Position numbers and translations under genes: made by a program. From contig CAMCVP010000001.1 of NCBI GenBank assembly GCA_945881835.1, positions 310,001 through 374,000 of the forward strand: a stretch of DNA of 64,000 bases. The letters run 5' to 3'. Origin of the DNA: Chryseobacterium gleum. GTDB taxonomy: Bacteria > Bacteroidota > Bacteroidia > Flavobacteriales_D > Sanyastnellaceae. Shown in pieces: positions 1-64,000 of this stretch (position 1 is the first letter of the stretch; each line of letters begins with the position of its first letter). A model generated the notes under the pieces. It was not told the origin of the DNA, did not search any database, and worked only from the letters and a program-made list of their open reading frames with translations.

Positions 1-3000
1 AAGTCGCTGTAGCGAACACGCTCTCTGTTTTTGTAAGCTATAATAAATGCATCGCCGTATCCCATTTGACGAATTTCATTTCGGGCTTGAATGGCTTCCG
101 TGTATGAACTGAAAAATCCAGTACTATATCGAATGAATCCGTTCGACTGACGTTCGGCATAAACGGGCGCAAATTGATTGAACGTGTTGTTCGCAACAGG
201 AATGCGAAAAGCACCAACTTGGATAGTGTAAAAAGATCCCTCTGGCAAAGGCAATCCAATTGGAATCGGATTCACATCGCTATACACCGAGGTCGTTTGT
301 TTTTGATACAAAGTAGATTTAATAATCTCAGGAATGGTTGTGAAAGAACTAGCGTTGTTGGAACTGACGTTGTTGGAACTGACGTTGTTGGAACTGACGT
401 TGTTGGAACTAGCGTTGTTAGAACTAGCGTTGTTGGAACTGGCGTTGTTGGAACTTGCGTTGTTGGAACTGACGTTGTTGGAACTAGAGTTGTTGGAACT
501 GACGTTGTTGGAACTTGCGTTGTTGGAACTTGCGTTGTTGGAACTTACGTTGTTGGAACTGACGTTGTTGGAACTTGCGTTGTTAGAGGCAGGAGTTGTT
601 TTTTCAACTAAAAATTGCAATTCATTTTTTGCATTTCTTTCTAAGGCAAATGCTCTCGCATTTTTTGCGTAACGCTCGAAGAAATCAGCTTCAGTTTTAG
701 CGGCTGCGCGAAGTGTGCTTGCCTCTTTCATGTATGCAACAGCATTTTCATACGATTTTTTATCTTCGAGAGTAGCAATGCTCGTAGGCACCCCGGTATT
801 TTTCTTCCAAGCAGATTGAAGATCAATTAAGATATTCGAATTGTGCTCTGCAATGAGTGCAGCATTCTTATCCTCCTCTTGCATTTTCTGGAATGTCAAT
901 TGGTTGCGTTGTTCCGTCAATTCAGCAATTCGCTCCTGAGAAGTTTCAGCCTTAATTCTTCGGTTTATCGTCTCGATTTCACTGTACAGTTTTTCAATTT
1001 CTGCACGATTGGTGATTTCAACGCTTTCGCTTTTCAACTCATCAAAAATATTTTCATCCTTGTAATTCGACTGTCCTGGACTATTGATAATGCTCGTTTC
1101 CGCTGAAGAAAAAGTTCTGTCAGAACTCACGTTGTTAGAACTGTCGTTGTTGGAACTTGCATTGTTAGAACTGTCGTTGTTGGAACTTGCGTTGTTGGAA
1201 CTGGCGTTGTTAGAATTGGCGTTGTTAGAACTTACGTTGTTGGAACTTACGTTGTTAGAACTGTCGTTGTTGGAACTTGCGTTGTTAGAACTTACGTTGT
1301 TAGAACTTACGTTGTTAGAACTGGCGTTGTTAGAACTTACGTTGTTGGAACTTGCGTTGTTAGAACTGTCGTTGTTGGAACTGGCGTTGTTCGCTGCAGT
1401 TGGATTTTCGTAATGTGAATTCTCCAATGCTGTTGAAACACGATTTTTCGATTCGGTGATTTCAGTTTTTAGAGATTCAACATCAACAGTGTTGGTTAGA
1501 TTTTTAAATTCAGGTTTGATCTCAGGTTGTTTCTCGTTTTCTAATTCTTGAAGCAGTTTCAATAACGTTGAGGCCTCTTGCAGAGCCAACTCGCGGATCC
1601 GAAGATTTTCTTTTTCAGCTTCAATATCTTCCTGAGCAGATGCATACTCAGCTTCGAGCGCATTCAATTCGTTCGCCAAACGTGCGATATCTTTTTTCTT
1701 TTTTGTGACAGACATTTGCTTATTCAGAGAATTCGCCTGCTGCTCAATTTCTTCAAGTTCTCTCGTCTTTGTATTAATTCTGAGTTGAGCATCGTCGCGT
1801 TGAGCTTTAGCTTCATTTACTTTCGCTTTAGCATCTTGCGATTTCCAAGATACTTCCTTTTCAGTTGCAAGTCCTAGTTCGCTTTTCGGGTTTTTAGCAA
1901 CATAATCATTAACTAAATAGGCAGCCATCGGCGTGTCTTTTTCCGCGAGAGATTCCTTGATTTGCTTATTTGTAGCTTGAACATTGCTAAGCTGTTCGCG
2001 CAACTCTTTTTCTCTGTTTTTTGAAATTTCGTATGTAGCAATGGCCGCAACACTGCGATCTTGTGTTTCAATCATATGAACTCTCACTTCTGCAAGTTTC
2101 ACGCTGTCTGCGATTGATTCAGGTTTTTCAAATCGTACATTTTGAAATTCTTCATACGCTTCATCCGTTTCAGAAAGCGTTTGTTGAACGAATTGAAGCA
2201 GCGATTTTGAAGTTTGTTCTGCCAAGGCAATTTCCCGCTTTAGTGCTGCAATGGTTTTTTCTTGTGACGACAAAACAGTATCAATTTCTATACGCTGCGC
2301 AGCCGGAGGGATAGTCGTGGTAGTTGTTCCTGTTGTGTTGATATTTGAACCATTCGAATTCGCTGCCGTTGAAGATGCCAACTCAACAGTAGCATTCACA
2401 TCGAGTTCCGATTTAGCCAATAACATCTGACGTTGAAGATCTTCTACATTGTCATTCAGCGGGTCGTTCCAGTAGTTCTTTACTTCAACTTTTTCTCTAC
2501 CCTCTGTATTGGTATAGACAATTTCTTGTCGAAAAACGCGGGAACCATCTGATACTGGAATCTTCACGTGAACTTCGTGAATTTGTGGACTTCCAGGGGG
2601 TTGAATTTTGTAAGTGTAATTTCCAGCTGTTGGAATAAAAAGCAGATACTGTCCGTTCGATTCACGCGCTTGCGTGTCCATGATTTTTCGATTCGTTAAA
2701 TCGTCGAACACCTGAATTTTTGCTTCCGTCTGATTCACGTCAACACGTGAAATGAATTCCCCTTTTAAATAGGTAATGTTCATTGGAATGCCGTTCACGA
2801 AAACGCGATAGACATACAATTTATCTGGCGATGTTAGTCTGCTACTGGCGAAATATGCTGTTGTGTTCAACGAGTCTGTGATGAAGAACAAGTCGTCGTC
2901 TGGAGTGTTGATCGCAAAATCTAGATTTATAGCCGGGCCAAAATCATTGATGGTGGCATCCCATTCACATCTGAAAATATCATAACCACCCATACTTCCG

Positions 3001-3809
3001 TGGCCCTTAGAGGCAAAATAGAGGGTGCTTCCATTAGGATGCATGAATGCAAAGTCCTCGTCGAATTCCGTGTTCACTGAACTTTTTAACTTTACAGGAG
3101 TGGTAAAAGATCCGTTGACACGGGAAGTCATATAAATTTCTTTTCCGTTTGCGCCGTCCCTTCCTTTACTTGAAAAGAAAATTTTCTTACCGTTGTTCGG
3201 AAGGAAAAACACTTTTTCTTCCTTAGACTTAAGGTCGAGTTTCGAAAGAAGTTCTCGGGGAGTAGAAATGATTTTTCCAATAGAAGGATCGATGTTCATG
3301 TATCGGTAAAAACTCGATTTCTCTGCTTCTGTTTTTTCGAGGACCTGAACATCTTTAATGCTATTCATGAGGTTAAGCCCAGATTCAGCAGAGAGCTTTT
3401 GCGCTTTACAATCGGATTTGCTAAATTGTTTTTTATCCGCTACAGCTTCGAATTTTTCATATTCGGAAAGTGCTTCCTTGAAATTGTAACTCAAGTGATA
3501 AGCCCGAGCAAGATAGTAATGTGTCTCTGGTTCAGAATAGCCTCTGCGAATACCATCCTTCATAAAAAAGATGCACTTGTCGCGATCTGTAGTGGCGTAT
3601 ATTCCGGCTGCACCAAAACGAAAGGCATACATAGGGTTGCTTCCGTACAACGAAACCAATTGCGAATACTGCGCATAAGCTTGGACGTAATTTCCTTCCT
3701 CGAAAAACACGTTAGCTTCAGCCGACAATGCCTTTTCGTCAATTGGCTTTTGTGCACAGACAACGCCAATGCAAAATGTTAGAATGAATATGGAAATTAG
3801 TTTTCTAAT
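1..3809 (-). CDS. Large PorE-like envelope protein with TPR, propeller, coiled coils and SPOR-like end (3' part outside window)
   Basis: One open frame runs leftward from about 3809 off the window edge, giving about 1,270 visible residues. Visible order: signal peptide ending VVCAQ (1-20), TPR-like helices (25-130), a PD40/WD40-like propeller (about 170-325, with 'SKGHGSMGGYDIFRCEW'), a carboxypeptidase-regulatory-like beta domain (about 345-435), long coiled coils (about 505-795 and 900-1070), two SNNxS pentapeptide arrays, and a SPOR-like domain from about 1190 ('FYTIQVGAF', 'YTEAIQARNEIRQMGYGDAFI'-type helix and strand). The N-terminal half resembles PorE of the T9SS, but PorE ends in an OmpA domain, whereas here a SPOR-like, potentially peptidoglycan-binding, domain is seen. 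Role in anchoring the envelope is inferred. The start is uncertain: the signal peptide begins at an ATT codon (3809-3807), and no in-frame ATG, GTG or TTG lies just upstream. Confidence 0.85.
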   Translation of the reverse strand, partial: MRKLISIFILTFCIGVVCAQKPIDEKALSAEANVFFEEGNYVQAYAQYSQLVSLYGSNPMYAFRFGAAGIYATTDRDKCIFFMKDGIRRGYSEPETHYYLARAYHLSYNFKEALSEYEKFEAVADKKQFSKSDCKAQKLSAESGLNLMNSIKDVQVLEKTEAEKSSFYRYMNIDPSIGKIISTPRELLSKLDLKSKEEKVFFLPNNGKKIFFSSKGRDGANGKEIYMTSRVNGSFTTPVKLKSSVNTEFDEDFAFMHPNGSTLYFASKGHGSMGGYDIFRCEWDATINDFGPAINLDFAINTPDDDLFFITDSLNTTAYFASSRLTSPDKLYVYRVFVNGIPMNITYLKGEFISRVDVNQTEAKIQVFDDLTNRKIMDTQARESNGQYLLFIPTAGNYTYKIQPPGSPQIHEVHVKIPVSDGSRVFRQEIVYTNTEGREKVEVKNYWNDPLNDNVEDLQRQMLLAKSELDVNATVELASSTAANSNGSNINTTGTTTTTIPPAAQRIEIDTVLSSQEKTIAALKREIALAEQTSKSLLQFVQQTLSETDEAYEEFQNVRFEKPESIADSVKLAEVRVHMIETQDRSVAAIATYEISKNREKELREQLSNVQATNKQIKESLAEKDTPMAAYLVNDYVAKNPKSELGLATEKEVSWKSQDAKAKVNEAKAQRDDAQLRINTKTRELEEIEQQANSLNKQMSVTKKKKDIARLANELNALEAEYASAQEDIEAEKENLRIRELALQEASTLLKLLQELENEKQPEIKPEFKNLTNTVDVESLKTEITESKNRVSTALENSHYENPTAANNASSNNDSSNNASSNNVSSNNASSNNVSSNNVSSNNASSNNDSSNNVSSNNVSSNNANSNNASSNNASSNNDSSNNASSNNDSSNNVSSDRTFSSAETSIINSPGQSNYKDENIFDELKSESVEITNRAEIEKLYSEIETINRRIKAETSQERIAELTEQRNQLTFQKMQEEDKNAALIAEHNSNILIDLQSAWKKNTGVPTSIATLEDKKSYENAVAYMKEASTLRAAAKTEADFFERYAKNARAFALERNAKNELQFLVEKTTPASNNASSNNVSSNNVSSNNASSNNASSNNVSSNNSSSNNVSSNNASSNNASSNNASSNNASSNNVSSNNVSSNNVSSNNASSFTTIPEIIKSTLYQKQTTSVYSDVNPIPIGLPLPEGSFYTIQVGAFRIPVANNTFNQFAPVYAERQSNGFIRYSTGFFSSYTEAIQARNEIRQMGYGDAFIIAYKNRERVRYSD
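346..585 (-). repeat. 15-bp tandem repeat, 16 units, coding for SNN[V/A/S]S
   Basis: Sixteen head-to-tail 15-bp units (plus-strand unit gaactNNcgttgttg) lie in frame inside the large leftward gene. On the coding strand each unit reads Ser-Asn-Asn-Xaa-Ser, where Xaa is Val, Ala or once Ser. Variation is almost confined to the codon for Xaa and the wobble base of one Ser codon. It forms a low-complexity Asn/Ser linker between the second coiled coil and the SPOR-like domain. Confidence 0.95.
1123..1392 (-). repeat. 15-bp tandem repeat, 18 units, coding for SNN[D/A/V]S
   Basis: Eighteen units of the same 15-bp family as the array at 346-585, in the same reading frame and 538 bp away. Here Asp (GAC) is common at the variable position, which is not seen in the other array. 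One unit carries gaatt for gaact and one carries cattg for cgttg. The array separates two coiled-coil segments of the large leftward gene. Confidence 0.95.
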
Positions 3810-3890
3810 GGCCCTTGTTTTTTGTTGAAAATGCGAAAATACATCGCAAATTCGCTTCGATATTTATTTACACGCTGAAAGATACGAAAT

Positions 3891-4277
3891 ATGAAGAATT
3901 CGGTAACTATTGGAACTCTTTTATTGGCACTAGCCGTTGTACTAGGGGCCTTTGCTGCACACGGTTTGAAAAACGTTTTGAACGAACACAGTCTTGAGAT
4001 TTTTAATAAAGGGGTGTATTATCAAGTCATTCATTCTTTTGGAATTTTATTCAGTGCTTTACTCTTGAAAGATTCGGAAGGTTTGAAACGAGTTACAACT
4101 TTGTTTTTAGCAGGAATAATTTGCTTTTCAGGTTCATTGTACCTCCTAGCTTTTTCTTTTTCTTTGAATGAAATGTTGCTGAAAATTATAGGTCCCATAA
4201 CGCCAATAGGCGGACTGTTCTTTGTTGCTTCCTGGGTTGCTCTTTTGCGCGCTTATCGAAAGTTAGAGATTAATTAA
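3891..4277 (+). CDS. DUF423 family small membrane protein
   Basis: This 128-residue protein has four hydrophobic segments and the DUF423 (YgdD-like) hallmarks 'GAFAAHGLK' near residue 20 and 'YQVIHSFGILFSALLL' near residue 45, followed by 'FSGSLYLLAF'. It is an inner-membrane protein of unknown function. The length matches the family. It is divergent from the large envelope gene with about 80 bp between starts. The downstream peroxiredoxin has its own promoter-like boxes, so the two need not be cotranscribed. Confidence 0.9.
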   Translation: MKNSVTIGTLLLALAVVLGAFAAHGLKNVLNEHSLEIFNKGVYYQVIHSFGILFSALLLKDSEGLKRVTTLFLAGIICFSGSLYLLAFSFSLNEMLLKIIGPITPIGGLFFVASWVALLRAYRKLEIN

Positions 4278-4284
4278 TGTAGAA

Positions 4285-4317
4285 TTGAACATAACTCGTT
4301 CAATGCTGTTAACTTTG
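4285..4317 (+). promoter_or_regulatory. Bacteroidota-type promoter of the peroxiredoxin gene
   Basis: A perfect TAnnTTTG -7 box (TAACTTTG, 4310-4317) follows a TTG (4285-4287) after 22 bp, fitting the TTTG/TAnnTTTG consensus of the Bacteroidota housekeeping sigma factor. The expected start site is near 4324, giving a leader of only about 8 nt before the ATG at 4332. Confidence 0.65.
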
Positions 4318-4331
4318 CAAAAAATAAAATT

Positions 4332-4964
4332 ATGTCATCACTAGTCGGAAAAAAAGCGCCTTCATTTAAGGCAGCAGCAATCACTAACGGAGGAACCTTG
4401 GTGAGTGATTTTTCATTGGATCAATTCATCGGAAAGCAGCACGTTGTTTTCTTCTTTTATCCAAAGGATTTCACTTTTGTTTGTCCAACTGAATTGCATG
4501 CATTTCAAGAGATGTTAGCTGAATTTGAGGCACGCAATTGTGCTGTTGTTGCATGTTCTACAGATACAGCAGAAAGCCACTGGGGTTGGTTGCAAATGGA
4601 AAAGAAGGCGGGCGGTATCAAAGGGATTACTTATCCTTTGGTTGCAGACGTTTCAAAAATTATTTCTGATAATTACGGAGTTTTAGCAGGAGAATACGAT
4701 TACGATTCTGAAGGTAACTTGGTTGCTAACGGACCAATGATTGCTTTCCGCGGATTGTTCCTTATCGACAAAGAGGGTGTCGTTATGCACCAATTGATCA
4801 ATAACTTCCCATTGGGAAGAAACGTTGACGAGGCATTGCGCATGGTTGACGCACTTCAGTTCTTCGAAGAGAACGGAGAAGTTTGTCCTGCGAACTGGAC
4901 CAAAGGAAGCGATGGATTGAAAGACACTCACGACGGGGTTGCTGATTATTTGGCTAACCACTAA
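4332..4964 (+). CDS. Typical 2-Cys peroxiredoxin (AhpC/TSA family)
   Basis: This 210-residue cytoplasmic thiol peroxidase reduces hydrogen peroxide and organic peroxides. The peroxidatic Cys51 sits in the classic 'FTFVCPTE' motif, and the resolving Cys185 sits in 'EVCPANW' near the C-terminus, so both cysteines of a typical 2-Cys Prx are present. Length is normal for the Prx1/AhpC group. No AhpF-like reductase is nearby, so the electron donor (thioredoxin or AhpF) cannot be told. The gene is monocistronic by its signals: a promoter directly upstream and a strong hairpin terminator directly downstream. Confidence 0.97.
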   Translation: MSSLVGKKAPSFKAAAITNGGTLVSDFSLDQFIGKQHVVFFFYPKDFTFVCPTELHAFQEMLAEFEARNCAVVACSTDTAESHWGWLQMEKKAGGIKGITYPLVADVSKIISDNYGVLAGEYDYDSEGNLVANGPMIAFRGLFLIDKEGVVMHQLINNFPLGRNVDEALRMVDALQFFEENGEVCPANWTKGSDGLKDTHDGVADYLANH

Positions 4965-4981
4965 TTCAAAATATTTGAATG

Positions 4982-5005
4982 AAAAGGGCTCTCTGGAGCC
5001 CTTTT
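4982..5005 (+). terminator. Rho-independent terminator after the peroxiredoxin gene
   Basis: Perfect 10-bp stem AAAAGGGCTC / GAGCCCTTTT with a TCTG loop, followed by more T residues (to 5008). It lies 17 bp after the stop codon. Confidence 0.9.
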
Positions 5006-5044
5006 TTTATGCTGTGAATTTATTTGTGCCGTATTCTTGTAATT

Positions 5045-8000
5045 ATGATGAAACGTATATTCTCTTTAACCTTTTCGTGTTTAATTTCTTTTAGCCTCTT
5101 CGCTCAAGAAGATCCCATGTGGACAGATTTTATGCATAGTGATATTTCTGTTTTTGATTTTATTGAGGAAATGAATGAAGCGTGGCCGCAACGCCCAACC
5201 GAACGCGGACAAGGATACAAGCCATTGGAACGTTTTAAGTGGTTAATGGAAACGCATGCCGATGAGAATGGTAAAGTGCTAAACGGAAGAGAGACCATAG
5301 AGTTGTGGACCGCTTTGAAGAATTACACCGGTCAGCGCTCCGTTTCCGGCAATTGGCAACCGCTAGGTCCAATTCTCGATGGAGTGACTACACGCGAAAA
5401 CATTGAGGGTGTTGGTCGTGTCTCGTGCATTGCGTTTCATCCTACAGACGATCAGATAATGCTCGTCGGAACACCTGCCGGCGGAATTTGGAAATCAACA
5501 AACGGAGGTGCCTCTTGGTCTTCAAACACAGATCAATTGCCTACGTTAGGTGTAAGTGCAATTGCTTTCGATCCGATGAATTCCAATATTATTTATGCCG
5601 GAACTGGCGATCGTGACGCTGGAGATTCCCCTGGAATGGGAATGCTTCGAAGCGATGACGGTGGCGAAACATGGAATTTTGTGAACACCGGAATTTCAAC
5701 ACGAACAGTTGGAGATATTATTGTTTGTGAAGATCAGGCAGGCAGCATTGTTATTGCAACTGATCTTGGAATTCGCAGATCAATTGATGGAGGAAACACA
5801 TGGACACAGGCTTCTTCGAATACGTTTGACTATAAAGATTTGGCAAGACATCCGACTGCTCCAAACATTCTTTACGCAACGGGTGCAGGAAGATTTTATC
5901 GCAGTGAAGACTTCGGATTAAGTTGGACACAGAGCAACAACGGTATGAGCAATGGCACGCGCATGTGTGTCTCTGTAAATGCCTCCGAGCCAGACGCAGT
6001 CTTTGTTTTACGCACAGGAACATATGCGTACACAGGTACATTTAAGAGTACAGACGCTGGCTTAACGTTTATGCAAATGAGCAGCACACCGAATATCATG
6101 GGCTGGTCTGCCGATGGCTCTAGCACAGGCGGACAGGCGTGGTATGACCTATGTCTTTCAGGAGATGCGCTTACACCGAATGTTATCTATTGTGGTGGAA
6201 TTCGAGTGAAGAAAAGTATAGACGGCGGAGTGACATGGCAAGACATCAACTCGAATTTTATTCATGTCGATCAGCATGAAATGGCTATTAATCCGCACAA
6301 CAATGATCTCTATGTGTGCAACGATGGGGGACTTTATCGTTATTTAAACAACAGCGAGTGGCAAGATATTTCCGATGGAATTGTAAACGGACAAATTTAC
6401 AGAATGGGCCAATCTCCGCATGATGGCTCAAGAGCTTTAACGGGTTTCCAGGACAATGGTACTGCGGAGTTTCAGGGGGCGCGTTGGGTAAGAACTGGAG
6501 GAGGAGATGGATTCGAATGTATGTATGATTACGAAGAAGAGGGACGCAGGTACAGCAGTATCTATTACGGTGATTTGTACAGAACTTCAAATAACTACAT
6601 CAATCAGAAATTTGCTGGTAACGGAACAAATGAAATGACCGAAGAAGGGGCGTGGAGCACACCGTATTGCTTGCACCCAGAGAGCAGTTCTACCATGTTT
6701 GTTGGAATGAAGAACATTTGGAGATCGAAGAACATTAAGCACGTTGAAAAGGATTCGATTATTTGGGAGAAAATATCAACGAATTTTTTAAGCGCGAATA
6801 CAACGGATTGCAATCAGATAAGACCACACTACACGAAAGGAAATGTGTTGTACGCATCGAAGGGATCTCGTAAATTGGGAAGAACCGATAACGCCATGGC
6901 CGATACGGTAGTTTGGCAAAACATTAGCACGTTTTTGCCGAATGCAGTAGTTGCAGTTAACGCCATTGAAACACACAAAACAGATTCTCTTATTGTATAT
7001 ATCGGTTTCAACAAAAATGTGTACAAAAGTTTAACGGGCGGTACTTCATGGACGCTCATGACACCGAATTTGCCAGACGTTGCGGTGAATACTCTTGTTA
7101 CAGACACTTCGTCGGTACTTGAGAATTTATATATCGGAACCGATTTAGGAATTTATTATTGGGATGCAAGCATGACGGATTGGGTGAATTTTTCATCAGG
7201 ATTTCCATACGCTTCGCGTGTAACGGAATTGGAGATTTCGTATGATTCTCCGAAACGTATTCGTGCTTCAACCTACGGAAGAGGATTGTGGGAAAGTGAT
7301 TTGTATAGCCCTGAGACGAATGTATTCCCGACAAGCGCTGTATGGAACTCACCGAATACAACCGGTGAGGTTATCGGCACTTTCGATGCTGAAATTTTCT
7401 TCTATCGCAACCTTCAAAACATAGATGTTACAGATCTTTCGGTCTCTGATTTTTATATTGAAAATGGAACAGTGAATGCTGTAAGCGGCGGCCCTTCGAA
7501 CTATACAATAAATATTACACCAACAACTTTTGGACAAGTTAAGGTGGCTCTTCCAAGTAACTCTGCGATAGACAATTTCTTCACCGGAAATTCTGCAAGT
7601 GATACTTTGAAATTGGTATTTATGGAAGCACCAGCAGCATTTGGAAGTAAAGGTCCGGGTGGTGTTGGAGATGCAGATGATTTGGCATTTTGGATGCGCG
7701 CAGATAAAGGAGCGCTCTTGAATGGAGCACTTTCAGCGAACGATGGGGATCCTGTTTATATCTGGCAAGATCAAAGTGGAAACAACAGTTCAGCTTCGCA
7801 AGGAAGCGTGAATCAGCGTCCAACGTTTGTTGCGAACGACGGGGTATACACTCGCCCCGGAATTCAATTCGACGGTGAAAATGACTTCTTGCAAATGAAT
7901 GATGTTTTAGGTGGAAGAAGCACCAGTGCTTACTGTGTGGTTGAAACAGATTCGATTTTGTTCAATGATCACGGATGGTTCGCCAGTGCCCGTGTTCCGA

Positions 8001-9091
8001 ATGGGTACCTTCTTCACCCTTGGAAAAACGACTACTACTACCACGGTGAAGTTTTAGATTTAGAAAGTAATTATTCCGGCTCGCCAATTTTTTATATCGG
8101 CGAAGCTACTTCACCACACATATACGGACTTATATACGAGCAAGACGATTTGCATCAATTGTTCTATACCATTTTCGATGATCATCTTTATCCTTTCCCA
8201 GGCGTGAACATCGGTGCACGCGACAACACGACTCCGATTGACATTCGTTTCGGATGGGATTTTGACGATCGCTTTGGTAAAGGAAGAATGGGCGAGAATA
8301 TTCTCTACAAAAGAAGGCTTCACCTTTCGCAACACATTATTGTAAACAATTATTTGGCGGTTAAATACGGAATGGATTTGGGCCTACAGGCTCGTTACTT
8401 CCATCCGAATTATGCGGAAGAAATTATTGGTGTGGGACAAGAAAATGTGGGCGACAAACACGAAGTTGCCCAAGGATTGGGAGAGCTGGAAATCAGTGCT
8501 TCGGGCACCATGTCCGATGGGAATTATTTCTTGGTTGGAAGCGATGTGAACGGAATGAATGTGAGCAATGCTGTCTATCCGTTTATCTCGAATCGAATTG
8601 AACGCACATATGCCTTTACACGCACGGGAGAGCCCTTTGCTACAACGTTACGCATTCAAGCTTCGGACTTGATAGGGTTGAATGAAGTGAATGTTATCTT
8701 GAGCGAATCGGAAAGCTTCAATATATCTTCTTCGTTGCAAGTTTATCCGATGACCTTGGTGGGTGATGCGTACGAAGTTACAGTGCAATTTCCTGCATCG
8801 GGCGTTTTTACCATTGGAGAAACACCAGCCATTAATGTGATTGAGAATGCATTGAATCAAGTGTCAGTATTCCCGGTTCCTGCAAATAACAAATTGAATG
8901 TAAATGTTGGACATGATGTGTTGAATGATACATTCTATGCAGTGTATACAGCAGACGGAAAACAAGTGATGAGCGGAAGAATTACTTCTTCGCAGCAGCA
9001 AATTGATTTAATGTCGATAGCGTCAGGATTTTATGTTTTGCATATCCAGGATAAAGGATCGGTTGTGAAAAGGGACTTTATAAAATTGTAA
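5045..9091 (+). CDS. Exported multi-domain propeller/lectin protein with T9SS type A sorting domain
   Basis: About 1,348 residues. The likely start is the ATG at 5045 or 5048, giving the signal peptide MKRIFSLTFSCLISFSLFAQ; a longer frame begins at 5024. The first ~750 residues carry BNR/sortilin-like propeller repeats (several 'STNGGASW', 'SIDGGNTW' Asp-box-like motifs). Around residues 880-1120 lies the LamG/concanavalin-like module usual in T9SS cargo ('ADDLAFWMRADKG', 'WQDQSGNN', 'YLAVKYGMDLG'). The end is a type A C-terminal domain ('VFPVPANNKLNV', 'GFYVLHIQDKG'). It is expected to cross the outer membrane by T9SS and be released or anchored at the surface. The substrate is unknown. It is a paralogue in layout of the protein at 32893. 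Confidence 0.92.
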   Translation: MMKRIFSLTFSCLISFSLFAQEDPMWTDFMHSDISVFDFIEEMNEAWPQRPTERGQGYKPLERFKWLMETHADENGKVLNGRETIELWTALKNYTGQRSVSGNWQPLGPILDGVTTRENIEGVGRVSCIAFHPTDDQIMLVGTPAGGIWKSTNGGASWSSNTDQLPTLGVSAIAFDPMNSNIIYAGTGDRDAGDSPGMGMLRSDDGGETWNFVNTGISTRTVGDIIVCEDQAGSIVIATDLGIRRSIDGGNTWTQASSNTFDYKDLARHPTAPNILYATGAGRFYRSEDFGLSWTQSNNGMSNGTRMCVSVNASEPDAVFVLRTGTYAYTGTFKSTDAGLTFMQMSSTPNIMGWSADGSSTGGQAWYDLCLSGDALTPNVIYCGGIRVKKSIDGGVTWQDINSNFIHVDQHEMAINPHNNDLYVCNDGGLYRYLNNSEWQDISDGIVNGQIYRMGQSPHDGSRALTGFQDNGTAEFQGARWVRTGGGDGFECMYDYEEEGRRYSSIYYGDLYRTSNNYINQKFAGNGTNEMTEEGAWSTPYCLHPESSSTMFVGMKNIWRSKNIKHVEKDSIIWEKISTNFLSANTTDCNQIRPHYTKGNVLYASKGSRKLGRTDNAMADTVVWQNISTFLPNAVVAVNAIETHKTDSLIVYIGFNKNVYKSLTGGTSWTLMTPNLPDVAVNTLVTDTSSVLENLYIGTDLGIYYWDASMTDWVNFSSGFPYASRVTELEISYDSPKRIRASTYGRGLWESDLYSPETNVFPTSAVWNSPNTTGEVIGTFDAEIFFYRNLQNIDVTDLSVSDFYIENGTVNAVSGGPSNYTINITPTTFGQVKVALPSNSAIDNFFTGNSASDTLKLVFMEAPAAFGSKGPGGVGDADDLAFWMRADKGALLNGALSANDGDPVYIWQDQSGNNSSASQGSVNQRPTFVANDGVYTRPGIQFDGENDFLQMNDVLGGRSTSAYCVVETDSILFNDHGWFASARVPNGYLLHPWKNDYYYHGEVLDLESNYSGSPIFYIGEATSPHIYGLIYEQDDLHQLFYTIFDDHLYPFPGVNIGARDNTTPIDIRFGWDFDDRFGKGRMGENILYKRRLHLSQHIIVNNYLAVKYGMDLGLQARYFHPNYAEEIIGVGQENVGDKHEVAQGLGELEISASGTMSDGNYFLVGSDVNGMNVSNAVYPFISNRIERTYAFTRTGEPFATTLRIQASDLIGLNEVNVILSESESFNISSSLQVYPMTLVGDAYEVTVQFPASGVFTIGETPAINVIENALNQVSVFPVPANNKLNVNVGHDVLNDTFYAVYTADGKQVMSGRITSSQQQIDLMSIASGFYVLHIQDKGSVVKRDFIKL

Positions 9092-9095
9092 TGGT

Positions 9096-9103
9096 TATAT
9101 TTG
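9096..9103 (+). promoter_or_regulatory. TAnnTTTG -7 box before the type B T9SS cargo gene
   Basis: TATATTTG matches the Bacteroidota -7 consensus exactly, 5 bp after the stop of the preceding gene and 21 bp before the ATG at 9125. No convincing -33 TTG lies at the right distance, so this is a candidate only. Confidence 0.4.
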
Positions 9104-9124
9104 TTCATACCTTAACTTTTTTCC

Positions 9125-10771
9125 ATGCGTAAAATTATTTTCGTTCTATTGTCATGTTGCGCCGTTCATGGGATTGCACAAACATCCATTAGTGATTGTG
9201 AAGGTGCGATTGTATTGTGCGGAGATTTGTACACAGAGACTCAAGCTTCCTTTACAACGGGTAATATTTATGAGGCCACAGGTGCCTGCAATCAAGGACT
9301 TGAACAAAGTTCTGTTTGGTATACGTTTACTGTTCAAGCAGATGGAAATTTGAGTTTCATACTTGATCCGATAAACGATGTCGACGATTATGATTGGGGA
9401 TTGTTTAATATTACAACAGGCGGTTGCGCAGGTATTGGAACCACTTCTCCGGAAGTGGAGTGTAACAGCTACGGAGATTTTACATTCAATGGGCCAACGG
9501 GAATTTCTACGTTGAACGGTGGAACAGGTTCAACAAATGGGCCCGGAAACACCTTCGGACCACCCTTCAATGCCGATCTTCCTGTTGTTGTTGGACAGAC
9601 ATATGCTTTGGTTGTTATGAATTGGTCGAACAGTCTCGACGGGTACACCATAGACTTCGGTCAATCAACAGCATCATTATACGATCAAGTTCCTCCGGTG
9701 CCTATTAGCGCAGAAACCGATTGTAGCAATTTAACGGTTGTACTTACTTTCAGCGAGCCTATCGTTGGGACATCTGTTCAACCTTCGGATTTCACCGTAA
9801 CGGGGCCAAGCGGCACAATTACCGTTGCGTCGGTTACAGCGAATAATTCAACAATGGCTGATGTCTTTACCATTCAATTGGCGAATCAAGTTTTAATTGG
9901 AGGAACCTATACCTTGAACATTACCAACACAGCTGGTTTTGTGGAAGATGCTTGCGGAAATTTAGGAACACAGAGCATTACCTTTGAAATAAGCGATCCT
10001 GTTGCGTTTGACGTTGTTACCACAACGGCTTGCAATGGTTTCGGCGGAAGTGTAGCAGTTTCAAACATAACAGGTGGTGATGGTAATTATACGTTGAATT
10101 TCAACGGTACCAATCAAACACAATTCAATCTTAACAATGTTGTAGGTGGAAATTATACCGCGACAATAACTGATGGAAACGGCTGCATGCGTGCTATTCC
10201 AGTAACTGTTCCGAATCAGGATATTCAAGTTGCCATTCCTTCTCAAGATTCGTTGACCTGTTTGAATTCAACCACTGAATTATTAGGTGTTGAAGTGTTA
10301 CCTGCTCAAAACGTTTCGTATGCATGGACAGGCGCTGGCTTGACAAGCACTACAATAGCTAATCCGATTGCAACCGCTCCAGGCGTGTTGAGCTTGGTGG
10401 TAACGAATTTGGATAATGGATGTTCCGATTCAGGAACCATAGAAATTTATGCCGGAGATGTTTATGCTTTGGATTTAAGCACCATGATACTTCCGAATAT
10501 TATTACGTTGAAGCAAGATGAATTGAACGATGATTGGCGTGCGATTTTGGCGGCTGATCCTCTTTTAGATTTGACAGTGTTGTTTCTTGAATATGATTTA
10601 ACCGTATTCAATCGTTGGGGCGGTATCGTTTTCGAAAGCACTGCCTCGTCGAAGTTTTGGAATGCAGCAGATGTTGCTCCTGGAACATACTTCTACTTGT
10701 TTCATTACAAAACAGATTGCGGAACGGCCGTTGAAGAAACTGTTGAAGGAACAATTTTAGTGGTTGAATGA
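9125..10771 (+). CDS. Secreted protein with T9SS type B (gliding-motility-associated) C-terminal domain
   Basis: This 548-residue protein starts with a clear signal peptide (MRKIIFVLLSCCAVHGIAQ). Residues about 20-190 form a Cys-rich beta domain common at the N-terminus of Bacteroidota surface proteins ('DCEGAIVLCGD', 'SSVWYTFTVQADG'). Ig-like/SprB-type repeats follow ('GGDGNYTLNFNGTNQTQF', 'TATITDGNGC'). The last ~80 residues match the CHU_C/type B sorting domain ('DLTVFNRWGGIVFES', 'APGTYFYLFHY'). Type B cargo is usually kept at the cell surface or used in gliding. The ORF's TGA overlaps the ATG of the lipid kinase gene (ATGA), suggesting translational coupling. Confidence 0.9.
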   Translation: MRKIIFVLLSCCAVHGIAQTSISDCEGAIVLCGDLYTETQASFTTGNIYEATGACNQGLEQSSVWYTFTVQADGNLSFILDPINDVDDYDWGLFNITTGGCAGIGTTSPEVECNSYGDFTFNGPTGISTLNGGTGSTNGPGNTFGPPFNADLPVVVGQTYALVVMNWSNSLDGYTIDFGQSTASLYDQVPPVPISAETDCSNLTVVLTFSEPIVGTSVQPSDFTVTGPSGTITVASVTANNSTMADVFTIQLANQVLIGGTYTLNITNTAGFVEDACGNLGTQSITFEISDPVAFDVVTTTACNGFGGSVAVSNITGGDGNYTLNFNGTNQTQFNLNNVVGGNYTATITDGNGCMRAIPVTVPNQDIQVAIPSQDSLTCLNSTTELLGVEVLPAQNVSYAWTGAGLTSTTIANPIATAPGVLSLVVTNLDNGCSDSGTIEIYAGDVYALDLSTMILPNIITLKQDELNDDWRAILAADPLLDLTVLFLEYDLTVFNRWGGIVFESTASSKFWNAADVAPGTYFYLFHYKTDCGTAVEETVEGTILVVE

Positions 10772-11661
10772 AGTTAGGTGTTATTCTTCATGGCGCTAAG
10801 AATATTCGGCACGCGCAACGCAATGAGATTGATAAAGTTTTCTTCGGGTGGGATCTTCACATTCGCGTTACAGAATATCATAAACATGCTGAAGGCATTG
10901 CTCGACAGCTTTGCAATGAGCAATGTGATGTTATTCTCCTTTGCGGTGGTGACGGTAGTTTAAATCAAACTGCAAATGGTATTCTGCATTCAAACCGCCC
11001 GGCAACACCAATTGCCATTTGGCCTTCTGGGACAGGAAACGATTTTGTGAAAACCGTTCAAGTTCCTAAATCATTTCAAGAATTGAAATTGAGTATTGAA
11101 AATAAAATTTTCAAATCAATTGATGCGCCTTGCATGCAATGGGATGGAAAGAAGCGATATTTTTTGAATGTAACAGACCTTGGATTGGGTGGATGCGTGG
11201 CCTATGACATGCGAAGAAGTAAACGTCTCTTAGGTTCGTTCTTGACGTACCAGTGGTTAATCATTAAGAATTTGATTCGCTTTAAAAAGAGAACCATTCA
11301 TTTTGATTTAGACGGAAAGAAGTACGATGCTCGAGCAATGAATTTTGTTGTAGCTAACGCGAAATATTTCGGTGCTGGTTTGGGAATTTCTCCGGAGAGC
11401 GAATTGTCAGATGGACTTTTGGAGGTCATTGTCATTGGCGATTTGAATGTTTTCGAATATTTATATTTCGTTCCAAAAGTGAAGAAATGCAAGAAACTTT
11501 CTTATCACAAGATTCAATATTATTCAGCAAAAAAAATAAGCATCGAAACCGAGGTTCCGATGCCTATTGATATGGACGGAGAGTTCGTTGGATTCTCTCC
11601 GATGATTATTTCACTTCAACATGCGTTGAATGTCGTGGTTAGAAACGACCACGAAGTGTGA
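10768..11661 (+). CDS. Diacylglycerol/lipid kinase family protein (YegS/DagK fold)
   Basis: This 297-residue soluble kinase carries the nucleotide-binding 'LCGGDGSLNQTANGIL' motif (about residues 50-65) and 'PIAIWPSGTGNDFVK' (about 80-95), both hallmarks of the DAGK catalytic domain, and ends with the family's beta-sandwich 'MPIDMDGEFVGFSP'. It is predicted to phosphorylate diacylglycerol or a related lipid at the inner membrane face. The start overlaps the upstream stop by ATGA. The 3' end overlaps the convergent TonB receptor gene by 23 bp, so the two messages would be antisense to each other at their ends. Confidence 0.92.
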   Translation: MKLGVILHGAKNIRHAQRNEIDKVFFGWDLHIRVTEYHKHAEGIARQLCNEQCDVILLCGGDGSLNQTANGILHSNRPATPIAIWPSGTGNDFVKTVQVPKSFQELKLSIENKIFKSIDAPCMQWDGKKRYFLNVTDLGLGGCVAYDMRRSKRLLGSFLTYQWLIIKNLIRFKKRTIHFDLDGKKYDARAMNFVVANAKYFGAGLGISPESELSDGLLEVIVIGDLNVFEYLYFVPKVKKCKKLSYHKIQYYSAKKISIETEVPMPIDMDGEFVGFSPMIISLQHALNVVVRNDHEV

Positions 11662-14080
11662 ACGTAACGTTTCTTCCTGCGGCAGAAATATTCGAAGCGA
11701 AGACACGGTAATTCGCATCTAAAATGTTTTCCAATCCAACCATCAATTGAACATTTTCTTGCACTTGGTAGCTTGCGCGTGCATTCAACGTGTACCAAGC
11801 TGGCATTCCGTTAGAGGTTGCGTAAGCTTCGTTGTCTTCTGCATTTAAACGGTAGTCTTCAAGACGTTTCCATCCATTGTAAAGAACGTATGCTTCCCCC
11901 CGGAATTTTTGTTGTTGGTAGGTGAATCCTGTTCTTCCATATACGGGAGGAATGTGATCCAAAGGAGTGTCTCCGTTATCAGTCTTGATTCTTCCGTAAG
12001 TATAAACTACAGAAGATTGAATGCTGAAGTGGTCATTCACTTGAGAGTTCAAACTTAAGTTTCCTCCATATATGTAGGCTTCGTCTGCATTGATAGTAGT
12101 GTAAATAGGACTTAATGTTCCATCGTAAAAAATAGAATCTTGACCGTTGAATTGCGCTTTGCCTGTCGTTAAAGCGTTGGTGTAATTCATGTAATATCCG
12201 TTCAACGCAAGAGTTGTTTTTCCTTTGAATTTGCGCTCGATTGTCGCTTCGATATTCGCCACTTTTTCAGGCTTCAATTCGTTATTTGGAACAATTAAAT
12301 TTCCTGCGTTGCTCTCGAAAACTTTTGAAAGATCGTCGACATTCGGAGCGCGGAAACCGGTGCTGGCCAAAGCTGAAATACGCCATTTTGCATTTGGTGT
12401 AACAACAACTCCGATACTTCCATTTACATTCCCGTTTGATTGATTCACTTCTGTGAATGGGAAATCGAAGAACGATTTATCGGTGAAAGAAGCTGAAAGA
12501 TTCACGCGAGAATAACGAATACCCGCGTTGAACGCCAATTTTTTATTCATTTTGTGAAGGGCAGTTGCGTATGCCGCAGTCCCGCTCATGTTAGCTCCGC
12601 CGCTTGCGTAACGCGTGTCGAGAGGGCTTTGAACTCCGGTGTTTATGTTCTCTGAATAAGCAGTGCTTGTTACATCGTTGAAGTAATATTCCAGTCCGTA
12701 ATTGGCTGTTGTTTTTTCTCCAAAGTTTTTAGAGAAGTCTGCATTCAACGAATACACTTTAACGTTTTCGAAACGGTTGTTGCGATTGTCGTTATTCAAT
12801 CTTCTATCGTGACGCGTTTGGTCAATATTCTGCCAAGCCAATGTGATTCTTCCGGTGTTGTAAAGCTTATTTCCATTTGAAAGGTTGGCATGATAGGCAA
12901 CCATAGCACGTGTTTGCGGACCGTAGTACCATTCAGCGAATTTGGCTGTTCCTCCTGAAGTTTGAGTGAGGCGATCGTATCGTGGAACATCGTTCGTTGT
13001 AGAGTACTGAATATTCAACGTATGTGTTAGTTTATCGCTCTGCTTGAAGGAAAGCTTTTCCATGAAGTCGTATTGCTTGTATGCAGAACCCACTTGCACA
13101 TTCGGATTCGAGTTGGTCATTACGCTGTCTCTTCCGTTAACACGTTCAACATACCAAGGGCGTTGTCCGAAAGAAGTATAGCCAGGGTTGCGGTTATTAC
13201 CTTGACGAAGATCTCCGAAATTGTTGAAAGTAAATGAAGTGAACGAAGCGAAACGTGCGCTGCTTGTTTCGACATTAACGTGTGCAGCACTTTGGTCAGC
13301 GCTGCTGTATCGAAGCATAGCGCCAGCGTTTACCAACTTGTCTCCAGAAGTAAATCTAGGTGAGCGTGTGTTGAAACTCATAACGCCACCCAAAGCATCT
13401 GAACCATAGGCAACTGCGCTTGGTCCGTAGGCAATCTCTACGTTCTCCATGGCCATTGGATCAAGACTTAAGATGTCTTGTAAGTGACCACCGCGGTAGA
13501 TTGCGTTGTTCATGCGAACTCCGTCAACCACGTAAAGTACTTTGTTCGCTTCAAATCCCCGCAGAATCGGTGATCCTCCGCCTAACTGACTTTTTTGAAC
13601 AAACGCAGTACCCGTTTGCGTTAGCAAATCTGCAGCGTTAGCCGGGTTTATGAATTGAATGTCCTTGCGTTGAATAGCACTGACCGGCTGATCAACATAT
13701 CTCGCTTCATTGGAATTGCGGGTAGCAGACACAATCATTTCAGAAAGGGTCATGTTTGAGCCTACCAAATAGGCAACATAGTCGTTGTTCAGTTCCGATG
13801 TCGGAATGGAAAGAACCTCATATCCAATTGCGAAAATGAGAATAGTTCCCATTGAAATGCTTCCGCGATATTCAGTTTCCATAGACATGTGTCCTCGGAA
13901 TTCACCTTCGTTATTGGTGGTTCCGATTAGTTGAGGAAGTTCAATGTTGTTTGCTGATATATATACCGAAGCCCCGGAAATGGCTTCAAGTGTAGTTAAA
14001 TCTTTAACCGTTAGGGTTTGGGCATGCGCACTGAATACACTAGCAATAGCTAGCAACGCGCATAATAATATACGTTTCAT
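11639..14080 (-). CDS. TonB-dependent outer-membrane receptor, heme/hemoglobin-receptor type
   Basis: This 813-residue protein has a signal peptide (ending AHAQ at 21), a carboxypeptidase-regulatory-like N-terminal domain (about 22-105), a plug (about 120-245, with 'SPILRGFEANKVLYVVDG' and 'MNNAIYRGGHLQD') and a beta-barrel ending in Phe ('TFTLRGRF'), as barrels recognised by the Bam complex do. The plug wording is closest to heme/hemoglobin TonB receptors, but no heme-uptake lipoprotein or ABC genes lie nearby, so the ligand is inferred only. The gene follows a small membrane-anchored protein (82 bp gap) and an RlpA-like gene on the same strand. Its 3' end overlaps the convergent kinase gene by 23 bp. 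Confidence 0.92.
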   Translation of the reverse strand: MKRILLCALLAIASVFSAHAQTLTVKDLTTLEAISGASVYISANNIELPQLIGTTNNEGEFRGHMSMETEYRGSISMGTILIFAIGYEVLSIPTSELNNDYVAYLVGSNMTLSEMIVSATRNSNEARYVDQPVSAIQRKDIQFINPANAADLLTQTGTAFVQKSQLGGGSPILRGFEANKVLYVVDGVRMNNAIYRGGHLQDILSLDPMAMENVEIAYGPSAVAYGSDALGGVMSFNTRSPRFTSGDKLVNAGAMLRYSSADQSAAHVNVETSSARFASFTSFTFNNFGDLRQGNNRNPGYTSFGQRPWYVERVNGRDSVMTNSNPNVQVGSAYKQYDFMEKLSFKQSDKLTHTLNIQYSTTNDVPRYDRLTQTSGGTAKFAEWYYGPQTRAMVAYHANLSNGNKLYNTGRITLAWQNIDQTRHDRRLNNDNRNNRFENVKVYSLNADFSKNFGEKTTANYGLEYYFNDVTSTAYSENINTGVQSPLDTRYASGGANMSGTAAYATALHKMNKKLAFNAGIRYSRVNLSASFTDKSFFDFPFTEVNQSNGNVNGSIGVVVTPNAKWRISALASTGFRAPNVDDLSKVFESNAGNLIVPNNELKPEKVANIEATIERKFKGKTTLALNGYYMNYTNALTTGKAQFNGQDSIFYDGTLSPIYTTINADEAYIYGGNLSLNSQVNDHFSIQSSVVYTYGRIKTDNGDTPLDHIPPVYGRTGFTYQQQKFRGEAYVLYNGWKRLEDYRLNAEDNEAYATSNGMPAWYTLNARASYQVQENVQLMVGLENILDANYRVFASNISAAGRNVTFTLRGRF

Positions 14081-14162
14081 TATAAATGTAATTTGTTAAT
14101 CTTTGAATTCTAAGGTGTGAAGTTAGATTCCTGCGGAAAGATGTTTCACAAGAAAAAAAAAC

Positions 14163-14699
14163 TTAACAATTGGGAGGAAATTCGTTGAGGCGAACGTGTG
14201 GCGATGAAATGAAAAAACGATTTGTCGCGAAATGAGAAAGGTTCACTTCGAGAAATGGAATTTGAATAATATCAAAATCGCAAGTCCATTGCGATTGGAA
14301 TTTGTAGAAAAAGTTGAGTTGTTCCTGGGTTTGTTTTTTGTCTGAAGAGTTTTTTACAAGGGAGCGAACAAGGGCTTTTAAGTCATTTTCTTCCGTATCC
14401 ATCACAGCATAAAGTGTCACAGAACCATCTTTATGAAATTCTTTTCGGGAAATGTCATACATCTTCCCTTGGTACAAGAACTCCCACGGCTCTGGCCATT
14501 CAAGCTGATTGAATTCTTCTTGTGATAAATGAATAGGGGTAAGTTGGTCTTCTTGAACATTCCCCATTACGAGGGCTTTCATTTCTTTTTTAACCATCCA
14601 TATTTTGTGTTGAAGAATCCAATAGCCTATTCCACCTTGGGCAATAAATAGCACCAAAAGCAGAGATAAAATTAGATTTTTCAAAATTCGATTCTTCAT
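14163..14699 (-). CDS. Unrecognised single-pass membrane protein upstream of the TonB receptor
   Basis: This 178-residue protein has one N-terminal transmembrane segment (about 8-30, 'LILSLLLVLFIAQGGIGYWIL') followed by a soluble, presumably periplasmic, domain with 'EPWEFLYQGKMYDISRKEF'. Only one Cys pair-like arrangement is seen (Cys139 region and the C-terminal Cys). I do not recognise the family. It lies 82 bp upstream of the heme-type receptor on the same strand and 41 bp downstream of the RlpA-like gene, so a shared transcript is plausible. The 'DISRKEF' wording recurs in small accessory proteins beside Bacteroidota TonB receptors, as far as I recall. Confidence 0.75.
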   Translation of the reverse strand: MKNRILKNLILSLLLVLFIAQGGIGYWILQHKIWMVKKEMKALVMGNVQEDQLTPIHLSQEEFNQLEWPEPWEFLYQGKMYDISRKEFHKDGSVTLYAVMDTEENDLKALVRSLVKNSSDKKQTQEQLNFFYKFQSQWTCDFDIIQIPFLEVNLSHFATNRFFISSPHVRLNEFPPNC

Positions 14700-14740
14700 T
14701 GGCTGTGCAAAAGTAGTAACATGTAAACTTTCGTCGACTT

Positions 14741-15160
14741 TTATTTTTTCTTCGGTTTTACCTTGAATTCAATGGGAGATTTGAATTGTTCGGGGACTTC
14801 ATTTTCAATAACGACGTCTATGGTTACTTGGGTTAATCCACTTCGTACAAAGTCAAGTTCCTTGGCGGCAATGAGGGCAAGGTCAATGCAACGCTTCGAA
14901 GACTTGGGCAATCTATCGTTCACACGGACGTAAACGACATTGTTATTTTTGATGCATGTTACTTTGAGCCAGGTTCCGAAAGGAAGTGTTTTGTGCGCGC
15001 AGGTGAATTTATTTTGTCGGAAAATTTCTCCGTTGGAGGTGCCGTGACCATCGAATTTATTGTGGTAATATGACGCCTTGCCTGTTTCTTGTTGTGCTGA
15101 AACGCTTAACGATAGCAGAGCGATTAGAACGCCGAGAGTATGTTTAAGGATTGCTTTCAT
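14741..15160 (-). CDS. RlpA-like double-psi beta-barrel protein
   Basis: About 139 residues from the ATG at 15160; a TTG at 15169 would add three residues but leaves a poorer signal peptide. Signal peptide (MKAILKHTLGVLIALLSLSVSAQ) is followed by a DPBB domain: 'GKASYYHNKFDGHGTSNGE', 'FTCAHKTLPFGTWLKV', 'VRVNDRLPKSSKRCIDLALIAAKEL'. RlpA proteins cleave or bind naked glycan strands of peptidoglycan. The conserved His ('CAHKTLPFG') and Asp ('VNDRLP') positions are kept, so enzymatic activity is possible. There is no SPOR domain, unlike E. coli RlpA. Confidence 0.9.
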   Translation of the reverse strand: MKAILKHTLGVLIALLSLSVSAQQETGKASYYHNKFDGHGTSNGEIFRQNKFTCAHKTLPFGTWLKVTCIKNNNVVYVRVNDRLPKSSKRCIDLALIAAKELDFVRSGLTQVTIDVVIENEVPEQFKSPIEFKVKPKKK

Positions 15161-15210
15161 AACAAGCAATTTACGAAAAAGCCATTATCTTCGCTTAAAT
15201 CGTAACTAAA

Positions 15211-15885
15211 ATGAGAAGACTGACTGTTATTGGACTCTTTTTTCTTGTCCTATTGATTCCCATTCAATCGTTTGCCCAGATCAAACGGATGGATGGTTTG
15301 TTGTCTGCGGGTGTTAGTTATAATCTATTTAATTTTAGAGCGGACATAAGTGCTTTGGCCGATTCGAGTGCAACGGTGAGTAAGTCTTTTTATCCCTCAT
15401 TAAGTTTTGCTGGAGATTTTTCATTGACGAAAGGAAACAGAAAAAAATGGCGAGTAATATTTGGCTTTAGTTTTACAAGTCAGTCGTTAAGTGTGAATGC
15501 TACCGATTACAGTTATGTTGATCAATTGGGAGATTTGGCTATTGATCCGTATGTGACATGGTCTATTAACAAGAACACTGCTGGAGCGCGATTGTTGTTT
15601 TCATACAACATACAGCACATGAGGAAGCGCAAGATTTTTGGATTTAAGAAGACATCTTGTCTGTTGTACACCGGAATAAGTACGAACATCAATTGGTATG
15701 GAATACGTGAGAACACCACCAATGTGAACTTCGATAAGAAGTTGTTTGGCACGAAGCTAACCGAGTACCAATTGATTGCGTTGGGTTTTACGGGCTTCCC
15801 ATATCGGAAGAAGGTTGGTGTTAATTGTGAGTTGGCGTGGGGTGGACCTTATTTCATAAAGGCGGGAGTTGTGATTGGATTGTAA
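15211..15885 (+). CDS. Exported beta-barrel-like protein of unknown function
   Basis: This 224-residue protein has a signal peptide ending 'IQSFAQ' (residue 23) and alternating hydrophobic/polar strands ('WRVIFGFSFTSQSLSV', 'KAGVVIGL' at the C-terminus), suggesting a small outer-membrane barrel. I recognise no family motif. It is divergent from the RlpA-like gene across about 50 bp. A TATCTTCG box at 15186-15193, close to the Bacteroidota -7 consensus, lies 17 bp before the ATG. Confidence 0.8.
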   Translation: MRRLTVIGLFFLVLLIPIQSFAQIKRMDGLLSAGVSYNLFNFRADISALADSSATVSKSFYPSLSFAGDFSLTKGNRKKWRVIFGFSFTSQSLSVNATDYSYVDQLGDLAIDPYVTWSINKNTAGARLLFSYNIQHMRKRKIFGFKKTSCLLYTGISTNINWYGIRENTTNVNFDKKLFGTKLTEYQLIALGFTGFPYRKKVGVNCELAWGGPYFIKAGVVIGL

Positions 15886-15902
15886 TTTTTTTGTTTGAAT
15901 AG

Positions 15903-15932
15903 TTGTGGGAAAGTAAAAAGATGGTATATTTG
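15903..15932 (+). promoter_or_regulatory. Promoter of tRNA-Glu
   Basis: TTG at 15903-15905 and a perfect TAnnTTTG box (TATATTTG, 15925-15932) are 19 bp apart, the expected spacing for the Bacteroidota housekeeping sigma factor. The predicted start at about 15939 leaves roughly a 12-nt 5' leader on the tRNA precursor. Confidence 0.7.
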
Positions 15933-15950
15933 CACCCACAAAACCCAAAT

Positions 15951-16022
15951 GGCCCGTTCGTCTAGGGGTTAGGACAGCAGATTTTCATTCTGTAAACAGG
16001 GGTTCGATTCCCCTACGGGCTA
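15951..16022 (+). tRNA. tRNA-Glu (anticodon UUC)
   Basis: A 72-nt cloverleaf: acceptor GGCCCGT pairs with ACGGGCT (first pair G-U), D arm with GTCTAGGGGTTAGGAC, anticodon stem GCAGA/TCTGT with loop TTTTCAT (anticodon TTC at 15984-15986), T arm GGGG-TTCGATT-CCCC, discriminator A. CCA is not encoded. It decodes GAA and GAG. Confidence 0.98.
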
Positions 16023-16027
16023 CGAAG

Positions 16028-16055
16028 AAAACCCTCAACGAAAGTTGAGGGTTTT
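16028..16055 (+). terminator. Rho-independent terminator after tRNA-Glu
   Basis: Perfect 12-bp stem AAAACCCTCAAC / GTTGAGGGTTTT with a GAAA tetraloop, followed by two more T residues. It begins 6 bp after the tRNA. The A-run on the 5' side would also allow it to work on the other strand. Confidence 0.9.
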
Positions 16056-16061
16056 TTGTTT

Positions 16062-16100
16062 AAAGGACACTTCTTTTTACGTGAAGGAATTATGTCCTTT
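16062..16100. repeat. Inverted repeat with 8-bp perfect arms
   Basis: AAAGGACA (16062-16069) and TGTCCTTT (16093-16100) are perfect inverted copies with 23 bp between them; an inner TTC/GAA pair can extend the stem. It lies just after the tRNA terminator in the gene-free stretch 16056-16316. There is no T-run after it, so a second terminator is less likely than a regulatory or relic hairpin. Confidence 0.6.
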
Positions 16101-16133
16101 GGGCGAATGCTTCGCGAATGTCTTCGACGATTT

Positions 16134-16239
16134 TAATTACGCAGTTTCCATTACACTGTAGGAATAAAATCTCAGATTTTCCAATTACGCAGTAGGAATA
16201 ACGAAGTTCCAATAACGCAGTTCTAACAACGCAGTTCAA
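16134..16239. repeat. Cluster of degenerate ~14-bp repeats (AATWACGCAGTTCC-like)
   Basis: The core AATNACGCAGT or a near copy recurs in a head-to-tail run: AATTACGCAGTTTCC, ATTACACTGTAGG, AATTACGCAGTAGG, AATAACGAAGTTCC, AATAACGCAGTTCT, AACAACGCAGTTCA, with one longer divergent unit between the second and third. No ORF of any quality crosses the region. The function is unknown; it could be a decayed tandem array or a series of binding sites. Confidence 0.6.
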
Positions 16240-16242
16240 AGT

Positions 16243-16313
16243 ACCCCGGATAGCAGTGGAAAGCCTTTGAGCGAAGCGAAAAGCTTGGAACGAATAGCCG
16301 GAAAAGGCTCGGG
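16243..16313. ncRNA. Structured intergenic element (CCCGGATAGC...GAATAGCCGG type)
   Basis: A 71-bp segment bounded by CCCG (16245-16248) and CGGG (16310-16313), which can pair together with AGC/GCT just inside. Internally AAGC...GCTT closes a GC-rich arm around GCGAAGC, and AGCC-GGAAAA-GGCT forms a second hairpin in competition with the outer stem. I recall similar 'CCCGGATAG...GAATAGC(C)GG' elements downstream of genes in many Flavobacteriia genomes; whether this equals a named Rfam motif such as Flavo-1 cannot be decided here. Its strand is also unclear. It ends 4 bp before the stop of the lipoprotein gene at 16317. Confidence 0.45.
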
Positions 16314-16316
16314 AAA

Positions 16317-17042
16317 TTAAATCGCTAAGACAAGGGCCAAAATAATATTAATAACCATTAACGCCGGATAAATACCAGCGAGGATTAAACCGGTGATTGC
16401 GCGGCTGCGATACATGGCGTAGTTCGGGTCTTTGGCGTGCATGCGTAAAAAGCGAACCGCGAACGTGATGGCTAAGATTTCCATGGCGAGGAACAATGCA
16501 CCGCCGAGAAGGAAAGCAAATCCTAAGGTTGTCCAAACGCTAACGCTAGACCACGTTGCGCCAACAAGCGCCAAAGCAAGAAAAACCAGTAGTGTTCCCC
16601 AAACAGGCGCCGACACAGCGCCAATGCCTAAGCCCAATGCCCAATTCGCAAGCTTGGTGTCTTTCAACTCGTTCGTAGGAAGTTCGTTCCTGTAATTGTT
16701 GCTGAAATACTCTTCTTGACTTTTTGGTTGGTCTGGAATTACAGTGTCTTGATTCGCAGGATCAAAGGTGCGTTTTTGTGGAAGGATAACGATTTCCTCG
16801 GCGTTGCTAGCCGAAAGTGTTTCGCTCGAAGGAACATGCGTTGCGATTTTCGCTGGAACTGTTTGAGAAGGGGTTGCTTGTGCGCAAGCTGTTTCAGTTG
16901 ATTTTACTTCCTTCGCAGCTGCGTGGTTGTGCTTCCATGAGATGTGGTAGCCATCTTGATGCACACGCTTTTCAACGCTGCAGGAAGTGAATGCAGATGC
17001 AATGATTAAAAGGCCAGTAATTCCAAGAATAATTTTTTTCAT
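16317..17042 (-). CDS. Lipoprotein with C-terminal membrane helices, unknown function
   Basis: This 241-residue protein has a lipobox ('IIASAFTSC', Cys21) followed by 'SVEKRVHQDGYHISWKHN', a short motif I recall after the lipidated Cys in other Flavobacteriales proteins. A polar Pro/Thr-rich linker (about 40-125) leads to about three or four hydrophobic helices (about 133-241), with 'FRLMHAKDPNYAMYRSRAI'-like polar loop between them. A lipidated N-terminus plus several helices is unusual and suggests an inner-membrane location. No enzyme motif is seen. It stands alone, divergent from the small membrane protein gene at 17096. Confidence 0.8.
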   Translation of the reverse strand: MKKIILGITGLLIIASAFTSCSVEKRVHQDGYHISWKHNHAAAKEVKSTETACAQATPSQTVPAKIATHVPSSETLSASNAEEIVILPQKRTFDPANQDTVIPDQPKSQEEYFSNNYRNELPTNELKDTKLANWALGLGIGAVSAPVWGTLLVFLALALVGATWSSVSVWTTLGFAFLLGGALFLAMEILAITFAVRFLRMHAKDPNYAMYRSRAITGLILAGIYPALMVINIILALVLAI

Positions 17043-17095
17043 ATTTGGTATTTGTATATGTTCTATTTTCGAAGGATTAAAAATAGTAATATCAG

Positions 17096-17404
17096 TTGAA
17101 TCAGACCTTACGCAAATATTTGGCCAAAAGAATATCTGTACTCTATTTTTTGGGTCTGGCCATTTGGATTTATTTATTCAGTGTTCCGTTGGATATGATA
17201 CATCCTTTTTCGTTTTTCGATTTAATGAAAATAGTTTTAGTGCTTATTGGCTTGCGCATGTATGATGATGTTATGCAAAGCGAAGACGAATCGTTGGACA
17301 AGCTTAAGTTACCGCTTCTTATTTTCTTCAAAAAAAATATGCGGTTTTGGTGGTTGTTGATTATTCTTATTCTGCGAGTCATTGCGCTTAATTTCGGAGG
17401 TTAG
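17096..17404 (+). CDS. Small membrane protein, possibly a UbiA-like fragment (TTG start)
   Basis: This 102-residue ORF has three hydrophobic segments (about 13-33, 38-55 and 82-97). The only usable start is TTG at 17096, since an in-frame TAA lies nine bases upstream. The segment 'LRMYDDVMQSEDESLDK' after the second helix recalls the first Asp-rich motif of UbiA prenyltransferases, but the protein is about a third of UbiA length, so a remnant or an unrelated protein are both possible. It lies 26 bp upstream of the fucosidase gene on the same strand. Confidence 0.5.
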   Translation: MNQTLRKYLAKRISVLYFLGLAIWIYLFSVPLDMIHPFSFFDLMKIVLVLIGLRMYDDVMQSEDESLDKLKLPLLIFFKKNMRFWWLLIILILRVIALNFGG

Positions 17405-17430
17405 GTTGTAAAGATTTAGACTTTGAAAAA

Positions 17431-18837
17431 ATGAGAAACTTAGTATTCATTCTGATCTGCATTCAGTCATTCAACACGTGGTCTCAGCCCTCTCCGGCAT
17501 ACGCTTATCCTAGCAGTTCTGCTGTTCGAGAGAATCTAGAACATTGGCAAGATTTGAAATTTGGAATTATTATTCATTGGGGAATATATGCGGTTCCTGG
17601 AATCGTAGAATCTTGGTCCATCTGTAACGAAGATTGGGTGGGAAGAGATACCGCTTTGGATTACGAAGATTACAAGAAGTGGTATTTCGGTTTGTCGAAG
17701 GAATTCAATCCAACGCAATTCAATCCGGAGGCTTGGGCTTCTTCAGCGAAAAACGCGGGCATGAAGTATTTGGTTTTTACAACGAAACATCACGATGGGT
17801 TCTGCATGTTCGATAGTAAATATTCCGATTTTAAAATCACGAACGGTCCTTTCCAATCGAATCCTAAATCGAATGTTGCCAAGGAAGTGTTCAACGCATT
17901 TCGAAAAGAAGATTTTTTCATTGGCGCGTATTTCTCTAAACCCGATTGGCATTCCGATTATTATTGGTGGCATGCCTTCGCAACAGGAGAGCGCAACAAC
18001 AATTATGATATTCGCAAATTTCCAGAGCAGTGGAAACGTTTTCAGAACTATACCGCAAATCAGATTTCAGAATTAACCTCTGAATATGGAAAGGTAGATA
18101 TGCTATGGCTCGATGGCGGTTGGGTGCGTCCTTTGGAAACTGTGAACGATGAAGTGATCTCATGGCAATGTCCGATCCCGGCATGGAGTCAAGATGTAGA
18201 CGTTCCTCGTCTAGCGGAAATAGCTCGAAAGAATAATCCAGGAACGTTGGTCGTGGATAGAACAGTGCACGGAGAATACGAGAACTACAGAACGCCAGAA
18301 CAGCGCATTCCGGAAGGAAGATTGGATTATCCTTGGGAAACATGCATGACATTGGGAAATGCTTGGGGGTACGTGCCCAATGACAAATACAAATCATCAC
18401 GCGAAGTGATTCACAAGTTGGTTGAAGTAGTAGCTAAAGGTGGGAATTTATTGTTAGGAGTTGGTCCAACTGCAGCAGGTGTTTTTCCCGATGAGGTGAA
18501 GAGTAGGTTGAAGGAAATTGGCGAGTGGACAAGCGTTCATTCAGAGGCGATTTATGGAACGAAAAGCGTTGAGCTTTTTCAAGACAATAATATTTATTTT
18601 GTTGAAGGGAAAAACAACGAGAAATACGCTTTTATTTTATTAAGGGAAGACGAGGAATTGTCATCTGAAATTTCACTGCCTTGGCAAAAAGAAAACAGAG
18701 GTCAGACTATAATTGAATTGAGTACAGGAGAGCGTCAGTCCATTCAGATGAGACAGGGGAGAATGATTCTAAAGCCGAGCGAAAAGGTTAGGCAGTTTTC
18801 TTCCAAGATGCCAGCAGTAGTTTTTAGATGGAATTGA
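17431..18837 (+). CDS. Alpha-L-fucosidase, glycoside hydrolase family 29
   Basis: This 468-residue exported enzyme (signal peptide to about residue 18, ending 'TWSQ') hydrolyses terminal alpha-L-fucosides. The GH29 barrel is recognised by 'KFGIIIHWGIYAVPG' (43-57), 'YLVFTTKHHDGFCMFDSK' (113-130), and 'DMLWLDGGW' (223-231), where Asp228 is the expected nucleophile. Glu303 in 'PWETCMTLGNAWGY' is a candidate acid/base by comparison with other GH29 enzymes. A small beta-sandwich follows from about 380. No sugar transporter or SusC/D pair is nearby, so it is not in a typical polysaccharide utilisation locus. Confidence 0.95.
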   Translation: MRNLVFILICIQSFNTWSQPSPAYAYPSSSAVRENLEHWQDLKFGIIIHWGIYAVPGIVESWSICNEDWVGRDTALDYEDYKKWYFGLSKEFNPTQFNPEAWASSAKNAGMKYLVFTTKHHDGFCMFDSKYSDFKITNGPFQSNPKSNVAKEVFNAFRKEDFFIGAYFSKPDWHSDYYWWHAFATGERNNNYDIRKFPEQWKRFQNYTANQISELTSEYGKVDMLWLDGGWVRPLETVNDEVISWQCPIPAWSQDVDVPRLAEIARKNNPGTLVVDRTVHGEYENYRTPEQRIPEGRLDYPWETCMTLGNAWGYVPNDKYKSSREVIHKLVEVVAKGGNLLLGVGPTAAGVFPDEVKSRLKEIGEWTSVHSEAIYGTKSVELFQDNNIYFVEGKNNEKYAFILLREDEELSSEISLPWQKENRGQTIIELSTGERQSIQMRQGRMILKPSEKVRQFSSKMPAVVFRWN

Positions 18838-18861
18838 AATAGCACAGCGTCTTTCTTTTAC

Positions 18862-18878
18862 ATTAAGATTGTCTTAAT
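18862..18878. promoter_or_regulatory. Palindrome upstream of the peptide/JmjC cassette
   Basis: ATTAAGA-TTG-TCTTAAT is a perfect 7-bp inverted repeat with a 3-bp centre, 25 bp after the fucosidase stop and 95 bp before the peptide start at 18973. It has no T-run, so it fits an operator better than a terminator. No clear TAnnTTTG box is seen between it and 18973. Confidence 0.4.
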
Positions 18879-18972
18879 ACAGGGTTCGCAAATCAAATAA
18901 AATTACTACTTACGGAGTATTTCCAAGTGAAGGTTAATACGGCAATTTTGCTGTAAACATTAATCATTACCT

Positions 18973-19260
18973 ATGGAAAACAAACCAACTCTTGTCGATT
19001 CAGACGTTCGCACCGCGGATGTGAAGAAGACGACGAATTCAATTTATTCCTTAAAACTAAGCTCCGTTGCGGTTGCCTTGGCGCTAACGACCATGTCAGT
19101 TGGAATCACGGGCTGTGTAGACAGTGATGTAAGCACCTATGGTGATCCAGCAGCTGATAGCTACGATTCTGGTGCTTACGACTTAGGTGCATGGGCAGAT
19201 TCTTACGATTATGGAAATTACGACACGAACGATTCAGATGTTACGCGATACGCGGACTAA
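18973..19260 (+). CDS. Asp/Tyr-rich repeat peptide, probable substrate of the adjacent JmjC oxygenase
   Basis: This 95-residue protein has a polar N-terminus (1-28), a hydrophobic segment (29-47, ending 'MSVGITGC'; Cys48 fits a lipobox) and an acidic, Tyr/Asp/Gly-rich tail. The motif DSDV occurs three times: 'DSDVRTAD' (9-16), 'DSDVSTYGD' (50-58) and 'DSDVTRYAD' (87-95, the very C-terminus). The tail also has two copies of ADSYDxGxYD (61-70 and 75-84). After Cys48 there are 12 Asp and 7 Tyr in 48 residues. An n-region of 28 residues is long for a lipoprotein. The next gene starts 9 bp downstream. A RiPP-like precursor or a modified surface lipoprotein are both possible; I recognise no described family. 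Confidence 0.8.
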   Translation: MENKPTLVDSDVRTADVKKTTNSIYSLKLSSVAVALALTTMSVGITGCVDSDVSTYGDPAADSYDSGAYDLGAWADSYDYGNYDTNDSDVTRYAD

Positions 19261-19269
19261 TTATTCGAT

Positions 19270-20457
19270 ATGAGGGCCCCTGTCTATTCTTTTCCTTGGA
19301 TCATTGCTCCGTTGAGTTTTGAAGAATTTGAATCGGAATATTTCGAAAAAAAATTCATTCACATCAAGCGCAACAGCAGCGATTATTTTTCTCCTGCGCT
19401 TTCTTATCAGTCAATTGAAGATTACTTATACAACGAGACACTTAAGTTTCCTTCAACACGATTGACGAATGCAAAGGAAGATGTTCCGAGTGAAAAGTAC
19501 GTTATGGGTGAGAAGGTTTTGACATCGAACTTATTGAAGCATTTTGTAGAAGGCTCTACCATTGTGCTGTCTGGTTTACATGAACACGTGGCAGGGCTGG
19601 GCGAATTGGTTAGCAACTTGTCGAAGCAATTTTATCAGCGCTTTCAAACGAACGTATACATTACTCCAAAAGGCAGTCAAGGATTTAAAGTGCACTACGA
19701 TACGCACGATGTTTTTGTACTTCAAATTCATGGAAAAAAAACGTGGAAGATTTATAAAGACAACCCCGTTTCACTTCCAAACAAGCTCATGGAATTTGCT
19801 CCTGGTAAATATGAAGTGGGTGAGGTGGAAGAGACCATCCTAGCTGAAGCTGGCGATCTTATTTACATTCCGCGTGGTATCATGCATCAGGCAGAGACGA
19901 ACGATGAAATGTCAATTCATGTGACCTTAGGCATGTTGGGTTACACCTGGACAGATTTGCTCATTGAGAGTGTTTTAGAGTTTTCAAAGACGAACGACTC
20001 CTTAAGAAAATTTTTGCCGCGCGAGATGTTGCGCAATGGTGTTAAAGAAGATCATCAGCAATATTTCTCTGAGTTGTTCTCCCTTATGTCATCATCTATA
20101 TCGCTTCAAGACAGTGTGAATAGATTCAAGCGTGAAATTTCTGCGAGCCAAAAAATAAATATCAAAAATCTTTTGACGCAAGGCGATTCGATTTCAGATA
20201 TAGGTGAGAGCAGTGTATTTGAAGTTCGTCAAAACGTTCTCTTTTTAATCAAAAGAAAAGGAGAGAATGTGGTTTTAGAGTGGCAAGGCAAGGAAGTCGA
20301 GTTTCCCATGTTTATGGATCCGGCGATTCATTTTATTGCGAAGATAAAAGAGCCATTTCAGCTTGCTGCAGTTCCAGATTGTGTTGACCAAAACGGTAAA
20401 ATAGTTTTCGTGACTCGTTTAATAAAGGAAGGGCTTCTTTCCATCAAAATCAACTAA
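19270..20457 (+). CDS. JmjC/cupin-8 Fe(II)/2-oxoglutarate oxygenase, ROXA-like
   Basis: This 395-residue protein has the layout of bacterial ribosomal oxygenases (YcfD/ROXA, which hydroxylate an Arg of ribosomal protein L16): a JmjC double-stranded beta-helix, a dimerisation helical part and a C-terminal winged-helix-like domain. The metal triad is visible: His142 and Asp144 in 'KVHYDTHDVFVLQIHGKKTW', and His206 in 'IPRGIMHQAET'. It should therefore be an active hydroxylase. ROXA genes are not normally attached to a small repeat protein, so the 9-bp spacing from the Asp-rich peptide suggests that peptide, not L16, as substrate; this is inference. A 16-bp gap leads to the LTxxQ-like gene. Confidence 0.88.
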   Translation: MRAPVYSFPWIIAPLSFEEFESEYFEKKFIHIKRNSSDYFSPALSYQSIEDYLYNETLKFPSTRLTNAKEDVPSEKYVMGEKVLTSNLLKHFVEGSTIVLSGLHEHVAGLGELVSNLSKQFYQRFQTNVYITPKGSQGFKVHYDTHDVFVLQIHGKKTWKIYKDNPVSLPNKLMEFAPGKYEVGEVEETILAEAGDLIYIPRGIMHQAETNDEMSIHVTLGMLGYTWTDLLIESVLEFSKTNDSLRKFLPREMLRNGVKEDHQQYFSELFSLMSSSISLQDSVNRFKREISASQKINIKNLLTQGDSISDIGESSVFEVRQNVLFLIKRKGENVVLEWQGKEVEFPMFMDPAIHFIAKIKEPFQLAAVPDCVDQNGKIVFVTRLIKEGLLSIKIN

Positions 20458-20473
20458 CAAAAATTATAATCAA

Positions 20474-20860
20474 ATGAAAAAGAAACTCATTATTTTCTTC
20501 AGCTTGGCACTACTCGTAACAGGCGGAATTGTAATTGCACAGGGTGTAATCGCAAACAACAAAAAAAGTAGAGTGGTTGCTGAAAGAACCGAAAAGCAAA
20601 CCAATAAAATGGCGGATATCTATGCACTAACGCCAGCACAAAAAGAGGCAATCTTCAAGGTGAACCAAGAATTTCAGAAGCAACTGGCTGACTTAGTCGC
20701 AGATTACAAAGGTGCTCCAGATTTCGATGTTAGAGAGGAAGCGATTTTGTATTCACACGAGCAAAATGCGTTTGCTATTTTAGATGAAACTCAAAAAGCA
20801 AAGTGGCTTGCAGCCAAGGAATACCGTCGCACTCACCCAAGAGAGCAGCCGCAGAAATAG
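20474..20860 (+). CDS. Exported Spy/LTxxQ-like helical protein
   Basis: This 128-residue protein has a signal peptide or N-terminal anchor (about 1-22, ending 'GGIVIAQG') and a charged helical body. 'YALTPAQKEAIFKVNQEF' and 'ILDETQKAKWLAAKEYRR' follow the paired L-T-xx-Q and L-xx-x-Q-K pattern of Spy/CpxP-type periplasmic proteins, which act as chaperones or stress sensors. It is third in the cassette after the repeat peptide and the JmjC oxygenase, with 16 bp between it and the oxygenase, and it is followed by a strong terminator. A role in handling the exported peptide is plausible but inferred. Confidence 0.78.
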   Translation: MKKKLIIFFSLALLVTGGIVIAQGVIANNKKSRVVAERTEKQTNKMADIYALTPAQKEAIFKVNQEFQKQLADLVADYKGAPDFDVREEAILYSHEQNAFAILDETQKAKWLAAKEYRRTHPREQPQK

Positions 20861-20883
20861 TTTTAGTTTTTTTTAGTACAGTG

Positions 20884-20909
20884 AAAACAGTCACGAAAGT
20901 GACTGTTTT
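20884..20909. terminator. Bidirectional terminator closing the JmjC cassette
   Basis: Perfect 11-bp stem AAAACAGTCAC / GTGACTGTTTT with a GAAA loop and further T residues. It lies between the convergent LTxxQ-like gene and the gene at 20917, 7 bp from the latter's stop, and has A and T runs on both sides. Confidence 0.9.
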
Positions 20910-20916
20910 TTTATTG

Positions 20917-21585
20917 TTATTGCTGTCTGAATTGAAATCCCATTCGTTTTCCTGTAGCAAGTCCCCCACTATGGTTTATGTCTTGCATTTCCTCTACCGT
21001 AATTTGGTGAAGGTTTTCGTAAGGCGGAATAAGTAAGTCGAAATTCAATGCGTAAAGAACGACTTGTTCAACAAATTTTGTTTGGCTTTCTGAATCGAAG
21101 TTGGAAGCCACAATGTCATTGAACATGATTCCCAATTGTTTTTTTCCTTGTACCACGAAGTGATTTTCCTTGTTAATGAAAACACGAGCAAGCAAATAAC
21201 CAACATCTGAAGTTCTGTCGTAACGGAATGAGTCTGAAAGGAAATTGTATACGTTAATGGTTCCTACGTAACTGTTATTTGGATGCTCTTTTAAATAACC
21301 TGTCTGCCAAAAGCTGCTCTCCTGTTCGAATTGAAAGACGTTGGTATGCATTTGAAAAATGAGCATATCACCTGCTACACGAATTTCACATTGAAACGCG
21401 CCTCTGTCGCGGTATTCAAATGTTACGCGTGAATCGGTGTTTCCAAATTGAACCGTTAAATCTTGAATAGTGTTTTTTAGGACTTCCTTCAATGAATTGA
21501 ATTGGGCAATGGTGTTGTGAAAAACGTCTTGCTTGAGTACGCTTTTGTTTTTCAGTAAGGCAAGAATGAGGTCTTTTGTTTCCAT
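20917..21585 (-). CDS. Conserved hypothetical protein downstream of proS
   Basis: This 222-residue protein has no signal peptide or membrane segment and is predicted to be cytoplasmic. An N-terminal helical part ('LKNKSVLKQDVFHNTIAQF') is followed by beta-rich sequence ('RVTFEYRDRGAFQCEIRVAG'). I do not recognise a named family. Its ATG begins 1 bp after the stop of proS, so the two are very likely cotranscribed. It ends at the shared terminator. Confidence 0.82.
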   Translation of the reverse strand: METKDLILALLKNKSVLKQDVFHNTIAQFNSLKEVLKNTIQDLTVQFGNTDSRVTFEYRDRGAFQCEIRVAGDMLIFQMHTNVFQFEQESSFWQTGYLKEHPNNSYVGTINVYNFLSDSFRYDRTSDVGYLLARVFINKENHFVVQGKKQLGIMFNDIVASNFDSESQTKFVEQVVLYALNFDLLIPPYENLHQITVEEMQDINHSGGLATGKRMGFQFRQQ

Positions 21586-21586
21586 T

Positions 21587-23056
21587 TTAATAAGCTCTTG
21601 CGAATAAAACTCTACGCTCGCTTGGCTTTCCTGTCACCATGCAAACACCTGGCTCTGTAGGACCATCGAAAGGTATGCAACGAATAGTTGCTTTGGTTTC
21701 TTGCTTAATCAATTCTTCCGTCTCTGCTGTGCCGTCCCAATGCGCTAAGAAAAATCCAGTTTTTTCGTCGAGTAATTTTTTGAATGTCTCGTAGTCGTTA
21801 ACTTCCGTCATGTGTCCGTTTCTGAATTCTAACGCCTGATTGAACATGTTCGTTTGAATGTCTTCCAATAGTTGCTCAATCGTTCCCTCAATTCCATCGA
21901 AGGATACCGTTGATTTTTCAGAAGTATCTCTTCGTGCAATTTCAACCGTTCCGTTTTCCAAATCTTTTGGTCCAATAGCCAAACGAACAGGAATACCTTT
22001 CAATTCATATTCAGCGAATTTCCAGCCGCTGCGCTTGCTATCGTCGTCGTCGAACTTCGCTACAATACCTTTCGCTTTCAATGCTTTTACAAGAGGAAGA
22101 ACTTTTTCACGAATCACTTCAAGTTGTTCAAGTCCTTTGTAGATAGGAACAATTACAGCGTGAATAGGTGCCAACTTCGGTGGAACACGAAGTCCTTTGT
22201 CGTCGCTGTGTGTCATGATTAGCGCACCCATTAGACGTGTGCTTACACCCCAAGAAGTTGCCCAAACGTATTCTGAATTTCCTTCTTTCGTTGTGAATTT
22301 CACATCGAAGGCTTTCGCGAAATTTTGTCCAAGAAAGTGAGAAGTTCCCGCTTGAAGTGCTTTTCCATCTTGCATCAAAGCTTCAATGCACAAAGTGTCC
22401 AGCGCACCTGCAAAACGTTCGCTCTCCGACTTTCTTCCTTTCACAACAGGCATTGCCATGAAATTTTCTGCGAATTCTGCGTACACATCAAGCATGCGCT
22501 CTGTTTCTTCAATGGCTTCTTGCGCGGTAGAGTGGGCGGTGTGCCCTTCTTGCCACAAGAACTCTGCAGTTCTTAAAAATAAACGCGTACGCATTTCCCA
22601 ACGAACAACGTTCGCCCATTGGTTTATCAGTAAGGGAAGATCGCGATAGCTCTGAATCCAACCTTTGTATGTGTTCCAGATAATGGTTTCACTGGTTGGA
22701 CGTATGATTAATTCTTCTTCCAATTTCGCATCTGGATCCACGACAACACCTCCATTTTCTGACTTAAGTCTGTAGTGGGTGACAACGGCACATTCTTTGG
22801 CGAATCCTTCGACATGCGCAGCTTCTTTGCTCAAATAGCTTTTTGGAATCAACAGAGGAAAATAGGCATTCTGATGTCCCGTCTCTTTGAAGCGAAGGTC
22901 CAATTGATCGCGCATCTTTTCCCAAATCGCATAGCCATAGGGTTTAATAACCATACATCCCTTCACCTCACTGTGTTGCGCCAAATCGGCTTGCATTACA
23001 AGTTCGTTATACCATTTGGAGTAATCTTCTTTTCTTGTCGGAATTTTCTCGGCCAT
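21587..23056 (-). CDS. proS: Prolyl-tRNA synthetase, archaeal/eukaryote-type (ProS type 3)
   Basis: This 489-residue class II synthetase charges tRNA-Pro. Class II motif 2 is visible in '[20 protein letters not shown]' with the adjacent 'HTAH', and motif 3 in '[17 protein letters not shown]'. The anticodon-binding domain ('[13 protein letters not shown]') and the type 3 C-terminal domain ending in Tyr follow. It lacks the INS editing domain of the longer bacterial ProS, as is usual for type 3 enzymes in Bacteroidota. It is divergent from the lipoprotein gene at 23125, with 68 bp between them. Confidence 0.97.
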
Positions 23057-23124
23057 TTTTTTTCTTTTTTCGAAGTTGCAAATGTAAAACCTTATTACCT
23101 TTAAACTATCAAATCCATACGATT

Positions 23125-24177
23125 ATGAAAGCGTTACAACGAAATTTTTTCTTCTTCACGACAGTTCTTGCTCTAAGTTCTTGTGCGAGTTTTGAAAATT
23201 TGACCGACGATCGCACGCGTGCTGAAGATGATGAAATGTATTGGAATGGAAAGGAATTGTTTTACGACAATTCACTTGTAGCGAATGCAGCGGGAACAGG
23301 CGATGATTACTATGACCCGAATTCTGCTAGCCGCGCGAATTCTTTAAATGGTGGGACAAATCCAAGAGCAATGTTCAATCCGATTAGCGGATGGCAATTG
23401 AGTTACGGTTTGAATGCTTTTTCGAATTACAGCAATGGATTTGGAATGGGATTGGGTTATGGTTCATTCAATCCGTACAATTCTTTTGGGAATAATTCTT
23501 TCGGCTACAATCCATACGGCTACAATTCTTATGGTTACAACCCATACAGTTCCTACAATGGTTATGGTGGTTATGGATATAACCCCTACGGTTATGGAAT
23601 GGGCGGATTGGGTTGGGGTGGTTACGGTTATGGGAATGGATGGTTCGGAAATGGAAATGGAAGCGGTTGGGGAGGTTCGGGGAACAGTGGTGAAACACCA
23701 AATGTTACACATCATCATCGCAGACCAACGATTGTAGGTACAGGCAATCCTTCTACCTACAACAGAGGGGTTTTGCAAAAGAATTTGGTTCAACCTATTT
23801 CTGAGACACCTCGCACGCCTCAAGTTGTTGCACCCGCTCGTTATAATTCGAACAACAACTACTCGAGTCCAACGTACGCAAGACCTGCATCAACAACAAA
23901 TCCAAGCACAACTCCAGCACCCGCTCGAAGCAATCCTTCTTACACGAGTCCGTCTCGACCGGTTCAAACACCGACTTATTCGAGTCCGTCAAGACCAGCG
24001 CCAACGCACACAAGTCCTTCACGTCCTGCTCCAAGTTACAGTTCGCCATCGCCTTCAAGATCGACACCAACGAAACCTTCAACGAGCTCACCTTCTCCAT
24101 CTCGTTCAACTCCAACGCGCACGAGTCCTGCTCCAAGTTCTCCGTCACGATCTACTTCACCAAGTAAAAGACCGTGA
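23125..24177 (+). CDS. Low-complexity lipoprotein with YGYNPYG repeats and Ser/Pro-rich tail
   Basis: About 350 residues from the ATG at 23125; an upstream TTG frame reaches into proS and is unlikely. Lipobox 'VLALSSC' gives a lipidated Cys near 17. Three parts follow: an acidic N-terminal part ('DDRTRAEDDEMYWNGKEL'), an aromatic Asn/Gly/Tyr-rich centre with about ten YNPYG/YNSYG-like units (about 115-195), and a long Ser/Pro/Thr/Arg-rich tail ('SRPAPTHTSPSRPAPSYS'). It is expected to be an outer-membrane or surface lipoprotein. Its TGA overlaps the next gene's ATG (ATGA), tying it to the barrel protein. No enzyme motif is seen. Confidence 0.85.
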   Translation: MKALQRNFFFFTTVLALSSCASFENLTDDRTRAEDDEMYWNGKELFYDNSLVANAAGTGDDYYDPNSASRANSLNGGTNPRAMFNPISGWQLSYGLNAFSNYSNGFGMGLGYGSFNPYNSFGNNSFGYNPYGYNSYGYNPYSSYNGYGGYGYNPYGYGMGGLGWGGYGYGNGWFGNGNGSGWGGSGNSGETPNVTHHHRRPTIVGTGNPSTYNRGVLQKNLVQPISETPRTPQVVAPARYNSNNNYSSPTYARPASTTNPSTTPAPARSNPSYTSPSRPVQTPTYSSPSRPAPTHTSPSRPAPSYSSPSPSRSTPTKPSTSSPSPSRSTPTRTSPAPSSPSRSTSPSKRP

Positions 24178-25691
24178 TGTTGTGCAAGATGACAAGCAAG
24201 ATGTTGCACAAGGTGCGTCGCAAGGGGGGGATTGTTTCGTTTTCATTTGCTTTATTGATGAATGTGAATTGTGTTTTTGCGCAGAATGAAGATGATGCGC
24301 TTCGCTTCTCAAACACCTTCGGAGCCTATTCAAACAGGGCATTGGGAATGGGAGGAGCCTACACCGCATTAGGCGCAGATTTCACGAACTTTTTTCAAAA
24401 TCCTGCTGGAATAGCTGCTTACAAAAAGCAGAATATGGAGTTCGGATTGAGTTTGATTTCGCGTTCATCGGATGTCGATTTTAAAAATCAAGTGTCTTCC
24501 ACTGGGGCAACGGGATTGGGTATTAACACATTCGGATTCACCTCAACGTTTGGAACAGCAGGTTCAGGATGGAGTCCATGGATTTGGGGATTGGCATACG
24601 GAAGAACGCAAACCTTTAAACGGAATTACGATTTAGAGTCAAGTGATAATCAGTCATCATTGCTCGATGTTTATACAGATCAACTGAATTATTACAATCC
24701 TGCGAATGCTGAAGTAACCGCTTCATTTCCTTTTGGTGCTGGTTTAGCGTGGGAAACATATTTAATTAACCCCGGACTTTCTCAGCCATACGAGCACGTG
24801 AACATAGACAACAATACCTTCACGCGCCGTCAGCATGTAGAAGAGAAAGGGTACGTGCGCGAGACGTGTTTGAGTGTCGCGCGATCGTTCGAAGAGAAGT
24901 TATTTCTGGGGGCTTCATTTGCCTTTCGAAAGGTTGTATATGATAAACAATCGACCTATTCAGAGTCTTTTCAATCCAATGGAAGTGCCGTGAATTATTC
25001 GCTCATTGAAGACAACAACACGTCAGATGTCATTACAAAAGGACCATCGCTTCAGGCAAAATTAGGCGTTCAGTATGTTCCGAGTCCGTATGTTCGATTT
25101 GGAGCTTTTTGGCATTCCTCGTGCAAGCAATCAATCAGCGACAACTTCATAGCGAAAATGCAAAGCACCATAGGCGCAATTCCTTACAGTTATTCTTCCG
25201 ACAAGAATATTTTCGATTATGGTTTTCAAACACCTTCCGCAATTGGTGCTGGAGCTGCATTGATCCTCGGGAATTTCGGTATTATTTCCGCGGATTATGA
25301 ATCCTCTGATTTTTCGAAGTTGAAGATGTATGGAATAACCGGAGGTTCAGCGGAATTCGCATTGGAAAACGAAGCCATTCAAGAAAATTTCAAACGCGTG
25401 CACAAGGGAAGATTGGGAACAGAGTTTCGTTTGGGGGATGTTTACCGACTTCGTGCGGGCATTGGATATCGAACATCGGTATATACCGATTTGGCTCAGA
25501 AGCCTGCGGAGCCCATGTTTAATTGGAATTTCGGAGGAGGGTATAAGAAGGATGATTTTTACTGCGATGGCGTAGTAATGATTACCAAGAACAAGGACGG
25601 GTATTTTCTTTATGACCCGCAACTGATTTCAATGGCAAGCATAGACAATATGCTTGTTCAAGTTAATTTCTCAGTGGGGATTAGGTTCTAA
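24174..25691 (+). CDS. Outer-membrane beta-barrel protein, FadL/OMPP1-like
   Basis: This 505-residue protein has a signal peptide ending 'NCVFAQ' (about residue 37 from the first Met; the real start may be a later Met). The N-terminal motif 'NTFGAYSNRALGMGGAYTALGADFTNFFQNPAGIA' class is that of FadL/OMPP1-type barrels in Bacteroidota, with repeated amphipathic strands to a C-terminal 'VNFSVGIRF' ending in Phe. Such barrels take up hydrophobic compounds or, as in PorV, serve T9SS; which applies here is unclear. It is translationally coupled to the lipoprotein gene. Its stop shares 4 bp (CTAA) with the convergent rlmB stop. Confidence 0.87.
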   Translation: MMLCKMTSKMLHKVRRKGGIVSFSFALLMNVNCVFAQNEDDALRFSNTFGAYSNRALGMGGAYTALGADFTNFFQNPAGIAAYKKQNMEFGLSLISRSSDVDFKNQVSSTGATGLGINTFGFTSTFGTAGSGWSPWIWGLAYGRTQTFKRNYDLESSDNQSSLLDVYTDQLNYYNPANAEVTASFPFGAGLAWETYLINPGLSQPYEHVNIDNNTFTRRQHVEEKGYVRETCLSVARSFEEKLFLGASFAFRKVVYDKQSTYSESFQSNGSAVNYSLIEDNNTSDVITKGPSLQAKLGVQYVPSPYVRFGAFWHSSCKQSISDNFIAKMQSTIGAIPYSYSSDKNIFDYGFQTPSAIGAGAALILGNFGIISADYESSDFSKLKMYGITGGSAEFALENEAIQENFKRVHKGRLGTEFRLGDVYRLRAGIGYRTSVYTDLAQKPAEPMFNWNFGGGYKKDDFYCDGVVMITKNKDGYFLYDPQLISMASIDNMLVQVNFSVGIRF

Positions 25692-26449
25692 GCGGTTAAA
25701 GAAGCAAGCGCTATTCCAGTGGCAACCGATACATTCAACGAATTGGTTTGTCCCTTCATTGGAATAGTAACTAGCTGATGTGCTCGCTTCATAAGTTGTG
25801 GATTTATTCCATCTTCTTCAGAACCCATTATGATGCACAGACCTAAATTCTGATCGCGCGATTTTTGAAATTCTTGGAGACTTACAGTAGCTTTTTCCGA
25901 GAGTACAACAGAGCCAATTCCAGAAGCGTGAAGGTAATCGAGCGCATCAAGTAGATTCTTCACTTTGCAAATATTTAAATGCATAAGTGCGCCAGCTGAG
26001 GCTTTCAGAGCATCTTCGTTAATTTGAGCGGCTCCAACTTCAGGAACTATTATACCTTTCACTCCGAAACATTCTGCTGAACGGCAAATAGCTCCAAAAT
26101 TCCGAACGTCTGTTACACGATCAAGGATGAGGAACAAAGGAGGTTCTCCACTTTCAATTGCATTTATAACCACATTCTCATAATCAGCAAAGGCGATAGG
26201 AGCCATGAAGGCAAGAACGCCTTGGTGATTTGAGCGGGTTATTTTATTTAGTTTTATTTCGGGAACTAACACGAAAGGAATTCGCTCCTTTTTCAAACGG
26301 TCTTTCAACTGACGCAATTTGTCACTGCGTAATTCTTTATTGAAAAGAACCTTATCAATGTTTTTTCCTGCATCAAGAGCTTCTTCCAACGGGTGAATGC
26401 CAATGATTAAATTCGTGTACGATTTTGAAGATGGTGTATTAGTTCTCAC
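25688..26449 (-). CDS. rlmB: 23S rRNA (guanosine-2'-O)-methyltransferase, SpoU/TrmH family
   Basis: This 253-residue enzyme has a substrate-binding N-terminal domain (about 12-80, 'IIGIHPLEEALDAGKNIDKV') and the SPOUT knot with all three motifs: 'VRNFGAICRSAECFG' (about 115-130), 'IIMGSEEDGINP' (about 207-218) and 'NSLNVSVATGIALA' (about 237-250). RlmB methylates G2251 of 23S rRNA with S-adenosylmethionine; a related target cannot be excluded. The start is GTG at 26449. The GWxTD gene ends 16 bp upstream on the same strand. Confidence 0.93.
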   Translation of the reverse strand: MRTNTPSSKSYTNLIIGIHPLEEALDAGKNIDKVLFNKELRSDKLRQLKDRLKKERIPFVLVPEIKLNKITRSNHQGVLAFMAPIAFADYENVVINAIESGEPPLFLILDRVTDVRNFGAICRSAECFGVKGIIVPEVGAAQINEDALKASAGALMHLNICKVKNLLDALDYLHASGIGSVVLSEKATVSLQEFQKSRDQNLGLCIIMGSEEDGINPQLMKRAHQLVTIPMKGQTNSLNVSVATGIALASLTA

Positions 26450-26465
26450 TTTGCAAAAGTAAGTC

Positions 26466-27731
26466 TTATTCGCGGAATACGCGACCTTGTCTCCAAGAGT
26501 TCACCGCAACCTCCCAACTGTTTCTGTACAGAGCATCACGCTGAAGAATGAGCACGTTGTCTGAAAGGTTGTCCTTTTTATATCGAAACAAAAACGAAAA
26601 CGAACCTGGAACGTTTTCGTCGCCATAAATCCAACGTTCGCTGTATCCAACTTTTTCAACGCGTGAGGGTTTTCCATAAATAATGTAAATCATGCCGCGA
26701 TCAGTTCTCCATCCGGGAACGGTGGTGGAGAAATAAGTGTTGGAGGTGTTTACCCGGCGGAAGAAAATAGAAATAAGTTCTTTGGCTTTCTCTTCAGAGC
26801 CTCCGCAATCTTTCCAGAAATTACAGAAGCTGGAGTATGGGTCACGAACGTTATAGATGTATTCGAATTCAGATTTTGAGGTGATGTAACGCAAGGGTGC
26901 GATTAAATCTTTCAATGCTGTGGTTGTGGGGAATTCACCGTTGGAATACAAATAAAGCTGTGATGAATTTTTCGAACGAAAGAGGTAAGATTTGTTTTCG
27001 GCTATGAAGTGATATCGGCTCCCATCGAAACTTAAATTCGTTAGACTGAAGGAGGTCGAATCTGGAATTACGGGTGAGTTGTTTGAAAATGCTGGGGGTG
27101 GGAGGCTAGGGATTTCCGCTAAAGCAAAAACTTCAATAGGTGGATAATCAGCGTTCTTGAATCGAGGGAAATCGAGGTGAACGGTGTCGCCCGTTGTCAG
27201 GTAATGGTTGTAAACAGGCGTGTTGCTTGAGTTCGTTGTTACATGAACATCAAATGTGCTGGGGATTTCAGATTTATTAATTGCGAAAGTTTTTTCGTCT
27301 TGCGCTCTTCTGTTAATGTCTTTCAGTCGAACCGTCAAATCATAATTTCCAAAAGCCATCGCCAGCGGAATTTCTTTTCTCCAAACGCCGGGCTCTTGCA
27401 TTTGGGGGGGAGAAAAAGAGTAACGCAGCGTATCGTAAGTGTTAGAATTTTTTTTAATGTATAACTCTACTTCGATTTGAGCTTTGAAATTTTCGTGAGT
27501 GGATTGTCTTGAGTAAAGCAGTTGATCGGCATTGAATTCAAGAAGGAGTTTTGAACTGTCGTTGTTGTGGTGAATCAGATTTACCAATGGTTGGAAATAG
27601 AATTCGTTTGCTCCAAATTGATTCTCGCGAAGTTTTTTGGGAGCGGAACAAGAAAGAAAATGCGCCGCAATGAAAAATGCAAGTAGCTTGAAAAAGTTAA
27701 ATTTATTCTTCAGTAGTCTCGTCTTTTTCAT
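26466..27731 (-). CDS. GWxTD domain lipoprotein
   Basis: About 421 residues from the ATG at 27731; the longer frame begins with TTG at 27737. A lipobox ('IAAHFLSC') follows an N-terminal hydrophobic stretch. The body is beta-rich, and the C-terminal third carries the namesake 'GWRTDRGMIYIIYGKP' (about 345-360) with 'ERWIYG' and 'FLFRYK', typical of GWxTD proteins, a Bacteroidota/Acidobacteriota family of unknown function. The gene overlaps the end of rmuC by 29 bp, so it is probably translated from the same message. Confidence 0.93.
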   Translation of the reverse strand: MKKTRLLKNKFNFFKLLAFFIAAHFLSCSAPKKLRENQFGANEFYFQPLVNLIHHNNDSSKLLLEFNADQLLYSRQSTHENFKAQIEVELYIKKNSNTYDTLRYSFSPPQMQEPGVWRKEIPLAMAFGNYDLTVRLKDINRRAQDEKTFAINKSEIPSTFDVHVTTNSSNTPVYNHYLTTGDTVHLDFPRFKNADYPPIEVFALAEIPSLPPPAFSNNSPVIPDSTSFSLTNLSFDGSRYHFIAENKSYLFRSKNSSQLYLYSNGEFPTTTALKDLIAPLRYITSKSEFEYIYNVRDPYSSFCNFWKDCGGSEEKAKELISIFFRRVNTSNTYFSTTVPGWRTDRGMIYIIYGKPSRVEKVGYSERWIYGDENVPGSFSFLFRYKKDNLSDNVLILQRDALYRNSWEVAVNSWRQGRVFRE

Positions 27732-28998
27732 TATCAATCGAAGGTAAGCGTTTTTCGAAACTTGCGCCTGATTTCGCGCCCATAATTTTCATGTTTTTAG
27801 CCTTTCCAAGAAGATTTCCTTTTCCAGTTTTGAGTTGGCCCATGGCTAAGCTCAGTGTGTTTTGAGCTGTTGAAAGGTTGCGCTCTAAGGTTTCAAGGGA
27901 ACTCACAAATCCTTCGAGTTTATCTATAAACGTTCCCGCTTCTTTCGCAATGCTTTCCGCATTTTTAGACCGTTTCTCTTGGGCCCAAATGCTGGCTACT
28001 GTTCGAAGTGTTGCGAGCAAAGTGGTTGGTGAAACGAGAATGATATTTCGTTCCCAAGCATAAGAAAATAAATTAGTATCATCGTTGAAGGCCGCGATTA
28101 GAGCGGGTTCAATAGGCATGAAGAGCAAAACAAATTCAGGTGTAATAAGCTTATCGGCCGACTCGTATTTCTTTTCACTGAGTAACTTAATGTGTCCGCG
28201 TATACTTTCAATGTGCGCTTTCATTGCAACAGCTTTTTCTTTTTCGTCTTGGGCATTTGTAAAGTTGTTGTAGGCAACCAACGATACTTTTGAGTCTACG
28301 ATGATGTGTTTGTTTTCAGGGAGGTTTACGATGACATCTGGACGAATGGATTTTTCATCGTCGTTGGTATCTGTATGTTGAACCATGAATTCTTTTCCCT
28401 TCACGAGGCCACTTTTTTCAAGCACAGATTCAAGAATCATTTCACCCCAATTTCCTTGAGTTTTATTGTCTCCTTTTAAGGCTCTTGTTAGATTTTCGGC
28501 ATTCGTTCCAATATTCGAACTAGCCTCGCGAAGGTTTTTAATTTCATTTTCCAAACGCGCTGATCGATCAACATTCTCGAGTTCGGTTTTTTCGAGTTTC
28601 GATTTGAATTCGTTAATGGTTGTTCGCAGAGGAGTAAGCGTAACTGAGAGGTGTGACTCATTGGCTTCATTCAATTTTTGAACGCGTTCTTCGAAGATTT
28701 CGTTGCTTAAATTTCGGAATTCAACTTTGAGGTTTGCTTTCAAATCGTCCATCAAAAGTTTTTCAGATTCCAACGCTTTATAAGCGGCCTCGAGTGAAGT
28801 TTTATTGGTTGCTATTTCTTGAATGAGCGATTCAATTCGAATACGCATGGTGTTCGATTCGGCTTTGGCGTTTTCAAGTTCAGACTTGTAAAATGCAGAG
28901 CCGTTTTGAGTTGATTGTGTTTTGCGACTGAGCAAAAATGCGAGTGCTGTAAGTGCTGCACCGATAAATGCACCTGTAATTAAAGAGATGGTATCCAT
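27703..28998 (-). CDS. rmuC: DNA recombination protein RmuC
   Basis: This 431-residue protein has an N-terminal transmembrane helix (about 4-23), a long coiled coil (about 35-180) and the RmuC nuclease-like domain ('KTQGNWGEMILESVLEKSGL' at about 185, 'RPDVIVNLPENKHIIVDSKV', 'EFVLLFMPIEPALIAAF'). RmuC limits inversions at short repeats, and the domain is related to restriction endonuclease folds. The lengths match the family. The following GWxTD gene overlaps its 3' end, and an Omp85-like gene lies 53 bp upstream. Confidence 0.95.
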   Translation of the reverse strand: MDTISLITGAFIGAALTALAFLLSRKTQSTQNGSAFYKSELENAKAESNTMRIRIESLIQEIATNKTSLEAAYKALESEKLLMDDLKANLKVEFRNLSNEIFEERVQKLNEANESHLSVTLTPLRTTINEFKSKLEKTELENVDRSARLENEIKNLREASSNIGTNAENLTRALKGDNKTQGNWGEMILESVLEKSGLVKGKEFMVQHTDTNDDEKSIRPDVIVNLPENKHIIVDSKVSLVAYNNFTNAQDEKEKAVAMKAHIESIRGHIKLLSEKKYESADKLITPEFVLLFMPIEPALIAAFNDDTNLFSYAWERNIILVSPTTLLATLRTVASIWAQEKRSKNAESIAKEAGTFIDKLEGFVSSLETLERNLSTAQNTLSLAMGQLKTGKGNLLGKAKNMKIMGAKSGASFEKRLPSIDNEKDETTEE

Positions 28999-29051
28999 GA
29001 GTCAAAATTACCTTTAGGTGGAAGCGGAATCAGAATTGTGGAAAAGTATTT

Positions 29052-30494
29052 TTAGAATCGCGAAGAAAACGTAATTCCGATACGTCCGTTTTTAAGCTGA
29101 AGTCCATTGTTTTCAATGTTTCCAACGCCGTATGTAATTGAAACGCTCCCGTTTTCTTGCCGGAAGCGTAAGCCCACTCCAGCGTCGTAATGGGTTTGGG
29201 AAAGGGGTTGACGAATAACGGCAACATCGGTAAATACAAAAGTTTGAATGTCGTTGCCAAGCGCGCTTCCGAATTCAAAATTCAACATGGCGTATTGTGA
29301 AGCATAGATGCTTTCTTCAAGAAAAGCTCTGAGGTTTTTAGTTCCACCAAGCCTAACAATTTCGTTGTTAAATAAGGAATCACTGAATAGTGCATTCAAT
29401 TCTAAATTCATATTGGAAAAAAGCGTACGCCCAAAATTCCATTTCGACCAGACTTGAGTTCGAGCAGAAAATATTTTTTTCTGAGAAGTGCTGGATTCGT
29501 ATTGAATGGTGCGGGTTCCGGCTAACGCTTCCAACAGAAAATTAATGGAATTTGATTGGTTTTTGTTTTTGGCATATCGAAGTGAATAAGATTTGTTCGT
29601 GGTGTTTCCGTATAATGCGCTCGTTTGAAAATGGGTGTTCGTTGAACGATTAACAGCTGCTGAGAAACCGTTCATGTCGTTCATTTTAGTAATCAATCTA
29701 AGCGAAAGGTCAGTCGATGAAAAGGTCGAATCGCGCAGGAAAGAGTTCAAGTCGAATTGAAAACCTAAGGGCAGTCCTAAGGTGAACGGGCTTCCTAGCT
29801 TGAATGCGAAGCTCTGACTTTTCGGCTGAGGGCGTTTCCAGTGAAGTTCAAGAATCTCTGCTTGTTTGAGTGCATTGGAAAGTTCGAGGTCAATGTTTCC
29901 GGTTAATACGGACGTATTGGAGTTCGGCCGCGGTTGAAGGGCAATTAGCGCCGCGATGAGATTGTTCTTTTTTCGTTCCGTTTTTACAATGAGACTAAAA
30001 CTCTCTTTGTGTAATCGCACCGAAGTTTGAGCGTTTGATTTCAAAAATGAAATATTATTTAGGGCAGAAATTGAAGCCTTAATTTTCTCTTCGCTGTATG
30101 CTTGACCCAATTGATAGTTGATGCAACGGTATAAAATTTTCTTGTTGAAGAGTGCCTGCGAAGTGATTAAGGTATCGAGTACGACATACTTCTCCACGGC
30201 GACGTTCCAATTAAATTCTTGCGGCTTTCGATCGAGATAAAGGGTGTCCAGTTCAATTTGTGCATACGGATAGCCGTGATTGTTCAGCCAGGACAATAAC
30301 TCTTGCGGGTTTTTGTTTTTAGGATAGGAAAGCGGAATGCCCTTGTAACTATGAGTTTCAAGCGCAGGTTGGCTCCATGAATTATGAGAGCAAATGACCA
30401 ACAGGAGAGTCGAAAATCTTACAAGTGTATGTTGATAACTGCTTTTCAATTTAATATGAAGTTGATAGAAGTTTGAATTAGTTTTGAATCTCAA
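29052..30494 (-). CDS. Omp85/BamA-like outer-membrane protein (TTG start)
   Basis: About 480 residues. A signal peptide ends 'SHNSWSQ' (about 42), followed by a POTRA-like stretch ('AYSEEKIKASISALNNISFL') and a 16-strand-like barrel whose end has 'VRLGGTKNLRAFLEESIYASQY', the position of the 'RGF' lid motif in Omp85 proteins, and a terminal 'GRIGITFSSRF'. The first in-frame start is TTG at 30494, directly after an in-frame TAA; a second TTG at 30449 gives a more normal signal peptide. It resembles shorter Omp85 members rather than essential BamA. Its role, perhaps insertion or lipoprotein export, is inferred. Confidence 0.85.
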   Translation of the reverse strand: MRFKTNSNFYQLHIKLKSSYQHTLVRFSTLLLVICSHNSWSQPALETHSYKGIPLSYPKNKNPQELLSWLNNHGYPYAQIELDTLYLDRKPQEFNWNVAVEKYVVLDTLITSQALFNKKILYRCINYQLGQAYSEEKIKASISALNNISFLKSNAQTSVRLHKESFSLIVKTERKKNNLIAALIALQPRPNSNTSVLTGNIDLELSNALKQAEILELHWKRPQPKSQSFAFKLGSPFTLGLPLGFQFDLNSFLRDSTFSSTDLSLRLITKMNDMNGFSAAVNRSTNTHFQTSALYGNTTNKSYSLRYAKNKNQSNSINFLLEALAGTRTIQYESSTSQKKIFSARTQVWSKWNFGRTLFSNMNLELNALFSDSLFNNEIVRLGGTKNLRAFLEESIYASQYAMLNFEFGSALGNDIQTFVFTDVAVIRQPLSQTHYDAGVGLRFRQENGSVSITYGVGNIENNGLQLKNGRIGITFSSRF

Positions 30495-30503
30495 TTAAAT
30501 ACC

Positions 30504-30626
30504 ATGAAGAAATCTGCACGTGTTTTACTTTTTGTGTTACTTGGTTTAGGAATGTTCAGTGTGCTATCTTGTAAAAAGAAGCTCGAGAAGTGTTCAGCAT
30601 ACGACCAAGTTTCTCCACAGAAATAA
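30504..30626 (+). CDS. Small lipoprotein, 40 residues
   Basis: ATG at 30504 to TAA at 30626 gives MKKSARVLLFVLLGLGMFSV followed by LSC, a clean lipobox (Cys23), then 'KKKLEKCSAYDQVSPQK'. The mature lipopeptide would have only 18 residues. Short Bacteroidota lipoproteins with a Cys-x-Ala-Tyr motif after the anchor are common as far as I recall, and 'KCSAY' fits. It is divergent from the Omp85-like gene and its stop abuts the OsmC stop on the other strand with no base between. Confidence 0.75.
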   Translation: MKKSARVLLFVLLGLGMFSVLSCKKKLEKCSAYDQVSPQK

Positions 30627-31034
30627 TCAATTAAACTCGAACGTTATCGTTTGTAGAATGTCTTGGTGAAGGCTGCGGCTAACTGGGCATGCGTGCGCAT
30701 ATCGCTGTATTTTTTCCTTCATAACATCATCGTAACCCAAATCAGGGAATGTGAAATGAATTTTAATTTCGCCCACACGTCGAGGTGTCGAACTCATTAT
30801 TTTTTCAAATGCTGCTGTTACTCCTTTAAACTTCCAATTACGTTCTTCAGCAGCAATGGCCATTGTTGTAAGAATGCATGTAGCTAAGGAAGTGCAAAGC
30901 AAATCTGTTGGAGAAAATCGTTCTCCCTTTCCTTTGTTGTCGAGTGGAGCGTCTGTTTCAATCAGCGTGTTGCTTTGTTTGTGAAGCACCTCACAGCGTA
31001 AGTTGCCCAAGTAATGCGAAGACATTTTTGTCAT
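30627..31034 (-). CDS. OsmC family thiol peroxidase-like protein
   Basis: This 135-residue protein has the OsmC fold signature 'RFSPTDLLCTSLATC' (Cys47 and Cys53) and 'HACPVSRSLHQD' (Cys116). The family's reactive pair is Cys53 and Cys116 in this alignment by eye. OsmC/Ohr proteins reduce organic hydroperoxides; the YhfA-like subgroup to which this seems closer has less certain substrates. It stands alone; its promoter region is shared with the divergent gene at 31124. Confidence 0.92.
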   Translation of the reverse strand: MTKMSSHYLGNLRCEVLHKQSNTLIETDAPLDNKGKGERFSPTDLLCTSLATCILTTMAIAAEERNWKFKGVTAAFEKIMSSTPRRVGEIKIHFTFPDLGYDDVMKEKIQRYAHACPVSRSLHQDILQTITFEFN

Positions 31035-31111
31035 GTTCTTTTTTTTTCAAAACTAAGTTAGAAGCAATGAAATTAGTTTTTATTGGATAGATATGTTCAA
31101 CGCAGGTGCAT

Positions 31112-31119
31112 TAACTTTG
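31112..31119 (+). promoter_or_regulatory. TAnnTTTG -7 box abutting the start of the gene at 31124
   Basis: TAACTTTG matches the -7 consensus exactly and begins 12 bp before the ATG. With a normal distance to the start site, transcription would begin at or next to the ATG, giving a leaderless message. A TTG at 31083-31085 is a loose -33 candidate (26 bp spacing, longer than usual). Confidence 0.45.
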
Positions 31120-31123
31120 TGAT

Positions 31124-31894
31124 ATGAAGCAATGGCCAATCGTTTTCTTCCTTTTACTTTTATGTACATTCATCTTTGGGCAAGAGGAGATTAAGGAAGG
31201 CGTAATTGGAATTTACACCCATCAGAAATACGGAGGCCTAGTTATTCGCACCAACGGATGGGGCGGGTCATACATCAAAGGCAAGAACAAAGGAGCGTTC
31301 AACGTGCGTCAGGTCTCATACGATTTTAGTTTCGTGAAGCACGAGAAAGAAGTTAAGTCTTACTTTCAAGATCCGACCGCAAGACCATATGTTTTCGGGA
31401 AGCAGAATGCCCTATACAACTTCAAAATAAATTACGGATATAAAAAAGTGATCGCTGAAAAGCTCCGTAAATCGGGGGTTCAGGTTTCTTACGCTTGGGG
31501 ATTAGGTCCATCTATTGGAATTTTACGTCCGGTTTATTTAGAAGTAATTATTATTGATCCGAACCTCAACGGATACAGTCTTTCAACAGAGAAATTCAAT
31601 CCGAATAAACATTTCATAGACAATATTTACGGAAGGGCAAGTAACTTTTTGGGTTTGAGTGAGCTGACATTTACTCCGGGATTTTCCGCAAAGACGTCCA
31701 TGCTTTTTGAATATAGTAATTATCGCGATGGGATAAAGGGTTTTGAAATAGGTGTGTCGGCAGAGGCTTATCCCAAGAGATTAGAGATTTTATCGAATCA
31801 AATTCTTGAGACGCTTCCCGATGGCGCAAAGAATCATTGGTTGTATGTTTCGGGATATGTACATTTCTTTTTTGGAAGGAAGTACAACAAATAG
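31124..31894 (+). CDS. Exported hypothetical protein, probable small outer-membrane barrel
   Basis: This 256-residue protein has a signal peptide (MKQWPIVFFLLLLCTFIFGQ). The mature part starts with 'GVIGIYTHQKYGGLVIRTNGWG' and continues with alternating strands such as 'LYNFKINYGYKKVIAEKL' and 'VQVSYAWGLGPSIGIL', and ends with 'VSGYVHFFFGRKYNK'. I recall similar unnamed proteins next to lipA in Flavobacteriales but cannot name a family. It lies 26 bp upstream of lipA on the same strand, so they probably share a transcript. Confidence 0.82.
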   Translation: MKQWPIVFFLLLLCTFIFGQEEIKEGVIGIYTHQKYGGLVIRTNGWGGSYIKGKNKGAFNVRQVSYDFSFVKHEKEVKSYFQDPTARPYVFGKQNALYNFKINYGYKKVIAEKLRKSGVQVSYAWGLGPSIGILRPVYLEVIIIDPNLNGYSLSTEKFNPNKHFIDNIYGRASNFLGLSELTFTPGFSAKTSMLFEYSNYRDGIKGFEIGVSAEAYPKRLEILSNQILETLPDGAKNHWLYVSGYVHFFFGRKYNK

Positions 31895-31920
31895 AGCGAA
31901 AGACGAATTGAAATTGTAAG

Positions 31921-32778
31921 ATGGAACAAGAAGAACAAAGAATTCCTAAGCCAAAATGGCTGAAGGTGAAATTACCAACAGGTGAGAATTATCGAAAGGT
32001 TCGCTCGCTCGTAGATGAGCACAAGTTGCACACCATCTGCGAAAGCGGGAACTGTCCGAATATGGGTGAATGCTGGGGGGAAGGAACAGCGACATTCATG
32101 ATACTCGGAAATATTTGTACGCGATCTTGTGGTTTTTGCGCAGTGGCAACAGGAAAGCCTTTGGAGGCTGATCCGTTTGAACCAGCAAGAGTAGCGAATT
32201 CAGTGAAATTAATGGGAGTGAAGCACGCTGTTATCACCTCTGTAGACCGAGACGATTTGGCTGATGGTGGTTCGGAAATTTGGGTGAAGACAGTCGAGTT
32301 GGTTCGTTCAAAGTCGCCCGGAACCACAATGGAGACGCTCATTCCAGATTTTGCTGGGAATTGGGACAATTTGCAACGCATCATTGACGTGGCGCCTGAT
32401 ATTGTTTCTCATAACCTCGAAACTGTGAGAAGATTGACGAAACAAGTTCGTATTCAAGCGAAATATGATCGCTCATTGGAAGTTTTATTCCGATTGAAAA
32501 AAGGAGGAATGCGCACGAAAAGTGGAGTCATGCTTGGATTGGGCGAGTCGAGAGAAGAAGTTCTTGAAACTATGGAAGATTTGAGGTCGGTTCAAGTGGA
32601 TATTCTAACCCTTGGTCAATACCTTCAACCTACTCGAAAACACTTGCCTGTAAACGACTTTGTGACACCTGAACAATTTAAGGAGTATGAAGAAGTAGGT
32701 CTGAAGATGGGCTTCCGATTTGTTGAAAGTGGGCCGTTGGTTCGCTCTTCTTATCACGCTGAAAAGCATTTGTTTTGA
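31921..32778 (+). CDS. lipA: Lipoyl synthase
   Basis: This 285-residue radical SAM enzyme inserts two sulfurs into protein-bound octanoyl chains to make lipoate. Both [4Fe-4S] sites are visible: the auxiliary cluster Cys40, Cys45 and Cys51 ('[12 protein letters not shown]') and the radical SAM cluster Cys66, Cys70 and Cys73 ('CTRSCGFC'). The C-terminal Arg-Ser-Ser-Tyr ('[13 protein letters not shown]') needed for sulfur donation is present. No lipB is visible nearby. Confidence 0.98.
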
Positions 32779-32892
32779 TAAATTTCTCTTGGGAAGGAAA
32801 AAAAAGCGAAGAAAAAGCGAAGAATCGTTTTTTGAATAAGCAATTCTCAATTATCTTGCGCCGAATAGTAATACAAGCTTAACCTAGCATTT

Positions 32893-35800
32893 ATGAAATT
32901 GAAAAATTTACTTTTATCCTCTGTGTTTATTTGTGCAGCTTCTGCTGCCGTTGTGGTGCTTAGCACCAATGATCAACGTGCAACCTTTGCGCCACGCAAT
33001 GTTCAGTCAGAAGGATACAACGAGTCAGTCGACATTTTGAAGAAGCTTCGCGGTAACCTCATTACAGGTAACTTCGAAGTTAGTGATGTTACTGAAATGA
33101 CTGCAGCGGTGAACGATATTGATCGTTTGCAAGGGAACAGAGAGCTAAATATGAGTTGGTGGGAAATGGGTCCGGATAACATCGGTGGACGTACCCGTGC
33201 AGTTTTGGCGTATACCAACGATGTTATTTTCGCGGGTTCTGTAACCGGTGGATTGTACAAATCTACCAATGGTGGTAACAACTGGTCTCGTGTAGAATCG
33301 TTGGATACCTTCGGTAAGGTAATGTCTATCAGCTCTATCGATGCAACAGAAGACGGAGCGATATATGTTGCCACTGGTAGTCAATTTGAATCAGGTTTTG
33401 ACGGAAGTGGATCTAGTGGATCTATCGGATGCGGAATGTACCGTTCAGCAAACCAAGGAGCATCATGGGAATTGGTTCCTGGGACAGATCCAACAGAATT
33501 TGCAAGTGGCGACAATTGGGCATATATCAATGATGTATGCGCTGATGCTAACATTGCAGGAAGAATATGGATTGCAGGTGCTGATGGAGTTGGATATTGG
33601 GAGCCAGGTATGACTGCTCCAAATATGAGTGTGTCGGGTATCCCAAATACCGGCGGACATGATATTGAATGGTCTGTAGACGGAACGGTTTGTTACGTTG
33701 GAGTTTCAAACGGACGTATTTATCGCTCTTTAGATGGTGGAAACAACTTCGAGCAAGTTGGAGCTTCTTCTGGAATGAGCAACAAGCAACGCACACGCAT
33801 CGCAATCTCTCGTGACGATACGAACGTTGCTTATGTATTGTATGCGCAAGGCGGAGTTAACGGAGGACTATTTTACACAGCAGATAAAGGAACTACATGG
33901 TCTATTAAATGGCCAACAGGTATTGATAACGTATACTCAGTATTTGGAGATAACGGACAGGCATACTATGACTTAGCGCTAACAATCAAACCTGGAGATC
34001 CTGGAATTTGTTGGGTGGGTGGTGTAACACTTTGGAAGGCTGGAGCTAACACGCAACCAGAGCAAATTGCAGCGAATTTCGATTTCGGAAGTTCACAGTA
34101 TTATGTGCATAGTGATGTTCAATCATTTGAAATCGCTCCTAATGGAGATTGGTATATTGGAACTGATGGTGGTATGTTCAAGTCAATCGACGGTGGAAAT
34201 ACTTTCATGGCTATAAACAGAGGTTACAATGTGACCCAATTCTACGGAATTGCTCACGGTGGCGGATATGCTGCAATGGGCGGTGCCCAAGACAACGGAA
34301 CAATTTTAATTCCTGGTCTAGAGAATGAAAACTTCAACACAATTACATGGCAGCAAGGTGTGTCCGTGGGTGGTGGTGATGGATTTGATTGTGAAATTTC
34401 AAATGTGACCGTACCAGGTGTAAACGTGGCATTCTCATCGGTTTATTTCGGTGCAATTAGCCGTTACAATGCACAAGGTTCAGGCGGAGAGTTTTATGAT
34501 GATGAAGTAATCGCAGTTATAGGTGACGACGGAGAGGCTGGGTCTTTCTACACAACCATGCGCTTGTTCGAAAATACGAACGATGAGAATTCACAACAAT
34601 TCGTTTGGTTAGTTAACAACCGTGATTTCGATCTGTATTCTTCAGTAAATGGTAACGATACAACTTGGTTAGATACAACGTTGTACACGCAGAATATGAC
34701 ACTGCCTTTCCCATACAGATTCCCTGTAGGAGATACCCTTCATTTCTGGGATGTATTGGACCGCCCGGCTGTTTATTCAACAACTCCGCTTACTGCTGAT
34801 CCTAACTACCCATGGTTAGCCGCTCAAGATTTAACATCTACTATCGATTCGACTATTTGCGACACGACCATCGTTGGATACAATGAAGTTATTGATCAAA
34901 TCATAGAGCAAACCGCAACCTTCTATTGGACAGATACAGTAGTTAATCCTGTTACCGGTGCAGAAATTATTATTAACGACAGTACTGTTGTAGTGGTTGG
35001 TGTTGATACAACGTACATGACAGTTCCAGTATTGGACATTCAATGCACAACAACAACTTGGTACTACTATGCTGCTGACCAATTGGAAAATGTTCGTGAG
35101 CGTTGGCAGGTACAAGACAAGTTCACTTCAATTTTCGTAACGGGTTTCTTCGGAACGGAGGGATTGTGGATGACTCGTCAAGCATTAAACTTCAATACAA
35201 CTCCTGATTGGTGGAAAATAGGTAATGCTCCTGGTTCAGGGGTGAAAGCTTATGAATTCTCGAAGGATGGAAATACGCTATACTATAGCAGTTGGAGCGG
35301 TACATTGTATCGTGTAACTGGATTCAATCAAGTTTGGAGTGTAGATGATATTTCGAGTTTGACTACTACAACTTTAATAACAAATGCGGGAGGTACAATT
35401 ACAAGTATAGCTTGTGACCCGAATAACCCCGATCACCTTGTGTTCACAGTTGGTGGATACGGAAGTGTTGGAAGCGGGAAAGTAAGAGAGACGTTCAACG
35501 CTACCGCAGCAACACCGACCTTTACAAACATTTGGTACAACACTTCTCCTTTGAACAAAATGCCAATATTCTCTTCAGTTATTGATGTGAGTGATCCTTC
35601 AGGAAACACCATTGTAATTGGAACTGAATATGGAATTTGGGCAACCAACGACGGTGGTGCAACTTGGACGCACAGTTCTGGTGTGGCCAATGGAATTGTT
35701 GCAGAACCATCGGCTGGGGCAAGTGTAGGTTCATTGGCTTATGTTCCTGTATTCGATCTACGTCAACAACAAGTTGGTCAACGTCCGTACATGAACCCAG

Positions 35801-36168
35801 AGAACTACGGTGTTATTTACGCAGGTACTCACGGACGTGGAATCTTCCGCAGCGATGATTTCTTCTCTGTTGATGTAGCTGAAAATAACGGTAATGGTCA
35901 AGACGGAAGCGATGTAAGCTTATCGGTTTATCCAAATCCAACAAAGAATACAGCATTCGTCAACTTGAATGTAACTTCTACAGTTAACCAAGCTTATGTT
36001 CAGGTTTATAATGTGAACGGACAGTTGGTGAAGAATTTGAATGTTGGACAATTGACTCCAGGTTCTCATAAAATCGACCTTGGTGTTGAGTCATTGTCAA
36101 ATGGAACGTACGTAGTGAAAACATTTGCGGGCAACGCGAGTGGAACTGCTAAATTCATTAAGCAATAA
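32893..36168 (+). CDS. Exported VPS10/BNR propeller protein with T9SS type A sorting domain
   Basis: This 1,091-residue protein has a hydrophobic N-terminus serving as signal peptide (about 1-24). Asp-box/BNR propeller repeats ('STNGGNNWSRVES', 'SLDGGNNFEQVG', 'SIDGGNTFMAINRG', 'TNDGGATWTHSSG') fill most of the length, with an insert rich in Thr/Asp/Val (about 620-720, 'DTTIVGYNEVIDQIIEQT'). The last ~75 residues are a type A T9SS domain ('LSVYPNPTKNTAFVNLN', 'NGTYVVKTFAGNASGTAKF'). It shares 'QDNGT' and 'GGGDGF' with the protein at 5045, so both descend from one type. Its ligand is unknown. Confidence 0.93.
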   Translation: MKLKNLLLSSVFICAASAAVVVLSTNDQRATFAPRNVQSEGYNESVDILKKLRGNLITGNFEVSDVTEMTAAVNDIDRLQGNRELNMSWWEMGPDNIGGRTRAVLAYTNDVIFAGSVTGGLYKSTNGGNNWSRVESLDTFGKVMSISSIDATEDGAIYVATGSQFESGFDGSGSSGSIGCGMYRSANQGASWELVPGTDPTEFASGDNWAYINDVCADANIAGRIWIAGADGVGYWEPGMTAPNMSVSGIPNTGGHDIEWSVDGTVCYVGVSNGRIYRSLDGGNNFEQVGASSGMSNKQRTRIAISRDDTNVAYVLYAQGGVNGGLFYTADKGTTWSIKWPTGIDNVYSVFGDNGQAYYDLALTIKPGDPGICWVGGVTLWKAGANTQPEQIAANFDFGSSQYYVHSDVQSFEIAPNGDWYIGTDGGMFKSIDGGNTFMAINRGYNVTQFYGIAHGGGYAAMGGAQDNGTILIPGLENENFNTITWQQGVSVGGGDGFDCEISNVTVPGVNVAFSSVYFGAISRYNAQGSGGEFYDDEVIAVIGDDGEAGSFYTTMRLFENTNDENSQQFVWLVNNRDFDLYSSVNGNDTTWLDTTLYTQNMTLPFPYRFPVGDTLHFWDVLDRPAVYSTTPLTADPNYPWLAAQDLTSTIDSTICDTTIVGYNEVIDQIIEQTATFYWTDTVVNPVTGAEIIINDSTVVVVGVDTTYMTVPVLDIQCTTTTWYYYAADQLENVRERWQVQDKFTSIFVTGFFGTEGLWMTRQALNFNTTPDWWKIGNAPGSGVKAYEFSKDGNTLYYSSWSGTLYRVTGFNQVWSVDDISSLTTTTLITNAGGTITSIACDPNNPDHLVFTVGGYGSVGSGKVRETFNATAATPTFTNIWYNTSPLNKMPIFSSVIDVSDPSGNTIVIGTEYGIWATNDGGATWTHSSGVANGIVAEPSAGASVGSLAYVPVFDLRQQQVGQRPYMNPENYGVIYAGTHGRGIFRSDDFFSVDVAENNGNGQDGSDVSLSVYPNPTKNTAFVNLNVTSTVNQAYVQVYNVNGQLVKNLNVGQLTPGSHKIDLGVESLSNGTYVVKTFAGNASGTAKFIKQ

Positions 36169-36185
36169 GCTTATCTCAATATTTG

Positions 36186-36211
36186 AAAAGAGGCCCTTCG
36201 GGGCCTCTTTT
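36186..36211 (+). terminator. Terminator with UUCG tetraloop
   Basis: Perfect 11-bp stem AAAAGAGGCCC / GGGCCTCTTTT around a TTCG tetraloop, followed by a run of T, 17 bp after the stop of the propeller protein. Confidence 0.95.
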
Positions 36212-36270
36212 TTTTATGTGGAATTCCTCCATAATGACTTACTTTCGTTAGAAGCAACAGAGATAAGGAA

Positions 36271-37263
36271 ATGAGCAAGTATAGAACTGCAATAAACGGA
36301 TTTGGTCGGATAGGTAGGACCTTACTCAAAGAAGTTCTGCGTCGCAATGAAATTGATGTTGTTGCGATTCATGATCTCGCAGATATGCAAACCTTGTTGC
36401 ATCTGTTGAAATACGATTCGACTCAAGGCATATTTGAGATGCCAATAGAAGTTTTAAGTTCTAACACCGCCCGCATTGGCGGAAAAGAAATTCTGTTTTT
36501 GCAAAACCTTTCCGAATATCCTTGGAATGAGTTCAGTGTTGATTTAGTGTTTGAATGCACGGGTACAATGAAGACGGAAGCGCAGTGTGAAAAGCACATA
36601 AACAATGGCGCGAAACGAGTTCTGCTATCTGCACCATCCGAAGACCAGATGCCCATGTGGATTGTTGGCGTGAATGATCATAACATAGACCTAGATCAGA
36701 AAATTATTTCATGTGCTTCATGCACAACGAACAATGCGGCGCCAATGATTCAGATTATTGACGAAGCCTATGGAGTTGAGAGTTGCTATATTTCTACGGT
36801 TCACTCCTATACTGGAGATCAAAAGCTGCACGACGCACCGCACAAGGATTTGCGCAGGGCTAGAGCGGCAGTTGCTTCGATAGTGCCTACTACAACAGGG
36901 GCAGCACGAGCCTTGACGAAAGTGTTTCCGCACTTAAGTGAAAGATTGGGCGGATGTGGAATTCGGGTTCCGGTTCCTAACGGATCTCTTTCCGATTTAA
37001 CATTTATGGTTCGAAGTAAAACGACTGCAAAGGAAGTGAACGACTTGTTTGAGGCTTGGGCGAATACGCATGAAAGCATTCTTGAAGTTTCACACGAGCC
37101 CTTGGTTTCAAGAGATATAGTTGGAAATAAACACAGTTGTATTATTGACGCTGAATTAACTTCCGTTATCGGTTATATGATTAAAGTTGTTGGCTGGTAC
37201 GACAATGAAATGGGATACAGCAACAGACTTTTAGATGCCGCAGAAAAATTAATGAAACACTAA
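36271..37263 (+). CDS. gap: Glyceraldehyde-3-phosphate dehydrogenase, type I
   Basis: This 330-residue enzyme converts glyceraldehyde-3-phosphate to 1,3-bisphosphoglycerate. It has the NAD-binding 'INGFGRIGRTLLKEVLRR', catalytic Cys151 in 'CASCTTN', His178 in 'STVHSYTGDQ' and 'WYDNEMGYSNRLLDA' near the C-terminus. The usual second Cys four residues after the catalytic one is Asn here, and 'HDLADMQTLLHLLKYDS' replaces the common 'NDLTD'. The Asp of that motif favours NAD over NADP. It abuts the next gene with no gap, starting a four-gene rightward run. Confidence 0.96.
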   Translation: MSKYRTAINGFGRIGRTLLKEVLRRNEIDVVAIHDLADMQTLLHLLKYDSTQGIFEMPIEVLSSNTARIGGKEILFLQNLSEYPWNEFSVDLVFECTGTMKTEAQCEKHINNGAKRVLLSAPSEDQMPMWIVGVNDHNIDLDQKIISCASCTTNNAAPMIQIIDEAYGVESCYISTVHSYTGDQKLHDAPHKDLRRARAAVASIVPTTTGAARALTKVFPHLSERLGGCGIRVPVPNGSLSDLTFMVRSKTTAKEVNDLFEAWANTHESILEVSHEPLVSRDIVGNKHSCIIDAELTSVIGYMIKVVGWYDNEMGYSNRLLDAAEKLMKH

Positions 37264-37701
37264 ATGGAATTTTACCAGTTCATATTGTATGGTTTTTTAG
37301 CGGTAGTGAAATTTGTCATTACGCCTTTTACCATTTATGCAACGGGTAAAGAAAGCATTCAGTTTGGAGAGGTTGTATTGACAACAGGAACAGGAGCTGC
37401 AGTCGGAGTGCTCATGTTTTACTATGGAGGAACTTACTTGTTTAAATGGACAAGCCATTGGAAATCGAAAAAGCCGAAGCCAATATTTACCAAAGGCAGA
37501 AGGAGGATTGTTTACATCAAGAACAAATTCGGACTCGTTGGTTTCATGGCGATTTCAGCAATCATCTCGGTTCCGATAACATCACTTCTTGCCGCTAAAT
37601 TTTTTAAGCACAACAGATTCACGCCACTATGGTTAATATGTGGATTTATGGTTTGGTCGTTGATTTTATCATCGGCGGCCTATTTCATCAAATGGTTATA
37701 A
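37264..37701 (+). CDS. Small integral membrane protein, unknown function
   Basis: This 145-residue protein has about four hydrophobic helices (about 5-25, 40-62, 92-112 and 120-142), with a basic loop 'KSKKPKPIFTKGRRRIVYIKNKFG' in the middle. 'FGLVGFMAISAIISVPITSLLA' resembles the membrane hairpin of small-multidrug-export-like proteins, which is only a loose similarity. Its ATG follows the GAPDH stop immediately, and it is joined to the YjjG gene without a gap, so it is surely in the same transcript. Confidence 0.8.
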   Translation: MEFYQFILYGFLAVVKFVITPFTIYATGKESIQFGEVVLTTGTGAAVGVLMFYYGGTYLFKWTSHWKSKKPKPIFTKGRRRIVYIKNKFGLVGFMAISAIISVPITSLLAAKFFKHNRFTPLWLICGFMVWSLILSSAAYFIKWL

Positions 37702-38433
37702 ATGAAAAAGTATAAAGCAATCCTTTGGGACTTAGACGGAACCCTGTGGGATTTAAATGGAAATACCGCCATTGCGTTGAAGCAACTCTTTCAGAGATAT
37801 GAATCGAGCAATTTTCAAAACACATCACAAGACGAATTTTTAAGATGTTACCCGAAGCACAATGAACGTGTTTGGGCGCTTTATCGTGAAGGGAAAATTG
37901 CTAAAGAAGAGTTGAGAAATAAACGATTCATTGATTTGTTCGATGAAGTGAATGCGACGTATGATTTAGACTTCGTAGAATTATTCGCTAGCGAGTTTTT
38001 GGCTATTTGTCCAAGACTTCCGCATCTGATTGAAGGAGCCCGTGAAATTTTAGAATTATCGATGGACAAGTATACCCACGTTATTTTAACCAACGGCTTC
38101 ATCGAAGTTCAAGGATTTAAAATGGCAGCTGCGGAAATAGAACATTACTTTTCAACTGTTGTATACAGCGAAGAGGCGGGGGTGCGAAAGCCGCATCAAG
38201 CTATTTTTGATTTAGCGCTTCAACGCGCGAATTGCAAGGCTGAAGAGGCGCTTATGATTGGCGATGACTGGGATGCAGATATTTTGGGCGCAAGAAATGC
38301 TGGAATAGATCAGGTCTTTTTTACGGCCACAGAAAAACGCTTGGCGGAATTACACGACGGTAAATCTGTACGTCACAACTATGTTCCTACCTTTACCATT
38401 GATACATTAGACGAATTGAAAAACATTATTTAA
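37702..38433 (+). CDS. YjjG family HAD nucleotidase
   Basis: This 243-residue HAD-IA phosphatase belongs to the family that dephosphorylates noncanonical pyrimidine nucleotides. The nucleophile Asp10 and general acid Asp12 are in 'LWDLDGTLWD', motif II is in 'VILTNGF', the Lys of motif III in 'VRKPHQAIF', and the metal-binding Asp residues in 'MIGDDWDADILGARNAG'. The family's helical cap ('LFQRYESSNF', 'FIDLFDEVNATYDLDF') is present. It abuts the previous gene and is followed by DUF3467 after 1 bp. Confidence 0.95.
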   Translation: MKKYKAILWDLDGTLWDLNGNTAIALKQLFQRYESSNFQNTSQDEFLRCYPKHNERVWALYREGKIAKEELRNKRFIDLFDEVNATYDLDFVELFASEFLAICPRLPHLIEGAREILELSMDKYTHVILTNGFIEVQGFKMAAAEIEHYFSTVVYSEEAGVRKPHQAIFDLALQRANCKAEEALMIGDDWDADILGARNAGIDQVFFTATEKRLAELHDGKSVRHNYVPTFTIDTLDELKNII

Positions 38434-38434
38434 T

Positions 38435-38752
38435 ATGGAAAACAATAACGAAACTCCTCAACCAATAAGCATTGAATTAACAGAAAACATTGCAGAAGGT
38501 ACCTATTCAAATCTTGCAGTTATCACCCACAGTACCTCTGAATTCGTTCTTGATTTCATTCGCGTTATGCCGAATGTTCCGAAAGCAAAAGTTCAGTCGA
38601 GAATCATCATGACTCCGCAGCATGCTAAGCGATTAATGAAAGCGTTACAAGAGAACATTTCTAAATTCGAAGTTCAGAATGGGGTCATCAAGGAAGGTGC
38701 AACGGATGTACAATTTCCAATGACTTTCGGAGGTCCTCAAGGACAGGCTTAA
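38435..38752 (+). CDS. DUF3467 domain protein
   Basis: This 105-residue cytoplasmic protein matches DUF3467: 'EGTYSNLAVITHSTSEFVLD' then 'PKAKVQSRIIMTPQHAKRL' and 'LQENISKFE'. The function is unknown. It ends the rightward operon that begins with GAPDH. Its TAA shares 4 bp (TTAA) with the stop of the convergent dihydroorotase-like gene, so no terminator can lie between them. Confidence 0.93.
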   Translation: MENNNETPQPISIELTENIAEGTYSNLAVITHSTSEFVLDFIRVMPNVPKAKVQSRIIMTPQHAKRLMKALQENISKFEVQNGVIKEGATDVQFPMTFGGPQGQA

Positions 38753-39987
38753 TCGATTAGCGAAGTCACTGCACCGTTTAATTCAGAGTTGAAGAAAGGT
38801 GTGTTCTTGCCTCGAGAAGTCCAAGCCGTATTCGACACCGAAGTTTTTCCTTTTGTTGAAATGAGTACCAAGCGAGCAGGTTCCCCAACTTCCATTTGAA
38901 TAGGAGGTATGTTGGCAGAGAACTCAGCACCTATCGTGAATTTCTCAAGCATTGTTTCAATCGGAATCTCTTTATCCACTTCACTGAAGATGGTTTGGAA
39001 AGCGATTTCAATTCCGCTTATTCCAAAGTATGCATACTCGAATTCCAATTCTTTGTTCTCGATAGCATGAGGTGTATGTTGACTTTCAACAGCATCGATT
39101 GTTCCGTCTAACAATCCGTTTATTAGCGCTTTTCTATCTGCACTGCTTCTGTACGGAGGCCATACTTTCTTGTTGCTGTCGTAATCAATCATGTCTTCAT
39201 GCGTGAAGGAAAGTTGATGTGCTGCAATGGAGCAAGTCACTTGCAGTTCCTCTTTCTTAGCTTTGCGAATCATCTCTAATCCTTTTGCAGTTGAGATGCT
39301 ATAGAAGTGAAGACTTCCTCCGGTGTATTTCAATAAGGCCAAGTCTCTTTGAATACGAAGGGTTTCGCTTAATTCGCTCGCTCCCTTCAATCCCATTTTT
39401 ACGCTGGTTTTTCCTTCGTGCATTTGCGCCTTTGGGTGAACCGAATAATCGTTCGGTGCAACGAAAATGCGCGTGTTTGTTTGTTTCGAGTACTCCAATG
39501 CACGCATCATGAGTTCTGTGGAAACAGCGTGTTCATCTTCTGTAAAACCGATTGCTCCTGCATTTTGAAGTTCAGCAAATTCAGTTAGCTGTTTCCCTTT
39601 CATTTCTTTTGAAAGAGAACCTAACGGTAGAATTTGAAAAGTGTCTGTATTTTGTTTTGTTAAGAATTGAACGGCTCCTTGGTTGTCAGTCACGGGCATG
39701 AGAGAAGGCATGAGGCACACGCGAGCGTATCCGCCTTTTTTCGCTGCAGCTATTCCTGAGCGTAACGATTCGTTTTGTTCAAATCCGGGCTCACCGAAAT
39801 TTGCGCGAAGATCAGTGAAAGCGATTGAAAGCAGGTGGTCTTTTCCTGCGACAACTATTGATTTTCCAACAGGAAGGTTTTTTCCTATTGCTGAAATAAC
39901 ACCATTGGTAATTTCAACATCCATTATTTTCAAATGGTGCTTCGAAAGTGGTGCGAAGAGTTTGGCGTTTTGAATAAGTGTTTTCAT
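38749..39987 (-). CDS. Dihydroorotase homologue lacking metal-binding residues
   Basis: About 412 residues from the ATG at 39987 (the longer frame starts with TTG at 40002). The overall class I dihydroorotase pattern is clear: 'KKVWPPYRSSADRKALINGL', 'ISGIEIAFQTIFSE' and the C-terminal 'GKTSVSNTAWTSRGKNTPF'. But the HxH metal motif at the strand 1 end ('DxHxHxREPG' in active enzymes) is 'DLRANFGEPG', and the catalytic 'TDHAPH' is 'SQHTPH'. It is therefore probably inactive, like the structural PyrC' subunits that hold aspartate carbamoyltransferase in Pseudomonas. Whether the host has another active enzyme is not visible. It overlaps the BatA gene by ATGA. Confidence 0.9.
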   Translation of the reverse strand: MKTLIQNAKLFAPLSKHHLKIMDVEITNGVISAIGKNLPVGKSIVVAGKDHLLSIAFTDLRANFGEPGFEQNESLRSGIAAAKKGGYARVCLMPSLMPVTDNQGAVQFLTKQNTDTFQILPLGSLSKEMKGKQLTEFAELQNAGAIGFTEDEHAVSTELMMRALEYSKQTNTRIFVAPNDYSVHPKAQMHEGKTSVKMGLKGASELSETLRIQRDLALLKYTGGSLHFYSISTAKGLEMIRKAKKEELQVTCSIAAHQLSFTHEDMIDYDSNKKVWPPYRSSADRKALINGLLDGTIDAVESQHTPHAIENKELEFEYAYFGISGIEIAFQTIFSEVDKEIPIETMLEKFTIGAEFSANIPPIQMEVGEPARLVLISTKGKTSVSNTAWTSRGKNTPFFNSELNGAVTSLID

Positions 39988-42029
39988 ATTTTCGACTTCC
40001 AAATTTTAATCAAAATAATTTCTAGTGCAAGGAACAATAGCGCAGCGTAAATGAGGTATTTCCACAAAGAAATTCCACCACCCAATTCTGTTGCTAAAGA
40101 TTGAAGCATTTCTGCATTCGCTTCTTTGAATGAGAATTCAGTTAATCCGACTTGTTGTGCAAGTTTTGTAAGTTCTTCTGAAGTAAGAATCTCGGTGTTG
40201 CTTTCGCTGTTGTTGAAGTTCATGGCAACAGGCATGAGGTTCGCACCGTTTTCCTTCACAACATAGAAGCCTGATTCATTCATTTCAGTCGGAAGAAATA
40301 CTTCTGTTGAACCGCCCACGCTTCTCGATTGTGCAATGAATGTTTTGGAATTATTGGTACTGCTAATTTCAAACAGTCCTTCCGCCGTTCCTGGCGTGTG
40401 GGTTAATGTTAAGAACGATTCTTTTCCTAACTGGTAGTACAATTGTTGAGTATCGGCGCTTGTCTCCGCTGCGCGAAGCAAACTAACAGGGAACAAGGCG
40501 TGTGCAAGAAATGTGCTTTCTGTTTTTAAAGTTGAAACCGAACATGTGAAAAGTCTACCTTTTCCAACCTGAGTTAGCGCCAATAAAGGTGTGTTGTCTT
40601 GAAATGAAATGAGCGGAACAGATTGGAGATTGCTATTGTTCAGTGGGAAATGCGAAGTGGCGGAAGGTAATGAAGCATTGTTCTGCAATTTTTCGAAAGC
40701 CGGACTGTAAAACGGATTGCTTAAATCCAGTGCGCTTGCCGAAAGTGCGGTGTTTGATTTTTGTCCGAACTGCACGCCGTTGCACCTGCCTAAGAAATTG
40801 TTGTAAGTCAACAAATCTGAAACGGAGTGAGGAATAACAAACACACTACCGCCTTGCTGAAGATAGGAGGAAAGATCCCCAATCAATTGTGGTGATAGCG
40901 ATTGAATACCTTGCAGAATGACGAAATTCGAAGATTGAATGGCCTCACTTCTTATGGATGAAGCGTTAACAGAATTGAAATTGTATTGCGGGTCTTCGGC
41001 AAAAAGTTGAGCGATGTTCTGTTGTTCACTTCCAACAATATTCAGAACATTTATTTTGTCGGAAATGGCATAGGCGAAATAATGAACATCATCGAACACA
41101 ATTGGGAAGTCGTTTATACGCACACTTCCATAATGGAATCCGGTTTGTGTGGTGCTAAAGGCTACTGGAATGGTCGTTATTCCATGCGCTGCAAGTGTAA
41201 CGCTGCTTACAGCTTTTTGAATTCCGTCGAGTTCTATACTCAATGGAATGTTGCTTACTTCTTCGGCACTGTGGTTTTGGATTACAACTAAAAGTGTGTC
41301 TGAATTATTCAGTATACGTTGTGGCGTAGAGAAATAGATCGAGTCGATGCTAATGTTTTTCGGTGTCTCGAATGTGGCAGGAATGGCTGTTACAAATTCA
41401 TTTTGTGCATTTGTAATTTCTTGAACGTCACTTGTGCTTTGTTGAAAGTCTGAAACCCAATAATAAAGGCGAATATCAGCGGCAGATTTACCAAGTAGGT
41501 CACGCTGACGCTCGAATACAGCGCTGAGTTGTTTGGTCTCAGGGCTGAATGAAATGCTTTGAATGGTTTGTAAAGCTTCGTCTTTCGATAAAAGGCGTTG
41601 GTCAGTTCCTTTGAAATTATTTGAGATAATCTGAAAGCGATCGTTGTTCGAGAAGGAACTTACTATAGCACTTGCTTTTTGTTTGGAAGATTCTAAAAAC
41701 GAGACACCGTCTAATTGTCCTTGCATACTAAGACTATTGTCAACGTACACACTCACAGCGCGCGCGCCATTCATTTTTTCGCTCAAGGCAGTTGGAAAGA
41801 ACGGTTGAGCAAAGGCGAATATTATTGAAGCAAAGACGAGCAATCTGCAGAGCAGAATGAGCAGGTGACGAATTTTAGAAGATTTGGTGGTTTCCGATTT
41901 CACTTCTTTGAGGAAGGAAACATTTGAAAAGGCAATTTTCTTATACCTACGGAAATTAAAGAGGTGAATAAGAACCGGAACGGCTAGTGCAGTAATGGCC
42001 CAAAATATTTCGGGGTGTACGAATCGCAT
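39984..42029 (-). CDS. BatA N-terminal domain / VWA-like membrane protein
   Basis: About 681 residues from the ATG at 42029; a longer frame from 42056 lacks a good signal and is less likely. 'HPEIFWAITALAVPVLIHLFNFRRYKKIAFSN' class wording begins the BatA domain (TIGR02226), with transmembrane helices near 8-25, 57-77 and at the C-terminus (about 655-675). A VWA-like domain follows with a MIDAS-type 'VDNSLS' (DxSxS). The centre is periplasmic and beta-rich. Such proteins may form a complex with Bat/Moxr-type ATPases. It starts divergently from the PLP-enzyme gene with 43 bp between starts. Confidence 0.92.
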   Translation of the reverse strand: MRFVHPEIFWAITALAVPVLIHLFNFRRYKKIAFSNVSFLKEVKSETTKSSKIRHLLILLCRLLVFASIIFAFAQPFFPTALSEKMNGARAVSVYVDNSLSMQGQLDGVSFLESSKQKASAIVSSFSNNDRFQIISNNFKGTDQRLLSKDEALQTIQSISFSPETKQLSAVFERQRDLLGKSAADIRLYYWVSDFQQSTSDVQEITNAQNEFVTAIPATFETPKNISIDSIYFSTPQRILNNSDTLLVVIQNHSAEEVSNIPLSIELDGIQKAVSSVTLAAHGITTIPVAFSTTQTGFHYGSVRINDFPIVFDDVHYFAYAISDKINVLNIVGSEQQNIAQLFAEDPQYNFNSVNASSIRSEAIQSSNFVILQGIQSLSPQLIGDLSSYLQQGGSVFVIPHSVSDLLTYNNFLGRCNGVQFGQKSNTALSASALDLSNPFYSPAFEKLQNNASLPSATSHFPLNNSNLQSVPLISFQDNTPLLALTQVGKGRLFTCSVSTLKTESTFLAHALFPVSLLRAAETSADTQQLYYQLGKESFLTLTHTPGTAEGLFEISSTNNSKTFIAQSRSVGGSTEVFLPTEMNESGFYVVKENGANLMPVAMNFNNSESNTEILTSEELTKLAQQVGLTEFSFKEANAEMLQSLATELGGGISLWKYLIYAALLFLALEIILIKIWKSKI

Positions 42030-42072
42030 TTCGAAGCTCAAAGATAGCGCATACATTTCGTATTTTCGTCAA

Positions 42073-43314
42073 ATGGAAAAGAAACACCCCGAGTCATGGA
42101 TGATGAGCCACGGCTACAATCCGAAATGGAGCGAAGGATCGGTTAAGACACCTATCTTTCAAACTTCAACATTCGTATTCAATACAGCCGCAGAAGGCAA
42201 GCGCTTTTTCGCGTTGGCTTATGGTAAAGACACTATGAATGAAGGCGAACAGCTAGGTCTTATCTACAGCAGATTAAACAATCCGAATCTTCAAATTTTA
42301 GAAGAACGTTTGGCATTGTGGGAAGGCGCCGATGAGGCAGCAACATTCGAAAGTGGCATGAGCGCCATTGCAACAACCATGTTGGCGTATTTGCGTCCAG
42401 GCGATATTTTAGTTTGCAGCCATCCAACCTATGGAGGGACGCACCATTTCATTCATCAGGTATTGATTGATTTTGGAATTCAATGGGAGTCTTTTGGGCC
42501 GAATGATTCATTAGATGAGTTGTACGATCGTCTTCATGCAGAAAATAAATTAGGTCGTGTGAAAATGGTTTTCACAGAGACACCTGCAAACCCGACAAAC
42601 CATTTGTTCGATTTAAAGGCCATTCAAGAATTTAGAAATAAGATTGAAGCCACTTCAGGGAACAAAGTTTTATACGCGGTAGACAATACTTACATGGGCC
42701 CAATCTGGCAGAAGCCAATGGAGTGGGGTGCAGATGTTGTGTGTTACAGCGCAACGAAGTATTTGAGCGGACATAGTGATTTGATTGCGGGTGTTACGGT
42801 TGGAAAACAAGAGCACATTATGGCAATTAAAACTCTCCGCACGTTTTTAGGAAACATGATTGCGCCATACACAGCTTGGTTGTTAACGCGAAGCATCGAG
42901 ACATTGAAGATTCGTATGGATCAGCAAACGAAGAATGCCGTTGATGTTGTTGAATTTTTATTGACTCATCCGAAAGTTGAACAAGTGTTTTTCCCCGGAC
43001 TGCCAACAAATTCACCTCAGCAAATTGCTATTTACAAAGAGCAATGTAAGGCTCCGGGTGCAATGATTGGTTTCACTGTTCGCGGTGGTGAAGAAGGGGC
43101 TTTTCATGTCTTAGACAGTTGCAAGCTAATTAAGTTGGCGGTTAGTTTAGGAAGTAATGAAAGCTTGGCGCAGCATCCGTTTTCCATGACACATGCAGAT
43201 GTTCCAGATGAAGATAAAATTGGAATGGGTATAACAGAAGGAATGATTCGTTTGAGTGTTGGAATTGAAAACTCTGAGGATATTATTGCAGACTTGGCTC
43301 AAGCGTTGTCTTAA
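42073..43314 (+). CDS. Cys/Met metabolism PLP-dependent enzyme (cystathionine gamma-synthase/lyase family)
   Basis: About 413 residues from the ATG at 42073; an upstream TTG at 41995 lies inside the divergent gene. The pyridoxal-phosphate Lys229 sits in 'YSATKYLSGHSD' with the cofactor-binding Asp204 in 'VDNTYMGP' and the 'HPTYGGTHHF' loop near 117-126. It could be a cystathionine gamma-synthase, cystathionine gamma-lyase, O-acetylhomoserine sulfhydrylase or methionine gamma-lyase; the sequence read by eye does not separate these. It is 8 bp upstream of the next gene, but that gene has a signal peptide and no obvious metabolic link. Confidence 0.92.
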   Translation: MEKKHPESWMMSHGYNPKWSEGSVKTPIFQTSTFVFNTAAEGKRFFALAYGKDTMNEGEQLGLIYSRLNNPNLQILEERLALWEGADEAATFESGMSAIATTMLAYLRPGDILVCSHPTYGGTHHFIHQVLIDFGIQWESFGPNDSLDELYDRLHAENKLGRVKMVFTETPANPTNHLFDLKAIQEFRNKIEATSGNKVLYAVDNTYMGPIWQKPMEWGADVVCYSATKYLSGHSDLIAGVTVGKQEHIMAIKTLRTFLGNMIAPYTAWLLTRSIETLKIRMDQQTKNAVDVVEFLLTHPKVEQVFFPGLPTNSPQQIAIYKEQCKAPGAMIGFTVRGGEEGAFHVLDSCKLIKLAVSLGSNESLAQHPFSMTHADVPDEDKIGMGITEGMIRLSVGIENSEDIIADLAQALS

Positions 43315-43322
43315 TTAATCTA

Positions 43323-45164
43323 TTGAAAGTGAAAAATTTATACCGTTTAGTTGTTTTAGTTTTTGTTGTTTTGAATGGATTCTTCAGCCGAGCTCAGTGT
43401 CTAACTTTCCTAAATGATCATTTTCCTCCGGAAATTATTGAGTCGCATCGAGAGATTTCTTTTGAAAGAAATAAAGAGGTGTACATCAATAAAGCAAAAG
43501 ATGAACTTAAGGTTAAGTTGCGCGCCGATATGTCTGAAAAGATATTAAGCACTGTAAAATCTGAAACAAGCAACGGAGTTGTTGAAGTAAATGATAAGTT
43601 CACATCCTATTTCGATGCTCAAATAGATATTCAATCTTCTTCAAACCTGAGTTACGGGAATTTTGATTTTTGTGTTGACGAGAAAAATCGTAAAGTATTT
43701 GGTCGATTTACAATTGACAAGTTGAAATTAGCTAAGGCGAATTATGCTGATTGTTTAAGCGCTTTGAAAGGATTAATTGCAGAGGTTAATGCCGTTTATT
43801 ATTCAGGTGCAGGTGTGGATGCAACTGTCTACAAGAAAGAACTTGATTTATTGAATTCGCAGAAGAAAACTTCAATATATCTAGACTCCGAAGTTGATGT
43901 TTCAAGTTTCGAATCGTTATACCCAGACTGCCAAAATGCAATTGCAAGACTTAGTCAATCGCAGGTACAATTGCATTATGAGTCTGAAATGGGAATTGTT
44001 AGTGATTCACTTGGAATGGAAAGGTACAACTATGCCATTCGTTCGTTACGTAAGCTGCAGAAACAGTTCAGGAATGATCCGGTTATTCAAGAGGAATTGT
44101 CGTCTGCTGAAGTTAATTACAAGTCAAAACTTAAACGTGATGTCTTGCTTTACGAGTCTAATTCAAGATACGACAAGGCTCTGAAGGAAATAGATGCCTA
44201 TTGTTCTTTACTTTCTTGTGAGAATGAAATTAAGGAGATGAAGTTGCAACTCCAGCGTGATTACTTCGACCAAATATTTGTTCAGCTCGAGAACGCTATT
44301 GAGAAGGGGCTTGAACAAGAGATAGATAAATTCAAAGTGCAAATCGAGAAGTTGAAAGATGTAAATCTTAAAAGTTTTATAGAAATTCAGAATAAGTGTT
44401 TTGAATATGAAAGAAATAAATCTCTGGCGCAAGCGAAAAATTTATACAATCAGCGAAATTATCAGGGAGCTTACGACTCTTTGAAAGAATTAGAAAAATC
44501 ATGTGGAAAATCAGATTCGGAGATCATACGAATTAAGAAAAAAGTAGGAAATCACATTGTAAGAGGCTTGATTAAAAATGAAAAACAAACTAGACCTTTT
44601 AATTATGCTCTGAATTTAGGAGCGGACTTATTTTCTAATGAAGTATTGTTGGACTCGCTGAGTAATTTTCAAGTAACGAATTTAAATTTCGCCTATTCTG
44701 CGGGTATTTATAAATTGTATAATTACGGTAAATATGAAGATCACAATCGAGGACGTAAGGTTAAGTCGGCGGACTTTATAGGATTAAAGTTTACTTATTT
44801 CGATTACCCATCAACTTTCTATACTGGAGTTGGTGATACCATACAAGCGTTACCTTCCAGTAATTATTTGTATCAATTAGGCTTAGACGGAATCTCCGCG
44901 AGATTTCTGCATTACTCGTTTGGTGTTAAATATCAAAGTATGGATAACCTTGGTGTAAATTGGAACAGACCAAGTGAATACTATGGCGCTTTGGGAATTC
45001 GATTGGGAGTTCGGAAAATTAATTGGATTACAGATTTCGCGATTCGAACTCAATTTAAAGGTAGGGCCAATTTTCAAATAAGCACAGGTATCTATTATCG
45101 ATTTGATTTTAATCGCAAGTTTGGAAGAAGGGACAGGTTAGCATGTAAAGCTAGATTGAAATGA
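43323..45164 (+). CDS. Exported coiled-coil plus beta-barrel protein, unrecognised
   Basis: This 613-residue protein starts at TTG (43323) or GTG (43329), and has a signal peptide ending 'FFSRAQ' (about residue 24). The N-terminal part (25-200) is mixed, the middle (about 210-420) is charged helical sequence with coiled-coil/TPR-like repeats ('YNYAIRSLRKLQKQFRNDP', 'YDKALKEIDAYCSLLSCEN', 'NYQGAYDSLKELEKSCGKS'), and the C-terminal ~180 residues ('FNYALNLGADLFSNEV', 'FIGLKFTYFDYP', 'FQISTGIYYRFDF') look like barrel strands. Several Cys pairs may form disulfides. I know no named family with this layout. It ends at a clear terminator. Confidence 0.82.
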   Translation: MKVKNLYRLVVLVFVVLNGFFSRAQCLTFLNDHFPPEIIESHREISFERNKEVYINKAKDELKVKLRADMSEKILSTVKSETSNGVVEVNDKFTSYFDAQIDIQSSSNLSYGNFDFCVDEKNRKVFGRFTIDKLKLAKANYADCLSALKGLIAEVNAVYYSGAGVDATVYKKELDLLNSQKKTSIYLDSEVDVSSFESLYPDCQNAIARLSQSQVQLHYESEMGIVSDSLGMERYNYAIRSLRKLQKQFRNDPVIQEELSSAEVNYKSKLKRDVLLYESNSRYDKALKEIDAYCSLLSCENEIKEMKLQLQRDYFDQIFVQLENAIEKGLEQEIDKFKVQIEKLKDVNLKSFIEIQNKCFEYERNKSLAQAKNLYNQRNYQGAYDSLKELEKSCGKSDSEIIRIKKKVGNHIVRGLIKNEKQTRPFNYALNLGADLFSNEVLLDSLSNFQVTNLNFAYSAGIYKLYNYGKYEDHNRGRKVKSADFIGLKFTYFDYPSTFYTGVGDTIQALPSSNYLYQLGLDGISARFLHYSFGVKYQSMDNLGVNWNRPSEYYGALGIRLGVRKINWITDFAIRTQFKGRANFQISTGIYYRFDFNRKFGRRDRLACKARLK

Positions 45165-45190
45165 AAAACGCCCGCATTCGCGGGCGTTTT
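45165..45190. terminator. Terminator between the convergent exported protein and rny
   Basis: Perfect 11-bp stem AAAACGCCCGC / GCGGGCGTTTT with an ATTC loop; A and T runs on both sides allow use in both directions. Confidence 0.92.
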
Positions 45191-45208
45191 TTTGTCTAAT
45201 ATTTACGA

Positions 45209-46753
45209 TTATCTCGCAATACCTACAGCACGCTTTTCACGGATAACCGTTACACGCACTTGGCCAGGATATGTCATTTCAGTTTCAATGCGAGAAGCCA
45301 ATGAGATTGCCAATGCATCGGCCTGATCATCTGTTACGCGATCAGCTTCAACCATTACACGTAACTCACGACCCGCTTGAATAGCAAACGATTTAGATAC
45401 GCCAGGGTATTCTAACGCTAAGTTCTCTAAATCGCGTAAACGTTGAATGTAGGCTTCAACAACTTCGCGACGAGCGCCAGGACGAGCTCCTGAAATAGCA
45501 TCGCAAACTTGAATGATTGGCGCAAGTAAGGTTTTCATTTCAACCTCGTCGTGGTGAGCGCCAATAGCGTTGCACACGTCTGGCTTTTCACCGTACTTCT
45601 CTGCCAACTTCATACCCAACACTGCGTGTGGCAATTCGCTTTCGTCGTCTGGAACTTTTCCAATATCGTGAAGCAATCCTGCTCTGCGAGCAGCTTTCGG
45701 ATTCAATCCCAATTCACTTGCCATGGTAGCACAAAGGTTGGCTACCTCGCGGCTGTGTTGCAATAAGTTTTGTCCGTAAGATGAACGGTACTTCATACGT
45801 CCCACCATGCGAACCAACTCGCTGTGAAGACCGTGAATGCCCATTTCAATACAGGTACGCTTTCCAACTTCAACAATCTCTTCTTCGATGTTCTTGCGAA
45901 CCTTCGCTACAACTTCTTCAATACGCGCCGGATGAATACGTCCGTCTGTCACCAATTGGTGCAACGATAGACGAGCAATCTCTCTGCGAACTGGATCGAA
46001 ACAAGAAAGTACAATGGCTTCAGGGGTGTCGTCTACAATAATTTCAACTCCTGTTGCTGCTTCAAGCGCGCGGATGTTACGACCTTCGCGACCAATGATG
46101 CGACCTTTGATTTCGTCGTTTTCAATATTGAAAACCGAAACGCTATTTTCAACGGCATGCTCTACAGCGGTGCGTTGAATAGTCTGAATAACAATCTTCT
46201 TCGCTTCTTGATTCGCTTTCAATTTCGCTTCGTCAACGATGCCCTGAATTTGTGAAGCACATGCATTACGTGCGTCTTCCTTTAACATTTCCATTAACTG
46301 AGCCTTTGCAGCATCAGCAGAAAGTTTAGAAAGATCTTCCAGTTGAGCAATGATTTTCTGTTGTGATTTTTCTAAATCAGCAGACTTCTTTTCATTCAAT
46401 TCAATCAACTTCGTCGCATTTTCTTTTTGAGCATCGGCCTCTTTTTCTTTGCGCTTCAGTTGTTCTTGTTGTTGTGAAATTTCGCGTTCGCGATTTTTAA
46501 TGCGGTCTTCCGCTTGTTTCACCTTGTTGTTTTTTTCGCCAACCTCGCGGTCATGTTGCGACTTCAATTCCAAAAATTTCTCTTTGGCTTGAAGAATTTT
46601 TTTCTCTTTAAGGGTTTCTCCTTCTTTCTTCGCTTCTTCAATAATGCCGTCTTTCTTAGACTTTAACGCACCGTTTAAAACGAAATAGGTAAGAAGAGCA
46701 CCACTGATTACTCCGGTAATTGAGCAAACAATAATCAATACACTGCCATCCAT
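45209..46753 (-). CDS. rny: Ribonuclease Y
   Basis: About 514 residues from the ATG at 46753 (another ATG at 46780 adds nine). An N-terminal transmembrane helix ('[22 protein letters not shown]', about 4-25) is followed by a long coiled coil (about 30-200), a KH domain ('[23 protein letters not shown]'-type motif) and an HD domain with 'LLHDIGK', the metal site. RNase Y is a membrane-bound endoribonuclease starting mRNA decay. The zapA gene lies 77 bp upstream on the same strand. The longer start would bring the ATG next to a hairpin at 46782-46797. Confidence 0.97.
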
Positions 46754-46781
46754 ACGACAAAAAGTATTAGTGTTCCACATG

Positions 46782-46797
46782 CGGACGTTCGGGTCCG
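46782..46797 (-). promoter_or_regulatory. Small perfect hairpin before rny
   Basis: CGGAC / GTCCG (5-bp perfect stem, 6-base loop) lies between zapA and rny. On the coding strand it sits just before the upstream ATG of rny (46780). There is no T-run, so it is not a typical terminator; a translational or stability element is possible. Confidence 0.35.
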
Positions 46798-46829
46798 TTT
46801 CCTAAAGCAGAGGGGGAGAGTATAGTGAA

Positions 46830-47189
46830 CTAGTTCGCCAGATATCCGTTTACGAGATTCTCTAATGCTGAGAATTGCTCGGTAAAATCGGGTGCGGCAG
46901 CTTCTTTTTCAATCACAACTTCTTTCTCAACAATGACTTCCTTTTCCACCACAACCTCAACGGTTTTTTCTATAACCTGAGCTGGGGTGTTGTTTAGTTT
47001 AGTTATGATTTGTAAAGCCGCCATGGCTAGTAAATCTCCTCTGTCTTTTACCGAATAGTTTTTTTGAAACAATGAAACGGCCTCATCCAATTGCGCCTCT
47101 GCTTTGCGGATAGCCGCTTCTTCAGAAGCCTTCACCGAGAGGGGGTAATTTTTACCAGCAATGGATATTTGTAAGGTTACTTCGCTCAT
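46830..47189 (-). CDS. zapA: Cell division protein ZapA with a Val/Glu/Lys repeat extension
   Basis: This 119-residue protein stabilises FtsZ rings. The ZapA core ('VTLQISIAGKNYPLSVKASEEA', 'DLLAMAALQIITKLN') spans about 1-68. Beyond the usual length is a segment (about 72-97) with VEK/IEK units: 'VVVEKEVIVEKEVVIEKEA'. ZapA in most bacteria is about 100-110 residues and lacks such repeats. A coiled-coil gene lies 7 bp upstream on the same strand and is likely a partner. Confidence 0.93.
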   Translation of the reverse strand: MSEVTLQISIAGKNYPLSVKASEEAAIRKAEAQLDEAVSLFQKNYSVKDRGDLLAMAALQIITKLNNTPAQVIEKTVEVVVEKEVIVEKEVVIEKEAAAPDFTEQFSALENLVNGYLAN

Positions 47190-47196
47190 TGTTCCA

Positions 47197-47490
47197 CTAT
47201 TTGTTTAATAGTAAAAGACATTCGTCTATCTCTTTTACCAACGCGTTGATTCTCTGCTTAGTGGAATGCACATGGTCAATCTGTGTTTCATTCCTCAACG
47301 ATTGGTTTGCTTCGAACTCTTCTATTTTAACATTGAGTTCTTCAATCTGCGACTGAAGCCCTTTGTTTATTTTGTAAACCGAAGCCAATTCTTCGTTCAC
47401 TTTAGCCAATGCATTTTCAGCAGTGCGCTTGGCTTCACCCAATTCGTGAATTTTTGCCGTAAGTGTATCAAAGTGTTGAGCCGATTCCAT
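47197..47490 (-). CDS. Short coiled-coil protein paired with ZapA
   Basis: This 97-residue protein is nearly all heptad-like helix ('AENALAKVNEELASVYKINK', 'LQSQIEELNVKIEEFE'), ending 'INALVKEIDECLLLLNK'. Small coiled-coil proteins of this kind directly precede zapA in Bacteroidota and may act like ZapB in bundling or positioning FtsZ; that is inferred from location. It starts 50 bp from the divergent M23 peptidase gene. Confidence 0.85.
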   Translation of the reverse strand: MESAQHFDTLTAKIHELGEAKRTAENALAKVNEELASVYKINKGLQSQIEELNVKIEEFEANQSLRNETQIDHVHSTKQRINALVKEIDECLLLLNK

Positions 47491-47627
47491 AAATACTATA
47501 GCTTTTGTTGAAGCACCACAAAGTTAGTTAAAAACAAACCATGGGCAGTCGCTTTTTTTCCTCAGTCGATGTGAATAAAATTGAGGCGATATCGGCTAAG
47601 GAATCGGTTTTAGTTGCACTTTGCAGC

Positions 47628-49319
47628 ATGGTTTTCAGCAATTTGAATTCGAGTCGATTTTTGATTCTCCTTTTTTTGCTTTCTGCGACTTTTGCACAGG
47701 GACAAAAATGGACATGCAGTTCGCCTTTAGATATACCCTTGGAGCTCGCAGGTTCCTTTGCTGAAATTCGTTCGAATCACTTCCATTCGGGAATGGATTT
47801 GCGCACCGAACAGCGCGAAGGTTTGCCGGTCTATTGCGCAGCAGATGGGTACGTTTCCAGAATTAAAATTTCACCTTTCGGATACGGAAAGGCTATTTAT
47901 GTGACCCACCCTGAAGGTTACGTTACGGTATACGCCCATCTTCAAAAATTCAATCAAGAGATCGATTCGCTGCTTCGACTTCAACATAAATCAAAGGAAT
48001 CTTACGAAGTCGATTGGTATTTGAAAGAAGGACAGATTAATTTGAAGCGAGGTCAACACATTGCTTGGAGCGGTAATTCGGGTGGAAGTGGTGGTCCGCA
48101 TTTGCACTTCGAAGTGCGCGACAGCCGAACCGAGCAATGCATCGACCCCATGCGCTTTGGTTTGCCGGTGCGCGATACACTCGCTCCAATTTTTGAATCG
48201 TTCAGCGCATGGAGTGGTTTCGAAGCCAGCGAAATGAGTCCGAATGAATTGCCTGCAATCGGACATTTCGTTTCGGGAAGAGGTGCTTCAGACACTTTGC
48301 CTCTTGAAATTCAACCAGGGAAATTAGAATTGGCGGTTTCTATTGTTGATCGCTATTTAAGCGGAAGTGGTGAATGTGGCGTGAAGGCTTTGCGTGTTTT
48401 TGTTGATGGGAATTTGTTTTACCGAATGGACATTCGGTCGGTGAATTTCAACACAACGAAAGCGGTTAACGGATTTGTCCCGTTGGGAATGTATAAGGCG
48501 AAGTCGGGACAATGGTACCGATGTTCTGTTCCAAAGCAAACGCCTTTGAAAGAAGAAGTAAGCATGTACGCGACTTCTATTTATCTAAATGATTCACTCA
48601 TTCACAGCATTCGTTTTGAAACAGAAGACTGGAAAGGTAATGTGGCTACTGCCGTTGGCTTTGTTCAAGCTGTTCAGCCTGTTTCGCCTTCACATGCGAA
48701 TGCAATAAAACTAATTGCGGGACAGGAGAAATCGTTTCAAACGAGATCAGGTAAGATCGTCTTTCAGAAAGAATCGCTCTTCGATGATGCAAGTGTGCTG
48801 CTGTTTCAACCCGTGTTCGATTCGCTCATGCCGCCTGTTGTGGAAATAGGTCATGAAGGAATTGCACTCTTTACTCCAGTGAAAATTCAATTCGATGTGA
48901 ATTCAATGACACCTGAGCAACGAAAGAAAGTTGTTGTGCTGCATGGAAATGCTTCCAAAAGAAAATCAATTGGTGGAAATGTGGAAGGAAATGCCATTGT
49001 GGCGAATGCTTCTTCGTTGGGAACATTCACCTATGCTTCGGATTGGGACAGTCCAGTTGTTGAATTTGTTGAACAGATTTTTCCTGAATCAGATTTAGTT
49101 GGAAGTGTGAAGTTCCGAGTGAACGATGCGTTAAGCGGAATAGAAAGCATTCGTCCGGAATTGGATGGTGCTTGGATTTACTACGAATACGACGCGAAGA
49201 ACAATTCGGTCATGGTAGAATTGCCGTTGAGTTTGGTTGATGAGCAGCCGCATGAATTTTCACTGAAGGTGAAAGATAAATGTGGAAATGAAACGGACTA
49301 TAAAAAGACGTTCAATTAG
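47628..49319 (+). CDS. M23 family metallopeptidase (LytM-type)
   Basis: About 563 residues from the ATG at 47628, which places a hydrophobic signal peptide ('RFLILLFLLSATFAQ') near the N-terminus. The ATG at 47541 would put 29 residues before it. The LytM domain has the metal motifs HxxxD ('HFHSGMDLR') and HxH ('GGPHLHFEVRD') plus 'YAHLQK', so it is catalytically complete. It likely cleaves peptidoglycan peptides. A long C-terminal beta-rich region follows (about 200-560). Its TAG shares 4 bp (TTAG) with the stop of the convergent gene. Confidence 0.93.
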   Translation: MVFSNLNSSRFLILLFLLSATFAQGQKWTCSSPLDIPLELAGSFAEIRSNHFHSGMDLRTEQREGLPVYCAADGYVSRIKISPFGYGKAIYVTHPEGYVTVYAHLQKFNQEIDSLLRLQHKSKESYEVDWYLKEGQINLKRGQHIAWSGNSGGSGGPHLHFEVRDSRTEQCIDPMRFGLPVRDTLAPIFESFSAWSGFEASEMSPNELPAIGHFVSGRGASDTLPLEIQPGKLELAVSIVDRYLSGSGECGVKALRVFVDGNLFYRMDIRSVNFNTTKAVNGFVPLGMYKAKSGQWYRCSVPKQTPLKEEVSMYATSIYLNDSLIHSIRFETEDWKGNVATAVGFVQAVQPVSPSHANAIKLIAGQEKSFQTRSGKIVFQKESLFDDASVLLFQPVFDSLMPPVVEIGHEGIALFTPVKIQFDVNSMTPEQRKKVVVLHGNASKRKSIGGNVEGNAIVANASSLGTFTYASDWDSPVVEFVEQIFPESDLVGSVKFRVNDALSGIESIRPELDGAWIYYEYDAKNNSVMVELPLSLVDEQPHEFSLKVKDKCGNETDYKKTFN

Positions 49320-50320
49320 AACATGCTTTTCGGAAGGTCAAGCCATTCAAGGGCTGAGCCGTGCATGATGTTTTCTAAGTCAGTTTGTTCCAACTGCATT
49401 TCTTCAATGAATTGACCAATGTGTAAATCGCCCAACGGAAAAGGATAGTCTGTTCCTAATGCGATTTTTTTCGTTGACTGTTTCGTCATGATGTAACGAA
49501 GCAAATCTGCATCGTGTGTGGCGCTATCGATCCAAAACTTGTTTAAGTAATGACTTGGCGCAACGTTGTTGTCTAAAGCCACAAGGTCAGGTCTGCAATT
49601 AAACCCATGTTCAATTCTTCCCAATGTTGGAATGAAAGAACCGCCAGCATGCGCGAATAAAAAGCGAAGCTTCGGGAATTTTTCAATGACACCAGAAAAG
49701 ATGAGCGAGCAAATGGCGCGCGTGGTTTCAGCGGGCATACCCACCAACCAAGGAAGCCAGTATTTCTTCATGTCGTTTTCGCCCATCATTTCCCACGGAT
49801 GAACCATAACACACATACTTAACTCTTCACAAGCCTTCCAAAGAGGAAGAAATTTTTCATCGCTAAGATTAACACCATTGATATTCGATCCGATTTGTAT
49901 TCCACGAAATCCAAATTTCTTGGCGCGTTCCAATTCAGCAATAGCCATTGGAATGTCGTTCATGGGAAGGGTAGCCAAACCCACATAGTTTTTCGGATGT
50001 TCTTCAACAATCATTGCAATGTGATCGTTTAAGAATTCGGAAACTTTTAGTGTATGTTCTGGTTTTGCCCAATAGGAAAACAAAACAGGAATGGTGCAAA
50101 CCACTTGAACTTGCGTGTTGTATTTCGCATATTCATCGATGCGTAAAACGGGATCCCAACAATTCGATTCAATCTCGCGGAAGAACTGATCGCCTTGCAT
50201 CATGCGCGCAAAGCCAGCTCGGTGATGGTCGAGGTGAATGAATTTTCCATAGCCGAACTCCTTACTCCAATTGGGTAAGTGGTCGGGCATAATGTGGGTG
50301 TGGGTATCTATTTTTAGCAC
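49316..50320 (-). CDS. Aminocarboxymuconate-semialdehyde decarboxylase (amidohydrolase family)
   Basis: This 334-residue zinc enzyme matches ACMSD, which decarboxylates 2-amino-3-carboxymuconate-6-semialdehyde in tryptophan breakdown. The metal ligands appear in 'DTHTHIMPDH' (HxH near residue 7), 'MVHPWEMMG', 'FAHAGGSF' and the Asp of 'LGTDYPFPLGD'. The start is GTG at 50320. No other kynurenine-pathway gene lies within the window. Confidence 0.94.
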   Translation of the reverse strand: MLKIDTHTHIMPDHLPNWSKEFGYGKFIHLDHHRAGFARMMQGDQFFREIESNCWDPVLRIDEYAKYNTQVQVVCTIPVLFSYWAKPEHTLKVSEFLNDHIAMIVEEHPKNYVGLATLPMNDIPMAIAELERAKKFGFRGIQIGSNINGVNLSDEKFLPLWKACEELSMCVMVHPWEMMGENDMKKYWLPWLVGMPAETTRAICSLIFSGVIEKFPKLRFLFAHAGGSFIPTLGRIEHGFNCRPDLVALDNNVAPSHYLNKFWIDSATHDADLLRYIMTKQSTKKIALGTDYPFPLGDLHIGQFIEEMQLEQTDLENIMHGSALEWLDLPKSMF

Positions 50321-50354
50321 GGCGGTTTTTCGTGTGGCGAAGTTAACGAATCTT

Positions 50355-51974
50355 TTACTCCTTTTTTACTTTGCGCAAATCGAGCATGTTTACCGGATTC
50401 GTTGGGAAATTTTTTATGTTTGAACGAATGAAGTGCATGACTTGGTCGTAATACAACGGAATGATTGGAGTTTCCGAATGAATAATTTCTTCAAGTTGTT
50501 TGCTATACACAAGCGTGCTATCGGCTGAATTGGTCTTGCCCATCTGCGAATAGATGTTGTCGTAAGCCTCGTTGCTGAAGTGCGTATAATTCGGTCCGTT
50601 AGGCGCAAAGCGCGGAGTGGTGAAAACAGAATAGAAATTTTCCGGATGCGCATAATCGGCTAACCAACTTTTTCGGATAACGGAAAGCTGACATTTCGAA
50701 GCTTGATCACGAAATGCCGCTCCTTGTAATTGTTGAATCTCGCAAGGAATGCCGAGTTGTTGCCATTCGTGTTGAATGTATTCCATGAGGTCTGCGTAAT
50801 CGCTAGTAGTACTTAACACAATTGTCGGAAGATTTTTTCCATTGGGGAATCCGGCTTCCGCCAACAAATCAAGTGCTTGTTTTTTGTTGAAGGAAATGAG
50901 TTGTTCCGTGTTCAGGTCTTTCGCTGCTGCTGGAGAACAGAATCCGAAGTCTGCTGGAATAACAGTGCTGTTGCGCAAGTGCTTCACCATATCTTTTTTA
51001 TTTATGGAAAGGTGAAGGGCCATTCTTACGCGAGGGTCAAGCAAAGCTTTGTTCGCTTGAAGGGCCGGATCTACAACGAATCCGAGATAGTCTGTTTTAA
51101 TGAAAGGTGTTTTTTGCAAATACAATTGAGAACTGTATGCGCTCGATAAATTTCCATTCGGATCAAGCAGTTCATCTTTGAACGCATTGTGAATACCACT
51201 CATGAAATCGTACTTGCCTTGAAGCAAGCCTTGGTATTCAGCAGACATGTCTTTCACAAAATCTATTTTCACCGCATCTAGATAAGGGAGAGTATTTCCG
51301 AATTCATCTTTCAAATAGTAATTCGGATTTTTATGAAACACGAGCGCAACATTTTCATACCAGAACGCAAATTGAAAAGGACCGCATCCGACAGGATGAT
51401 TGCGAAAATCGGTTCCATACATTTCAACGGCTTCATGCGGAACTATGTTAGCGTATTGCGTGGTGAGTAGGCCAAGGAATGGAGCAAACGGTTCTTTGAG
51501 TTGAATTATTAATGTAGAATCGTTCGGTGCGAAGAATCCGTTGTCTCCGACTTTTTCGAATATCCATTTGCCCGGAGAAGCTACGGTGTTGTCTAGAATT
51601 CGATTGAAGGAATACACCACATCTGACGCGACCACTTTTCTTCCTTGTTCTGAAGGGAAGCAGGTGTTGTTGTGGAAGTATACGTTACTCTTTAGAATAA
51701 AAGTATAAGTAAGAAGATCCTCTGAAACAGAAAACGATTTAGCAACGGAAGGAACAACTTGAAGCGAATCATTCAATTCAACCAATCCGTCGAAAAGCTG
51801 ATTGGTGGCCCACATGATTTCAAGGTCGCGCGCAAATGCGGGATCAAGCGAGGTAATACCGTTGCTTTCATTGTAACAAAAAACATTTTTGCTGTCGTTG
51901 TGTTGCGTTCCGCAAGAGACAAAGAACAAGAGAAAAGTTAAACTGCCGAAAAATATGTTTCCGTTAAATTTCAT
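50355..51974 (-). CDS. Oligopeptide ABC transporter substrate-binding lipoprotein (SBP_bac_5)
   Basis: This 539-residue protein has a lipobox ('FLLFFVSC', Cys21 region) and the SBP_bac_5 fold: 'YNESNGITSLDPAFARDLE', 'YTFILKSNVYFHNNTCF', 'VVASDVVYSFNRIL' and 'HPVGCGPFQF' are family hallmarks. It is predicted to bind peptides or similar solutes in the periplasm. No permease or ATPase gene is adjacent, so partners must be elsewhere. It is divergent from the nuclease-family lipoprotein gene. Confidence 0.94.
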   Translation of the reverse strand: MKFNGNIFFGSLTFLLFFVSCGTQHNDSKNVFCYNESNGITSLDPAFARDLEIMWATNQLFDGLVELNDSLQVVPSVAKSFSVSEDLLTYTFILKSNVYFHNNTCFPSEQGRKVVASDVVYSFNRILDNTVASPGKWIFEKVGDNGFFAPNDSTLIIQLKEPFAPFLGLLTTQYANIVPHEAVEMYGTDFRNHPVGCGPFQFAFWYENVALVFHKNPNYYLKDEFGNTLPYLDAVKIDFVKDMSAEYQGLLQGKYDFMSGIHNAFKDELLDPNGNLSSAYSSQLYLQKTPFIKTDYLGFVVDPALQANKALLDPRVRMALHLSINKKDMVKHLRNSTVIPADFGFCSPAAAKDLNTEQLISFNKKQALDLLAEAGFPNGKNLPTIVLSTTSDYADLMEYIQHEWQQLGIPCEIQQLQGAAFRDQASKCQLSVIRKSWLADYAHPENFYSVFTTPRFAPNGPNYTHFSNEAYDNIYSQMGKTNSADSTLVYSKQLEEIIHSETPIIPLYYDQVMHFIRSNIKNFPTNPVNMLDLRKVKKE

Positions 51975-52016
51975 TCAAACAAAAATAGTCTAGGTGGAAG
52001 CAGTATTGTTCTGTTC

Positions 52017-52024
52017 TACTTTTG
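52017..52024 (+). promoter_or_regulatory. TAnnTTTG -7 box abutting the start at 52029
   Basis: TACTTTTG fits the -7 consensus and begins exactly 12 bp before the ATG, the same distance as the box before 31124. A start site at the normal distance falls on the ATG itself. No good -33 TTG is seen at the right spacing. Confidence 0.4.
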
Positions 52025-52028
52025 AGTT

Positions 52029-53048
52029 ATGAAAAAAATAGGTGTGTTATTCTTCATAGCATTAATGGTTTCTTGTAAAACTACTCAGCCGAATACCAAG
52101 ACGTATTCCGATGCTCCTGCTAAAGTCAAGTTTGATTTAATGAGTTACAACGTTGAGAATTTGTTTGACACCATTGATGATCCAAACAAGGTAGACGAGG
52201 ATTTTACTCCATCTGGAAAATTGCAATGGAACACCGCGAAGTATTACGAACATCTGAATCATACCGTTGATGCGATTACGAATAAGGGGACAAACTTTCC
52301 GGCTATAGTAGGTTTGATTGAAGTTGAAAACGGAACGGTCTTGAATGATTTGGTGAACACCTCTTATCTAAAAGGAAGGGGATATCAAGTTGTGTGGTAT
52401 GAAGGTCCAGATGAACGTGGAATAGATGTAGCCATGATTTATGATTCGAAGCGATTAACAATTGTTGGAAGCAGGCCTATACCTGTTGTTTTAGAAAGTG
52501 TGTCCGATCCAAACACAAGAGACATTCTTAAAGTCTCTGTTAAAGTGGGAAGTGAAGATTATCATTTGTTCGTGAATCACTGGCCTTCGCGCAGAGGTGG
52601 ACAAGATGAATCGGAAATGCATCGCATTAAAGCAGCGAGTGTTTTAAGAAAAGAAGTCGATCAGATTCTTTCAGTGAATTCAAAGGCGAACATTATCTGC
52701 ATGGGAGACTTCAACGACTTCCCTTCGAACAAAAGTGTTCACGATGTTTTGCAAGCGGGCGCATCGAATGAGCATTCGGTTTTATTTAACATGATGTCGG
52801 ATTTCGAAGCTTTGAAAAAAGGGACACATTTTTACAAAGGAGAATGGAGCCCGTTGGATCAGTTTATTGTAAGTTATGGAATGTTCGACAGCAAATGTAT
52901 TGGCGTAAATTCTTTTGAAGTAGTGTCCTATGACTTTCTATATTACACATCAAAGGACGGAGTGAAATCACCATCTCGAGCATATGTTGGAGATTCTTAC
53001 AAGGGCGGGTATAGCGATCATCTTCCAATACTTATGCATGTTAATTAA
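52029..53048 (+). CDS. Endonuclease/exonuclease/phosphatase family lipoprotein
   Basis: This 339-residue protein has a lipobox ('FIALMVSC', Cys16) and an EEP domain with its metal and catalytic residues: 'MSYNVENLFDTIDD' (about 37-50), 'GLIEVENG', 'VNHWPSRRGGQDESE', 'GDFNDFPSNKS' and 'GYSDHLPIL'. It may degrade extracellular nucleic acid or phosphoester substrates from the outer membrane. The family also includes non-nuclease members, so the substrate is open. Confidence 0.94.
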   Translation: MKKIGVLFFIALMVSCKTTQPNTKTYSDAPAKVKFDLMSYNVENLFDTIDDPNKVDEDFTPSGKLQWNTAKYYEHLNHTVDAITNKGTNFPAIVGLIEVENGTVLNDLVNTSYLKGRGYQVVWYEGPDERGIDVAMIYDSKRLTIVGSRPIPVVLESVSDPNTRDILKVSVKVGSEDYHLFVNHWPSRRGGQDESEMHRIKAASVLRKEVDQILSVNSKANIICMGDFNDFPSNKSVHDVLQAGASNEHSVLFNMMSDFEALKKGTHFYKGEWSPLDQFIVSYGMFDSKCIGVNSFEVVSYDFLYYTSKDGVKSPSRAYVGDSYKGGYSDHLPILMHVN

Positions 53049-53071
53049 TGACTGTCAAACTTTAATGCAAT

Positions 53072-53103
53072 AAAAAAGCCGTCTCGCAAGAAACGGCTTT
53101 TTT
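53072..53103. terminator. Terminator between the nuclease-family gene and the H1-like gene
   Basis: Perfect 11-bp stem AAAAAAGCCGT / ACGGCTTTTTT with a 10-base loop. A and T runs on both sides suit both convergent genes. Confidence 0.9.
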
Positions 53104-53122
53104 AATTTTCTGAAGTAGAATA

Positions 53123-53497
53123 TTATTTCTTCTTCGCAGCTTTCTTAGGAGCAGCTTTAGCAGCAGCTTTCTTAGGAGCAGCAACTTTAGCAGCAGCCTT
53201 CTTAGGAGCAGCAGCTTTTTTAGCAACGGCTTTCTTAGGAGCAGCAGCTTTTTTAGCAACAGCTTTCTTAGGAGCAGCAGTTTTTTTAGCAACGGCTTTC
53301 TTAGGAGCAGCAACTTTTTTAGCAACGGCTTTCTTAGGAGCAGCAGCTTTTTTAGGAGCAGCAGCTTTCTTAGGAGCAGCAGCTTTTTTCGGAGCGGCAG
53401 CTTTCTTAGGAGCAGCAGCTTTTTTAGCAGCAGCTTTCTTAGGAGCGGCAGCTTTTTTAGCGGCCTTTGGCGCGCTAGCTTTGGTTTTGGTTTTCAT
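53123..53497 (-). CDS. Histone H1-like Lys/Ala/Pro repeat protein
   Basis: This 124-residue protein is composed almost wholly of Lys, Ala, Pro and Val. Units of the AAAPKKA and AVAKK type recur ('AAPKKAVAKKAAAPKKAVAK'), making a basic, disordered chain like the C-terminal tail of histone H1 and bacterial HctA/H1-like proteins. It is expected to bind DNA without sequence preference. It has no globular domain. The gene stands alone between convergent terminator and a divergent-free gap of about 57 bp to the DUF2279 gene. Confidence 0.9.
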   Translation of the reverse strand: MKTKTKASAPKAAKKAAAPKKAAAKKAAAPKKAAAPKKAAAPKKAAAPKKAAAPKKAVAKKVAAPKKAVAKKTAAPKKAVAKKAAAPKKAVAKKAAAPKKAAAKVAAPKKAAAKAAPKKAAKKK

Positions 53498-53554
53498 AAA
53501 ATAAACGGTTGATTATTTTCTTTTCAAAGCGTTCACTCATCGTTATAAGTGAAC

Positions 53555-54454
53555 TTAAAAATACACTGGATACACTTTCACTTTTCCGTCGCTTCTTATC
53601 CCAATTGTTGGACTTGGAATTTTGATAAAGTTAATTACGCTTGCAATTTTCTTCATCCATTTTCTTCGCCATTCAATTCTATTCAAATCTGCATCAAAAG
53701 AAAAAAAGAATTCACGTGTCGCTTGAAAATTATTAACACTATTAATGTTATTATCTGCGAATACATTTTCATCAATACTATAGCCGAATGAAATGCACAA
53801 CCATTGTGTGAATCGCTTGGTATTCGAGCGATTCAGAGAGAGTGGTGCAGAGAGCCAATATGTTTGTCCGTTGTAATCTTTCAAAAGTCGTTGTTGAAAA
53901 TTATGACCAAATGTTTCAGGACGAACATTTGCAAACGCACTTTTATGATAAGAAAATTTTAGTGAGATGAATTGTTGTTGAAGAAAATATTCTTGTGATG
54001 CGAATAGAAAATATCCAAATGTATTCGCAACCATATCGCTTTTTGAAAAACCCCATTGCGTAGATTTTCCATCTAAAATTTCAATGCTTGTTAAGTAGAT
54101 TAATCCGCTTGCTCCTCCAAGAAAAATATTTCTGTTTCGGTTTGAATCGCTTGTGATTAGCGTGTTGTAGAAGTTTCTTCCTAATTGATATGCCGTGAAA
54201 GCGTGACCACATTTGTCCATTTGCATCCACTCTTTTGAGTCGTTGAAGAAATGAAAATTACTGCGTGGATAATCTTTGTACCACAAACTGTTCAAACCAA
54301 TAAATGAAGTTGCACTAGCTCCGATTGATAGTGACGAGAAAATTGCGTTGTGTTTTTTTTGTTGTGAAAGAGTTATTGCGAGAGTGTCTTTATCCATGGA
54401 GAATATTGACCGGCAAAAAAGTAAAAGAACAACAATGAAAACAATTTTTTTCAT
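53555..54454 (-). CDS. DUF2279 family exported protein
   Basis: This 299-residue protein has a signal peptide (about 1-19, ending 'CRSIFS') and the DUF2279 core: 'WYKDYPRSNFHFFNDSKEW', 'MDKCGHAFTAYQLGR' and 'GFSKSDMVANTFGYFLFA', with His and Asp residues that may bind metal. The family is related to YfiM-type envelope proteins of unknown function. Its ATG overlaps the mltG stop (ATGA), so they are translationally coupled. Confidence 0.92.
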   Translation of the reverse strand: MKKIVFIVVLLLFCRSIFSMDKDTLAITLSQQKKHNAIFSSLSIGASATSFIGLNSLWYKDYPRSNFHFFNDSKEWMQMDKCGHAFTAYQLGRNFYNTLITSDSNRNRNIFLGGASGLIYLTSIEILDGKSTQWGFSKSDMVANTFGYFLFASQEYFLQQQFISLKFSYHKSAFANVRPETFGHNFQQRLLKDYNGQTYWLSAPLSLNRSNTKRFTQWLCISFGYSIDENVFADNNINSVNNFQATREFFFSFDADLNRIEWRRKWMKKIASVINFIKIPSPTIGIRSDGKVKVYPVYF

Positions 54455-55530
54455 CGTTGAATATTGATAGAGTCTAAATATTGTTGGTATGCTTTAGCGT
54501 TATCTTGATGTTCCTTGTAAGTGACAGCGAAATTGTGTTTGCCTGTTTTGCGCGGCTGAGCGCACATGAAGACGTAGTCGTGCTTTTCCGCGTTTAACAC
54601 AGCGTCAATGTATGTTTTTTCAACAATGTGAATGGTTGCAGGCGGCAGTCCTTTGTACAAATAGGTGTTGTAAGGAGAATCAAATTTCAAATCTTCTTGA
54701 CGCACACGCTGTCTTTTTTCTTTTGAATTAATTGCGAATAATACAGTAGGATCGGATTGAAGAAGCATGTCTTGATTTATTCGATTCAGATATAGTCCAG
54801 CTATTTTCTCTCCTTCTTCCTTGCTCGCCGTTTCACCGCGCACGATAGATGCTAAAACATAAACCTCGTGCTCTGTAAGTCCAACACGCGAAGCAAGTTC
54901 ATTTTTTTGGCTGTTCCAAAATTCATCGTACAGAACGTTCATTCGGTAAAGGAAATTCTCTGGAGTGCTTGTCCAATAGACTTCGTAGGTATCCCCAAGT
55001 ATTCTTTCAAGCACACGCTGTTGACGTATTTCCAATGGTAAGTCTTTTGTTTTCGGCGCAAGTATGTCAAGATTTTCGTTTACGTATTTCATGAACTGTG
55101 CGCTGTCATGTTCGAATTTTTTTCCGAAACGCTGCGCCAGTTTATAGATAGATTTTATGTTGTCAATTCTGAACGAAACGGCATCTTGCTTTCCACTAAT
55201 TAGTTTATTGAAGATTGAACGCGCAGTTAAGTTTCCGCTTATGGTGTATTTTCCGGGAGGGAATTTATCGACTGATTTGAAAAGAGATGTTACCTTCCAT
55301 TTGTAATAAACAATACTCGGCGAATTTGAATCTTTGTACAAAGAATCGAGAATTGCCTGTTCAACTGCTTTGCCTGTATTGTTGGTTGGAATGTATATTG
55401 AAAATTCTTTGCCTTTTGAGTTCAATGGCGAAAGCAATAACACGTTTGATACAATGATAAACGCAACAAAGAATGACGCTGCAATAACTGCAAGTGCTGC
55501 TTTCTTATTCTTCTTAAAGTAATTTTTCAT
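54451..55530 (-). CDS. mltG: Endolytic murein transglycosylase MltG
   Basis: This 359-residue protein has an N-terminal transmembrane helix (about 11-31), a LysM-like N-domain and the YceG catalytic domain: 'YVLASIVRGETASKEEGEKI' with the catalytic Glu, then 'VFLNRI'-equivalent 'LYLNRINQDMLLQSDPTV', 'YNTYLYKGLPPATI' and 'FVMCAQP'-like end. It cuts nascent glycan strands and sets their length. The 5' end overlaps the acetyltransferase gene by 17 bp. Confidence 0.95.
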   Translation of the reverse strand: MKNYFKKNKKAALAVIAASFFVAFIIVSNVLLLSPLNSKGKEFSIYIPTNNTGKAVEQAILDSLYKDSNSPSIVYYKWKVTSLFKSVDKFPPGKYTISGNLTARSIFNKLISGKQDAVSFRIDNIKSIYKLAQRFGKKFEHDSAQFMKYVNENLDILAPKTKDLPLEIRQQRVLERILGDTYEVYWTSTPENFLYRMNVLYDEFWNSQKNELASRVGLTEHEVYVLASIVRGETASKEEGEKIAGLYLNRINQDMLLQSDPTVLFAINSKEKRQRVRQEDLKFDSPYNTYLYKGLPPATIHIVEKTYIDAVLNAEKHDYVFMCAQPRKTGKHNFAVTYKEHQDNAKAYQQYLDSINIQR

Positions 55531-56002
55531 ATCTGTTAACTATTCTGTTTAGGCACATTTGCTCGCGCTGAAATTCAAATCCTGATTTTATAAAAAGTGA
55601 AATACTTGGCGCATTGTCTTTGTCAATTAGCGCAAACACACGCTCAATGTGTTTGTCAAATGTAAGTTTTTTAATTAATAGTTGAATTGCCTCTTTGCCA
55701 AATCCCTTATTCTGATCATTTTTATTTGCGATAAGGATTCCAACACCAATGGATTTGAGATCTTCATCGAAATTAAAAGCATCTAATATTCCAACTGGAG
55801 ATTCATCTTCAGAATTTCGGATAACCCACCGCTGTTGTTTGTGAAGAGGGTAATAGCGTGAAGGGAAAAAACAATCTGAAATTTCTTCGAGCGAATAAGG
55901 ACCGGGATGCTCATTGATGTGCCAATATTCTTTTATGTTTTCAACCCAATGGATATACGGAAGGTCTGCACGTGTGATTTCAGAAATGTAAATTTTGGCC
56001 AT
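55514..56002 (-). CDS. GNAT family N-acetyltransferase
   Basis: This 162-residue protein has the GNAT fold, with the acetyl-CoA loop in 'NKNDQNKGFGKEAIQLLIKK' (about 95-115; Q/RxxGxG/A-like 'QNKGFGKEA') and a C-terminal 'FIKSGFEFQREQ'. The substrate is unknown; the closest relatives by feel acetylate small metabolites or protein N-termini. It overlaps mltG by 17 bp and is divergent from the Wza-like gene. Confidence 0.88.
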   Translation of the reverse strand: MAKIYISEITRADLPYIHWVENIKEYWHINEHPGPYSLEEISDCFFPSRYYPLHKQQRWVIRNSEDESPVGILDAFNFDEDLKSIGVGILIANKNDQNKGFGKEAIQLLIKKLTFDKHIERVFALIDKDNAPSISLFIKSGFEFQREQMCLNRIVNRYEKLL

Positions 56003-56046
56003 CAGATTATTTTCAAGTCAAAAATACGGGAAATGCCTTTGAGATA

Positions 56047-56832
56047 ATGAAAGACCTTCGTTTCTTTGTTCTTATGATAAAAATGCGAATTCTCTTTGCT
56101 CTTGTCTTTTTTGTTGCACTTCTGAGCAGCTGCAGCATAAATAAAAATATAATGTTTCAAACAGATACGGAATATGAGTTCAAAAAGCCTGATCTCGATT
56201 CTACGAATAAGGAATACAAGCTCGCGCCGTTCGATTACATTACCATAAGTCTTTTCACAGGAGACGGAGCCATGATCCTGGAATACACCACCAGTGGAAT
56301 AGAACGTCAGCCGAATTACGGTGGATTCGATTTGTATTACATATTAGATAAAAACGGTGAGGTTGATTTGCCTGTGTTGGGAAAAACGAAATTATCTGGA
56401 CTGTCTATTCCAGACGCTCAATCATTTCTTGAATCGAAATTTATAAATTACAATGATCCGTTTTGCTTGGTGAGAGTGTTGAATAGACGAGTCATGGTTT
56501 TTGGTGGTGAAGGAAGTTTGGGAACGGTTGTTCCTCTAGCAAATCAGAACATTTCTGTTCTGGAAGCCATTGCTTTGGCAGGTGGAATTCGCGATAGAGG
56601 AAACGCCTCGAAGGTGAAAATAATTCGCGGGAACAACGGAGTGAATGAAGTCTATCGTTTGAATTTATCTACCATTGAAGGTGTTGAAAGTGCTAAAATG
56701 ATTGTTCAAGCCGGAGATATTATTTATGTTGAACCCGTTCCACAAATCACCAACGAATTCGTCAAAGACATCGCTCCTCTCGTGAGTTTGGTTTCATCCA
56801 CATTGATTCTATTCTTGGTTGTTACAAATTAA
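56047..56832 (+). CDS. Polysaccharide export (Wza-like) lipoprotein
   Basis: This 261-residue protein has a lipobox ('ALLSSC', Cys29 from this start) and the poly_export domain ('YKLAPFDYITISLFTGDG', 'GEVDLPVLGKTKLSGLSI') followed by an SLBB-type domain ('SVLEAIALAGGIRDRGNASK', 'VQAGDIIYVEPVP') and a C-terminal transmembrane helix (about 238-258). Wza proteins make the outer-membrane channel for polysaccharide. A second ATG at 56083 also fits the lipoprotein. No Wzc kinase gene follows, only rfbC 2 bp downstream, so this is a reduced cluster. Confidence 0.93.
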   Translation: MKDLRFFVLMIKMRILFALVFFVALLSSCSINKNIMFQTDTEYEFKKPDLDSTNKEYKLAPFDYITISLFTGDGAMILEYTTSGIERQPNYGGFDLYYILDKNGEVDLPVLGKTKLSGLSIPDAQSFLESKFINYNDPFCLVRVLNRRVMVFGGEGSLGTVVPLANQNISVLEAIALAGGIRDRGNASKVKIIRGNNGVNEVYRLNLSTIEGVESAKMIVQAGDIIYVEPVPQITNEFVKDIAPLVSLVSSTLILFLVVTN

Positions 56833-56834
56833 TT

Positions 56835-57383
56835 ATGCGCATAGAGAAAACAGATTTTCGAGATTTGCTTGTGATACATTTACCTGTATACGGCGATGAA
56901 CGCGGACGTTTCCAAGAAACGTTCAAAGAGGCTCAATTCAGAATTGAAACAGGAATGAATATTACATTCGTTCAAGACAACGAAAGCCTATCTTCTAAAG
57001 GCGTCCTGCGTGGGCTGCATGCTCAGAAGTCGCCGAAGTCTCAAGCTAAATTATTGCGTGTTGTGAAAGGAAGCATCTTGGATGTTGTCGTAGATCTTCG
57101 AAGAACGGAACCTACATTCGGAAAGAGTTTTCAAATTGAATTGAAAGGCGGAGATGGAATCTCTTTGTTTATTCCAGAAGGATTTGCTCACGGTTTTTTC
57201 AGTTTTGAAGATCAAACGATAATTCAATACAAGTGCACAAACTACTACGACAAAAACTCGGAAGTTTGTTTAGATGCATTCGATACAACAGTGAACATTC
57301 AATGGCCGGAAGGGGAAAAGGTGCTTTCTGAAAAAGATAAGGAAGGGCAATCGCTAGAAGAATTGAGCAATTTGTTTTTTTAG
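56835..57383 (+). CDS. rfbC: dTDP-4-dehydrorhamnose 3,5-epimerase
   Basis: This 182-residue cupin-fold epimerase makes dTDP-4-keto-L-rhamnose. The catalytic His62 is in 'LRGLHAQ' and the active-site Tyr in 'IIQYKCTNYYD'; 'IPEGFAHGFFSFED' is the conserved loop. 'LHAQ' replaces the usual 'LHFQ'. Genes for the other three dTDP-rhamnose steps are not in the window. Its TAG shares 4 bp (TTAG) with the convergent CoA-transferase stop. Confidence 0.93.
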   Translation: MRIEKTDFRDLLVIHLPVYGDERGRFQETFKEAQFRIETGMNITFVQDNESLSSKGVLRGLHAQKSPKSQAKLLRVVKGSILDVVVDLRRTEPTFGKSFQIELKGGDGISLFIPEGFAHGFFSFEDQTIIQYKCTNYYDKNSEVCLDAFDTTVNIQWPEGEKVLSEKDKEGQSLEELSNLFF

Positions 57384-58453
57384 TCGTTTGAACGAATGCT
57401 GAATGCAACACTAGCCATTCGCTTTGTTTCATTTCCGTCTATCGTTTCTTCCAAAACATTTTGAACCGCTGCATCGCGCTCGAAGACTTCTTTCATGTTG
57501 CGAACACGCCCGTAAGGAATACCGCTCTCTAACGCATTAGTTTCAAAAGCATCACAGGTTGTTTTTATAAATTCTTGTTGAAGGATTCGGTGCAAATCAA
57601 TTCTGTTTTTTACGCGAGAAGTATTCGATGAAAAGCGAATGTCAGAACTCGTTTTTTCAGTATTCAATATCATCGTTAGTTTTCGAAATTGTTCGTCGCT
57701 GCCAATGGCAAGTACAATCCATCGATCATCTTGTGTTTGAAAAAGCTCTCCATATGGCGCAATATTCGGATGCAAAGATCCCATTCGCTGTGGAATGTTT
57801 CCAGTCATTAGGAAATAGCTCGCTTGGTTCGCCAATGAAGCCAAGGCTGCCTTTTCTAGTGATACCTCAACAGCAGATCCTTTTCCAGATTTCGAACGGT
57901 TAATGAGTGCGCAAAGAATTCCTTCTTTTAATTGGTGCGCTGCTAATACATCGATTAAAGCGACAGGCATTTTAGTAGGCCCACCTTCAGCAGAACCATT
58001 CATATACATGAATCCGGTTTCTGCTTGCAACACTACATCGTAGGCCACACGATCTTTCTCAAATTCGAATCCGCGAATAATGCCTTGAATCAATTGGGGA
58101 AATTTCTTCGAAATGAATTCAGCATCGAGTTGAAATTTCTTCGCGTCGCTGCCTTTGAAATTGGTAAGCACAATGTCAGCTGTTTCCAATTCAGCATGAA
58201 TCTCCGCTATATCCCGAGCATCAGAAAGGTCTACAAATCGAATTTCTTTTTTGTAGTTTATTGAAGAGTAGTAGGAGCTAATTTTTTCTTTCGACTCTAA
58301 CGGTGTGTGCCACGTTCGTGTGACATCACCATTTGTTTTTGCATTTTCGAATTTGATGACTTGTGCTCCAAGCTCAGAAAAAAATGTACCGACTTGCGGC
58401 CCTGCCAGTACAGAAGAGCAATCTACCACTTTTAATCCTTTGAACAAATCCAT
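57380..58453 (-). CDS. CaiB/BaiF family CoA-transferase
   Basis: This 357-residue class III CoA-transferase has 'LKVVDCSSVLAGPQVGTFFSELGAQVIKFE'-type N-terminus (about 7-35), 'ADIVLTNFKGSDAKKF', the 'VAYDVVLQAETGFMYMNG' segment with its Asp139, and 'GVEVSLEKAALASLANQ'-like helix. It is predicted to move CoA between carboxylic acids; the substrates are unknown. It is 22 bp downstream of the photolyase stop on the same strand, and may be cotranscribed with it. Confidence 0.92.
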   Translation of the reverse strand: MDLFKGLKVVDCSSVLAGPQVGTFFSELGAQVIKFENAKTNGDVTRTWHTPLESKEKISSYYSSINYKKEIRFVDLSDARDIAEIHAELETADIVLTNFKGSDAKKFQLDAEFISKKFPQLIQGIIRGFEFEKDRVAYDVVLQAETGFMYMNGSAEGGPTKMPVALIDVLAAHQLKEGILCALINRSKSGKGSAVEVSLEKAALASLANQASYFLMTGNIPQRMGSLHPNIAPYGELFQTQDDRWIVLAIGSDEQFRKLTMILNTEKTSSDIRFSSNTSRVKNRIDLHRILQQEFIKTTCDAFETNALESGIPYGRVRNMKEVFERDAAVQNVLEETIDGNETKRMASVAFSIRSND

Positions 58454-58474
58454 GCCGCAAAGGTAAAGCCTTTG

Positions 58475-59779
58475 TTATTTTAGAAGTGCTTCCTTGTATT
58501 TTTCAAGACATCGGTTGCGAGCAAACGTATGTTCAACGATGGGTTGGGTATATGCCGATGTGTTGAATTCAGGAATCCATTTTTTAATGTACTCGTTTTG
58601 CTTGTCGAACTTTTCCATCTGCGATGTTGGATTGAAAATTCTGAAATAAGGAGCAGCGTCGCACCCACTTCCAGCAGCCCATTGCCACCCACCAACGTTA
58701 CTTGCCAAATCGAAGTCTAAGAGTTTTTCAGCGAAGTAACGCTCTCCCCAGCGCCAATCGATTAGCAAATGCTTCGTTAGGAAACTAGCTACAACCATCC
58801 GAACTCTGTTGTGCATGAAGCCAGTTTCATTCAGCTCACGCATTCCCGCATCTACCAACGGATACCCAGTCTTCCCTTCACACCACAACTTGAATTCTTC
58901 TTCGTTATTATTCCACGCAATGTTGTCGTAAGCAGGTTTGAACGCGTGGTCAACGGTGTTTGGAAAATGATAGATAATCATTTGATAAAACTCGCGCCAA
59001 ATCAATTCGTTCAACCATTTTTCATTCGAGGTTAGCGCATACAAAACCAAGCTACGTGTGCTTACGGTTCCAAATCTTAAATGCAGACTCATGCGAGTGG
59101 TTCCTTCAATGGCAGGAAAATCGCGGTTGACATGATAGTGTTCTATCGCCGAAGTGTTTAATGTTAAGGTTGGAAATGAAATGTCTGTTTCCTGAAATCC
59201 CAATTCGTTCAATGTAGGCATTGCCGCCGGAGATGTTTTGAAAAAATGCGAATTCAACTCTTCCGAAGGGTAAAGGGTTATGGGATGTGCTTCCAATCTT
59301 GCTTTCCACTTTCGGCTGTATGGAGTGTAAACTGTGTATGGAAGACCATCGTCTTTCGTTACTTCAGCGGCTTCGAAAATCACATGGTCTTTCTTTCCAA
59401 TAAAGGCAATTCCCTTTTCCTTTAGCAGATCATAAATGCGTTTGTCTCTCTTTCGCGCATTGGGCTCGTAGTCGCGATTGGCGAATAAATTCTGAACATC
59501 GAATTCAATCGTGAGTTGCTCTAGCGCTTCTTCGGGCGTGCAATGAAAAACACGCAATGAACTTCCAACCAACACCAATTGATTTTGAATAGAGGAAAGT
59601 GTTGAATGTATAAACTGAACACGCGCATCTTTTTTCGGAAGATGATTCAAAATGTTTGGATCGAAAATGAAAATAACAAGCACCGGGAATTCCGCAGACA
59701 GAGCCGTGAATAACGCGTGATTGTCGTTTAAGCGAAGATCTCTGCGCAGCCAATGGATGTTAACCTTTTGTTTTTCCAT
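58475..59779 (-). CDS. Deoxyribodipyrimidine photolyase / cryptochrome family
   Basis: About 434 residues from the ATG at 59779 (a TTG lies at 59791). The N-terminal antenna domain starts 'VNIHWLRRDLRLNDNHALF', and the FAD domain has 'ELIWREFYQMIIYHFP', 'GYPLVDAGMRELNETGFMHNRVRMVVASFL' region and 'WQWAAGSGCDAAPYFRIFNP', all characteristic of class I CPD photolyases. It repairs UV-induced cyclobutane dimers using light. It overlaps the TIGR01777 gene by 20 bp, a pairing common in Bacteroidota. Confidence 0.94.
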   Translation of the reverse strand: MEKQKVNIHWLRRDLRLNDNHALFTALSAEFPVLVIFIFDPNILNHLPKKDARVQFIHSTLSSIQNQLVLVGSSLRVFHCTPEEALEQLTIEFDVQNLFANRDYEPNARKRDKRIYDLLKEKGIAFIGKKDHVIFEAAEVTKDDGLPYTVYTPYSRKWKARLEAHPITLYPSEELNSHFFKTSPAAMPTLNELGFQETDISFPTLTLNTSAIEHYHVNRDFPAIEGTTRMSLHLRFGTVSTRSLVLYALTSNEKWLNELIWREFYQMIIYHFPNTVDHAFKPAYDNIAWNNNEEEFKLWCEGKTGYPLVDAGMRELNETGFMHNRVRMVVASFLTKHLLIDWRWGERYFAEKLLDFDLASNVGGWQWAAGSGCDAAPYFRIFNPTSQMEKFDKQNEYIKKWIPEFNTSAYTQPIVEHTFARNRCLEKYKEALLK

Positions 59780-60674
59780 AGAGGGCTTCAAGTGCAGTGG
59801 TTATTTTTTTATATTGAAATTCAAATGCGGTGTCGCGTGTTTTTTTGTTGGAAAGGCGTTGACTGACCAAAACCAACTGCGACATTTCTCCGAATAACAT
59901 TCGTAACACGAATGCAGGTACTTTCGGAAGGAAGAAAGGTTTGTGAAGCACTTGCGCGAGGCATTTTGAAAACTCGAAATTGGTCACGGGATTGTCCGAA
60001 GTAGCGTTGTAAATTCCGCTTTCAACGTGGTTTTCCAAGCAATGAATAAATAAGCGAACCAAATCATCTTCGTGAACCCAACTCATGTATTGTTGTCCAT
60101 TACCCACTGCCGATCCAATTCCTGCTTTGAAAATAGGGGTGAGTTTTTTAAGGGCTCCGTCGTTGGCACTTAGCACAACGCCTATGCGCAAATGAATATT
60201 TTTGATGGAAGGGTGAAGAGATGCGCTCGCGTTTTCCCATTGCGCCGTTAAATCAGCCAGGAAGCCGTTTCCCACAGCAGCAGTTTCATCTTGAATTTCA
60301 TGGGAGTTTTTGTAATAGCCAGATGCACTTGCCCCAACCATAACAGCTGGAGGAACGTCCATTTCATTCAATAGATCGCAAAGAAATTCAGTCGATGAAA
60401 TTCTGCTGGAAACCATAAGGGCTTTGTTCGCAGTACTCCACTTATTAGCTACGCTATATCCGGCTAAATGAATGACCCCGTCAATGTTAGAAAGAAGCGA
60501 TTTGTTTATTTCTTTTGAAGTTGGATTCCAATAAACATGTTGAAATTTTTTAGAAACAACACCTTCTTGTTTGCGCTGGGTGGTGAGGTTGGTGACGGCA
60601 TGTCCCTTCTCCAATAGCGCATGAATAATTTGTTTTCCTATAAATCCGGTTCCTCCTGAGACTAGTACATTCAT
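59760..60674 (-). CDS. TIGR01777 family NAD(P)-dependent epimerase-like protein
   Basis: About 304 residues from the ATG at 60674 (another ATG at 60680 adds two). The Rossmann 'VLVSGGTGFIGKQIIHALL' is followed by 'VIHLAGYSVANKWSTANK', 'MVGASASGYYKN' and 'MSWVHEDDLVRLFIH', which mark the TIGR01777 extended SDR family. Its biochemical function is unknown. The start of the photolyase gene lies 20 bp inside its 3' end. Confidence 0.93.
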   Translation of the reverse strand: MNVLVSGGTGFIGKQIIHALLEKGHAVTNLTTQRKQEGVVSKKFQHVYWNPTSKEINKSLLSNIDGVIHLAGYSVANKWSTANKALMVSSRISSTEFLCDLLNEMDVPPAVMVGASASGYYKNSHEIQDETAAVGNGFLADLTAQWENASASLHPSIKNIHLRIGVVLSANDGALKKLTPIFKAGIGSAVGNGQQYMSWVHEDDLVRLFIHCLENHVESGIYNATSDNPVTNFEFSKCLAQVLHKPFFLPKVPAFVLRMLFGEMSQLVLVSQRLSNKKTRDTAFEFQYKKITTALEALYGKTKG

Positions 60675-60699
60675 AACCATTAAACAACTTTAGAGCTGT

Positions 60700-62544
60700 T
60701 TAGTTCTCATTTATTTTCTGAAGTTCAGCCAATTCGAAATACAGGCCTTTGGCTGCAAGCAATTCTTCGTGTGTTCCGGTCTCAACAAGCTGTCCACGCT
60801 GAAGAACAAAGATTTTATCGGCATGATGAACACTGCTTATTCGATGTGAAATAATAATATTCGTTTTGCCTTCACGAATCTTTTTCAGTCCGCGCATGAT
60901 CTTCTCATCTGTCTGTGTGTCAACAGCGGATAGACAATCGTCGAGAAGCAGAATTTCCGGATTGGAAATAATAGCACGCGCAATTGATAGTCTTTGTTTT
61001 TGTCCGCCGCTTAAATTAATTCCGCGTTCGCCTAATAGTGTTTCGTACTTCTCTTCGAATCCTAAAATATTTTCATGCAAATCAGCTGTTTGTGCGGCAC
61101 GCGTAATTTCATTTTTCGAAGCGTCTGCTTTTCCGAAACGGATGTTATTTTCAATGGTATCTGAAAATAAAAACACGTCTTGCGGAACAATACCCATGAG
61201 CGTGCGATAGGTATTGGTTTCTAAAGCGGAAATGTCCTTTCCGTTCATTTCAATGCTTCCGGAAGTAGGCATGTATGCCTTCATGAGCAATTGAACAACA
61301 CTTGATTTTCCAGAACCTGTGTGACCAATAAAGGCAACCGTCTCACCTTTTTTAATGGTCAGGTTCAAATTGTTGATGGCTTCAATGTTTGTCTCGGGAT
61401 AGGTGAAAGAAACATCTTTCAGGTGAAGTGATTCGAATTTCTGAATGGTTTCGTTTCCACTCGGAATAGCAGAAGATTGATTCAGGAAATCAAGGATGCG
61501 TTTCATGCTGGCTTCACCCTTCAATACCAAACTTGTTACCCAACCAACACTTGCGAAAGGCCATGTGAGAAGGTTAACGTAGAATATGAATTGTACAATT
61601 ACCCCGTAGGTGATATTTCCAGCGGCAACTTCTCGCGCACCAATAAATAGAGTGAGTAACGTTGAAAGACCTACGAGCATTCCAATAACCGGCATGAACA
61701 AGGCATCTGTTTTTACCAAATGCATTTGCAATTTTTTGTACGATTGACTTTGCTTGAAGAAGTGATGAATAAAATGATTTTCCAATCCGAATCCTTTCAA
61801 TACACGAATACCGCTCATGCTTTCTTGGACGGTAGTAGAGAGTTCGCTTTGCTGGCGTTGAACGCGTTCTGTTTTTTTATTGATTCTTCGACTCACAAGA
61901 AAAATTCCAACCATCATGAATGGCAAAGGCAATAACGTATAGAGCGTTAGTTTCGGAGAAATGCGATACATAATTCCAATGCACATGGCGAAAAGTACAA
62001 CGAGGTTTAGCGTATACATAACCGCAGGTCCGAGGTACATGCGAACCCGTCCAACATCTTCACTAATGCGGTTCATTAAGTCACCTGTACGATTCACTTT
62101 ATAGAAAGAAACGTCAAGTTTTTGGTAATGCGAATAGATTGAATTTTTAATGTCGAATTCCATCCATCTCGACATAACGATAAGCGTTTGTCTTTGGAAG
62201 AAAAGAAAAATTCCTTTGAAGAGATAGAAGAATAAATAAAGTCCAGCGATGAGTATTGCAATATAGATGACCCAATCATTGAAGGCGCTGTTGTTTCGTA
62301 CTTCAGGAATGTCGTTCGACAGTCCCAGCCAACTGCGAAAAGTGGCAAGTGTTTCAGGATAGTGTATGGTTTGAACTTTCCCTTGCGCAGCATTCAAGGC
62401 TTCAGCTAAAAAGTCAACGCCTTCACCCACAACAATTGGTGCGTAAACGTTGAAGGCGGTGGACAGTACAATGAACAAAGTACCTAGGAAAAATCTTCCA
62501 CGGTATTTCCAAAAAAGGTAGTTGAGTTTAAGTAGTGATTTCAA
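60700..62544 (-). CDS. ABC exporter, MsbA-like fused permease/ATPase
   Basis: This 614-residue half-transporter has six transmembrane helices (about 20-330) and a nucleotide-binding domain with Walker A 'GHTGSGKSS', signature 'LSGGQKQRLSIARAI', Walker B 'ILLLDDCLSAVD', and the H-loop His in 'IISHRISS'. It resembles lipid A/multidrug flippases. It would work as a homodimer or with another half. It lies 2 bp downstream of the TonB receptor stop on the same strand, so they may be cotranscribed. Confidence 0.95.
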   Translation of the reverse strand: MKSLLKLNYLFWKYRGRFFLGTLFIVLSTAFNVYAPIVVGEGVDFLAEALNAAQGKVQTIHYPETLATFRSWLGLSNDIPEVRNNSAFNDWVIYIAILIAGLYLFFYLFKGIFLFFQRQTLIVMSRWMEFDIKNSIYSHYQKLDVSFYKVNRTGDLMNRISEDVGRVRMYLGPAVMYTLNLVVLFAMCIGIMYRISPKLTLYTLLPLPFMMVGIFLVSRRINKKTERVQRQQSELSTTVQESMSGIRVLKGFGLENHFIHHFFKQSQSYKKLQMHLVKTDALFMPVIGMLVGLSTLLTLFIGAREVAAGNITYGVIVQFIFYVNLLTWPFASVGWVTSLVLKGEASMKRILDFLNQSSAIPSGNETIQKFESLHLKDVSFTYPETNIEAINNLNLTIKKGETVAFIGHTGSGKSSVVQLLMKAYMPTSGSIEMNGKDISALETNTYRTLMGIVPQDVFLFSDTIENNIRFGKADASKNEITRAAQTADLHENILGFEEKYETLLGERGINLSGGQKQRLSIARAIISNPEILLLDDCLSAVDTQTDEKIMRGLKKIREGKTNIIISHRISSVHHADKIFVLQRGQLVETGTHEELLAAKGLYFELAELQKINEN

Positions 62545-62546
62545 AA

Positions 62547-64000
62547 TTAGAATTCAAAGTTCCAAGTTATACTTGGTAATATTGGGAACAGGCTGACTTG
62601 TTTCGCTTGTATTTGGAAACCTCCGGCATCTGTCGTTTCGGTTGCGAAGTAGATGAAGTATGGATTCATGCGATTGTATAAATTATACACCGAGAAGTTC
62701 CAACTGCTTTTGAATTTTCGAGGCTCTTCCACCACTTGATTAAGGGCAGCGTCGAAGCGAGATTTCGTAAGTTTTCCTTTCACATTCACAGAGAAATCGG
62801 CACGATGGTAAGGCGCCATTCTGAAGCTGTTACGTTCGCCATACACTTCAACCAAATTTCCTTCGAAGAAATACCGAGATACCGGAAGGGTAATGGCATT
62901 TCCAGTGGCGTAAACGAATACAAATCCTAGATCAACACGAGGAGAAACCGTGTACATTAAAACAAGATTTAAATCGTGACGTCTGTCCCAACGCGTTGGA
63001 TAAGCCTTTCCGTTATTCACTTCTTCGAAGATACGCATGGTCTTGGCCCAAGTGTAACCAACCCATCCTGAGAAATCACCCATTCGTCTTTTCAAAAAGA
63101 ATTCAGCGCCGTAGCTGTATCCTCTTCCGAATACCAAAAGATTATCTATGTTATCACCAACGGTTTGGTCAGGGCTAGAGCCTTCTTTGTAGTCGCTTTG
63201 ATTGCGCATGTCTTTGTAATAAAGCTCAACGCTCGATTCCCAGGTGTCGTCGAAAAAGTTTCGAAAATATCCAATGCTAACTTGCGAGGCAACCTGTGGC
63301 TTCAATCTGTCTGTGCTGGGTAACCAGACGTCGGTAGGAAGTGAGGAAGGTGATAAACTTGTTAAGTGAATGAATTGAAGGTTTCGCGACAGTGCCATTT
63401 TGAAACTCGAAGCTGAATTTATTTCATATCGTGCATTGAAGCGAGGTTCGAAACCAACGTAGTCTTCCACCTTTTTGTTCTTCTCGTAGACAGTGGTAAT
63501 CGGTGTTGTGGATCCGCCAACCGATGAAGTAGATACCGGAAATGTGTATCGCGTGAATGGACCTACGTGCATGAAATAGGGCATGCGCACGCCTGCGTTA
63601 AACCGCCATTTTTCATTTAAATCGAAATCGTCTTGGAAATAGGCGGCAGATTCATGCGAGAATAATTTCACCTGTTCACCTAAATCGAAATCAACTTCTC
63701 CGCTCGAGGCATAAGTGTTATTCGGTGTGAATTTGTGAAAGGTATAGTCAACGCCCCATTTCATGCGGTGAAGAGGATTCGGGAAGTAACTCCATTGAAC
63801 CTTCGTCCCGTAATCACGGATTCCACTACTTAAACCGAAAGTGAATTGGTCTTGTGACCCTTCGAATTGAAAATTATAATCGGTATACGTTAGAATGGCA
63901 TTCATGAAAAGCTTGTTTCCCGATTGGTGTGCCCATCGGATCGTTCCCGTAGTATTTCCCCACGGAATACGTGTTGAAAATCCTCCGCTTTCGCTGTTGA
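62547..64000 (-). CDS. TonB-dependent receptor, C-terminal part (5' end outside the window)
   Basis: The open frame continues to the right edge (at least 484 codons). All of the visible part is beta-barrel: 'TYTDYNFQFEGSQDQFTFG', 'WSYFPNPLHRMKWGVDYTF', 'YSYGAEFFLKRRMGDFSGWVGY', 'YYKDMRNQSDYKEGSSPDQT', and it ends 'FPILPSITWNFEF' with a terminal Phe. The motifs are those of Bacteroidota TonB receptors with a carboxypeptidase-regulatory-like N-terminus, but that part and the plug are off the window. The ligand cannot be inferred. Confidence 0.9.
   Translation of the reverse strand, partial: NSESGGFSTRIPWGNTTGTIRWAHQSGNKLFMNAILTYTDYNFQFEGSQDQFTFGLSSGIRDYGTKVQWSYFPNPLHRMKWGVDYTFHKFTPNNTYASSGEVDFDLGEQVKLFSHESAAYFQDDFDLNEKWRFNAGVRMPYFMHVGPFTRYTFPVSTSSVGGSTTPITTVYEKNKKVEDYVGFEPRFNARYEINSASSFKMALSRNLQFIHLTSLSPSSLPTDVWLPSTDRLKPQVASQVSIGYFRNFFDDTWESSVELYYKDMRNQSDYKEGSSPDQTVGDNIDNLLVFGRGYSYGAEFFLKRRMGDFSGWVGYTWAKTMRIFEEVNNGKAYPTRWDRRHDLNLVLMYTVSPRVDLGFVFVYATGNAITLPVSRYFFEGNLVEVYGERNSFRMAPYHRADFSVNVKGKLTKSRFDAALNQVVEEPRKFKSSWNFSVYNLYNRMNPYFIYFATETTDAGGFQIQAKQVSLFPILPSITWNFEF

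Follow-up and report, generated by a model that had tools for sequence, protein, structure and literature searches.

The locus described here raises the question of whether a JmjC oxygenase acts on the small, aspartate-rich peptide encoded next to it. The locus lies in a 64,000-nucleotide stretch of DNA (the window) from Chryseobacterium gleum, taken from an assembly of 2.53 Mb in 38 contigs. A sequence-only reading of this stretch had proposed that the oxygenase hydroxylates Asp or another residue of the peptide, yielding a RiPP-like product or a surface lipoprotein that carries the modification, with the third protein as its periplasmic partner. Our findings fit this proposal and support it in part. 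The three open reading frames that it described are present, all on the + strand, with 9 bp between the peptide and oxygenase genes and 16 bp between the oxygenase gene and the third gene. The features of the cassette, with the basis for each, are:

18900..18922, + strand: upstream element AAATTACTACTTACGGAGTATTT, near-identical in genome G006, a possible promoter or operator (two sequences compared)
18973..19260, + strand: putative precursor lipoprotein peptide, 95 aa (open reading frame; homologue alignment; dN/dS 0.016 against G006)
18991..19014, + strand: leader motif LVDSDVRT, residues 7-14, preceding the signal peptide (motif present in 11/11 peptides)
19063..19116, + strand: lipoprotein signal, a hydrophobic stretch plus a lipobox-like I-T-G-C (Cys48) (sequence)
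19114..19257, + strand: predicted mature lipopeptide, 48 residues, with 12 Asp, 0 Glu and 0 His (composition)
19270..20457, + strand: JmjC 2-oxoglutarate/Fe(II) oxygenase, 395 aa, NO66/MINA-like (Pfam; triad alignment; PDB relatives)
19636..19956, + strand: JmjC_2 domain, with metal ligands H142 (19693-19695), D144 (19699-19701) and H206 (19885-19887) (Pfam; alignment)
20218..20454, + strand: C-terminal domain, probably a ROX-family winged helix, a candidate leader-binding domain (position; low-confidence models)
20474..20860, + strand: exported helical protein of 128 aa with LTPAQ and LDETQ, a candidate periplasmic partner (sequence)
20883..20910, + strand: terminator-like stem-loop and T-tract (stem-loop scan)

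The terminator had been called strong. A stem-loop of 12 pairs with a T-tract does lie 3' of the third gene (20883-20910), but a scan of 17800-22000 gives 4 such sites where 3.6 are expected from shuffled sequence, and their number by itself carries no significance. As a possible operator, an inverted repeat at 18862-18878 was considered and rejected, because G006 does not have it.

We found that the peptide gene is real and under strong purifying selection. Of the differences from the orthologue in G006, a genome of the same genus, 43 are synonymous and 5 nonsynonymous (dN/dS of 0.016, with dS at 1.5, near saturation). Neither Pfam nor NCBIfam gave a match to the peptide at E<=1, and NCBIfam gave none to the oxygenase at the same threshold; matches to the third protein were weak and well under the cut-off.

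Coupling of the peptide to the oxygenase is well supported. Absence of the pair from related genomes had been named beforehand as an outcome that would count against the proposal. Instead, we found 11 peptide-JmjC pairs in 10 genomes belonging to three families of one class: G000 (the window genome), G006, G046, G048, G261, G283, G363 (two pairs, G363a and G363b), G489, G973 and G974. G973 is closely related to G261 and is therefore less independent. A twelfth JmjC gene of the group, in G009, starts at a contig edge with its upstream gene out of view; the third gene adjoins it. As expected of a RiPP system, a small encoded precursor is thus kept together with an enzyme of a modifying type.

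JmjC relatives are sparsely distributed. In the family, 5 of the 114 genomes have one. The order has them in 7 of 299 genomes (8 places, one of which, L015, looks eukaryotic and was rejected as a bacterial relative), the class in 13 of 395 (at 1e-10) and the phylum in 5 of 296 (at 1e-30); they were also found in 2 of 7 genomes near G363 and 6 of 240 near G261. These genome sets overlap. Profile A1, built from 7 JmjC proteins, newly recovered G363a, G363b and G489, and profile A5, built from 9, newly recovered G973 and G974. None of these five proteins was in the profile that recovered it; all five matched at E<1e-110, and all five were accompanied by a peptide. The 15 weaker JmjC places from the searches of the class, of the phylum and near G261 were covered by 25 surrounding stretches, some of just 3-4 kb, and in these the peptide profile matched nothing at E<=0.01; the line dividing strong from weak JmjC matches was set after the results were known. 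The same scan recovered the peptides in 9/9 carrier stretches, including those of G973 (1.3e-25) and G974 (2.1e-15), which are not part of the peptide profile.

A search of the 395 class genomes with the peptide profile gave matches in 21 genomes at E<=0.01. Strong matches (E<1e-15) came from 4 genomes and 5 places, all of them rows of the profile itself, and this search returned no new peptide beyond those found through the JmjC protein and no strong peptide without a JmjC gene. The other 17 genomes had weak matches (E 4.1e-6 or weaker) and were rejected; their loci (L042-L058) do not have the pattern of leader, lipobox and Asp-rich tail. A peptide match in G041 (E 1e-4) proved to be a different small lipoprotein-like ORF and was kept out of the counts.

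The peptides share a layout that had been overlooked. In the alignment, 11/11 have an N-terminal motif, followed by a lipoprotein signal that ends at a lipobox-like Cys, followed by an Asp-rich tail. The N-terminal motif has the consensus L-x3-D-[VI]-x-[ST] and starts at residue 7-12 in every peptide. It was found within the first 25 residues of 0/291 other ORFs (>=80 aa, from 19 stretches), which, as the pattern was derived from the peptides themselves, shows only that the motif is uncommon. The lipobox-like Cys was judged by eye on the alignment, and AGSC of G363b is the weakest case. The residues that follow it are [ST]-D-[DEN] in 6/11 peptides, VDSD in 2 and RKAD/KKSD in 3. In the LES signal for surface export of lipoproteins, the residues after the Cys are SDDFE/SDDDD-like (PMC5080379).

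The sequence-only reading had drawn attention to three DSDV motifs in the peptide and had suggested a search for DSDV/ADSYD repeats beside cupin-8 JmjC genes. The window peptide does contain three copies, but the first (residues 9-12) precedes the signal peptide and only two are in the mature part. As a conserved or defining feature DSDV was rejected, being absent from 6/11 cores (G261, G973, G046, G048, G489 and G363b).

We found that the predicted mature parts (cores) are rich in Asp and nearly free of Glu. They are 39-52 residues long with 9-14 Asp each. The 10 distinct ones, 470 residues in all, contain 115 Asp, 3 Glu and 0 His; because the peptides are related to one another, no simple probability can be assigned to this scarcity of Glu. 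All 3 Glu are at +4 after the Cys, the place expected for a surface-export signal. As a control, Asp made up 48.6% of the acidic residues in 148 neighboring proteins, and among 66 control segments of 48 residues with >=10 acidic residues, 2 had <=1 Glu. Every core has >=9 Asp, and no other likely target residue is abundant in all of them.

We think it probable that the cassette makes a leader-guided, JmjC-modified lipopeptide in which Asp is hydroxylated before export. We infer that the peptide is the substrate, that Asp is the target, that the C-terminal domain of the enzyme serves for docking, and that the product is at the surface and binds a metal (iron or calcium). The N-terminal leader would be bound by the oxygenase in the cytoplasm. 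The part of the enzyme most likely to bind it is the C-terminal winged-helix domain, and the leader motif is the putative docking site. It would then hydroxylate side chains of the Asp-rich tail, most likely converting Asp to beta-hydroxyaspartate. Because the leader lies ahead of the signal peptide, leader-guided modification would precede export. The modified precursor would next take the ordinary lipoprotein route of export, lipidation of the lipobox Cys and cleavage by signal peptidase II. A single cut by this peptidase would take off leader and signal peptide together, so no separate leader protease would be needed, and there is none in the cassette. The product would be an acylated acidic lipopeptide of 39-52 residues on the outer membrane; the start C-[ST]-D-[DEN], found in 6/11, resembles a surface-export signal.

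Two features favor Asp as the target: among the likely residues it alone is abundant in every core, and Glu is almost missing. FIH is an enzyme with the JmjC fold. It hydroxylates aspartyl residues (PMC9189129). In addition, immediately upstream of a divergent JmjC gene in G898, outside the group, a peptide with Asp repeats (DGDGGADG...) is encoded, with no signal peptide by eye. This peptide is independent support for Asp-rich substrates.

An alternative that we find unlikely, but that deserves weight, keeps the same pairing and changes the chemistry: the JmjC enzyme might act on Tyr, Ser/Thr, Asn or Cys, or might form cross-links. Tyr-Asp pairs are common in most cores, and Ser, Thr, Cys and >=1 Asn are present in all nine distinct cores tabulated. 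Macrocyclization of RiPPs by 2OG enzymes is reportedly possible, which we count in favor of this alternative. However, Tyr is missing from the core of G363b, Asn occurs just 1-5 times per core, Arg is missing from 4/9 cores (that of G283 has neither Lys nor Arg) and His is missing from all. The scarcity of Glu also indicates that Asp identity, not charge, is what matters.

Less probable, to our minds, is that the peptide is an unmodified acidic lipoprotein that binds metal (Ca), with a JmjC protein that serves as an oxygen or iron sensor or has another target, and a link between the two that is regulatory. Both of the control segments with <=1 Glu resemble Ca-binding repeats, and the genes directly upstream of the pair in G363a and G489 code for an iron permease of the FTR1 type (1.2e-44) and for a TonB receptor. 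However, an iron neighborhood was recognized for these 2/11 pairs alone, both from one genus (by eye, in stretches of 4-18 kb). An unmodified Ca-binding lipoprotein would also leave the conserved motif ahead of the signal peptide unexplained, and related JmjC genes are found in RiPP-like contexts. For the hydroxylated lipopeptide that we favor, the FTR1 and TonB neighbors, together with the iron-binding beta-hydroxyaspartate siderophores (PMC10484230), are the reason for proposing a metal role; by this analogy, metal binding by the lipopeptide is a guess.

The cassette is present or absent as a unit, and gain and loss are indistinguishable. In the congeners G011 and G010, the fucosidase gene and the gene for a 222-aa protein, which flank the cassette in the window, adjoin directly, making a cassette-free site. 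The 222-aa gene is also present in G007, G008 and G012, where the 1.5 kb examined contains no fucosidase gene and no cassette, and G005 has another neighbor. Gene order varies as well. Full trios are found at 6/11 pairs, in the order peptide-JmjC-third in G000 and G006 (at the contig edge in G009, JmjC-third), third-peptide-JmjC in G046, G048 and G974, and peptide-third-JmjC in G283. The third gene was not found around the other 5 pairs (G261, G973, G363a, G363b and G489), where the best profile match in the stretches examined had an E of 0.69.

The third protein had been described as exported and LTxxQ-like. It has a signal-like N terminus and the motifs LTPAQ and LDETQ, which resemble LTxxQ, but it has no match to the Pfam LTXXQ family at E<=1. 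Its match to DUF4890 is under the cut-off (19.0 vs 29.7 bits), as is that of its counterpart in G046. About half of the cassettes encode this small exported helical protein, which probably acts in the periplasm as a chaperone or partner.

We built a tree of 23 JmjC proteins. The 12 linked ones, with G009 included, are on one side of one branch with support of 99/97; the roots of our trees are midpoints for drawing, and the result is limited to that statement. G905, G523 and the eukaryote-like row, which are very long or incomplete, were left out of this tree; an earlier tree that included them, made before G973 and G974 were added, had a group of 10 at 97/97. G354 (L033) and the second G523 match (L036) are in neither tree. 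The JmjC protein of G974 clusters with those of G046 and G048, from another family (100/99), and the proteins of G261 and G973, from the same genus as G974, cluster elsewhere. This grouping suggests that the cassette has been transferred. A contig search gave just two loci, both from the genus of the window, and scans of viral contigs gave one distant match in one and none in the other. No peptide was found in plasmids and no JmjC gene in phages. The plasmid search for JmjC proteins gave 77 records, all with <60% identity, and the best among the 20 of 77 listed had 31%.

Presence and absence within a genus, shuffled gene order and grouping across families would also suit a competition module, in which the modified lipopeptide is an antibacterial or a signal and the exported helical protein provides immunity or acts as a chaperone. 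We consider this quite improbable. The cassette has no dedicated exporter or protease, and the third gene is missing from 5/11. In two within-genus pairs, unlike diversifying bacteriocins, the peptide is more conserved than the enzyme (97% vs 89% identity between the window and G006; 89% vs 66% between G261 and G973), although the reverse is true for G363a and G489 (74% vs 87%).

The oxygenase matched JmjC_2 (PF08007) with an E of 2.9e-27. Its HxD...H triad is intact, as had been read from the sequence: an alignment of nine sequences, among them that of the window enzyme, shows no variation at H142-x-D144, at H206 or at Lys157. The description of the enzyme as ROXA-like did not hold up. NO66 (4.4e-43) and MINA (4.8e-41) match far better than YcfD (1.2e-5). 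A housekeeping ROXA was rejected on distribution and nearest relatives. The third-best PDB relative was YxbC (7zcc; 1vrb, 'putative asparaginyl hydroxylase'; 1.1e-22); it differs in that its chains have 341-342 aa and the match goes no further than position 278 of the 394 in the profile. The full-text literature searched contained no paper pairing 'YxbC' with 'oxygenase'. That the JmjC protein is an oxygenase of L16 or another ribosomal protein, adjoining an unrelated small gene, is highly improbable: it shares the fold family, and NO66 and MINA are its best PDB matches, but it is patchy (5/114 family genomes), is linked to the peptide and present or absent with it as a unit, and is matched far less well by the L16 hydroxylases YcfD and the Rhodothermus cupin-4 protein (1.6e-4).

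ROX enzymes end in a winged-helix domain whose function is called unclear (PMC6182338), and a 2025 study reports RRE-like domains fused to PF08007 JmjC domains and places their nearest bacterial homologues in RiPP-like settings (PMC12710340). In low-confidence models, the C-terminal domain of the oxygenase has bbb-aaa secondary structure, the order of a strict, PqqD-like RiPP recognition element. The AF2 mean pLDDT was 30.7 for a peptide-JmjC fusion and 48.1 for the C-terminal domain alone, with 3-4 near-identical sequences as input. Six C-terminal segments gave no PqqD match in Pfam, comparison of the domain with three discrete PqqD-like proteins (hhalign) gave a probability of 5%, and the best hmmsearch match in the PDB was AdcR (E 0.72). 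Foldseek with the poor model of the domain gave no significant match (best E 0.40). For the fusion, whose model was also poor, McbBCD, ThcOx and PqqD ranked below the ROX enzymes, with E values of 0.47-1.3 and among unrelated matches.

A more specific version of the hydroxylated-lipopeptide reading can be offered only tentatively, and we hold it to be possible but doubtful. The product may be a poly-beta-hydroxyaspartyl, acylated surface peptide of a new, leader-guided RiPP-lipoprotein class, matured by a relative of the animal ribosomal oxygenases with a leader-reading winged helix. If so, it would be a ribosomal, membrane-anchored counterpart of the beta-hydroxyaspartate siderophores, and the winged helix of NO66, MINA and YcfD would be what is left of a role in recognizing peptides.

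RiPP-lipoproteins made by MNIO enzymes and JmjC hydroxylases acting in RiPP pathways are known separately; their combination in one cassette, as proposed here, would be new. The sequence-only reading knew of no described family with this set. That statement calls for a proviso, as MNIO RiPP-lipoproteins (PMC12636315) and JmjC enzymes in or close to RiPP clusters (PMC12257519, PMC12707348, PMC12710340) were reported in 2025. Among the matches listed in a full-text literature that holds few subscription journals, none described a lipoprotein peptide linked to a JmjC gene. In the MNIO hybrids, the DAG-RiPPs (DybA-DybH, NedA-NedBC), modified peptides are exported as lipoproteins (PMC12636315, a preprint). 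The DAG-RiPPs resemble the pathway proposed here in that an iron oxygenase acts on a small precursor while it is still cytoplasmic, after which the precursor takes the lipoprotein route by its own signal and lipobox, and a lipobox-like Cys is likewise present in 11/11 of our precursors by eye. They differ in having MNIO (DUF692) enzymes and Cys-containing motifs (PMC12636315); the enzyme here is a JmjC_2 protein, the tail is Asp-rich and the motif precedes the signal. The cassette would be a JmjC-based analog of these MNIO systems.

The JmjC enzyme BipG hydroxylates a RiPP precursor, as the ornithine hydroxylase (BipG/BpmG) of biphenomycin synthesis (PMC12707348, PMC12257519). Like the enzyme proposed here, it is a JmjC protein whose hydroxylation target is a side chain in a ribosomally made precursor (PMC12707348). 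It differs in acting on Orn as one step of a multi-enzyme antibiotic pathway, and the available portions of these reports mention no lipoprotein export (PMC12707348, PMC12257519). NO66, MINA and YcfD share the JmjC domain and the C-terminal winged helix, which is probable here, but their targets are His or Arg residues in ribosomal proteins (PMC6182338); the cores here are His-free and the enzyme is peptide-linked.

If the proposed pathway is correct, JmjC oxygenases would join a short list of enzymes with a known part in making lipidated RiPPs. It would also run counter to the expectation that lipidated RiPPs are most likely leader-independent (PMC12636315). With one enzyme and one peptide, the cassette would be an unusually small test system for the role of the winged helix in ribosomal oxygenases (PMC6182338), and for whether bacteria make beta-hydroxyaspartate-rich surface peptides for metal binding.

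The proteins with an RRE-like domain fused to a PF08007 JmjC domain are alike in architecture to the candidate leader-binding arrangement considered here. They differ in that they are fish and algal proteins without precursors, and no such lipoprotein peptide is mentioned in the available portion of that report (PMC12710340). Among our own genomes, less related JmjC genes in G328, G422, G452 and G493 lie beside Asn-synthetase-like genes, PqqD-like genes and genes for small GG-bearing peptides, and one in G500 lies beside repeated leader-type small proteins (all named by reading the sequences). These RiPP-like surroundings fit the RiPP-like settings reported for the bacterial homologues (PMC12710340).

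We found the peptide and JmjC oxygenase genes in a same-strand row with iron-related genes in two pair carriers, G363 (locus L060:3743-10103) and G489 (L062). The row consists of a LuxR-type regulator, an FTR1 iron permease, a 179-aa protein, a TonB receptor, the peptide and the JmjC. Immediately upstream of the G046 trio are Radical SAM/DUF3641 and methyltransferase genes (L019:4670-7233), to which we presumptively give the arsenic-type names ArsS and ArsM.

One element upstream of the window peptide was nearly identical in carrier G006:
18900-18922 of the window, AAATTACTACTTACGGAGTATTT
Its surroundings have otherwise diverged between the two.

The signal region of one G363 peptide (G363b, L034:2825-3091) starts with SRRGFL, which we take to be a twin-arginine-like motif; the other peptides differ. 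This peptide may be exported in a folded state.

In G898, a DGDGGADG-repeat peptide lies immediately upstream of a divergent, out-of-group JmjC:
L072:6708-6980, Asp-repeat peptide
L072:7085-8272, JmjC
By eye this peptide lacks a signal peptide, and it is possibly a second, soluble kind of Asp-rich substrate.

Elsewhere in the wider family, JmjC genes of Bacteroidota type (L076, L077, L078, L079, L080, L081, L099 and L100) adjoin small GG-bearing peptides or PqqD-like, Asn-synthetase-like or HprK-like genes, named mostly by eye. These loci would represent several RiPP contexts of JmjC enzymes that are as yet uncharacterised.

The MAG locus L012 (CAMDFE010000101.1) encodes a JmjC sharing 90% identity with that of the window; the MAG's title, Chryseobacterium gleum, appears to be a misassignment. 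An NO66-like ORF, eukaryotic in look, lies at ~114700 of G283:C6 (L015), a 604-kb contig that also carries a bacterial cassette; this may reflect an assembly chimera, contamination or transfer.
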